Below are positions 1-64,000 of a stretch of DNA of 64,000 bases, in pieces. The position numbers and the translations under genes are program-made. Within the stretch, counting starts at the first letter, position 1, and every line of letters starts with the position of its first letter. Origin of the DNA: Streptomyces pluripotens (GTDB taxonomy: Bacteria > Actinomycetota > Actinomycetes > Streptomycetales > Streptomycetaceae); the NCBI RefSeq assembly GCF_000802245.2, contig NZ_CP021080.1, forward strand, positions 6,634,001 through 6,698,000, given 5' to 3'. The notes under the pieces were generated by a model. That model had not been told where the DNA came from. It worked only from the letters and a program-made list of their open reading frames with translations, and did no database searches.

Positions 1-5751
<5,751 letters not shown>

Positions 5752-5764
5752 GGAGGGGACGGAC

Positions 5765-8700
5765 GTGTCCGAGGAAGAGAAGCTCAGGGGATACTTGAAG
5801 CGGGTCATGGTCGACCTGCGCAAGGCCAACCGCCGACTGCAGGAGGTCGAGCAGGCCCGCACCGAGCCCATCGCCATCGTCGGCATGGCCTGTCGCTACC
5901 CGGGCGGGGTACGTTCCCCGGAGGACCTGTGGCAGGTGTTGGCCGAGGGCCGGGACGTCACCGGTGAGCTGCCCACCGACCGCGGCTGGGACGTCGAGGG
6001 CATCTACGATCCGGACCCGGAGCGCTCCGGCCACTCCTACGTGCGACGTGGCGGCTTCCTGGAGGACCCGGGCGAGTTCGACGCGGGCTTCTTCGGGATC
6101 TCGCCGCGTGAGGCGCTGGCGATGGACCCGCAGCAGCGGCTGCTGTTGGAAACTTCCTGGGAAGCGCTGGAACGGGCCGGTATCGACCCCACCGGGCTGC
6201 GCGGCAGCCGCACCGGTGTGTTCGTCGGCCAGAACTACCAGGAGTACGGCACCAGACTGGCGCACGCCCCGGCGAGCGTCGAGGGGCACCTGGTCACCGG
6301 CGTGGTGTCCAGCGTGCTGTCCGGCCGTATCTCCTACACCCTCGGCGTCGAAGGGCCGGCGGTGAGCGTGGACACCGCCTGTTCCACCTCGCTCGTCACA
6401 CTGCACCTGGCCGTGCAGTCGCTGCGCAACGGGGAGTCCTCGCTGGCCCTGTCGGGCGGCGTGACCGTCCTGGCCGGCCCCGGGCCGCTGATCGAGTTCA
6501 GCCGCCAGCGGGTGCTGGCCGCCGACGGCCGGTGCAAGGCGTTCTCCGCCGACGCCGACGGCATGGGTATGTCCGAGGGCGTCGGTGTGCTGGTGCTGGA
6601 GCGGTTGTCCGACGCACAGCGCAACAACCATCCGGTGCTCGCCGTCATCCGCGGCTCCGCGGTCAACCAGGACGGCGCGTCCAACGGTCTGACCGCCCCC
6701 AACGGGCCTTCCCAACAGCGGGTCATCCGCGCCGCGTTGGCCAGCGCCGGGATCTCGGGCGCGGACGTCGACCTGATCGAGGCGCATGGCACCGGGACCT
6801 CGCTGGGCGACCCGATCGAGGCGCAGGCGCTGTTGGCTGCTTACGGTGCCGACCGCGACCGCCCGCTGCAACTGGGCACGGTGAAGTCCAACATCGGGCA
6901 CACCCTCGCCGCGGCCGGAGTCGCCGGTGTGATCAAGTCCGTGCTGGCACTGCGTCACGAGACCGTGCCCAGGACGCTGCACGCCGACACCCCGTCCCCG
7001 CACATCGACTGGTCCTCCGGGACCCTGTCGCTGGCCACGGAGGCGGTGCCCTGGCCGCGCGGCGAGCGGCCCCGCCGCGCCGCGGTGTCCTCGTTCGGCA
7101 TCAGCGGTACCAATGCGCATGTGATTGTGGAAGAGGCTCCTGTGTCTTTGGTGGTGGGGGAGGGGGCGGGGTTGGGTGTGGTGCCGGTGCCGGTGCCGGT
7201 GCCGGTTCCGGTGGTGGTGTCGGGGCGTGGTGTGGGGGGTTTGGCTGGGCAGGCGGCTCGGTTGGGGGAGTTTGTTGGGGCTGATGGTGGGTTGTCGGTG
7301 TGGGGGGTGGCGCGTGCGGCGGCGTTGTCTCGTGCTGCTTTGGAGTGGCGTGGTGTGGTGGTGGCTGGTGATCGGGGTGAGTTGTTGGCTGGGTTGGAGG
7401 CGTTGGCGGAGGGTCGGTCGGGTGTGGTGAGTGGTGTGGTGGGTGGGGGTGGGTTGACGGGGTTTTTGTTTTCTGGTCAGGGGTCTCAGTGGTCGGGTAT
7501 GGGTGGGGAGTTGGCGGGGTGTTATCCGGTGTTTGCGGAGGTGTTTGCGGATGTTTGTGGGCGGTTGGAGGGGGTGTTGGGTTGTGAGGTGCGTGGGGTG
7601 GTTGCTGGTGGGGGTGAGCGGTTGGATGAGACGTTGTTTGCTCAGTGTGGGTTGTTTGCGTTTGAGGTTGCGTTGTTTCGGTTGTTGGAGTCTTTTGGTG
7701 TGGGTGTGGATTTTGTGGTGGGGCATTCGGTGGGTGAGGTGGCTGCGGCGCATGTGGCGGGGGTGTTGTCGTTGGATGATGCGGTGGTGTTGGTGTGTGC
7801 TCGTGCGGGGTTGATGCAGGAGTTGGCGCCGGGTGGGGCGATGCTTGCGGTGGGTGCTGGTGAGGCTGAGGTTGCTGGGTTGTTGGGTGTGGTGGGGGGT
7901 GGGGTTTCGGTTGCGGCGGTTAATGGGGTGCGGTCTGTGGTGGTGTCTGGTGATGGTGCTGCTATTGATGTGTTTGCTGGGTTGGTGGGTGAGCGGGGGT
8001 GGCGTTGTACGCGGTTGCGGGTGAGTCATGGTTTTCATTCGTCGTTGGTGGAGCCGGTGTTGGAGCGGTTTCGTGAGGCTATTTCTGGTGTGGTTTTTTC
8101 TGTTCCGCGTTTGGGGTTTGTTTCTACGGTGGAGGTGGGTGCGGAGCCGACGTCGGTGGATTATTGGGTGCGTAATGTTCGGGAGACGGTTCGTTTTGCT
8201 GATGCTGTGGGGTGTTTGTCTGCGCAGGGTGTGACGAGGTTTGTGGAGGTTGGGCCGGATGCTGTGTTGTCGGCTGCGGGGCCGGAGTGTTTGTCCGAGG
8301 GTGTGGACGCGGTGTTCGTTCCGTTGGTGCGTCGTGGTCGGTCCGAGGTGCGTGCTCTGGCTGAGGGGTTGGGGCGGTTTCATGTGCATGGCGGTACGGT
8401 TGATTGGGCCCGGTATCTACCGGCTGCCGAGCCGGTCGACCTGCCCACCTACGCCTTCCAACACCGCCGCTACTGGCTGGAATCCACCGAACCGGGTGAC
8501 CCGGCCGCGCTCGGTGCCCTGCCCTCAGGGCACCCACTGCTCGGCGCGCTGGTCGCCCTCCCCGGCGCGATCGACACCGTGCTGATCGGGCGGCTGAGCC
8601 TGCGCAGCCATCCCTGGCTGGCAGACCACCAGGTCGCCGGCACCGTGCTGTTGCCCGGTACCGCGTTCGTCGAACTCGCCCGGCACGCCGCCGATCTGCT

Positions 8701-11700
8701 CGGCGACACCCGACTGGCCGAGCTGACCCTGGAGATCCCGCTGGTGCTGCCCGCCGAAGGCGGCCTGGCCCTGCGGGTCGGCATCGGAGAACCCGACGAC
8801 ACAGGATGCCGCAGCATCGAGGTGTACTCCCGGCCGGAGGACCCCGCACTGCCCTGGACCCGCCACGCCGCCGGCGTACTGGCCGAAGACACCGAAGAGA
8901 ATGAAGACGACACCGGTGGCCCGGACATGATGCAGTGGCCCCCGCCCGGTGCCGCAGCCGTCGCGCTGGATGAGTTCTACCCCCGGCTCGCCGAGTCCGG
9001 CCTCGGCTACGGCCCGGCCTTCCAGGGGCTGCGCGCGGCCTGGCGGCGCGGCGACGAGATCTTCGCCGAGATCGCCCTGCCCGACCCGCAGCGCGGCCAG
9101 GCCGAGGAGTTCGGCCTGCACCCGGCGCTGCTGGACGCGGCACTGCACGCCCTGGCCCTGCGCGGTGACGACGGCCTGAGATTGCCCTTCTCGTTCCGCG
9201 GGGTGCGCTGGTACACCGTGGGCGCGGCGATGCTCCGGGTCAGGCTCACCACCATCGAGGACGGCGCAGTGCGGGTGGACCTCGCCGACGACAGCGGCGC
9301 CCTGGTCGGCACCGTCGAGCGCCTGGTGCTACGCGAGCTCACCGGCGAACTGCGCCCGCCGGCGCGGCTGGACTCCTTGTACCGGCTGGAATGGACGCCC
9401 GCCCGCACCAGGCGGCACCGCGACACCGGCGCCGACGTGCTGTTCCGGGTCGAGGACACCCCAGTGGTCGAGCGCACCGCCGCTGTGTTGGAGCGGGTGC
9501 ACGGCTGGCTGACCGAGGAGGCCGAGCCGGAAGCCCGCCTGGTCCTGATCACCCGCGGTGCGGTCGCCACCACCGCCGAGGAGGTACCCGACCCGGCCGG
9601 CGCGGCCGTGTGGGGACTGATGCGCTCGGTACAGGCCGAACGGCCCGACCGGTTCGTACTGCTGGACACACCCGACCCCGGCGTCACGAACGAAGAGCTG
9701 GCCGCGGCGTTGGTCACCGGCGAAGGGCAGTTGGCGGTGCGTGCGGGGCGGGTGTTGGTGCCGCGGTTGGCGCGGGTGGCCGAGGTGCCTGGGGGCTCTC
9801 CTTGGTCGGTTGACGGCACGGTGTTGATCACGGGGGCGAGTGGGACTCTGGGGCGTTTGGTCGCGCGGCATCTGGTGGGTCGTCACGGGGTGCGTGGTCT
9901 GGTGTTGGTGTCCCGGCGCGGTGGTGATGCGCCGGGGATGGCCGAGTTGGTGGCTGAACTACGGGGGTGGGGTGCCGAGGTTGCGGTGGTGGCGTGTGAT
10001 GTGGCCGAGCGGGACGCGGTGGCTGCGTTGCTGGCCGAGCACCCGGTCACCGCGGTGGTGCACGCCGCCGGGGTCGTGGACGACGGCCTGGTCACCGGTC
10101 TCACCAAGGAGCGGTTGCGGGCGGTGCTGGCGCCGAAGGTGCTGGGCGCGCAGTGGCTTGACGAACTGACCCGCGACCGGAACCTCACCCAGTTCGTCCT
10201 GTTCTCCTCCGCCTCGGCAACCATCGGCAACGCCGGGCAGGCCGCCTACTCCGCCGCCAACGCCCACCTGGACGCGCTGGCCCGCCAACGCCGTGCTGCC
10301 GGACTGCCCGCACACGCGCTCGGCTGGGGCCTGTGGGAGCAGCGCAGTGGCATCACCGGCTCGCTGACCGAGGCCGACCTGGCCCGCATCGCCCGCAGCG
10401 GCATCGCCGCCCTGTCCACCGAGGAAGCCCTGGCGCTGCTGGACGCCGCAGTCGGGCTCGGTGAGGCGGCCGTGCTGCCGCTGCGGCTGGACACCGCCGC
10501 CCTGCACCGGCTGGACCCGCTGCCCGGGGTGTTCGCCGGTCTGGTCAGCGGCCGCAGGCGCACCCGGCAGCAGTCCGACTGGGCCGACCGGCTGCGCGCG
10601 CTGCCCGCGCCGGAGCGCCGCCGCGCCGCCCTGGACCTGGTGCGCACCCAGGCCGCTGGCGTACTGGACCTGGCCGGGACCGAACCGGTGGATGCCGAGC
10701 AGCCCTTCGCCGACCTCGGCTTCGACTCGCTGACCGCGTTGGAGCTGCGCAACCGGCTCAGCGCCGCCACCGGGCTGAAGCTGCCCACCACCCTGGTGTT
10801 CGATCACCCCACCCCCACCGCCCTGGCCGGATTCGTGCTCGCCGAGGTCGGTGATCTTCGGCCCGGACCGGAACCCACCGCCCCCGCGGCGGTGGTGACG
10901 ACGGACGAACCGATCGCCATCGTGGGCATGGCCTGCCGCTACCCCGGCGGGGTCAGCACGCCCGAGCAACTGTGGGACCTCGTCGCCGCCGGCCGGGACG
11001 GCATCTCCGCTTTCCCCGCCGACCGCGGCTGGGACCTCGATGCACTGCCGGTCGGGCTGGGCGGGTTCGTCGCCGACGCGGGCGACTTCGACCCCGGGTT
11101 CTTCGGGATCTCCCCGCGTGAGGCGCTGGCGATGGACCCGCAGCAACGGCTGCTGCTGGAGCTGTCCTGGGAAGCCTTCGAGCATGCCGGGATCGACCCG
11201 TTGGCCGTGCGCGGCAGCCGCACCGGGGTGTTCGCCGGGCTGATGTACCACGACTACGCGAGCAGGTTGGCGCAGGTACCCGAGGAACTGGCGGGCTACC
11301 TGGGCAACGGCAGCCTGGGCAGCATCGCTACCGGCCGGGTCGCTTACACCTTCGGTTTCGAGGGACCCGCGGTCACCGTGGACACGGCGTGTTCCTCCTC
11401 GCTGGTGGCTCTGCACCTGGCGGTGCAGTCGCTGCGCTCTGGTGAGTCCACCCTGGCGTTGGCCGGTGGTGTGACGATCATGTCCAGTCCCACCCCGTTC
11501 AGTGAGTTCGACCGGCAGGGCGGGTTGGCCGCCGACGGTCGGTGCAAGGCGTTCTCCGCCGATGCCGACGGCACCGGGTGGTCGGAAGGCATCGGGATGC
11601 TGGTGCTGGAGCGGCTGTCCGATGCGCAGCGCAACAACCATCCGGTGCTCGCCGTGGTGCGTGGTTCGGCGGTCAACCAGGACGGTGCGTCCAACGGTCT

Positions 11701-14700
11701 GACCGCCCCCAATGGCCCCTCACAGGAGCGGGTCATCCGTGCCGCGCTGGCCAGCGCCGGTCTGTCCGCTTCGGATGTCGATGCGGTGGAGGCGCATGGC
11801 ACCGGGACCTCGCTGGGCGACCCGATCGAGGCGCAGGCGCTGTTGGCTGCTTACGGTGCTGATCGTGATCGCCCGTTGTGGCTGGGGTCGGTGAAGTCGA
11901 ACATTGGGCACACCCAGGCTGCTGCGGGTGTCGCGGGTGTGATCAAGGTGGTGCAGGCGATGCGGCACGGGGTGTTGCCGCGCACCCTGCACGTCGGTGA
12001 ACCGACCCGGCATGTGGACTGGTCGGCTGGTTCGGTGCGGCTGTTGACGGAGGCGGTTGAGTGGCCGGATGGCGGGGTTCGTCGTGCGGCTGTGTCGGCG
12101 TTCGGGGTTAGCGGTACCAATGCGCATGTGATTGTGGAAGAGGCTCCTGTGTCTTTGGTGGTGGGGGAGGGGGCGGGGTTGGGTGTGGTGCCGGTGCCGG
12201 TGCCGGTGCCGGTGCCGGTGCCGGTTCCGGTGGTGGTGTCGGGGCGTGGTGTGGGGGGTTTGGCTGGGCAGGCGGCTCGGTTGGGGGAGTTTGTTGGGGC
12301 TGATGGTGGGTTGTCGGTGTGGGGGGTGGCGCGTGCGGCGGCGTTGTCTCGTGCTGCTTTGGAGTGGCGTGGTGTGGTGGTGGCTGGTGATCGGGGTGAG
12401 TTGTTGGCTGGGTTGGAGGCGTTGGCGGAGGGTCGGTCGGGTGTGGTGAGTGGTGTGGTGGGTGGGGGTGGGTTGACGGGGTTTTTGTTTTCTGGTCAGG
12501 GGTCTCAGTGGTCGGGTATGGGTGGGGAGTTGGCGGGGTGTTATCCGGTGTTTGCGGAGGTGTTTGCGGATGTTTGTGGGCGGTTGGAGGGGGTGTTGGG
12601 TTGTGAGGTGCGTGGGGTGGTTGCTGGTGGGGGTGAGCGGTTGGATGAGACGTTGTTTGCTCAGTGTGGGTTGTTTGCGTTTGAGGTTGCGTTGTTTCGG
12701 TTGTTGGAGTCTTTTGGTGTGGGTGTGGATTTTGTGGTGGGGCATTCGGTGGGTGAGGTGGCTGCGGCGCATGTGGCGGGGGTGTTGTCGTTGGATGATG
12801 CGGTGGTGTTGGTGTGTGCTCGTGCGGGGTTGATGCAGGAGTTGGCGCCGGGTGGGGCGATGCTTGCGGTGGGTGCTGGTGAGGCTGAGGTTGCTGGGTT
12901 GTTGGGTGTGGTGGGGGGTGGGGTTTCGGTTGCGGCGGTTAATGGGGTGCGGTCTGTGGTGGTGTCTGGTGATGGTGCTGCTATTGATGTGTTTGCTGGG
13001 TTGGTGGGTGAGCGGGGGTGGCGTTGTACGCGGTTGCGGGTGAGTCATGGTTTTCATTCGTCGTTGGTGGAGCCGGTGTTGGAGCGGTTTGGTGAGGCTA
13101 TTTCTGGTGTGGTTTTTTCTGTTCCGCGTTTGGGGTTTGTTTCTACGGTGGAGGTGGGTGCGGAGCCGACGTCGGTGGATTATTGGGTGCGTAATGTTCG
13201 GGAGACGGTTCGTTTTGCTGATGCTGTGGGGTGTTTGTCTGCGCAGGGTGTGACGAGGTTTGTGGAGGTTGGGCCGGATGCTGTGTTGTCGGCTGCGGGG
13301 CCGGAGTGTTTGTCCGAGGGTGTGGACGCGGTGTTCGTTCCGTTGGTGCGTCGTGGTCGGTCCGAGGTGCGTGCTCTGGCTGAGGGGTTGGGGCGGTTTC
13401 ATGTGCATGGCGGTACGGTTGATTGGGCCCGGTATCTACCGGCTGCCGAGCCGGTCGACCTGCCCACCTACGCCTTCCAACACCGCCGCTACTGGCTGGA
13501 ATCCACCGAACCCGCGTCCAGCAGCGGGCACCCGCTGCTGGACGCGGCCGTGGAGTTCGCCGAGGAAGACGGCTTCTTGCTGTCCGGTCGGCTGGCCACC
13601 CAGGCGCAGACCTGGCTGGGAGACCACACCGTGCTCGGCGCGACCGTCGTGCCCGGCAGCGTCTTCGCCGAACTGGCCTTGCACGCCGCCGAGGAGGCGG
13701 GCACCGGCGAGGTCGTCGAACTGACCCTGCAAGCGCCGCTGATATTGCCCGAGCACGCTGCGGTCGAGCTCCAGCTGAGGGTCGGCGCGCCCGGTGCGGC
13801 GGGGGACCGGCCGCTGACCGTGCACGCCCGCCCGGCCGGGGCCGGCACCCCGTGGACCTGCTACGCACGTGCCGTGCTCGGCCCGGTGGTGGCCGCGCCG
13901 CAGGCCGAGTCGGTCACCTGGCCACCCCGGGACGCCACCGCACTGGACATCGGTTCGGCCTACTCCGACTTCGCCGCCACCGGGCTGGAGTACGGTCCGG
14001 CGTTCCGGGGACTGCGCGCGGCCTGGCGGCGCGGCGACGAGATCTTCGCCGAGGTCGTTCTGCCCGAGCTCAGCGACACCGGTCGCTACGGCCTGCACCC
14101 GGCGCTGCTGGACGCGGCGCTGCACGCCATGCGTTACCTGCACGAGGACCAGGCCCGCCGCACCCGGTTGCCGTTCGCCTGGAACGGGATCGCGCTGCGC
14201 CGCACTGGGGTGTCCGCACTGCGGGTACGGATCTCCCCGGTCTCCGACGAAGCGGCCCGGATCGAACTGGCGGACCCGACGGGCGCCCCGGTCGGGGTGG
14301 TGGAATCCCTTTCCGTGCGCCCCGTCTCGGCCGGACAACTCGGTCACCAGGAGTCGCTGTACACCGAGAACCTGGTGCCCGTGACGTTGCCGACCGGCCC
14401 GGAACCGAGCGTACTGACCTGCTGTGACCCGGCCGAACTACCCGACCGGGAGCTGCCCGAGGTGGTGGTGCTGCCGGTCAGGACCGAGGACGACAGCGCC
14501 CCGGTCGCCGCGGTCGGCCGGGCGTTGGACGCGGTGCGCACCTGGCTGGCCCAGGACCGCTTCGCCGGCACCCGCCTGGCGCTGCGCACCCGGAACGCGC
14601 GTACCGACCCGGACGCCGCAGCAGTCTGGGGCTTGCTGCGTTCGGTGCAGCAGGAGCACCCGGACCGCTTCCTACTGGCGGACATCGATGGCGGGGGCAG

Positions 14701-16114
14701 CCCCGAGATCCCCGCCGCGGCCTGGAACGTGCCGGGAGGTCAGCTGGTGCTGCGTGACAGCACGGTGCTCGTGCCGCGACTGTCCCACGTCCCGCTGACC
14801 AGGATCACCGACCGGGACGGCACCGCCTGGGACCCGGGCGGCCCGGTGTTGATCACCGGCGGGCTGGGCGCCCTCGGCGCGTCCCTCGCCCGGCACCTGG
14901 CCGCCGACTGCGGGGTGCGCCAACTGGTGCTCACCGGTCGGCGTGGCCCGGACACCCCAGGCGCGGTCGAGTTGGCCGCCGAGCTCGCCGAACTCGGTGC
15001 CACCGCAAGGATCGTGGCGTGTGATGTGGCCGAGCGGGACGCGGTGGCTGCGTTGCTGGCCGAGCACCCGGTCACCGCGGTGGTGCACGCCGCCGGGGTC
15101 GTGGACGACGGCCTGGTCACCGGTCTCACCGAGGAGCGGTTGCGGGCGGTGCTGGCGCCGAAGGTGCTGGGCGCACGATGGTTGGACGAGCTGACCCGTG
15201 ACCGCGAACTGACCGACTTCGTGCTGTTCTCCTCTGCCGCCGGGGTGCTCGGCGCGGCCGGGCAGGGCGCCTACTCGGCGGCCAACGCCGCACTGGACGC
15301 GCTGGCCCGCGGCCGGCGAGCCGCCGGGCTCCCGGCCGTCTCGCTGGCCTGGGGCCTGTGGGAGCAGCGCAGCGGCATCACCGGCTCGCTGGGCGAAGCC
15401 GACCTGGCTCGCATCGGCCGCGCCGGGGTGCGGCCGATGGCCACCGCTGAGGCACTTGAGCTGTTCGACCTGGCTCGTTCTGTCGACGAACCGGTGCTCG
15501 TACCGATGCGGCTGGACCGGGCGGCCGTTCCGGCCGGTGGGCCGGTCCCGGCAGTGCTGCGCGGCCTGGCCCGGGAAGTCCCCGTCCCAGCCGCCGCCAG
15601 CGCGGAGTCCGGTGCCGCGCTGGCCGCGTTGTCCGGACCGGAACGGGAAAAGGCGCTGCTTGCGCTGGTACGCGCCGAAGCGGCCGGGGTACTGGCCTAT
15701 GATTCGCCGGCCGCGATGGCAGAACACCGCACCTTCGCCGAACTCGGCGTCGACTCGCTGGCCGCGGTGGAACTGCGCAACCGGCTGTCCGCGGCCACCG
15801 GAATCCGGCTGCCTGCCGCGGTGGTGTTCGAGTACGCCACCCCCGTCGCGCTCGCCGCGCACCTGCACGAGTCCATGCCCTCCACGGACGACACGCAGCC
15901 CGCCTCGGAACTGGCCGAGCTCGACCGGCTCGAAGCGGTACTAGCCGGCACCGAACCCGGTGCCGTGGACCGGACGAAGCTGCGCATGCGGCTCACCGCG
16001 CTATTGGCCAAATACGGCGGCGAGGAGCAGAGCGGCTCCGCGCCGGAGCAGGACCTGTCGTCGGCCTCCGACGACGAACTGTTCGACCTCGTCGACGATC
16101 TCGGCGCCAGCTAG
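5765..16114 (+). CDS. Modular type I PKS, two modules: KS-AT-DH-KR-ACP twice
   Basis: 3449 residues. The GTG start is chosen because it follows a GGAGGGG ribosome site and opens an N-terminal docking coil ([19 protein letters not shown]). Module 1: KS from about 33 (Cys206, in a CSTS context), AT Ser655 (GHSVGE) with HGFH 755-758 (malonyl-type), DH His955 and Asp1124, KR Tyr1495 (VDD variant of the B-type motif), ACP Ser1655. Module 2: KS Cys1876, AT Ser2328 with HGFH 2428-2431 (malonyl-type), DH His2621 and Asp2783, KR Tyr3170, ACP Ser3331, then a C-terminal docking region from about 3370. All reductive catalytic residues are present, so each module should leave a double bond and the pair a conjugated diene. 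The two ATs are almost identical to each other and to the first AT of the next gene. The KS of module 2 lacks about 11 residues of a usual N-terminal loop. Confidence 0.96.
7103..8479 (+). repeat. AT block copy 1 (malonyl-type acyltransferase, module B1)
   Basis: 1377 bases covering the KS-AT linker and the whole AT. By eye it matches copies 2 and 3 except for a 6-bp-unit length difference in the Pro-Val tract (five units here), one GTT/GTG difference from copy 3 at the end of that tract, and C instead of G at 8072 (Arg instead of Gly). Codons such as TTG, TTT, GAT, TGT and GTT are common here and rare in flanking PKS DNA, and the coding strand is very G-rich and C-poor. Confidence 0.95.
9833..10072 (+). 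repeat. KR cofactor-loop segment, second copy (module B1)
   Basis: Copy of bases 1-240. Codons are again G/T-rich compared with the following KR half. Its downstream part overlaps a second shared patch with module B2 (9989-10149 against 15014-15174). Confidence 0.93.
11321..12109 (+). repeat. KS segment shared with 16647-17435 (modules B2 and C1)
   Basis: Collinear with 16647-17435 at a constant offset of 5326 bases, and continuous with the AT block. Long stretches are identical, interrupted by two divergent islands, after the TIMS motif and after TAPNG. A further collinear patch at the same offset lies in the KS N-terminal part (about 11054-11160 and 16380-16486). This indicates duplication followed by local conversion or divergence. 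Confidence 0.85.
12110..13498 (+). repeat. AT block copy 2 (module B2)
   Basis: 1389 bases, identical by eye to copy 1 apart from seven instead of five Pro-Val units and G instead of C at the position matching 8072. The codon anomaly stops abruptly near the conserved YAFQHRRYW end of the AT, which suggests that the block was exchanged as a unit. Confidence 0.95.
15014..15174 (+). repeat. KR patch shared with 9989-10149
   Basis: 161 bases matching the KR of module B1 with a single visible difference (AAG/GAG codon). It spans the VDD motif and neighbouring helix in module B2. Confidence 0.88.
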
Positions 16115-16133
16115 GGGCAGGGAAGGATTCCGC

Positions 16134-32084
<15,951 letters not shown>

Positions 32085-32085
32085 T

Positions 32086-37565
<5,480 letters not shown>

Positions 37566-37569
<4 letters not shown>

Positions 37570-39056
37570 CGCAACGCACTACCGTTCTGGTCGTCGGTGC
37601 GGGCCCGTGCGGCCTGGCCATGGCCGCGCAGCTGAGCCGGCTCGGTGTCGAGGCCACGGTGGTCGACGCGGAGGACCACGCGCACACCGGCTCCCGGGCG
37701 ATCCTGCTGTGGCCCCCGGTGCGGGAAGTGCTCGCCGAACTCGGCCTCGCCGAGCGCGCCGCCCAGGACGGTGTCCAGCCCGTCGCACTCCACTACCACC
37801 TGGGCTCCGGCGGCAGCGTGCGGGTGCCGCTCGCCGAGGCCAACGCCCCGCTGGTGCTGCCCCAGGAGCGCACCGGGCGGCTGCTGGCTGAGGCGCTGGC
37901 CGACCGCGGCGTCGGCGTCCAGTGGGGCACCAGGGTGACCAAGGTCGTCCAGGACGAGCACACGGTGACCGTCACCGCAACCCGCACGGACGGCAGCACC
38001 ACCGAGATCGAGGCCGACTGGGTGGTGGGCGCGGACGGGCTGCGCAGCCAGGTGCGCTCCCAGTTGGGCATCGACTTCTGCGGGGCCCGGTTCCCGGCCA
38101 CCTTCCTGCTCGCCGAGGGCCGCATCGCCGGGGAGATCAGCGCCGACGAGGTCCATTACTTCCTCGCCGACACCGGCGTCGCGCTGATCGCCCCGTTGCC
38201 CGGCGGCGAATTCCGTATCTCCGGCGCCGTCCCGGCGGGCACCGAGGCCACGGCGGAGCACGCCCAGATGCTGTTGGACGAACGCGGACCCGGCGGGCTC
38301 CGTTTCACCGAGGTGCGCACCGTGACGCTGTTCTCCAGCGACGAGCGAGTGGCGGGTGCGCTCCGATCCGGGCGCTGCTTCCTCGTCGGCGACGCCGCGC
38401 ACGTGCACAGCCCGATCGGCGGCCAGGGCCTCAGCCTGGGTATCCCGGACACCCGCAACCTGGCCTGGAAACTCGCCGGCGTGGTGCACGGCCGGCTCCA
38501 CGACTCGGTCCTGGACAGCTACGACCCGGAGCGACGCGCTGCGATCGCACAGACCCTCCAGGCCACCGGCCGGATGGCCAGGCAGGCCGTGGCCGGTCCG
38601 GTGGCCCGCCACGCCCGGGACCTCGTCTGGCGGTTGCTGGGAGCCTCCGGTGGGCTGGCCCGCGGCTACGCGCCGATGCTGGCCGGCTGGCGCAGCCGCT
38701 ACCCGGACGTGCTGTTCGGCGGCCCCGCCGGCGACACCCACCGCTCCCGGCCGCGACCCGGAACCCGGGATCCCAGTTGGCTCCCCAAACCGTCCGACGG
38801 ACTGGCCGGCCGGTTCCAGCTGATCACCTACGGCGGTACCGCAAGCCAACTCGCCGCGGCAGCATCCGAGTTGGCCGACCAATGGCCAGACCTGGTAGCG
38901 CATTTCCCGCTGGACGGCCGGACACAGCGGTTCGTGCTGCTCCGCCCGGACGGCTACGTGGCCGCTTCCGGTGACACCGACCGGTTCACCGGTGTGGCCG
39001 CGAAGTTCGCCGCGCTGGTCCCCACCACGCCATCTCCCACGGCAACCGCCCGGTGA
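37566..39056 (+). CDS. FAD-dependent aromatic-hydroxylase-type monooxygenase (PKS tailoring)
   Basis: 496 residues. The ATG overlaps the PKS stop codon by four bases (ATGA), with GGAG upstream, so translation is probably coupled to the thioesterase module. Seen: an N-terminal FAD-binding loop ([12 protein letters not shown]), the DG motif ([12 protein letters not shown]) and the GD motif ([17 protein letters not shown]). This order defines the p-hydroxybenzoate-hydroxylase/PheA-MhpA-like class. The stretch after the GD motif is GLSLGIPD rather than the common GLNLGLxD. Members of this class hydroxylate or epoxidise electron-rich rings and alkenes using NAD(P)H and O2. Directly behind the last PKS, it most likely oxidises the released polyketide, perhaps a ring formed from the diketo end; the exact substrate cannot be read from sequence. 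Confidence 0.9.
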
Positions 39057-39087
39057 TGGCCGAGCACCAACCACGAGAGGACACGAC

Positions 39088-40332
39088 ATGCCGAACCCCG
39101 ACGGTGATGTGGCCACCGGCTGTCCCGCGCACGCCGGCCCCGGGGCGGGGCCCCGCCCGTGGACGCCCGGACTGCCCGAACCCCGCCCGGTAGAACAACT
39201 GCTGCTGCCCGACGGCAATCCGGTATGGATGATCACCCGGTACGAGGACGCGCTCGCCGCGCTGAACAACCGTAAGCTGAGCAAGAACCTCGACAACGCG
39301 CTGCCCGAACTGTGGCCCTCGCTGGGTTACGACGGCCGCAAGTCCATCCTCAACCAGCACATGAACCTCGCCGACCCGCCCGAGCACACCCGGCTGCGCG
39401 GGCTGGTGTCCAAGGCGTTCACCCCGCGCCGCGTGGCCGACCTCGGCGAGCGCATTCAGCAGATCACCGACGAACTGCTCGACGCGGTCGCCGGGGCGGG
39501 CACGGCCGATCTGAAGGACGAGTTCATCTCACCCCTGATATCGACGGTGCTCTACGAGATGCTCGGCGTGCCGCTGGCCGACCGCGACGAATTCGAGCGA
39601 AACACCTACATCTTCGTCGGCCTGGGCAACTCCACCAGCCCGCAGGAGGTCGTCGCCTCGGTCGGCTGGTTCGAGGAGTACCTCACCGACCTGACCGCGC
39701 AGCGCCGTGCCGACCCCGGCCCGGACCTCATCTCCGGTCTGGTACAGGCCAACGAGGACGGCGATGCCCTCGCCGACCTGGAGATCCGCTCCACGGTCAT
39801 GCTGCTGCTGCTCGCCGGCGCGGAGACCACCATCAACCTGCTGTCCAACGGCATCCTCGCGCTCTTGCGCAACCCCGAGCAGCTGGCCGAGCTCAAGAAC
39901 CGTCCCGAGACGCTCGGCCCGGCCATCGAGGAACTCCTCCGGCTGACCAGCCCGGTGTTCACCGCGGTGTACCGCTTCGCCACGCAGGACATGATGCTGG
40001 GCGGCGCGCGGGTCAAGGCGGGCGAGCACGTGATGATCTCGTTGGCCGCGGCCAACCACGACGCCGGCCAGTTCAGCGACCCGGAGACGCTGGACATCCG
40101 CCGTGACGCCTCCAGGCACCTGGCGCTGGGCCACGGCCCGCACTTCTGCATCGGCGCCCCGCTCGCCCGGCTCAAGGCCCGCATCGCGCTACGCACCCTG
40201 TTCGACCGATTCGACGACCTTCAACTGGCGGTTTCTCAGGAGAAGCTGACCTGGACACCCAGCCTGGTGGCCAACAGCCTGGACCACCTGCCGGTGACCT
40301 TCACCCCGGTCACCCCGGCCGCCGAGGGCTGA
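39088..40332 (+). CDS. Cytochrome P450 (PKS tailoring)
   Basis: 414 residues. The ATG is preceded by GAGAGGA at about seven bases. Class features: I-helix AGAETT (243-248) with the usual acid-Thr pair, an ExxR helix motif (EELLR), and a heme loop LGHGPHFCIG with Cys354 as thiolate ligand. It is a soluble bacterial P450 of CYP107-like proportions. The N-terminal stretch is unusually rich in Pro/Gly, with Cys in TGCPAHAG. It sits 31 bases after the FAD monooxygenase in the same direction, so it is inferred to hydroxylate or epoxidise the same polyketide. No ferredoxin or reductase gene is present in the window, so redox partners must come from elsewhere. Confidence 0.92.
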   Translation: MPNPDGDVATGCPAHAGPGAGPRPWTPGLPEPRPVEQLLLPDGNPVWMITRYEDALAALNNRKLSKNLDNALPELWPSLGYDGRKSILNQHMNLADPPEHTRLRGLVSKAFTPRRVADLGERIQQITDELLDAVAGAGTADLKDEFISPLISTVLYEMLGVPLADRDEFERNTYIFVGLGNSTSPQEVVASVGWFEEYLTDLTAQRRADPGPDLISGLVQANEDGDALADLEIRSTVMLLLLAGAETTINLLSNGILALLRNPEQLAELKNRPETLGPAIEELLRLTSPVFTAVYRFATQDMMLGGARVKAGEHVMISLAAANHDAGQFSDPETLDIRRDASRHLALGHGPHFCIGAPLARLKARIALRTLFDRFDDLQLAVSQEKLTWTPSLVANSLDHLPVTFTPVTPAAEG

Positions 40333-40442
40333 CACCCGGGCAGCCGCCCCGAACCCCCGGCGCACGCACAGTCCACCCCGAACCGAGACAAGAACCTGCC
40401 GCGCGGCGACCGGCGTCCCGCGCGGGGTTGGGAACGGTAGTC

Positions 40443-41675
40443 ATGACCGAAGCTCCGATGCTCGACCCGGGCCTCATCGCCCAGCTGTTGCCCTTCGACC
40501 CATTCGACCCGGCCTTCCTGGCCGACCCCTACCCGAGCTACGCACAGGTCCGCGAGAAGGGCCCGGTGACCCGGACCCCGCTGGGGCTGTGGGCGGTGAC
40601 CGGGCACGAGGCCTGTTCGGCCGTGCTGCGCGATCAGCGATTCGGATGGGGCGACGGCGCCGCCGTCGCCGACCACTTCCGCCACGGGGCCGACGGCTCG
40701 GTGGTGCGGCCGTTCATCTTCGCCGACCCGCCCGAGCACACCCGGATCCGTGCCCTGGTCAGCAAGGCGTTCGCCGCACGCCAGGTGGACCGGATGCGCG
40801 CCACTGCCGAGCGGGTCGTGCACGAGCTGATCGAGACCGCCCGCGCCGAGGCGGGCGACGGCCCCATCGACCTGATGCGCGCGGTGGCGCACCCGCTGCC
40901 CGGCCGGATGCAGAACGCGCTGCTGGACGTCCCGGCCGAGCACGCCGCCCGGTTTGACGAGTTGTCCGGCGACATCGCCCGTGGTCTGGACCCCAGCTTC
41001 CTGCTCGCTCCCGAGGAGATCGCCAAGCGGGACAGCGCCCGCGCCGAGCTGTACCACTACATCGGTGAGCTGGCCGAGCGGCGTCGAGCTGACCCGGGCA
41101 CCGACCTGATCAGCGAGTTGGTCTCGGTCGAGGAGGGCGGGGACAAGCTGACCCCGCACGAACTGGAGGTCACCTGCACGCTGCTGCTCTCGGCCGGGTA
41201 CGCCACCACGGTCAACCTGATCGGTAACGGCATGTTGGCGCTCCTGGGCCGCCCCGAACAGCGGGACTGGCTGCGTGCCGACCCGGATCGGGTGCCCGCC
41301 GCGGTCGAAGAGATGCTGCGCTTCGACCCGCCGGTGCAGATGATCTCCCGGGTCGCGGTGGCCGAGGCCGAGATCGCCGGGCACACCGTCCAGCCGGGGG
41401 AACAGGTCATGCTGATGATCGGCGCGGCCAGCCACGACCCGGCGGTCTACGACGACCCCGACGCGCTCAAGCTGGACCGGCCGGCCGGCCGCAACCTGGG
41501 CTTCGGCCTGGGCATCCACTTCTGTGTCGGCGCGCCGCTGGCCAGGCTCACCGCACAGGCCGCAGTGTCCGCCCTGACCGCGCTGGACCTGGAACTGCTG
41601 ACCGAGACGCCGGCCCGGGTACCCAACATCATCATGCGTGGCCTGGCCGAACTGCCCGTCCGGATCTCCGGCTGA
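40443..41675 (+). CDS. Cytochrome P450 with altered I-helix
   Basis: 410 residues. The ATG follows a GGGAACGG stretch. Heme loop LGFGLGIHFCVG with Cys361 as ligand; ExxR in EEMLR. In the I-helix the motif is AGYATT (251-256): the acidic residue that normally precedes the conserved Thr (AGxE/DT) is Ala254. In most P450s this acid helps relay protons during O2 activation, so its loss is noteworthy (see findings). It is 110 bases from the first P450, same strand, and is the last gene that clearly belongs to the polyketide cluster. The substrate is inferred to be the polyketide or its first oxidation product. Confidence 0.9.
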   Translation: MTEAPMLDPGLIAQLLPFDPFDPAFLADPYPSYAQVREKGPVTRTPLGLWAVTGHEACSAVLRDQRFGWGDGAAVADHFRHGADGSVVRPFIFADPPEHTRIRALVSKAFAARQVDRMRATAERVVHELIETARAEAGDGPIDLMRAVAHPLPGRMQNALLDVPAEHAARFDELSGDIARGLDPSFLLAPEEIAKRDSARAELYHYIGELAERRRADPGTDLISELVSVEEGGDKLTPHELEVTCTLLLSAGYATTVNLIGNGMLALLGRPEQRDWLRADPDRVPAAVEEMLRFDPPVQMISRVAVAEAEIAGHTVQPGEQVMLMIGAASHDPAVYDDPDALKLDRPAGRNLGFGLGIHFCVGAPLARLTAQAAVSALTALDLELLTETPARVPNIIMRGLAELPVRISG

Positions 41676-41917
41676 AGCACCCCACGCCGGGCAGATTTTG
41701 CTGTCGGCTGGGGAAATCCGCGCCAGCACGCGCGCCCGCCCCACGATATCGGTGGGCCCGTGAGGGTCGACGACACGAGGGCTTGGTCCCCGCGGTGTAC
41801 GGCACCGCGGGAGCCACGCCCGTACGAACCCGCCGCACGGCCGTCACCGACGGTGCGACGGCCCCTGACGAGCCAATCGGCCTCAGGGGCCTGGAACGGT
41901 CTGGGGCGGCCGGGGGC
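41676..41917. other. Intergenic, no gene seen
   Basis: Stretch between the second P450 and the dehydrogenase remnant. Open frames here lack coding character or recognisable motifs, and no convincing terminator hairpin was found. Confidence 0.5.
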
Positions 41918-42064
41918 CGGCATGGTGCGGTAGGGGTGGAGGTCGCTGCCGCGGACGCTGGTGCGGACGACGCGCACGACGGCGTCGGTGGGCTGCTCCA
42001 GGACCGGATCGGGTGCGTGCTCGACGCGTACGTCGCCGGCGCCGTACAGGAAGGTTGCTCGCAT
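41918..42064 (-). pseudogene. Truncated zinc-type alcohol dehydrogenase, N-terminal 49 residues only
   Basis: Reading from ATG at 42064, the first 49 residues look like the start of a medium-chain zinc alcohol dehydrogenase: MRATFLYGAGDVRVEHAPDP, then an hydrophobic strand and RGSDLHPYR, where the family normally has xCGSDLWPYR with the catalytic-zinc Cys. Here that Cys is replaced (VRGSD). Homology stops after HPYRTMP and no dehydrogenase sequence follows. It lies 28 bases downstream of the cupin gene on the same strand, a pairing I associate with Streptomyces. Probably dead; the break point lies between the polyketide and isoprenoid regions. Confidence 0.7.
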
Positions 42065-42092
42065 GGGGGGCTGCCTCTCGGACGGACCGGTC

Positions 42093-42506
42093 TCAGGCGC
42101 GAGTGCGCGGACCGGCTGCGTACTGTTCGTCCGTGACGTGTTCGGCCCACGACGTCTCGGGGGCGCCGTCGTCGGAGCCCTCCCACAGCGCCAGATGTTC
42201 CATGAAGTGGTCGGGAGCGGCACCGTGCCAGTGCTCCTCGCCCGGCGGGCAGGAAACGGTCTGGCCGGGGTGAGCCTCGAAGACGGTGCCGTCGCGCGTA
42301 CCGACCAGGGCCACTCCGGAGACCACGTGCAGGGTCTGGCCGAGGGCGTGGTGGTGCCAGGCGGTGCGGGCGCCGGGCGTGAAGCGGACGAGGACCGCAC
42401 GCATCCGCGACGGCGCGTCACCGGGATGGATCACGTCCCACCACACGTCGCCGGTGAACCACTCGGCCGGGGCCTTGCTGGTGGACTGTCTGCTGAGGAA
42501 TTCCAT
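42093..42506 (-). CDS. Cupin-domain protein
   Basis: 137 residues from ATG at 42506 (longer in-frame readings are low in coding character; a purine-rich GGAGAGG lies upstream but farther than usual). A single small cupin barrel is visible: the first motif around TAWHHHALGQTLHVVSG supplies a His cluster, the second around HPGQTVSCPPGEEHWHG supplies further His and Glu, so a metal site is likely. Such proteins are often dioxygenases, isomerases or sugar-binding regulators, and the sequence does not settle which. It was probably co-transcribed with the now truncated dehydrogenase. A link to either biosynthetic cluster is not established. Confidence 0.8.
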   Translation of the reverse strand: MEFLSRQSTSKAPAEWFTGDVWWDVIHPGDAPSRMRAVLVRFTPGARTAWHHHALGQTLHVVSGVALVGTRDGTVFEAHPGQTVSCPPGEEHWHGAAPDHFMEHLALWEGSDDGAPETSWAEHVTDEQYAAGPRTRA

Positions 42507-42730
42507 GGATGCACGCTCACACCTCTCCTCTACACACGCAAAGAGGAGAATCCTCGGCTGCACCCGTGTGCGCGGAGGCCGCCGTCGCACCGGTCCCCGG
42601 GCGCCCCGCACGGAGCTCACTGCTCCAGGTCCCCTTTCCACCGCTTCGATCCCGCGCCACCGCTCGATCGCGCGGGCCGTGCCGGCGCAGTGGCCGCAGG
42701 GTGTGGTGAGCAGGACACGACGGCAGTGGG

Positions 42731-43810
42731 TCATGCGGTCCTTGTGGTGGCCGCGTGGGCGATCTGTCGGAGGGCGGCGGTGGCGGTGGCGGGGAAGGGG
42801 GCGCGGTCGAGTGCGGTGAGGGCTTGTTGGTACCGGGTGTGGATCATGTGCTCGGTATCGGCGTGGGCGCCGGTGGAGTCGAGGATGGCGCGAATGCGAG
42901 CGGCGCCGTTCTCGTCCAGGTCTGGGGAGCCGAGCAGGGTGCGCAGGATGGTGTCCTGATGGGGGTTGGCGCGAGTGAGGGCGAGGGCGATCAGCACGGT
43001 GTGTTTGCCGTCGCGCAGGTCGTCCAGGACGGGCTTGCCGGTCTGTTCGGGGGTGCCGAACACCCCCAGGAGGTCGTCGCGGAGCTGGAACGCCTCGCCC
43101 AGGGGGAGAGCGAAGGCGGTGCAGGCGTCAAGGACCGCGGGGCCGGCTCCGGCGAGGGCTGCGCCGATGTGCAGGGGGCGTTCGATGGTGTACTTGGCGG
43201 TCTTGTAGCGGATGACCTGCAATGGGGTTTCGATGTCGCCGGTGAGTTGGCCGGTGTTCAGCAGGTCGAGGTACTGGCCGTACATCACCTCGGTACGCAT
43301 CGCATCGACGTACGGTCGGACCGCGGGCAGTTGCTCGGGGGACAGATGGGTGGACAGGAGCTCGTCGGACCAGACCAGCGCCAGGTCACCGACCAGGACG
43401 GCCGCGCTCGCGCCGAGCCGCTCGGCGGCGGTCTGGCTGCGGTGCGCGCCGTGGTGGGTGGCGAGGGCGCGGTGGACGGTGGGCCGGCCGCGGCGGGTGG
43501 CGGAGCGGTCCATGACGTCGTCGTGTATGAGGGCGAAGGCGTGGAACATCTCCATCGCGGCCGCGACCGACACAAGCCTGGTGGTCTCGCCACCGCCCGC
43601 GCCCGCGCTCCAGCCGCACGCGCACAGCAGGGGACGCAGGCGTTTGCCGCCGCGGAACAGGAAGTCGCGCAGGATGTCGATGATCTCGGGAGGCAGCTCG
43701 TCAGCGGCCGCCGTGTGGGCCTTGCGATCCAGGAAGCGGTCGAGGCAGGCGTCGACGGCCTGGCGGAAGCCGGTGAGGTCCGGTTCCGGCGCGGCCGGGG
43801 TGTGCGTCAT
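42731..43810 (-). CDS. Polyprenyl (probably geranylgeranyl) diphosphate synthase
   Basis: 359 residues. All-trans prenyltransferase fold: GGKRLRP (54-60) for substrate binding, first Asp-rich motif HDDVMD (DD97-98, D101), second motif DDLLG at 245-249 followed by [14 protein letters not shown], typical of actinobacterial enzymes. It condenses isopentenyl diphosphate with allylic diphosphates in the cytosol; a C20 product is inferred from context and resemblance, not from a decisive residue. The ATG overlaps the ispG stop (ATGA), so translation is coupled. Third gene of the dxs-ispG-synthase operon, meaning that the operon both boosts precursor supply and makes the terpene-synthase substrate. 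Confidence 0.9.
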
Positions 43811-44946
43811 GGCCCCGCCTGCTCCGTTGGCGTGGGGTCCTCTTGGGCCAAGCGGAGTGCCTCTTCGAGCAGCCGGTTGACGATCTGGGCCTCGGGGACG
43901 GTGGCGATGACCTTGCCCTTGACGAAGATCTGTCCCTTGCCGTTGCCGGAGGAGACACCGAGGTCGGCGGCGCGGGCTTCACCGGGCCCGTTGACGACGC
44001 AGCCCATGACGGCGATGCGCAGCGGGTGGGGGAAGCCGCCGAAGGCCGCTTCGACCCGGGTTGCCAGTTTGTGGATGTCGACCTGGAGGCGGCCGCAGCC
44101 GGGGCAGGAGACGATTTCCAGCTTGCGGGGCCGCAGCCCCAGGCAGGCCAGGATGTGGCAGCCCGCTTTGACCTGCTCTAAGGGGGGCGCGGACAGGGAG
44201 ACGCGGATGGTGTCGCCGATGCCTTCCGAGAGCAGGATGCCGAAGGCGACGGCGGACTTGACAGAGCCCTGAAGGGTGGGACCAGCCTCGGTGACGCCCA
44301 GGTGGAGGGGGTAGACGCAGCGGCTGGCCAGCAGCCGGTTGGCGGCCACCACGACCAGGGGGTCGTGGTGCTTGACCGCGATCTTGATATCGGAAAAGCC
44401 GTGTTCCTCGAACAGTGAGGCTTCCCACAGCGCGGATTCGACCAGGGCCTCGGCGGTGGCCGCGCCGTGCCGGGCGAGCAGTCGGGGATCGAGGGAGCCG
44501 GCGTTCACCCCGATCCGCAGTGGCACCCGCGCGTCGGCTGCCGCTTTGGCGATGTCCTCCACCCTGTCGTCGAACTTCCTGATGTTGCCGGGGTTGACGC
44601 GGACCGCGGCGCAGCCGGCGTCGATCGCCTGGAAGACGTAGCGGGGCTGGAAGTGGATGTCGGCGATGACCGGGATCGGCGAGCGGGCGGTGATGGCAGG
44701 TAGTGCGGCGGCATCGTCAGCAGTGGGTACCGCGACGCGGATGATGTCGCAGCCGGCTGCGGTGACCTCGGCGATCTGCTGGAGGGTGGCGTCCACGTCG
44801 GCGGTGTTGGTGGTGGTCATAGTCTGCACGCTCACCGGTGCGTCCCCGCCCACCAGGACGTTCCCGATGCGCAGCTGGCGGGAGCGGCGGCGTGGTTCTG
44901 GCGGCGGGGGCGGCATGGCGGGCGGTTGCGGGTCGATGGTGGCCAT
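43807..44946 (-). CDS. ispG: 4-hydroxy-3-methylbut-2-enyl diphosphate synthase (IspG/GcpE)
   Basis: 379 residues. Converts methylerythritol cyclodiphosphate to HMBPP in the MEP pathway with a [4Fe-4S] cluster. Cluster ligands are visible in CPGCGR and in GCVVNGPGE; the N-terminal TIM barrel has the [19 protein letters not shown] stretch and ADIHFQPRY. Length is as expected for the bacterial two-domain form. The start at 44946 shares one base with the dxs stop (TGATG), with GGAG upstream. It is likely a cluster-borne second copy that relieves a bottleneck, since streptomycetes normally carry another ispG elsewhere (known biology, not visible here). Confidence 0.96.
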
Positions 44947-46802
44947 CAAAGGCTCCCTGTGTCGGGGGTGGAGCTGGAGCATGGTGGGCGTGCGGACGCG
45001 GCGGCGAGGGCTCGGCGGGCGGAGCGGGCGATGCCGTCGGCGTCCAGGCCGGCCCGGGTCAGCAGGGCGCTGCGGGGTCCGTGGGGGAGGAACGTGTGGG
45101 GCAGTCCGAGGCTGGTCACTGGGGTGGCCACTCCGGCCTCCTGGCAGGCCTGGGCCAGAGCCGTGCCGAAGCCGCTGGTGCGGATGTTGTCCTCGATGCT
45201 GACGGCGACACGGTGACGGGCGACCAGCGTGGGCAGCGTGTGGCGGACGGGCAGGATCCAGCCAGGGTCGGCCACCGTTACCCCCAGCCCCTGCCCTTCC
45301 AGCACGGCGACGGCCTCGAGGGCCGCGGTGGCGAGCGGACCCGCGGGGACGAGTAGGACGTCCAGGGGGCGCCGCGGGCTGCGGTGCAGGATGTCCAGGC
45401 CGTCCACCTGCGCCACCGCATCGACGGCCGCTCCGGTCGCCGACTTGGGGATGCGCAATACCGTGGGGCCGTTGCGCACCGCGACGGCTTCGCGCAGCAG
45501 GGACCTGAGCCGGTAGGCGTCGCGAGGGGCCGCGATCCGGAGGCCTGGCACCGTGGCCAGGACGCCCAGATCCCACATGCCGTGGTGGCTGGGTCCGTCC
45601 GGCCCCGTGATACCGGCCCGGTCCAGGACGAAGGTGACGGGCAGCCGGTGCAGGCCGACGTCCATCAGGACCTGGTCGAACGCCCGGTTCACGAACGTCG
45701 CGTAGAGCGCGACCACCGGGTGCAGGCCGCCCATGGCCAGTCCCGCGGCACTGGTCACCGCGTGCTGTTCGGCGATCCCGACGTCGAAGACCCGCCGGGG
45801 ATACCGCTGTGCCATGGCCCACAGCCCGGTCGGGCGCAGCATCGCCGCGGTGACGGCGACCAGGTCCTCACGTTCGGCCGCCAGTTCCACCAGGACCTGT
45901 TCGAACGCGTCGGTCCAGGACAGCGCCACGGCGGTATCGGGTCGGCCGGTTGTGGCGTTCACGGGGCCCACCGCGTGCAGGCAGTCCGCCTCGTCCTGCT
46001 CGGCCGGGCGGTAGCCCTTGCCCTTGACCGTGACCACGTGCACCACCACCGGCCGTTCCAGGGACCGGGCCCGGCGCAGCGCGCCCTCCAGGGCGGCTGT
46101 GTCGTGTCCGTTGAGGGGGCCGAGGTAGGCGAAGCCGAGGTCCGTGAACAGGTTCCGGCCGGTGTTCGTCCCGCCGTCGTTCCGGGGGAGCGTGGCCAGG
46201 GAGGTAGCCAGTGCTCCGGTGGTGGGGGCGTAGGAGCGGCCGTTGTCGTTGAGGACCACGATCACCGGACGGCCAGGCGCACCGCCGATGTTGTTCAGCG
46301 CCTCCCACGCCATTCCTCCGGTCATCGCCCCGTCCCCGATGACAGCCACCACCCGCCGGTCCGTGTGGCCGGTCAGCTCGTGTGCCTTGGCTAGGCCGTC
46401 CGCGTAGGACAGTGCAGTGGAGGCATGGGAGTTCTCCACCAGGTCGTGCACCGACTCGTCACGGGACGGATAGCCGGACAGTCCGCCCTCCTGCCGCAGC
46501 GATCCGAAGTCGGCTGCCCGCCCCGTCAGCAGTTTGTGGACGTACGACTGGTGCCCGATATCGAAGACGAGACTGTCACGCGGTGAGTCGAAGACCCGGT
46601 GCAGTGCGAGGGTGAGTTCCACCACTCCCAGATTCGGTCCCAGATGGCCTCCGGTGGCACAGACCCTGTCGACCAGGAACGCGCGGATCTCGTCAGCGAG
46701 TTCCTTGAGCTCCCCGTACGACAGGGAACGCAACGCCTCGGGGCAGCCGTGCGCAGCCAGCAGCGGGAAGTGCTCGTGCCGGTCGATGTGGGCGCCCGTC
46801 AC
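44946..46802 (-). CDS. dxs: 1-deoxy-D-xylulose-5-phosphate synthase
   Basis: 618 residues from GTG at 46802; no strong ribosome site is visible, so the start is less certain than the frame. Thiamine diphosphate enzyme joining pyruvate and glyceraldehyde 3-phosphate, the first committed MEP step. Seen: [12 protein letters not shown] with the substrate His, the ThDP/Mg motif [31 protein letters not shown] and the [12 protein letters not shown] catalytic Glu region of the transketolase-like half. The C-terminal tail is Ser/Pro-rich and overlaps the next gene by one base. First gene of a three-gene isoprenoid operon, divergent from the putative terpene synthase. Confidence 0.96.
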
Positions 46803-47715
46803 CGTGTCCGCCCCAACCGAGCCGGGGCGAAGGACAGGGCTGGGGTGACGGAGGAATTCCCGACGATGGACAGCAAGCAGGATTCCGTAGCAAAAGTGAT
46901 GACACGCGGCGCGGCCATGGGCCGACCCACCCCCCTATTCCAGGGAAGACATCGGTCGTATTTCGAGGTGGAGGTGCCCGTCCGGCACGAGCCGGCAAAC
47001 AGATGAGGTGAGTTCAAGAGGGGTATCCAGTGCATACGGAGTGAATTCCGTGAAGCGCACATGCCCTTGGCCTAGTGCGTGCGCTCCAGGGACCCGGTGT
47101 GCTCCCGCGCGCCCCAGGGCATCACGGCCACGGAGAACATCCGCACCGTCATGGGCACCCCCAGGTGGCATTGAGGTGAAGTTCAGGTGGTGCATCCGAG
47201 GGTGATCACGGACTTTCCTGGGAGGTCAGAGGGCCCTTGCCGTCGCGGACAGACGGTGAAGCCTGACGGTGGCGCACACAGTGGCCACAGCGCTGCCTGG
47301 GCCTCCCACGGTCCCGGATTCGCTTCGCCTGGGCGATGTTTGCGAAAGGAGTCATCTCCTGGGGTGCGCTCCCTTCACATGCGCCGTTGCGCCCTCACCT
47401 GCGCGCTGGTGTATGCATGGAGGACGCAGTCTTCTGGCTCGTGGCTTTCGGGCCGCTGTGGTCAGTCGCTTGTTACGCACAGGCGGGAAATGCGGCGCTC
47501 CAATGCACTCCAACGTAACGTCCAGATGATGCTGATCGCGGTTGCCCCAACCCGGCAATCTGCCTCAGTTCACCGTCAATTCACTGGACTTCCAAGCGTT
47601 CTGGGGGTTCAGGATGAGCAGGCCTCCACAATGTCAGACACTGCCGCACCGCCCATCGCCAACAGGTGAGTACAGGCTCATTCGATCAGACTCCCGGCAA
47701 GGTGGAGAAGCTGCT
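46803..47715. promoter_or_regulatory. Divergent intergenic region between dxs and the 636-residue gene
   Basis: About 0.9 kb that must hold the promoters of both divergent units. No clear -35/-10 pair or operator palindrome could be fixed by eye. The base composition is less GC-rich than the flanks. One short reading frame with a ribosome site (46866-47006) is listed separately; the other open frames look non-coding. Confidence 0.5.
46866..47006 (+). CDS. Candidate small protein, 46 residues, unrecognised
   Basis: ATG at 46866 is preceded by GGAGG at 46850-46854 (11-base gap, slightly long). The peptide starts MDSKQDSVAKVMTRG and ends VRHEPANR; it is basic, without a membrane segment or signal peptide. 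Its position between divergent promoters fits a leader peptide, a small regulator or a remnant of a longer gene. It has no family I recognise, and chance occurrence is quite possible. Confidence 0.25.
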   Translation: MDSKQDSVAKVMTRGAAMGRPTPLFQGRHRSYFEVEVPVRHEPANR

Positions 47716-49626
47716 ATGGAAGACGAACCGAACACGGCTCAACCCCGGCGGGTTCCACTGGACGACCCCAACATCATGGACAAGGGGTTGAACTCCCAGG
47801 TCATCCCGTTTCCGGAGGTATCCAGTCGGCCGCCGGTCTCGTACGCGATCAACGAACCCGATCACCAGCACTACCGAATGTCCTGCTACGCGGTCGCGGA
47901 AACCCTGGTGCCCGGCCGCGAGTACACCATCTCCCCTCCGCGGGGCGGCACCCTGTTCCACAGCATGGCTGACGGCTGCCAGGGCGGCTGCGACGGTGCT
48001 CCGTGGTATCTGGGCTTCGATCCTGGTTTCGCGGCGCTCGCCGGCGTGCGGATTCTGGAGCCGGACTCGTGCGCGCCCGCCTTGGCGCCTGACACCCAGC
48101 AGGACCTGATCCGCGAAGCCCTGGTCGCCTCCGCGGGGTCTCGCTGTGCCCAGACCCTGCACTTCACCACCGCAAGCCTCGCCGCCCGTCAGGAACCCCC
48201 CGGATGCCGGACGGTCATGGCGCTGATGAGCAACTGGACGGCCTGGGTGTCGTGCTCGATCTACGACGCGCTGGTCGACTGGTCGGCGGACGAGGGGCCC
48301 GCGACCGTGGCCGCCGACACCCTGGGCACCAGCAAAATCCGTTTCGTGGACGCTGATTTGCGGCACACTGGCCGCCCGCACCCGTCCGACTTCCTGCACA
48401 AGGGCACCGGCTGGGAAGACGAGGATGACGCAGCCTGGGTCGAAGCTTGCCGCAGGTACGGTATGCGCGGCATCTACCAACGGCCGACCGTAGGTCTCGG
48501 TGTTCTCGCCGTAGACGCCGGCGTGTACGGCCGTACCCCGATGGCCTGGTCAACGATGCTTCTGGACAGTCAGTTCTACTACGACTACAACTTCCTCGCC
48601 GAGAACTCGCCCAGCCTGGGCTGGTGGCGCCACGTCCAAAGCTACGCACGAAAGGCCGTCGCCGCTTCCGACACCTACCTCGGCGCCTTCGCGGCGGGAT
48701 GCAGCTTCAGCTACGGCGCCCTCTACGTCAAACAACGCCGTGAACAGGAAGCCCGTCGCCACACCCTGGTGCGCCGGGGCGGAGTCGTATGGGAGGACCC
48801 ACAACTGTGGTCCTCCTACCTGGTCGTCGACTCCGGGGCCGAACAGTGGGCGGTCGGCACCGGTGGCTGTACTGACGACCTGATGAGCCCGGGCGTCGCC
48901 CGCGTGGTCAACGATGTCATCGACCTCGGCTACGACTGGGCCTCCGGCGACATGTGCAACAGCATCTTGACCCTGACGGGCGGAAAGACCGGTCGTGAGG
49001 ATCTGACCCTCGCTTACCGCAAACTCGCCAGTGTCCTCAACCGCACGGGAACCCTCCGAAGTGACACCATGGGCGGGATCGCGATTGCGTCCACCTACGC
49101 CTGGCAGATTGCCGACACCCGGCACCGGGGCATTTCCTGCGCACTGGTCAGCGACGACCCCGGGATCGGTCCCACTACCACCATGGCCTCCTGGCACCAG
49201 GCGGTGCTCCTCGGTGACATCGGCCATGAGACCACCAGCCACGACCTGGTGCCCGGCACCCTGCACAACCACACGGTCACCCTCACCCAGAGGACGTGGG
49301 ACGCCATCGGCAAGCACCCCGCCGTCGGCACCCTCCTCTACTACGGTCACTGCTGGCCGCTCCAACAGCGCGCCCAGCGAAGAGTCCCCAGCACCCAGGA
49401 GGTCTACGCGGTGGAGCAGAGACTCCGGGTAGCCCTGCTCGAAGCCGTGATGGAACTTGACCGCGCGGACTACGTCGAAGCCATCTGGTGCTGGACCCTC
49501 GAAAGCTTCTGTGCCACCGACCTGATGTGGCACGCCATGATCGGCAGCACCGCCGTCGCCGCCGACCGTCACATCGGATCCGACCGGCTCAGCGACGACC
49601 ACACGATGCAGCAGTGGACCGGCTGA
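47716..49626 (+). CDS. Unrecognised 636-residue protein, possible non-canonical class I-like terpene synthase
   Basis: ATG at 47716 is chosen because GGTGGAG lies eight bases upstream; an in-frame start at 47542 has no ribosome site. I cannot place it in a family with certainty. Seen: soluble, no signal peptide or membrane segment; acidic boxes EDDAAWVE near 236-243 and TDDLMS near 386-391; then NDVIDLGYDWASGDMCNS from 399. The last resembles the NSE/DTE metal motif (N/D)Dxx(S/T/G)xxxE of class I terpene synthases, with Asp at both later positions, followed by helix-rich sequence with many Trp/His. No DxDD class II motif was found. It faces away from dxs-ispG-prenyl synthase, so a role as cyclase or prenyl-diphosphate-using enzyme is inferred. 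It is about twice the length of typical bacterial class I cyclases. Other metal-dependent lyases remain possible. Confidence 0.6.
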   Translation: MEDEPNTAQPRRVPLDDPNIMDKGLNSQVIPFPEVSSRPPVSYAINEPDHQHYRMSCYAVAETLVPGREYTISPPRGGTLFHSMADGCQGGCDGAPWYLGFDPGFAALAGVRILEPDSCAPALAPDTQQDLIREALVASAGSRCAQTLHFTTASLAARQEPPGCRTVMALMSNWTAWVSCSIYDALVDWSADEGPATVAADTLGTSKIRFVDADLRHTGRPHPSDFLHKGTGWEDEDDAAWVEACRRYGMRGIYQRPTVGLGVLAVDAGVYGRTPMAWSTMLLDSQFYYDYNFLAENSPSLGWWRHVQSYARKAVAASDTYLGAFAAGCSFSYGALYVKQRREQEARRHTLVRRGGVVWEDPQLWSSYLVVDSGAEQWAVGTGGCTDDLMSPGVARVVNDVIDLGYDWASGDMCNSILTLTGGKTGREDLTLAYRKLASVLNRTGTLRSDTMGGIAIASTYAWQIADTRHRGISCALVSDDPGIGPTTTMASWHQAVLLGDIGHETTSHDLVPGTLHNHTVTLTQRTWDAIGKHPAVGTLLYYGHCWPLQQRAQRRVPSTQEVYAVEQRLRVALLEAVMELDRADYVEAIWCWTLESFCATDLMWHAMIGSTAVAADRHIGSDRLSDDHTMQQWTG

Positions 49627-49641
49627 ACCCTGAACCGGTTT

Positions 49642-50625
49642 CTACGCTGCCTGGCTCGATGCAGGGACCCGCCGCGATGCCGCACGAACCAGCCTGGCTC
49701 GGCGTACGAGGGACGTAGCGGCCGTCCCCCATTCGGGATACGCGAAAGTGAACCCGGCCGCGCGCAGCCGGCCCGGTACCACCCGACGGCTCTTGAGCAG
49801 CAGCTCCGTGTCCGTGCGCAGTGCGAACGCCCCCAACTCGGCCATCCAGCGTGTCGCTGGCAACCCCACCGGGATGCCCCAGGCCGTGCGCAACGCCCGC
49901 ATGAGGTCGCGCTGCGGAAGGGGGCCTGGCGAGGCGAGGTTCACTGGCCCTTCGAGATCGTCACGGGCGATCAGGAACTCCACCGCCTGCACGAAGTCCT
50001 GGTCGTGGATCCAGGAGACGTACTGTGCGCCGCCGGCCACCGGACCGCCCAGCCCGAGGCGCGCCAGCCGCGACAACACGTCGAACACACCGCCCCGGTC
50101 CGGGCTCATGACCATCGCCGAGCGCAGCGCCACCTTGCGGGTCTCGGGAGTCGGTGCCTCGGCCTGCGCCCGCTCCCAGTTCTGCGCGATCTCGACACTG
50201 TACGCCCAGTAGTCCGGCACCCCGGGCTCCGAGCCCCCGATCAGCCCGGTCGCCTCATCATGGGCCGCGTCGAAGCGGTGGGCGTAGACCGTCGCCGTAC
50301 TCATCTGCAGCCAGACGCGCGGCGGCCGTGCCGCGGCGGCGATCGCCTCGCCGACCACCCGTGCCGAATCCACCCGTGAGTCCATCATCGCGCGTAGGTT
50401 CTCGGGGGTGTAGCGGCACGAGACGCTGCGCCCGGCCAGGTTGATCACGGCGTCGCAGCCGTCGAGCGCCGCGGCCCAGCGGCCGAGCGTGGCCCCGTCC
50501 CATCCGATGTGGTGCGCCCGTACAGGACGCCGGGTCAACACCGTGACCTCGTGCCCGGCCGCCGTCAGTGCACGTTCGAGAATGGTGCCGACCTGTCCCG
50601 TTCCCCCGGGCAGTACCACCTTCAT
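49642..50625 (-). CDS. SDR-family NAD(P)-binding epimerase-like protein (TIGR01777 type)
   Basis: 327 residues. ATG at 50625 is chosen over 50652 because GAGGGGG lies just upstream and the protein then begins directly with the cofactor loop KVVLPGGTGQVG. A second landmark is the YWAYSVEIAQNWE helix, in place of a strict YxxxK. The C-terminal part, with RWMAELGAFALRTDTELLL and a GFTFAYPEW ending, matches the DUF1731 tail of this family. Members are widespread with poorly known substrates, often called sugar-nucleotide epimerases without proof. Its stop lies 16 bases from the convergent stop of the 636-residue gene. The promoter contains a 14-bp palindrome, so repression by a TetR-type regulator is possible. 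Confidence 0.88.
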   Translation of the reverse strand: MKVVLPGGTGQVGTILERALTAAGHEVTVLTRRPVRAHHIGWDGATLGRWAAALDGCDAVINLAGRSVSCRYTPENLRAMMDSRVDSARVVGEAIAAAARPPRVWLQMSTATVYAHRFDAAHDEATGLIGGSEPGVPDYWAYSVEIAQNWERAQAEAPTPETRKVALRSAMVMSPDRGGVFDVLSRLARLGLGGPVAGGAQYVSWIHDQDFVQAVEFLIARDDLEGPVNLASPGPLPQRDLMRALRTAWGIPVGLPATRWMAELGAFALRTDTELLLKSRRVVPGRLRAAGFTFAYPEWGTAATSLVRRARLVRAASRRVPASSQAA

Positions 50626-50669
50626 CGAGCCCCCTCGGTCTTTGCTTGGCATCAGCGTAGACCATAGTT

Positions 50670-50683
50670 TTGAACGCGTTCAA
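50670..50683. promoter_or_regulatory. Palindromic operator candidate in the SDR gene promoter
   Basis: TTGAACGCGTTCAA is a perfect 14-bp palindrome 45 bases upstream of the SDR start. On the minus strand its TTGAAC half can act as a -35 box, with TACGCT 18 bases downstream as a weak -10, so a bound protein would block transcription. Size and symmetry fit TetR-type operators. Confidence 0.55.
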
Positions 50684-50895
50684 TTTGAGGGGTGGGTGTG
50701 GAGGTCCGCACGTTCCTCAGCGCCGGTGGGCGCGGACGCCCCGGAGTAGGAGGGGTTGCCGGTCCGCGGCGGGAACCCCCGCGCCCCGGACCTTCGGCGC
50801 GGAGGGGGCGCCCTGCTCGCGGGCCTGAGCGCGGACTACCGCGTGCGGCTGGAGCGCGGGAACCTCAGCGGCGCCTCCGACCCGGTGTGTGACGT

Positions 50896-50936
50896 CGGTG
50901 GTGTCGGTGCCCGGACGGCGGGCACCGACACCACCG
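50896..50936 (-). terminator. Strong hairpin terminator after ctaG
   Basis: A perfect 17-bp stem (50896-50912 against 50920-50936, right arm gggcaccgacaccaccg) with a 7-base loop lies 7 bases beyond the ctaG stop. No clear T-tract follows, as is common in high-GC actinobacteria. It closes the copper operon. Confidence 0.85.
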
Positions 50937-50942
50937 GGAAGT

Positions 50943-51938
50943 TCACGCCGGGTCGTCACGGGCAGCAAGGCGGGCCAAGTAGGCGTTGTATGCGCTGAGT
51001 TCGGCGTCGTGGTCCCGGTCGGCCTGGCGGTCTGCGCGGACTGCGGCGCGGCGATCGCTGGCGGCCCACTGGACGAGCAGGGCGATCAGCACCATCACCG
51101 TGGGGATCTCGCTGAAGGCCCAGGCGATGCCGCCTCCCATGTTCTGGTCGGAGAGCGGGACAAGGTGCCAGGCGGCCGGCGGGTGTGCGAAGAAGCCGAC
51201 GATGAGCGTGCTGGACATCATCACGGCGATGCCGAAGAAGGCGTGGAAGGGCATGCCGATGAACAGCTCCAGCATCCGCAGCACGTGGGAGGGGCGGCGC
51301 GGTGCGGGGTCAACGCCCATGATGGGCCAGAAGAACAGCAGGCCGGTCACCAGGAAGTGGGCGAGCATCCACTCGTGGCCCAGCCAGCTGTGCATGAAGA
51401 AGTCGAACAGCGGGGTGAAGTAGAGGCCGTAGAGACTGGCGATGAACAACGGCAGGGTGAAGAAGGGCGAGGAGACCACCCGAGCCGGACGGCTGTGCAC
51501 GAGCCATACGATGACCTCGCGGGGACCGGTACGGCCGCGCCGCGCGACGGGCAGTGCCCGCAGGGCGAGGGTGATGGGCGCGCCGAGCAGCAGGAGGATC
51601 GGCGAGAGCATGGACAGCACCATGTGCTGCACCATGTGGACGCTGAACAGTTCCATGCCGTAGCCGCCCACACCGGTGCAGGTGACGGCCGCGATGCTGA
51701 GCACGCCCGCGTTCCACAGCAGGGTGCGGTGCAGCGGCCACCGGTCGCCGCGGCGGCGCAGCCGCCACACGGCCAGGCCGTACAGGGCCAGGGCCAGCAG
51801 GCAGGCGAGGGGCTCCACCGGCAGGGGCTGCGGGTGGAAGGCCAGCAGCCGGCCCAGGGTCGGCGGCGCCATGGGCATCCACATCGGCCCCGTCATGTGC
51901 GTCATCTGCATGTGTTGCATACCGTGCATGCCTGTCAT
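50943..51938 (-). CDS. Cytochrome c oxidase assembly protein, CtaG (caa3-type) family
   Basis: 331 residues from ATG at 51938, one base after the upstream stop, with GGAAGG in the end of the upstream gene; coupling is likely. Polytopic membrane protein with about seven hydrophobic segments. Conserved-looking motifs include VHMVQHMVLSMLSPILLLLG and a WLGHEWMLAHF helix, with His positions in membrane segments typical of the family. The extreme N-terminus is a Met/His run (MTGMHGMQHMQMTHMTGPMW), suggesting copper capture before the first membrane segment. The family helps insert copper into the CuA/CuB centres of heme-copper oxidases. Its place after Sco, PCu(A)C and peroxidase genes supports that role. 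The C-terminus is charged and cytosolic. Confidence 0.92.
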   Translation of the reverse strand: MTGMHGMQHMQMTHMTGPMWMPMAPPTLGRLLAFHPQPLPVEPLACLLALALYGLAVWRLRRRGDRWPLHRTLLWNAGVLSIAAVTCTGVGGYGMELFSVHMVQHMVLSMLSPILLLLGAPITLALRALPVARRGRTGPREVIVWLVHSRPARVVSSPFFTLPLFIASLYGLYFTPLFDFFMHSWLGHEWMLAHFLVTGLLFFWPIMGVDPAPRRPSHVLRMLELFIGMPFHAFFGIAVMMSSTLIVGFFAHPPAAWHLVPLSDQNMGGGIAWAFSEIPTVMVLIALLVQWAASDRRAAVRADRQADRDHDAELSAYNAYLARLAARDDPA

Positions 51939-51939
51939 G

Positions 51940-53259
51940 TCATCCTTCCAGTAGGCGCTGGCCGACGTACTCGCCCGGCGCTGCGCCGCCCGGGACAGCG
52001 AAGACGGCGGTGGACTCATGCCGAATGAAGCGGGTGAGGTGGTCGGCGCCGTCGAGTTTGGTCTGCACCTTGATGAACGCCTCCGGGTCGGCCTGCCAGG
52101 TGATGAAGAGCAGCCCCGCGTCGGGCGTGCCGTCGGTGCGGTAGCCGTCGTGGTAGGAGAAGCCGCGGCGCAGCATGGCCGCCCCGTCGTTTGACTCGGG
52201 GGCGGCGACGCGGATGTGGGCGTCCGCCGGGATGGCCAGGGAACCGTTGCGGGTGAACTTGTTCAGGTCCATCGGAGTGGTTTCGGCTGCGCCTTTGAGG
52301 GCGGACAACGGTGCGCCGGTGCCCTTGCGGCGACCGATGACCTCTTCCTGCTCGGTTCGGGTGAGGTCGGCCCAGTGACCGAGCAGCATGCGGATGCGGC
52401 GTACGACGGCGTAGGAACCTCCGTTCATCCAGGCCTGATCGGTGTGGCCGCTGTCGGGAACGAAGATCTTCGCAGCGAAGTCCTCGTCGGTGGGCTTGGG
52501 GTTACCGGTGCCGTCGATCTGGCCCATCAGGTTGCGGACCGTCTTCGGGTGAGAGGTGGCGCCTCGGGCGCGGTTGAAGCCGCTCATCTGCCAGCGGACC
52601 TCCGCCGCCCCCGCCGCCTCCTTCTGCAGGACGTGCAGGGCGTGGAAGGCGACGAGTGGGTCATCGGCGCCGATCTGGATCCACAGGTCGCCGTCGCTGC
52701 GTTTCGGGTCGATCGCATCGGACGGGAAGCGGGGGACGGGGACGAGCGCTGCCGGCGTCCGGTGGGTGAGTCCCGTCCTGGTGAAGAAGGTGCGGCCGAA
52801 ACCGAAGGTCGCCGTCAAGGAGCAGGGCCCTGCATCGAGAGCGATCTGGTCGTCGCAGGCGGGCGCATGTCCCTGTGTCATCGCCTTGGCCGCAGCCGAC
52901 CAGCGGCGCATCAGCGCGGCGGCCTCCGTGCGGCCGGTACCGCGCGCCAGGTCGAAGGCAGCGAGGTGGCCGATGGCCTGGGCCTGCGGCGGGGCAGTGA
53001 TGCCGGCCTGGTGCGTTCCGTGGAACGGAACGGCCGTGGCGCCGACCGCGGTCACCGGGACGGCGCGGTCGGCCACCGCGTAGCCGGCTGTGCCACCTGC
53101 CACTGCCCCGGACACGAGCCCGGCGACTCCGGCGGTGCCGGCGGAGCTCAGCATCCGCCTGCGGGAGATACCGGCCCTCCGGTCACGGCGGTCGGGGCAG
53201 GAGGGGCAGTCGGGCCTTGGGGCCTGGTGGTCGTGATGCCGTGTGGTGTCGTCTGACAT
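51940..53259 (-). CDS. Tat-exported dye-decolorising (DyP/EfeB-type) heme peroxidase
   Basis: 439 residues from ATG at 53259 (AAGG upstream; the longer in-frame reading into the intergenic DNA is not supported). A twin-arginine signal is visible: ISRRRMLSS followed by a hydrophobic run and AVADRA, so the folded heme protein should be exported by Tat. The DyP hallmark GxxDGxxNP is present as GQIDGTGNP, with proximal-His candidates nearby in RGATSHPKTVRNL. The family reduces H2O2 and oxidises dyes or other donors. In Streptomyces lividans a DyP (DtpA) works with Sco and an extracytoplasmic copper chaperone in copper-dependent maturation of the oxidase GlxA and in morphology. The same gene neighbourhood here makes that role likely. 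Confidence 0.92.
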   Translation of the reverse strand: MSDDTTRHHDHQAPRPDCPSCPDRRDRRAGISRRRMLSSAGTAGVAGLVSGAVAGGTAGYAVADRAVPVTAVGATAVPFHGTHQAGITAPPQAQAIGHLAAFDLARGTGRTEAAALMRRWSAAAKAMTQGHAPACDDQIALDAGPCSLTATFGFGRTFFTRTGLTHRTPAALVPVPRFPSDAIDPKRSDGDLWIQIGADDPLVAFHALHVLQKEAAGAAEVRWQMSGFNRARGATSHPKTVRNLMGQIDGTGNPKPTDEDFAAKIFVPDSGHTDQAWMNGGSYAVVRRIRMLLGHWADLTRTEQEEVIGRRKGTGAPLSALKGAAETTPMDLNKFTRNGSLAIPADAHIRVAAPESNDGAAMLRRGFSYHDGYRTDGTPDAGLLFITWQADPEAFIKVQTKLDGADHLTRFIRHESTAVFAVPGGAAPGEYVGQRLLEG

Positions 53260-53368
53260 GGAGAGCCTTTGCAGCCTTGTGAAGCCTGTGGGGGCTGGAG
53301 CGGTGTGGGCGAGGGCCAGGCCGGACGGTCTCGGGCCTTCTGGCCTCCGGGCAGGCCCTCGCCGCAGG

Positions 53369-53923
53369 TCAGTTCGGCGGCTGGTAGGTCGTCGGCTTGA
53401 CCGGAACCCGGACGGTGATCGCATCGGACGCGGCGAACCGCAGGTGCAGGGTGACCGTCTCGCCCGCCGTCGGCTTCTTCTTCAACCCCATGAACATCAG
53501 GTGGTTACCGCCGGTGCGCAGGGTCAGCGTGCCGCCCGCGGGGATGGTGAACGCCTTCACTGGCACCATCTGGTTCTCGGCCGTGGTGCGGTGCATCGTG
53601 ACCATCGCCGCGATGTCGCTGGTCACACCGGTCAGCTTGTCGGGCTGCCGGCCGGTGTTGGTGAGGGTGAAGTAGCCGGCGGCCATGTCGGCGGTCACCG
53701 GCTGCCGTATGTAGGCGCCGGTCACCTTCAGCACCGGCTCGTCGTACGCCACGGACCCGGTCGGCGTGGACGACGAGGGAGACCCGGGCGAGGACGAAGA
53801 CGATTGCGCCGCCGAGGACGAGGTGGAGCAGCCGGTCAGCACGGTGCCGCCGAGCAGCAGGGTGGCGATCGCGGCGGCGCTCGCAGAGACACGGGCGCGG
53901 GGGCGGGTAGTCGAACGCGTCAC
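53369..53923 (-). CDS. PCu(A)C-type copper chaperone lipoprotein
   Basis: 184 residues from a GTG that overlaps the sco stop (GTGA), with AGGGAG upstream. Signal peptide with lipobox LTGC (mature Cys about residue 32), so anchored to the outer face of the membrane; a Ser-rich linker follows. The copper site motif H(M)x~10Mx~21HxM is visible as TMHRTTAENQM ... NHLMFM. The fold is a cupredoxin-like barrel. It delivers Cu(I) to oxidase CuA sites or to Sco. Translational overlap with sco implies matched amounts of the two chaperones. Confidence 0.93.
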   Translation of the reverse strand: MTRSTTRPRARVSASAAAIATLLLGGTVLTGCSTSSSAAQSSSSSPGSPSSSTPTGSVAYDEPVLKVTGAYIRQPVTADMAAGYFTLTNTGRQPDKLTGVTSDIAAMVTMHRTTAENQMVPVKAFTIPAGGTLTLRTGGNHLMFMGLKKKPTAGETVTLHLRFAASDAITVRVPVKPTTYQPPN

Positions 53924-54585
53924 GGCGTCTCTCCCTTGACGATCTTGGGCAGGTCGACGGCGTACCGCCGCTCCGACGTGCCGGAGGCGTAGAACAGGTG
54001 GGCCTTGTCGTCCCTGGGCGAGAAGACGATCACTTCGGCGCCGTGGCTGACGGTCTCGGTGCCGTCCTTGTGCTTGACCGGCCGGGACACTCCGATCCCG
54101 AGGCTGCGGGCCGCGCGTTGCACGGTGGTGAAGTCGCCGGTCAGGCCGGTGAACCGGGGGTCGATCGCGCCGAGCCACTTCTTGAGGCGCTTGGGGGAGT
54201 CGCGGTCGGGGTCAGTACTGACGAAGACCACTCGCAGCTCCTGCCGTTCGGCGATGGGTAGCCCCCGGGCGGCCACGGCGATGTCGGCCATCGTGGTCGG
54301 GCACACGTCCGGGCAGTGGGTGTAGCCGAAGTACAGCAGGGTCGGGTGGCCCGCGGTCTGCTTGACCAGGTCGTAGCGGTGGCCGTTCTGATCGGTGAGG
54401 GTCAGGGCAGGTTTGACGTCTGGCGTGTCCAGAGTGATGACACCGGGCCGGGCCGAGGCGGTGGGACCGGAGACGACGGCGACCGGCCCGCTGTCGGACG
54501 AGCCGCCGCAGGCGGCCAGGCCGAACCCGGCCGCGGCGACGACGGCGACCGCCACGCCGGCACGGCGCGCGGATGTGATGCGCAT
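53920..54585 (-). CDS. sco: SCO1/SenC copper chaperone lipoprotein
   Basis: 221 residues from ATG at 54585 with CAGGAG upstream. Lipoprotein signal with lipobox LAAC. Thioredoxin fold with the Sco copper ligands: CxxxC in FGYTHCPDVCPTTM and the distal His in VSHGAEVIV. It binds Cu(I)/Cu(II) and helps build the CuA centre, possibly acting as thiol reductase as well. First gene of the sco-PCu(A)C-DyP-ctaG unit; the gap to the PCu(A)C gene is negative (4-base overlap). Confidence 0.95.
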   Translation of the reverse strand: MRITSARRAGVAVAVVAAAGFGLAACGGSSDSGPVAVVSGPTASARPGVITLDTPDVKPALTLTDQNGHRYDLVKQTAGHPTLLYFGYTHCPDVCPTTMADIAVAARGLPIAERQELRVVFVSTDPDRDSPKRLKKWLGAIDPRFTGLTGDFTTVQRAARSLGIGVSRPVKHKDGTETVSHGAEVIVFSPRDDKAHLFYASGTSERRYAVDLPKIVKGETP

Positions 54586-55010
54586 GAAAGAGCTCCTGCG
54601 TACGAAGAAGTGGGCACACAACCTCCGCCAAAGGTGCGGCGTGTATGCCGGGACAGGGGCGAGACGGCTCCCTCCACCAACGCCCCGATCACGTCCAGCC
54701 ACTCGAACGGCGTGCCTGCACGAAGGCACCTGCCTGCGCCGAACACGCGGCAGAAGCACGTCGGCCGCGTGTCTGCGGTCATGGCTCGGCGACGCGCGAG
54801 CCGCTCACGCGGTGGGACACCGTCGCAGGGCCGACCGCTGAACAGGCACGACAGGACGACATTGCCCCGTCATCGGGCGAACATCGCCCAGCGAGCGGGA
54901 TGCGAAGGGAGGAAGCGAGGGGGCAGATCCGGACGGTCTCGCCCCACACACAGCGGTGAGCAAGAGCCGTGGGCCTTCCCGCAAACACGGGCAGGAGTGC
55001 GCAGAAAGGC
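54586..55010. other. Intergenic, promoter region of the copper operon
   Basis: About 425 bases between the Met/His-rich membrane protein gene and sco. No plausible gene is seen. It should contain the sco promoter, but no CsoR-like palindrome or clear promoter hexamers could be identified by eye. Confidence 0.45.
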
Positions 55011-55853
55011 TCAGGCCACCGACGCCAGCGCGGGCGGACCGCGGCGGGCGGCGCAGGTGCGCAGCACGGCGGACCGCAGCCGCAGTGCGCTGCCGTTATC
55101 GGCTCTGCGATGCGCGCCGAGCGCGGCCAGGATCCGCTCCAGCAGCCCGGTCATCGGCACCTGGCACCGGACGGTGGCCAACAAGCCGCTCAACCGCCAC
55201 AGCAACATGAGGCGGAGCAGGTGCGCGAGGGCCACCGCAGGCAGCCGAACGGCCTGCCACACAGCGATCTCGCAGCGGCGCAGCACCCAGCCGGTGAGGA
55301 GGGCCGCGGCCACGTGCGCGGCAAGCATCGACGGTGTGAACATCGAGCCCAACATCGCGGTGAGACCGCCATGACCAGTCATCCTCGCCATTCCGGGCAT
55401 CCCGGGCGCACCGTGCAGGGCGGAGACGGATCCGGAGACATCGAGCCTGGCCTGCTGCAGGATGCGGGTCGCGTCCAGCGGGGTCAGGTGAGCCGCCCGT
55501 GGACCGCACAGCAGCCGTTCGGCCACGGTCACCACAGAGGCGGACCGCTTGACCGAGGGAGCCATCGTCATGGAGTTCTGGCCGAGGCAGAACAGCAGGT
55601 GCAGGCCGATCTCACCCGTCAGCAGGGTCAGCGCGATGCCCGGCAGCGATCGCTCCCGTCCGGCCAGCGCCCCCGCCACACCGGCGATCCCTACCCAGCC
55701 AGCCGCCAGGGACCACAGAGGGACCTCGGACCCCGAGGCCAGCGCGTGCCCGCTTGCGGACAGCGCCACGCATACCGCTGAGAACACCGCGGCCCTCAGC
55801 AGTCTCAGATCGGCGGCAGCCCGCATCGGGACGTTCATGGCGGCTGCCATCAT
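55011..55853 (-). CDS. Met/His-rich membrane protein, unknown function
   Basis: About 280 residues if started at the ATG pair at 55853/55850; starts at 55838 and 55826 are also possible and none has a convincing ribosome site. Hydropathy by eye gives about five membrane segments (LRLLRAAVFSAVCVALSASG, a second near LWSLAAGWVGIAGVAGAL, a third near LTLLTGEIGLHLLFCLG, and two more C-terminal). The central loop is rich in Met and His (HGAPGMPGMARMTGHGG). The C-terminus is strongly basic. No family is recognised. Upstream of, and in the same direction as, the copper chaperone genes; a copper-handling role is a guess based on the Met/His loop and location. Confidence 0.65.
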   Translation of the reverse strand: MMAAAMNVPMRAAADLRLLRAAVFSAVCVALSASGHALASGSEVPLWSLAAGWVGIAGVAGALAGRERSLPGIALTLLTGEIGLHLLFCLGQNSMTMAPSVKRSASVVTVAERLLCGPRAAHLTPLDATRILQQARLDVSGSVSALHGAPGMPGMARMTGHGGLTAMLGSMFTPSMLAAHVAAALLTGWVLRRCEIAVWQAVRLPAVALAHLLRLMLLWRLSGLLATVRCQVPMTGLLERILAALGAHRRADNGSALRLRSAVLRTCAARRGPPALASVA

Positions 55854-56343
55854 TCCAGGCGCCCGGGGACGGCCCGGCACCGGGGGCCGTTCCGCGCGGC
55901 GGGCACACGGAACACGGGGGGCCGAGCTTCGGGGGTCGCAAGGCCCGGCCACCGGTCGCGGTCGCCCGCTCAGGCGCTTCCCGGCCAACCGCGGCGGCCC
56001 ACGACCGGTTCCGGTCGTCCCACCAAGTGGCCTTCTCCTTCTCGATGGCCGGGCACCCCGCCGGTGGCGCGCGGCGAAGAAGTCCCCACCGGCGACGACG
56101 GCGAGGGCCACCGCGGCGACGGTCGGTGCCGTGCCCCGGCCGAGCCCCAGGATCGTGCCGCCCGTGGCCTCCCCCCACGCCCGGTGCCGCGCGGCTCAGC
56201 GCCTGACCGGCGGACGGCCGGTCGTGGTGTGGTTGACGATGATCACCGGGCTGACGGCGTGCCTGACGACCTGCAGGCCGGCCGGAGCCGTCGACGCCAC
56301 TACGATCGGTTCCGTCCTCGTCGTTCCCTCCGCACCCGGCTCG
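55854..56343. other. Intergenic, no supported gene
   Basis: About 490 bases. A minus-strand frame near 56090-56140 encodes one membrane-like stretch (TVAAVALAVVAGG) but has no start with a ribosome site and runs into low-complexity Arg/Gly/Pro sequence. It could be an N-terminal extension or relic of the neighbouring membrane gene. Confidence 0.4.
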
Positions 56344-56562
56344 TCAACGCTTGTCGCCGGACCTGCGCAGCTCGTCCAGGTCACGGCGGAGGGCCGCGAT
56401 CTCCTCTTCAAGCCGTCGCAGGAAGCCCGTGAGTTCCTCCGTCTCAGCCGTGCGGCGGGGCTGCTCCGGCGGGGGGCCGTAGTGCTCGGGCGGTAGGTAG
56501 TAGCCCGGTGGGTAGGGATGCATGTAGTGGTGCCACGGTCCGTGTCCACACCAGCAGCTCAT
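56344..56562 (-). CDS. Small Cys/His-rich coiled-coil protein, 72 residues
   Basis: ATG at 56562 has an excellent GGAGGGAG site upstream. Two parts are visible: an N-terminal metal-binding-looking head (MSCWCGHGPWHHYMHPYPPG, two Cys and four His within 20 residues, then a Tyr/Pro-rich linker), and a C-terminal helix with heptad-like Leu spacing (TGFLRRLEEEIAALRRDL) predicted to form a coiled coil. It resembles DUF5320-like small bacterial proteins in layout. No signal peptide. It lies among metal-handling genes, so metal binding by an oligomer is inferred. Confidence 0.72.
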   Translation of the reverse strand: MSCWCGHGPWHHYMHPYPPGYYLPPEHYGPPPEQPRRTAETEELTGFLRRLEEEIAALRRDLDELRRSGDKR

Positions 56563-56766
56563 GACAGGCTCCCTCCGGTCTCCTTCCACCGTCCGGCATT
56601 CGCGCCGTCCCGGCACCTCGAAAGGGAGGAACCACCGGTCTGGGGGGCACGTGCCCTGCCGGGCGTGGTGCGCGATGGTCGGACCAGGAGGACGCCCCCA
56701 CCGTCCAGGTGGTAGACGCCGGACGGGTTGGCGGCGGTCGGTGGCGGAGAGAGAGGGGACGCCGCG

Positions 56767-56955
56767 ATGGAACACCTGGTGGCGGAGCGGCACATCGATG
56801 GTCACAGGGTCCTGGTCGTGGAGGAGTGCCAGGACGAGGGAACCGGGTTCCTCCTGATCGTCGACGGCGTGCTCGCCGACGAGGCGGAGCCACTCGACAG
56901 GATCCCCTCCGATGAGGAGATCCGTACCTTGATGCGCGGCCGGAGACTGCCCTGA
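56767..56955 (+). CDS. Small acidic hypothetical protein, 62 residues
   Basis: ATG at 56767 with GAGGGG upstream. Sequence begins MEHLVAERHIDGHRVLVVEE and continues with two more short strand-like segments and an acidic stretch (ADEAEPLDRIPSDEEI) before a basic end. No signal peptide or membrane segment. No family is recognised beyond resemblance to short conserved Streptomyces proteins. Convergent with the ZIP transporter gene (45-base gap) and divergent from the 72-residue gene. Confidence 0.6.
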   Translation: MEHLVAERHIDGHRVLVVEECQDEGTGFLLIVDGVLADEAEPLDRIPSDEEIRTLMRGRRLP

Positions 56956-57000
56956 GGACCCAGCCGGCCCCGCACTCGTGCACATGCACCCGGTCGTGGT

Positions 57001-57735
57001 TCAGGCCAGCAGAGCGACCCCCAGCAGTACGGCCAGTCCCAGGACGAAGCACGCCGTGTGCAGGACCTTCTCCCGAGGAACCGGGGACGTGGTGATCTCC
57101 GGCAGCAGGTCCGCGACCGCGATGTAGAGGAAGTTGCCGGCCGCGAACGGCACCAGCACCGCGATGTCAACCTCGCCGGCCAGCGCATAGGCGATCACAC
57201 CGCCGAGTAGGAAGGTCAGTGCCGAGGCCAGGTTGAACGCCAGTGACCGAGCGGGACTCCAGCCACTGTGCACCAGAATCCCGAAGTCCCCCAGCTCCTG
57301 GGGGACCTCATGCGCCGCCGCCACCAGCCAAGTCACCAGTCCCAGGCGGACGTCGACCACGAATGCGCTGCCGACCGCAAGCCCGCCGATGAAGTTGTGC
57401 AGCCCGTCGGCGACCAGAACGAGGTAGCCCAACGGTCGGTGGGCCGTGATGGGGCGGTGACAGTGGTGCCAATGGAGGAACTGCTCCAGTACCAGGAACG
57501 CCAGCAGCCCCGCCGCCACCCACGCGTAGACGAACAGATGGTTGCCCAGTGCCCGGACCGACTCGGGCAGCATGTGGAACAAAGCACCACCCAGCAGCGC
57601 ACCCGCAGCGAGGGCCACCAACGGCAGCACCACGCGCTCGAAGGAAAGCTCGGGCAGGAGTAGCGCGACGCCCCCCACCAGCGACAACAGGCTCATGGCC
57701 AGCCCGGACAGTACGATCCACCACAGCACCGACAC
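57001..57735 (-). CDS. ZIP-family divalent metal transporter
   Basis: About 244 residues from GTG at 57735, where the first membrane helix begins (VLWWIVLSGLAMSLLSLVGG). An ATG at 57819 would add 28 residues without coding character, and neither start has a good ribosome site. Eight or so membrane helices. ZIP signatures are present: HNFIGGLAVG in helix IV and HEVPQELGDFGILV in helix V, carrying the His/Asn/Glu metal ligands, and a His-rich loop (FLHWHHCHRPITAHR) between helices III and IV. Imports Zn2+ or related ions (Fe2+, Mn2+) into the cytosol. No Zur-type operator was recognised upstream. Confidence 0.9.
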   Translation of the reverse strand: MSVLWWIVLSGLAMSLLSLVGGVALLLPELSFERVVLPLVALAAGALLGGALFHMLPESVRALGNHLFVYAWVAAGLLAFLVLEQFLHWHHCHRPITAHRPLGYLVLVADGLHNFIGGLAVGSAFVVDVRLGLVTWLVAAAHEVPQELGDFGILVHSGWSPARSLAFNLASALTFLLGGVIAYALAGEVDIAVLVPFAAGNFLYIAVADLLPEITTSPVPREKVLHTACFVLGLAVLLGVALLA

Positions 57736-57928
57736 ATCAGGACGATACCGGCGGGCCGGGACGTCCGACAGCAGCGCTGCCGAGGCCGAGGCGCAGCCAC
57801 CTGCTCGGTAGTACAGCACACCACGTGCCGTCCACCCCGAGGCATTGACTACGCCGGCCCTTCGCCCCGTGCGGCTGGAGTACCACTCAGAACGGCGCGT
57901 TCCGCAACGACCGGGTGGGTATCGGCGT

Positions 57929-57961
57929 GTCCCGCACGTGGATGGCTTCCGCGTGCGGGAC
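57929..57961 (-). terminator. Hairpin terminator after the sedolisin gene
   Basis: Perfect 10-bp stem (gtcccgcacg 57929-57938 with cgtgcgggac 57952-57961) and a 13-base loop, 22 bases beyond the protease stop codon. Confidence 0.75.
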
Positions 57962-57982
57962 CGGGTGTTCCGTGCATGTGGC

Positions 57983-60055
57983 TCAGCTGGTCGTCAGGGC
58001 GGTGTCGTCCACGACGAAGCTGGTCTGGAGGGAGTAGTCCTCCACACCGTTGAACTTCAGCGTGACCGTCTGGCCCGCCAGCGAGGACAGGTCGAAGGTC
58101 TTCTTGCTGAAGCCGGAGGCCTCGTCGAGGTTCGAGTAGGTCGCCAGGGTCTTCGAACCGGCGGTCACCGTCATCTTGTCGTACGGGGTACTGGAGGTGT
58201 ACTCCGAGCTGTCGATGTGCAGGTAGAAGGTCAGGGTCGCCGTGCACCCCGCGGGGATCGTCACCGACTGGGACAACGTGTCGGTGTGCGAGGAGCCGTA
58301 GCCGTCCAGCCAGGCCTTGTAGGAGCCGCTGTGGGCCGCCTCACCACTGGAGGTGGTGATGACGCCGCTGGTCGCGGTCCAGCCGGTGTTGCCCGACTCG
58401 AAGCCCGGGTTGTTCAGCAGCTGCGCGGAGCCGCAACCGCCACCTCCGCTGGAGCTGACCGTCCAGGTGAAGGAGGTCGAGCCGGAGGCGCCGGTGGAGT
58501 CGGTCGCGGTGACCGTGACCTGGTAGGTGCCCGAGGTGGACGCGGTACCGGAGATCAGGCCGGTGGAGCTGTCGATGGACAGACCCGTCGGCAGGCCGGA
58601 GGCGCTGTAGGTGAGGCTCGCGCCCGCGCTGTCGGTGGCGTTGATCTGCAGGCTGGCCGAGTCGCCGGTGGTGGTGGACTGGCTGCCGGGGTTGGTGACG
58701 CTCACCGTGTTGCCGGTGCTGGAGCCGGCGGTGAAGGCGGTGACACCGTTCGGGGTGCCCCAGCCGGTCGGACCGTCGTAGCCAGTGCCCGCGGTGCAGA
58801 AGTACGACGGGGAGCAGCTGCCGTTGTTGCCGCTGGTCACGTCGTACAGGTTGCCCGTGTGCTGGTACGGGTACTTCGCCGGGTAGTCGCCGGAGCCCGG
58901 GGTGCCCGCCAGGGCGTAGACGCCGGCGATGATCGGGGCGGAGGCGCTGGTGCCGCCGTAGACGGCCCAGCCGGAGCCGCCGTAGGTGTCGTAGACCGCC
59001 ACGCCGGTGGCCGGGTCGGCGACCGCGGAGACGTCCGCCTCCATGCGCTGGGAACAGCCGGTGTCCGTCTGCCAGCTCGGCTTCGGGTCGTAGGCGGAGC
59101 AGCCGGAGCCGGTGCCCTCGCTGGAGTTGGTTTTCCAGACGGACTCGCTCCAACCGCGGGAGTTGGAGGAGGTGGTGAGCGCGGTGCCGCCCACAGCGGT
59201 CACGTATTGCGAGGTCGCCGGGTACTCGGCGCCGTAGGCGGAGTCACCGGAGGAGACGGTGATCGCGACGCCCGGGTGCTTGAAATAGGCGGTGTCGTCG
59301 GTGGTCTGGTTGGACGCCTCGGGGCCGCCCCAGCTGTTGGAGACGATCTTGGCGCCGAGCGCGACGGCCTCGTTCTCGGCTATGCCGAGGTCGGTGTCGT
59401 TCGCGGAGTTGGCCTCCACCAGGATGATGTTGCAGTTCGGGCAGACCGCGCTGACCATGTCGAGGTCCAGCGCCTCCTCACCGGCCCAGCCGGTGTCGTT
59501 GGAGGGCAGGTTGGTCGTCGAACCGCTCTGGCTGACCTGCTTGAAGCAGCCGTTGGCCTTGGTGCAGGCGGACAGGCCGTAGGTGGAGCGGTAGGTGGCC
59601 AGATCGGCCTCGGCGTTGGGGTCGTTGTACGCGTCCACGATGGCGACCGTCAGGCCGGAACCGCCCGTGGAGGGCAGGTTGTAGGCACTGTGCAGGTTGG
59701 CCGGGGAGAGGCCGGAGGGCGTGGATGCGACGGCAGCCGCCAGACGCTGCTTGATGTCGGTGCGCCGCTGGGCGAAGCAGGACGCGTGGCCCGGCTTCGC
59801 GGTGGCGCACAGATGGGTCGTGGGCACCTTCTGGCCGGCCCTGCCGGTGGAGCGGTACGTCTGCCGCTCAGGGGCGGTCAACGCCTTGTTGTTCCGTGTG
59901 ACCTTGGTGGCGTGCGGTGCGGGAGCGGCGGCCGGAGCCGCCCCTGCCGAGGGTGCTGCGACGAGTCCGGCGACCGTGAGGGTGAGGGCGGGGAAGGCAA
60001 CGGTGACGAGTCTCCGCAGACTCCGTCTGCGCCCGTTCGTGCATGGCTCACGCAT
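57983..60055 (-). CDS. Secreted S53 (sedolisin-type) peptidase with Ig-like and C-terminal jelly-roll-like domains
   Basis: 690 residues from ATG at 60055, with GGAGG 10 bases upstream. Sec-type signal peptide ([18 protein letters not shown] to APSAGA, about residue 40). The long propeptide usual in sedolisins seems absent or very short, as the catalytic domain begins near residue 95. Catalytic residues: Glu/Asp in [10 protein letters not shown] and Ser in GGTSASAP, the S53 serine motif; SNSWGG is also conserved-looking. The domain is followed by a putative Ig-type repeat ([19 protein letters not shown]) and a C-terminal domain starting [11 protein letters not shown], resembling carbohydrate-binding or P-domain-like beta sandwiches. 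Acts outside the cell, probably in protein turnover at acidic or neutral pH. Monocistronic. Confidence 0.93.
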
Positions 60056-60192
60056 GGGGTACTGCCTCCGGTTGACGTGGGGTTTCGCACTGGATTGGCA
60101 GGCCCGTGACGCGCGTAAGCGGCGGTGGAACCGCGCAGTCATGAGCATGATGTTCGCTGAGCAAGTGATGAGCGTGACATGTCAGATTGCGG

Positions 60193-60209
60193 GGAGAACA
60201 TAGTTCTCC
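60193..60209. promoter_or_regulatory. Operator-like inverted repeat upstream of the sedolisin gene
   Basis: GGAGAAC-ATA-GTTCTCC, perfect 7-bp arms with a 3-base spacer, about 140 bases before the protease start. It has the geometry of a dimeric repressor or activator site. The regulator is not in the window. Confidence 0.5.
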
Positions 60210-60802
60210 GTCGCGCTGACCGGCAGTGCCGCAGGGATTTCTTTGCCCCTCCATGGGAGGGGATTGGCTGCTCCATCGGAAGGATCTGGGGTGGGCTTGA
60301 ACACTCCTGGGGGCGTACAGCAATCGCAAGTGCCCTTCTCACCGCCGCCTCCGGGTACCTGGGTTCGGGAGGCAGCGCAAGCACGTTCCAGTCCGGGGAG
60401 CCAAAGGAGCGGGCACTGCCCGAGCACACGTCCTACGGCGTCCCTGCCACACTCCCGCAGAACAGCCGTGCTCCTGCAGTGCCTGAGCTTGACCCTGCCG
60501 GGGATCTCGGAATTTCCCGATGCGCCAGTGTGATCAACGGGCATGCTCGGGACTGTTCCACCGGTCTTTGCCGTTGCCGGGGTATTCGTTGTCTCCCCGC
60601 CCTCGTTTTGGTGAGCAAATCCCCCCTCTAGCCGCATATTTCGCCCGGGTGAGTAACTTTCACAGCGGTCGAGGCATCGCTCGCCGAACTGATCTGGTCG
60701 TCCAGGAACGGACGTTTGACGGTCCGGTGCCGGTGGCCGGCTCGGCTATCTTCAGGCCCTGCGGCTGCAGGCCGTGATCAGTCCCCTGACCAAGGAACTC
60801 GC
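60210..60802. other. Intergenic, no gene seen
   Basis: Nearly 600 bases between the sedolisin promoter side and the epimerase. Open frames on both strands lack ribosome sites and recognisable motifs. It should hold the epimerase promoter. Confidence 0.5.
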
Positions 60803-61810
60803 ATGAAGGTTCTCATCGCCGGCGGCGCCGGCTTCATCGGCAGCACCGTCGCCTCCGCTTGCCAGGACAGCGGCATCGAGCCGGTCATCCTGGACAACCT
60901 CGTGACGGGACGGAAGGAGTTCACGCAGGGGCGTGCGTTCTACGAAGGGGACATCGCCGACAGCCGGCTCGTCAATCGCATCTTCGCCGAGCACCCCGAG
61001 ATCGAGGCGGTCATCGACTGCGCCGCACTCATCGTCGTACCGGAGTCCGTCGCCCAGCCGCTCCGCTACTACACGGAGAACGTGGCCAAGGGCATCGACT
61101 TCATCGGACACGTCATCCGGAACGGGTGCCAACGCTTCGTCTTCAGCTCCTCCGCCTCCATCTACGACGCGGGCGAGGACTTCGCCGTGGACGAGGATGC
61201 GCCGCTGGCGCCGCTGAGCCCCTACGCCCGGACCAAGGCCCTGTTCGAGACGGCGCTCGAGGACATCAGCTCCACCGGAGAGATCCGCGTGGTGTCCCTG
61301 CGCTACTTCAACCCCATCGGCACGGACCCCGAACTGCGCACCGGACTGCAAGTGCGCCGGCCCAGCCACGCCCTGGGCAAGATGATCGAGGCGCTCGACA
61401 GCGGTGAGCCGTTCACCATCACGGGCGTCGACTGGCCCACCCGGGACGGCTCGGGCATCCGCGACTACGTGCACGTTTGGGACCTGGCGCAGGCCCACGT
61501 CCAGACCCTGCGCCGCTTCGACCTCTTCCTGCCCGCCGACGGCGACGCCACGTACCAGGTGATCAACCTCGGAACCGGTACGGGCACCACGGTGCGCGAA
61601 CTGCTCGACGCCTTCGCATCGGTCAACGGCGCGCCGCTGCCCGCCGTCGAGGCCGGTCCCCGCCCCGGTGACAACGCCGGTGCGTTCTGCCGCAGCGCAC
61701 GAGCCGAGGAACTCCTCGACTGGCATCCGGAGCGCTCCCTCGAAGAAGGGATCCGGGACACGCTGGCCTGGTTCGCGAAGCGGGAGTCCGTCATTGACCT
61801 GTCCGACTGA
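60803..61810 (+). CDS. galE: UDP-glucose 4-epimerase (GalE-like)
   Basis: 335 residues. ATG with AAGGA six bases upstream. Extended short-chain dehydrogenase: cofactor loop GGAGFIG near the N-terminus, Ser in FSSSASIYD and YxxxK in SPYARTK, then the family stretch LRYFNPIGTD and a RDYVHVWDLAQAH segment, which is highly typical of GalE. It interconverts UDP-glucose and UDP-galactose (possibly N-acetyl forms) in the cytosol for cell-surface sugars. It stands alone, followed by two terminator hairpins. The gene could also serve a sugar-nucleotide pathway outside the Leloir pathway. Confidence 0.93.
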   Translation: MKVLIAGGAGFIGSTVASACQDSGIEPVILDNLVTGRKEFTQGRAFYEGDIADSRLVNRIFAEHPEIEAVIDCAALIVVPESVAQPLRYYTENVAKGIDFIGHVIRNGCQRFVFSSSASIYDAGEDFAVDEDAPLAPLSPYARTKALFETALEDISSTGEIRVVSLRYFNPIGTDPELRTGLQVRRPSHALGKMIEALDSGEPFTITGVDWPTRDGSGIRDYVHVWDLAQAHVQTLRRFDLFLPADGDATYQVINLGTGTGTTVRELLDAFASVNGAPLPAVEAGPRPGDNAGAFCRSARAEELLDWHPERSLEEGIRDTLAWFAKRESVIDLSD

Positions 61811-61826
61811 CGGCTCACAGACACGA

Positions 61827-61863
61827 CGGCGGGCGGGGGGCCTGGCGGCATCCCCGCCCGCCG
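61827..61863 (+). terminator. First hairpin after galE
   Basis: Perfect 12-bp GC stem (cggcgggcgggg 61827-61838 with ccccgcccgccg 61852-61863), 13-base loop, 16 bases after the stop. Confidence 0.8.
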
Positions 61864-61889
61864 ACGGGGGATTGGCCCAGCCACCCACC

Positions 61890-61914
61890 GCGGCCGGTTC
61901 GGTGAACCGGCCGC
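61890..61914 (+). terminator. Second hairpin after galE
   Basis: 11-bp stem (gcggccggttc 61890-61900 with gaaccggccgc 61904-61914) and a 3-base loop. Tandem terminators separate galE from the gene debris downstream. Confidence 0.75.
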
Positions 61915-61983
61915 CCTGCCCCGACAACGGCCGTTCAGCTGACGAGCACGTTTGACCTGGCGAAGCGTCCACACGACCTGTGC

Positions 61984-62275
61984 CGCGCCGGCATCGTGCT
62001 GGTGATCGCGCACTCCGACAAGCAGGATGCTGCCCCGACTTGGAAGAGGACCTACGGCCACCACCCGCTGGTGGCCTTCGTCGACCATGGCCCGGGCGGC
62101 ACAGGGGGAACCCGTCGCAGCCCTGCTCAGACCCGGCAACGCGGGCTCGCACACCGCCTCCGACCACATCACCACCACCCGCCTGGCGCTCGCCCAGCTA
62201 CCGAAGAAGCAGTGGCGCGGGCGGCAAACCCTCATCCGCACCGACTCCGCCGGCGGCACCCACGACTTCGTGAGC
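61984..62275 (+). pseudogene. IS1380-family transposase remnant
   Basis: Two reading frames together give an internal piece of an IS1380-type transposase. First frame: VIAHSDKQDAAPTWKRTYG, HHPLVAFVDHG. Second frame, after a shift near 62085-62107: [20 protein letters not shown], then RTDSAGGTHDFV with the second catalytic Asp. The first catalytic Asp region is deleted and the C-terminal third is missing. No terminal inverted repeats were found. Inactive. Confidence 0.85.
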
Positions 62276-62384
62276 ACTTCCAGGCAAGGGTGGCCCGCTG
62301 CCGTTCGAGGGCGCCGAGCATGGCTGCTGCCTCGGTGCCGGCGAGTGGAGGTTCCGGCCAAGCTTCGGTTTTGCTCTCGGTCAT
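62274..62384 (-). pseudogene. N-terminal fragment of a DinB/DUF664-type protein
   Basis: From ATG at 62384 the reading TESKTEAWPEPPLAGTEAAA followed by LGALERQRATLAWKC matches the typical start of DUF664 (DinB superfamily) proteins. After WKC it runs straight into the IS1380 remnant, so about 37 residues remain. Fragment only. Confidence 0.65.
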
Positions 62385-62488
62385 GGCTGCAGACCTTAGC
62401 GAACGGAGCTGACCGTGCAGCCGACGCGTGAACCGCAACGAACTGCTCACTCAAGATCTGCCGGACAGGCCGTAGCTTCCGAACTGGC

Positions 62489-62929
62489 GTGAACCGGAAC
62501 ACCCCCCGGGGTGGCGGGGAGGACCAGCCCCGACTGCTCCACGAACTGCGCGCCGTGGACACCGACATGTGGACCACCACCGACAGCCGCGTCCTCACCG
62601 TTCTCCACCGTGCCCATCAGGCAGGGCTGCCGATGGGCCTCCTGTCCAACGCACCGCTCCACCTCAGTGCCGTCCTCGATGTCACCGACTGGCGCCGCGA
62701 CCTGCTGGACGCCGCCCTCTACTCAGCCAGGCTGGAGACCTGTAAACCCGCCCCGGACGCTTACCACCAGGCCCTGGCCGCCACAGGCATCGACCATCCA
62801 CACCGCGTGCTCTTCGTCGACGACCGGCTCGACAACTGCCGCGCCGCGACCGCCCTTGGACTGCGCGCCCTTCACTACACCGGCAACCCCGACGTCCTCG
62901 AAGCAGCACTCCTGCCTGACGTCGACTGA
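62489..62929 (+). pseudogene. HAD-superfamily hydrolase, N-terminally truncated
   Basis: From GTG at 62489, 146 residues. The C-terminal half of a HAD-IA phosphatase is intact: motif II LLSNAP, motif III Lys in KPAPDAYHQAL, motif IV VLFVDDRLDNC. Motif I (DxDxT nucleophile), which must lie at the N-terminus, is absent; the frame begins with Arg/Gly-rich, unrelated-looking residues. Without the nucleophile it cannot be a phosphatase, so it is probably a relic from the same rearrangement as the adjacent fragments. Expression as a truncated protein cannot be excluded. Confidence 0.7.
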
Positions 62930-62965
62930 TCCACCCCACAGCCCTCTTCCCCACACAGGAACCGC

Positions 62966-63406
62966 GTGGTGCCCCACGGCGCCCGAACCATCGACGGAGA
63001 CGTCTACGTCTCACCCCGCTACCTCGGCGGATCCACCGCGATCGGTGGCCCCGGCCTCGCTCCGCTGCTCGACCTCGGCTGGGAACTGGAACACGACGAC
63101 CTCGGCAACGCCTATCTGAACGCACCCGACCACAAGGTCCGACTCGGCTACCTGCCCGAAGGCGAGGACGACGGCCTGTGGCGCATCAACACCTACACAG
63201 ACCCCTTCGGTCCACCCACCTGGGGCGTCTGCTTCAACAACTCCTGTCCGACAGAGTTCGTCACCGCCTTCACCACCGTGCTTGCCGCAATGAGCCTCCG
63301 CCAACTTGAAGTCGCACTCGGGGCCATCCGGCGGGCTGCGTTGACGTTGCGTCACGCACTTGCCGTGAGTGCGCACTGGAGCGGGCGTGAAGGTCGAGTC
63401 AGGTGA
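62966..63406 (+). CDS. DUF317-type protein, possibly C-terminally altered
   Basis: 146 residues from GTG at 62966. YVSPRYLGG, a GPGLAPLLDLGWELEHDDLG stretch and a VRLGYLPEGED strand fit DUF317, a small domain found in Streptomyces proteins near plasmids and mobile elements; function unknown. The last 35 residues (from about LEVALGAIRR) are basic and unlike the rest, and may derive from a deletion or frameshift. No signal peptide. Confidence 0.7.
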   Translation: MVPHGARTIDGDVYVSPRYLGGSTAIGGPGLAPLLDLGWELEHDDLGNAYLNAPDHKVRLGYLPEGEDDGLWRINTYTDPFGPPTWGVCFNNSCPTEFVTAFTTVLAAMSLRQLEVALGAIRRAALTLRHALAVSAHWSGREGRVR

Positions 63407-63496
63407 AGACTGAAACAGTCTTGGCATGGACACTTCCAGTCAACTCGCGTAGCTGATACCACGGTTGCGCCAGAGACCCAGCTAAAGGAAGGTTCC

Positions 63497-64000
63497 ATGA
63501 GACGTTCTCGAATTACGGCATATGTGACATCGCTCTTCCTTGCCATCGGTCTTGCTCTCACCGGGGCGGCCGCGGCGCAGGCGTCACCGCTTGCCGCAGC
63601 CGGCGGCTACGTGGCCCTCGGCGATTCCTATTCCTCCGGCGTCGGCGCCGGCAGCTACATCAGCTCCAGTGGCAGTTGCGACCGCAGTACGAAGGCCTAC
63701 CCGTACCTGTGGCAAGCTGCCCACTCGCCCGCGTCGTTCAGCTTCCTCGCCTGCTCGGGCGCCAAGACGACCGACGTCCTCAACAACCAGCTCGGCACCC
63801 TGAACTCCGCCACGAGCCTCGTCTCCATCACCATCGGCGGCAATGACGCGGGCTTCGCCGACGTCATGTTGACCTGTGTGCTCCATTCCAATAGCTCCTG
63901 CCTCTCGCGCATAGCTACCGCCAAGGCCTACGTCGACTCGACCCTGCCCGGCCAACTGGACGCCGTGTACTCGGCGATCAGGGCCAAGGCGCCCTCTGCC
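63497..64000 (+). CDS. Secreted SGNH/GDSL esterase or lipase, 3' partial
   Basis: ATG at 63497 with AAGGAAGG upstream; 168 codons visible, cut by the window end. Signal peptide about residues 1-29 (RRSRITAYVTSLFLAIGLAL to AAAQA). The GDSL block reads VALGDSYSSGVGAG with the nucleophile Ser, and block III reads ITIGGNDAGF with the oxyanion Asn. Cys pairs (SCDRS, LACSG, TCVLHSNSSC) suggest the disulfides of the Streptomyces lipase type. The final Asp-His block lies outside the window. Exported ester hydrolase. Confidence 0.93.
   Translation, partial: MRRSRITAYVTSLFLAIGLALTGAAAAQASPLAAAGGYVALGDSYSSGVGAGSYISSSGSCDRSTKAYPYLWQAAHSPASFSFLACSGAKTTDVLNNQLGTLNSATSLVSITIGGNDAGFADVMLTCVLHSNSSCLSRIATAKAYVDSTLPGQLDAVYSAIRAKAPSA

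Follow-up and report, generated by a model that had tools for sequence, protein, structure and literature searches.

A 636-aa protein encoded at 47716–49626 (+; ATG at 47716, stop at 49626) in a 64-kb window of the Streptomyces pluripotens genome, the window being the whole stretch of DNA that was analysed, is proposed here with moderate confidence to be the enzyme that uses the prenyl diphosphate in a module of four genes (dxs, ispG, a GGPP synthase gene and its own gene), and to represent a rare, unannotated and highly divergent class I terpene-synthase-like clade. The protein, hereafter X, is terpene-synthase-like and falls into no known family. As a putative class I-like prenyl-diphosphate enzyme it is most likely a cyclase; the analysis establishes the module, the conserved residues and a weak resemblance to terpene synthases, while the fold, Mg2+ binding, substrate and cyclisation are inferred. 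The first-pass annotation had described the same 636-residue reading frame, which was confirmed, and the start is backed by a homologue in Streptomyces sp. CC53, whose ATG aligns with that of X. Its suggestion of a non-canonical diterpene cyclase holds in part: the lack of any family match, the linkage to a GGPP module, the alignment of the NDxxDxxxD triad of X on the NSE motif of terpene synthases and a relative with all three class I hallmarks speak for it, while one of the metal motifs it had named, EDDAAWVE, found no support.

Terpene pathways have been mined largely via family models, and Pfam and NCBIfam both miss X. Since GGPP genes adjoin it and weak terpene synthase traces are present in X and its relatives, X may represent a branch of terpene-ring-forming enzymes that has been overlooked. 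If X or its relative in another genome of the same genus (G229) turns over GGPP, it would define a new terpene cyclase branch with an unusual metal site. Were this true, unannotated proteins divergent from dxs-ispG-GGPPS modules would provide a search rule, and the family would show to what extent class I metal motifs may decay in an enzyme that stays active.

Linkage of X to a GGPP supply module

X is divergent from a prenyl-supply operon, as noted in the first-pass annotation and confirmed here by profile matches to all three genes on the (-) strand. These encode a GGPP/polyprenyl synthase with a DDVMD first motif (42731–43810; PF00348, 189 bits; 76% identical in CC53), IspG (GcpE; 43807–44946, 379 aa from the chosen ATG; PF04551, 445 bits; 87% identical) and Dxs (44946–46802; TIGR00204, 545 bits; 75% identical). 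Comparison of the 64-kb window with the 17.7-kb CC53 locus (blastn, E 1e-10) yielded two shared stretches, 42729–46769 (82%) and 47834–49629 (80%), and the only DNA found common to both is GGPPS-ispG-dxs and the divergent X. Because the shared DNA has this content, X is the best candidate for the consumer of the prenyl diphosphate, and the simplest reading is that it uses the product of the dxs-ispG-GGPPS module. Between the window and CC53, pN/pS of X (0.33) lies within the range of its module partners (dxs, 0.39; GGPPS, 0.47; ispG, 0.22).

The same shared DNA argues against the distinctly improbable reading that X is unconnected to prenyl diphosphates and is an unrelated enzyme or regulator travelling with the operon. 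Such a protein would suit the surroundings of two distant relatives introduced below: the one in genome G096 neighbours an aromatic ammonia-lyase, a phenolic acid decarboxylase and two EF-hand proteins, the one in G229 (L012:5867-12784) faces, in convergent orientation, conservon-like genes (for a sensor kinase, a roadblock/LC7 protein, a GTPase and a weak P450 match just below cut-off), and no prenyl genes were recognised beside either. On the other hand, terpene synthases in Streptomyces genomes often stand alone.

In CC53, a UbiA-family gene (L001:58-1059 (-); PF01040, 55 bits) lies just beyond the GGPP synthase gene, and the contig begins just beyond it. Its first motif reads NQAKGGTED in place of NDxxDxxxD, which we take to be the type found in UbiA-type cyclases, and the protein is possibly such a cyclase. 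From this gene arises an alternative that we consider unlikely, in which X uses GGPP or its product without being a cyclase, either by transferring geranylgeranyl to an acceptor or as a tailoring enzyme, and the neighbouring UbiA-family protein of CC53 cyclises; that X has no intact DDxxD is consistent with it. Yet the window's genome keeps the module and gave no match to the CC53 UbiA protein (E 0.001; run without a control, this search shows little), with two other UbiA proteins present there by PF01040 search, and the NSE/RY register of the X family likewise argues against this alternative.

The claim that the window has no other cyclase gene holds for the genes scanned, that is, those left of about 53.4 kb apart from a 5374-aa PKS frame at 15960–32084. 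Left of the module lie type I PKS genes, the last one with a thioesterase, together with an FAD monooxygenase gene and two P450 genes, a set that looks like a cluster separate from the X module. An epimerase-like gene, CtaG and a Dyp peroxidase gene lie to the right of X. A promoter scan gave no promoter-like site and a single terminator-like site, a yield not above chance expectation. A cupin gene (42093–42734 (-)), which at 161 bits passes the NCBIfam cut-off of 140 for (R)-mandelonitrile lyase, lies immediately downstream of the GGPP synthase gene and outside the DNA common to the window and CC53, and frames at 41632–42421 (-) resemble by eye the broken start of a zinc-type alcohol dehydrogenase. 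Against the model for family 2 encapsulin cargo polyprenyl transferases, the GGPP synthase (42731–43810) reaches 268 bits (cut-off 450).

Relatives of X and their occurrence

The word "orphan" used in the first-pass annotation was too strong, as three full-length relatives exist, although it was right in that no catalogued family matches. Closest is the Streptomyces sp. CC53 protein, 76% identical across its full length and the single locus with an X homologue in a search of genome contigs; a CC53-type protein at the same contig coordinates in G1081 probably comes from the same genome. Two distant relatives were found, one of 580 aa (23% identity) in G096, which belongs to another genus of the family, and one of 659 aa as aligned (22% identity) in G229, of the same genus as the window's genome. 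The best Pfam match of X, DUF6093, reached 15.3 bits under a cut-off of 27.9 and is not credible; another member gave a single DUF match (E 0.021), and NCBIfam returned nothing for any of the four. X matches neither the profile of bacterial class I terpene synthases (PF19086) nor that of UbiA (PF01040). PDB sequences likewise gave nothing for X, the family profile or the G229 protein; matches of the G096 protein to two designer PPR chains (E 1e-6 and 0.002, no stretch passing alone) and four weak ones look like noise and were set aside. Structures predicted with AlphaFold from X and CC53 had a pLDDT of 30.8 at full length and 28.2 for residues 85–500, too poor for fold comparison.

The family is rare in the overlapping genome samples. 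Counting the window's own genome each time, it occurred in 3 of 392 genomes at the genus level, 3 of 394 at the family level, 4 of 391 at the order level (two as a fragment or weak match) and 3 of 396 at the phylum level (two below 21 bits, treated as chance), and further in 1 of 70 genomes in the genus of G096 and 2 of 305 in that of G229. Relatives may have been missed in these counts, since the samples overlap and mostly three to four candidates were scored per genome (up to 18 in the genus of G096). Searches of plasmids and of viral contigs returned no relatives, and no title or abstract start among the matches listed from the open-licence literature describes the family. In G096, an apparently broken second family copy lies about 4 kb from the intact one (L013:4576-5409 (-) and 9144-10886 (+)). 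In G506 the family is represented only by an 80-aa frame covering the final ~74 profile positions (L014 near 10109-10330 (-), also L007), probably a relic, with a transposase-like frame nearby by eye.

Conserved and eroded metal-site motifs

The motif NDVIDLGYD (residues 399–407; 48910–48936 (+)) is present where the first-pass annotation had placed it, and N399, D400, D403 and D407 are invariant in all four members. It had been described as a variant of NSE/DTE, with which its position and spacing agree; Asp stands at both +4 and +8 in 4/4 members. By itself NDxxDxxxD is weak evidence because shuffles of X yield it (90 of 20000 for the exact pattern, 2795 of 20000 for a looser class I triad pattern), and its value lies in this invariance. 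Of the two acidic boxes named upstream, both present, TDDLMS (residues 386–391 (+)) contains D387-D388, an invariant DD upstream of the triad (48874–48879 (+)). EDDAAWVE (residues 236–243; 48421–48444 (+)) is not conserved: CC53 has EDHADTAWTD at the aligned place, and nothing comparable is found in G096 or G229. A class II cyclase reading (DxDD) was also rejected, as DEDD at 235–238 occurs in X and in none of the other three proteins.

Further candidate elements emerged from the family alignment and motif comparison. VDAGV (residues 266–270; 48511–48525 (+)) lies opposite DDYPD of G229 and ADHRD of G096, and X and CC53 retain at this place a single Asp, D267, the sole remnant of DDxxD. A possible second acidic patch is LDSQFYYDYN (residues 283–292; 48562–48591 (+)), part of a conserved LDxxFYx[DE]YN block with invariant columns L283, D284, F287, Y288, Y291 and N292. 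The pyrophosphate-sensor Arg of class I terpene synthases lies ~46 residues before the triad, and R353 (48772–48774 (+)), 46 residues before N399, is a candidate for its place; an Arg is found at −46 in CC53 as well and at −45 in G096, with none in G229. Finally, W463...R469 (49102–49122 (+)) falls on the W...RY end of terpene synthases in hhalign, its Arg being family-invariant and its Tyr missing in X.

DDxxD or DDxxxD is absent from X, CC53 and G096 and appears only in G229, as DDYPD at −130, and an RY pair is absent from X and CC53 and stands at +80 in G096 and G229. The joint presence of DDxxD (−130), triad and RY (+80) in G229 arose in 3 of 20000 shuffled G229 sequences and in none of 265 background frames; triad plus RY, as in G096, was reproduced by 172 of 20000 shuffles. 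All three hallmarks occur in 31 of 32 control terpene synthase domains; as NSE-like and DDxxD-like patterns served to pick this set, two of the three are present by design. In the controls, DDxxD/E or DDxxxD/E lies 135–150 residues before the triad and RY 83–99 after it (31/32 domains), and the hallmark counts are to be taken as indicative, since we chose the DDxxD and RY windows with knowledge of the family sequences, and they extend below these ranges.

X shares with bacterial class I terpene synthases (PF19086) the position and spacing of the triad (N, +4, +8) and an Arg aligned with the RY Arg, and its G229 relative has DDxxD and RY at near-canonical distances. It differs from them in having Asp for Ser and Glu in the triad, eroded DDxxD and RY motifs, a longer N-terminus and 238 residues from triad to end. 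We read this pattern as the mark of a divergent class I-like lineage whose X branch has lost part of the canonical site. On such a reading, the dxs-ispG-GGPPS module would raise GGPP, and N399, D403 and D407, on one helix face, would hold Mg2+ and the GGPP diphosphate. The first-motif remnant (D267, perhaps with D284/D290) and conserved Arg residues would complete the site, and loss of diphosphate would give an allylic cation that is then cyclised or quenched.

Comparison with terpene synthase, squalene/phytoene synthase and UbiA profiles

The profile-profile comparison proposed in the first-pass annotation was carried out with hhalign against 32 canonical terpene synthase domains from 43 loci (L050-L089, L016, L021 and L029; 33 domains were kept by a pattern needing an NSE-like and a DDxxD-like motif, and one extra frame was dropped). 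It placed the triad on NSE, whereas plain HMM searches between the X family and terpene synthases were not significant. The top alignment of the four-member family (397–474 to 236–335) scored 23.7; it pairs N399 with column 238, the Asn of NSE, and R469 with column 330, the Arg of RY, and a second alignment (153–204 to 67–118) followed the same order. None of 200 shuffles reached 23.7 and 4 of another 400 did; of 250 shuffles, none reached it while also covering the NSE column. With G229 as master the score was 27.8, again with the triad on NSE (0 of 500 shuffles). As a positive control, squalene/phytoene synthases scored 37.3 against terpene synthases; the isoprenyl synthase control consisted of two sequences only. 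Among the 265 background frames, which are pieces of open frames from all six frames, antisense ones too, with the broken G096 copy among them, two scored at least 24.6 singly and one covered the NSE column at a score of at least 20.

Sub-profiles were less uniform. X plus CC53 aligned out of register with terpene synthases at 25.3 (1 of 120 shuffles) and gave two in-register alignments when cut to residues 1–500; X and CC53 each alone had their best alignment out of register. G096 plus G229 gave 18.2 with terpene synthases and 25.5 with squalene/phytoene synthases (20 columns; 0 of 120 shuffles). Because the sub-profiles disagree and this contrary pairing also beat its shuffles, the shuffle nulls must be regarded as lenient. 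The place of the first motif differs as well, near 184 by hhalign and near 267 by the family alignment. A terpene synthase HMM run over 1269 sequences ranked CC53 5th (5.1 bits), X 20th (2.9 bits) and G096 635th, with G229 unlisted, and in the reverse direction the family HMM failed to single out terpene synthases, the best of which scored 1.0 bit, less than several shuffles. Squalene/phytoene synthases (PF00494) share class I prenyl diphosphate chemistry and the short 25.5 match with G096 plus G229, but that match is N-terminal, away from the triad, and the four-member profile with X as master gave no match (15.7, inside the null of 60 shuffles).

The UbiA superfamily (PF01040) enters the comparison through the triad, a reading that the first-pass annotation did not contain. 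NDxxDxxxD, present exactly in X, is the consensus of the first UbiA motif, and a review likens the UbiA site to the sites of FPP synthase and group I cyclases (PMC7839719). UbiA prenyltransferases and UbiA-type terpene cyclases would also share their substrate class with X if X uses GGPP. It is conceivable, if improbable, that X adopts a new fold or is distantly related to UbiA, in either case as a soluble protein, and that its NDxxDxxxD site resembles the metal sites of UbiA or isoprenyl synthases. Alignment to 24 UbiA proteins does set the triad on NxxxDxxxD, scoring 17.7 with X as master (inside the null of 60 shuffles) and 20.8 with G229 as master (1 of 120 shuffles), but the match spans 17–21 columns, that is, the motif itself, and both profiles score higher with terpene synthases. 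With no membrane-like segment and no UbiA profile match, X may work like terpene synthases or UbiA and need not belong to either. A bolder form of our preferred class I-like reading, which we put forward only tentatively and rate as rather doubtful, is a soluble cyclase clade that ionises GGPP via a UbiA-type NDxxDxxxD instead of NSE and without DDxxD, a branch that would link class I and UbiA sequence logic and is missed by current family models. Hydrophobicity separates X from the membrane-spanning UbiA proteins: X looks soluble because it has no membrane-like segment (maximum KD19 of 1.07 and no long hydrophobic stretch, compared with 2.04 for the CC53 UbiA protein), and KD19 windows above 1.6 number 0 in X, its CC53 homologue and the G229 protein, 2 in the G096 protein and 13 in the CC53 UbiA protein.
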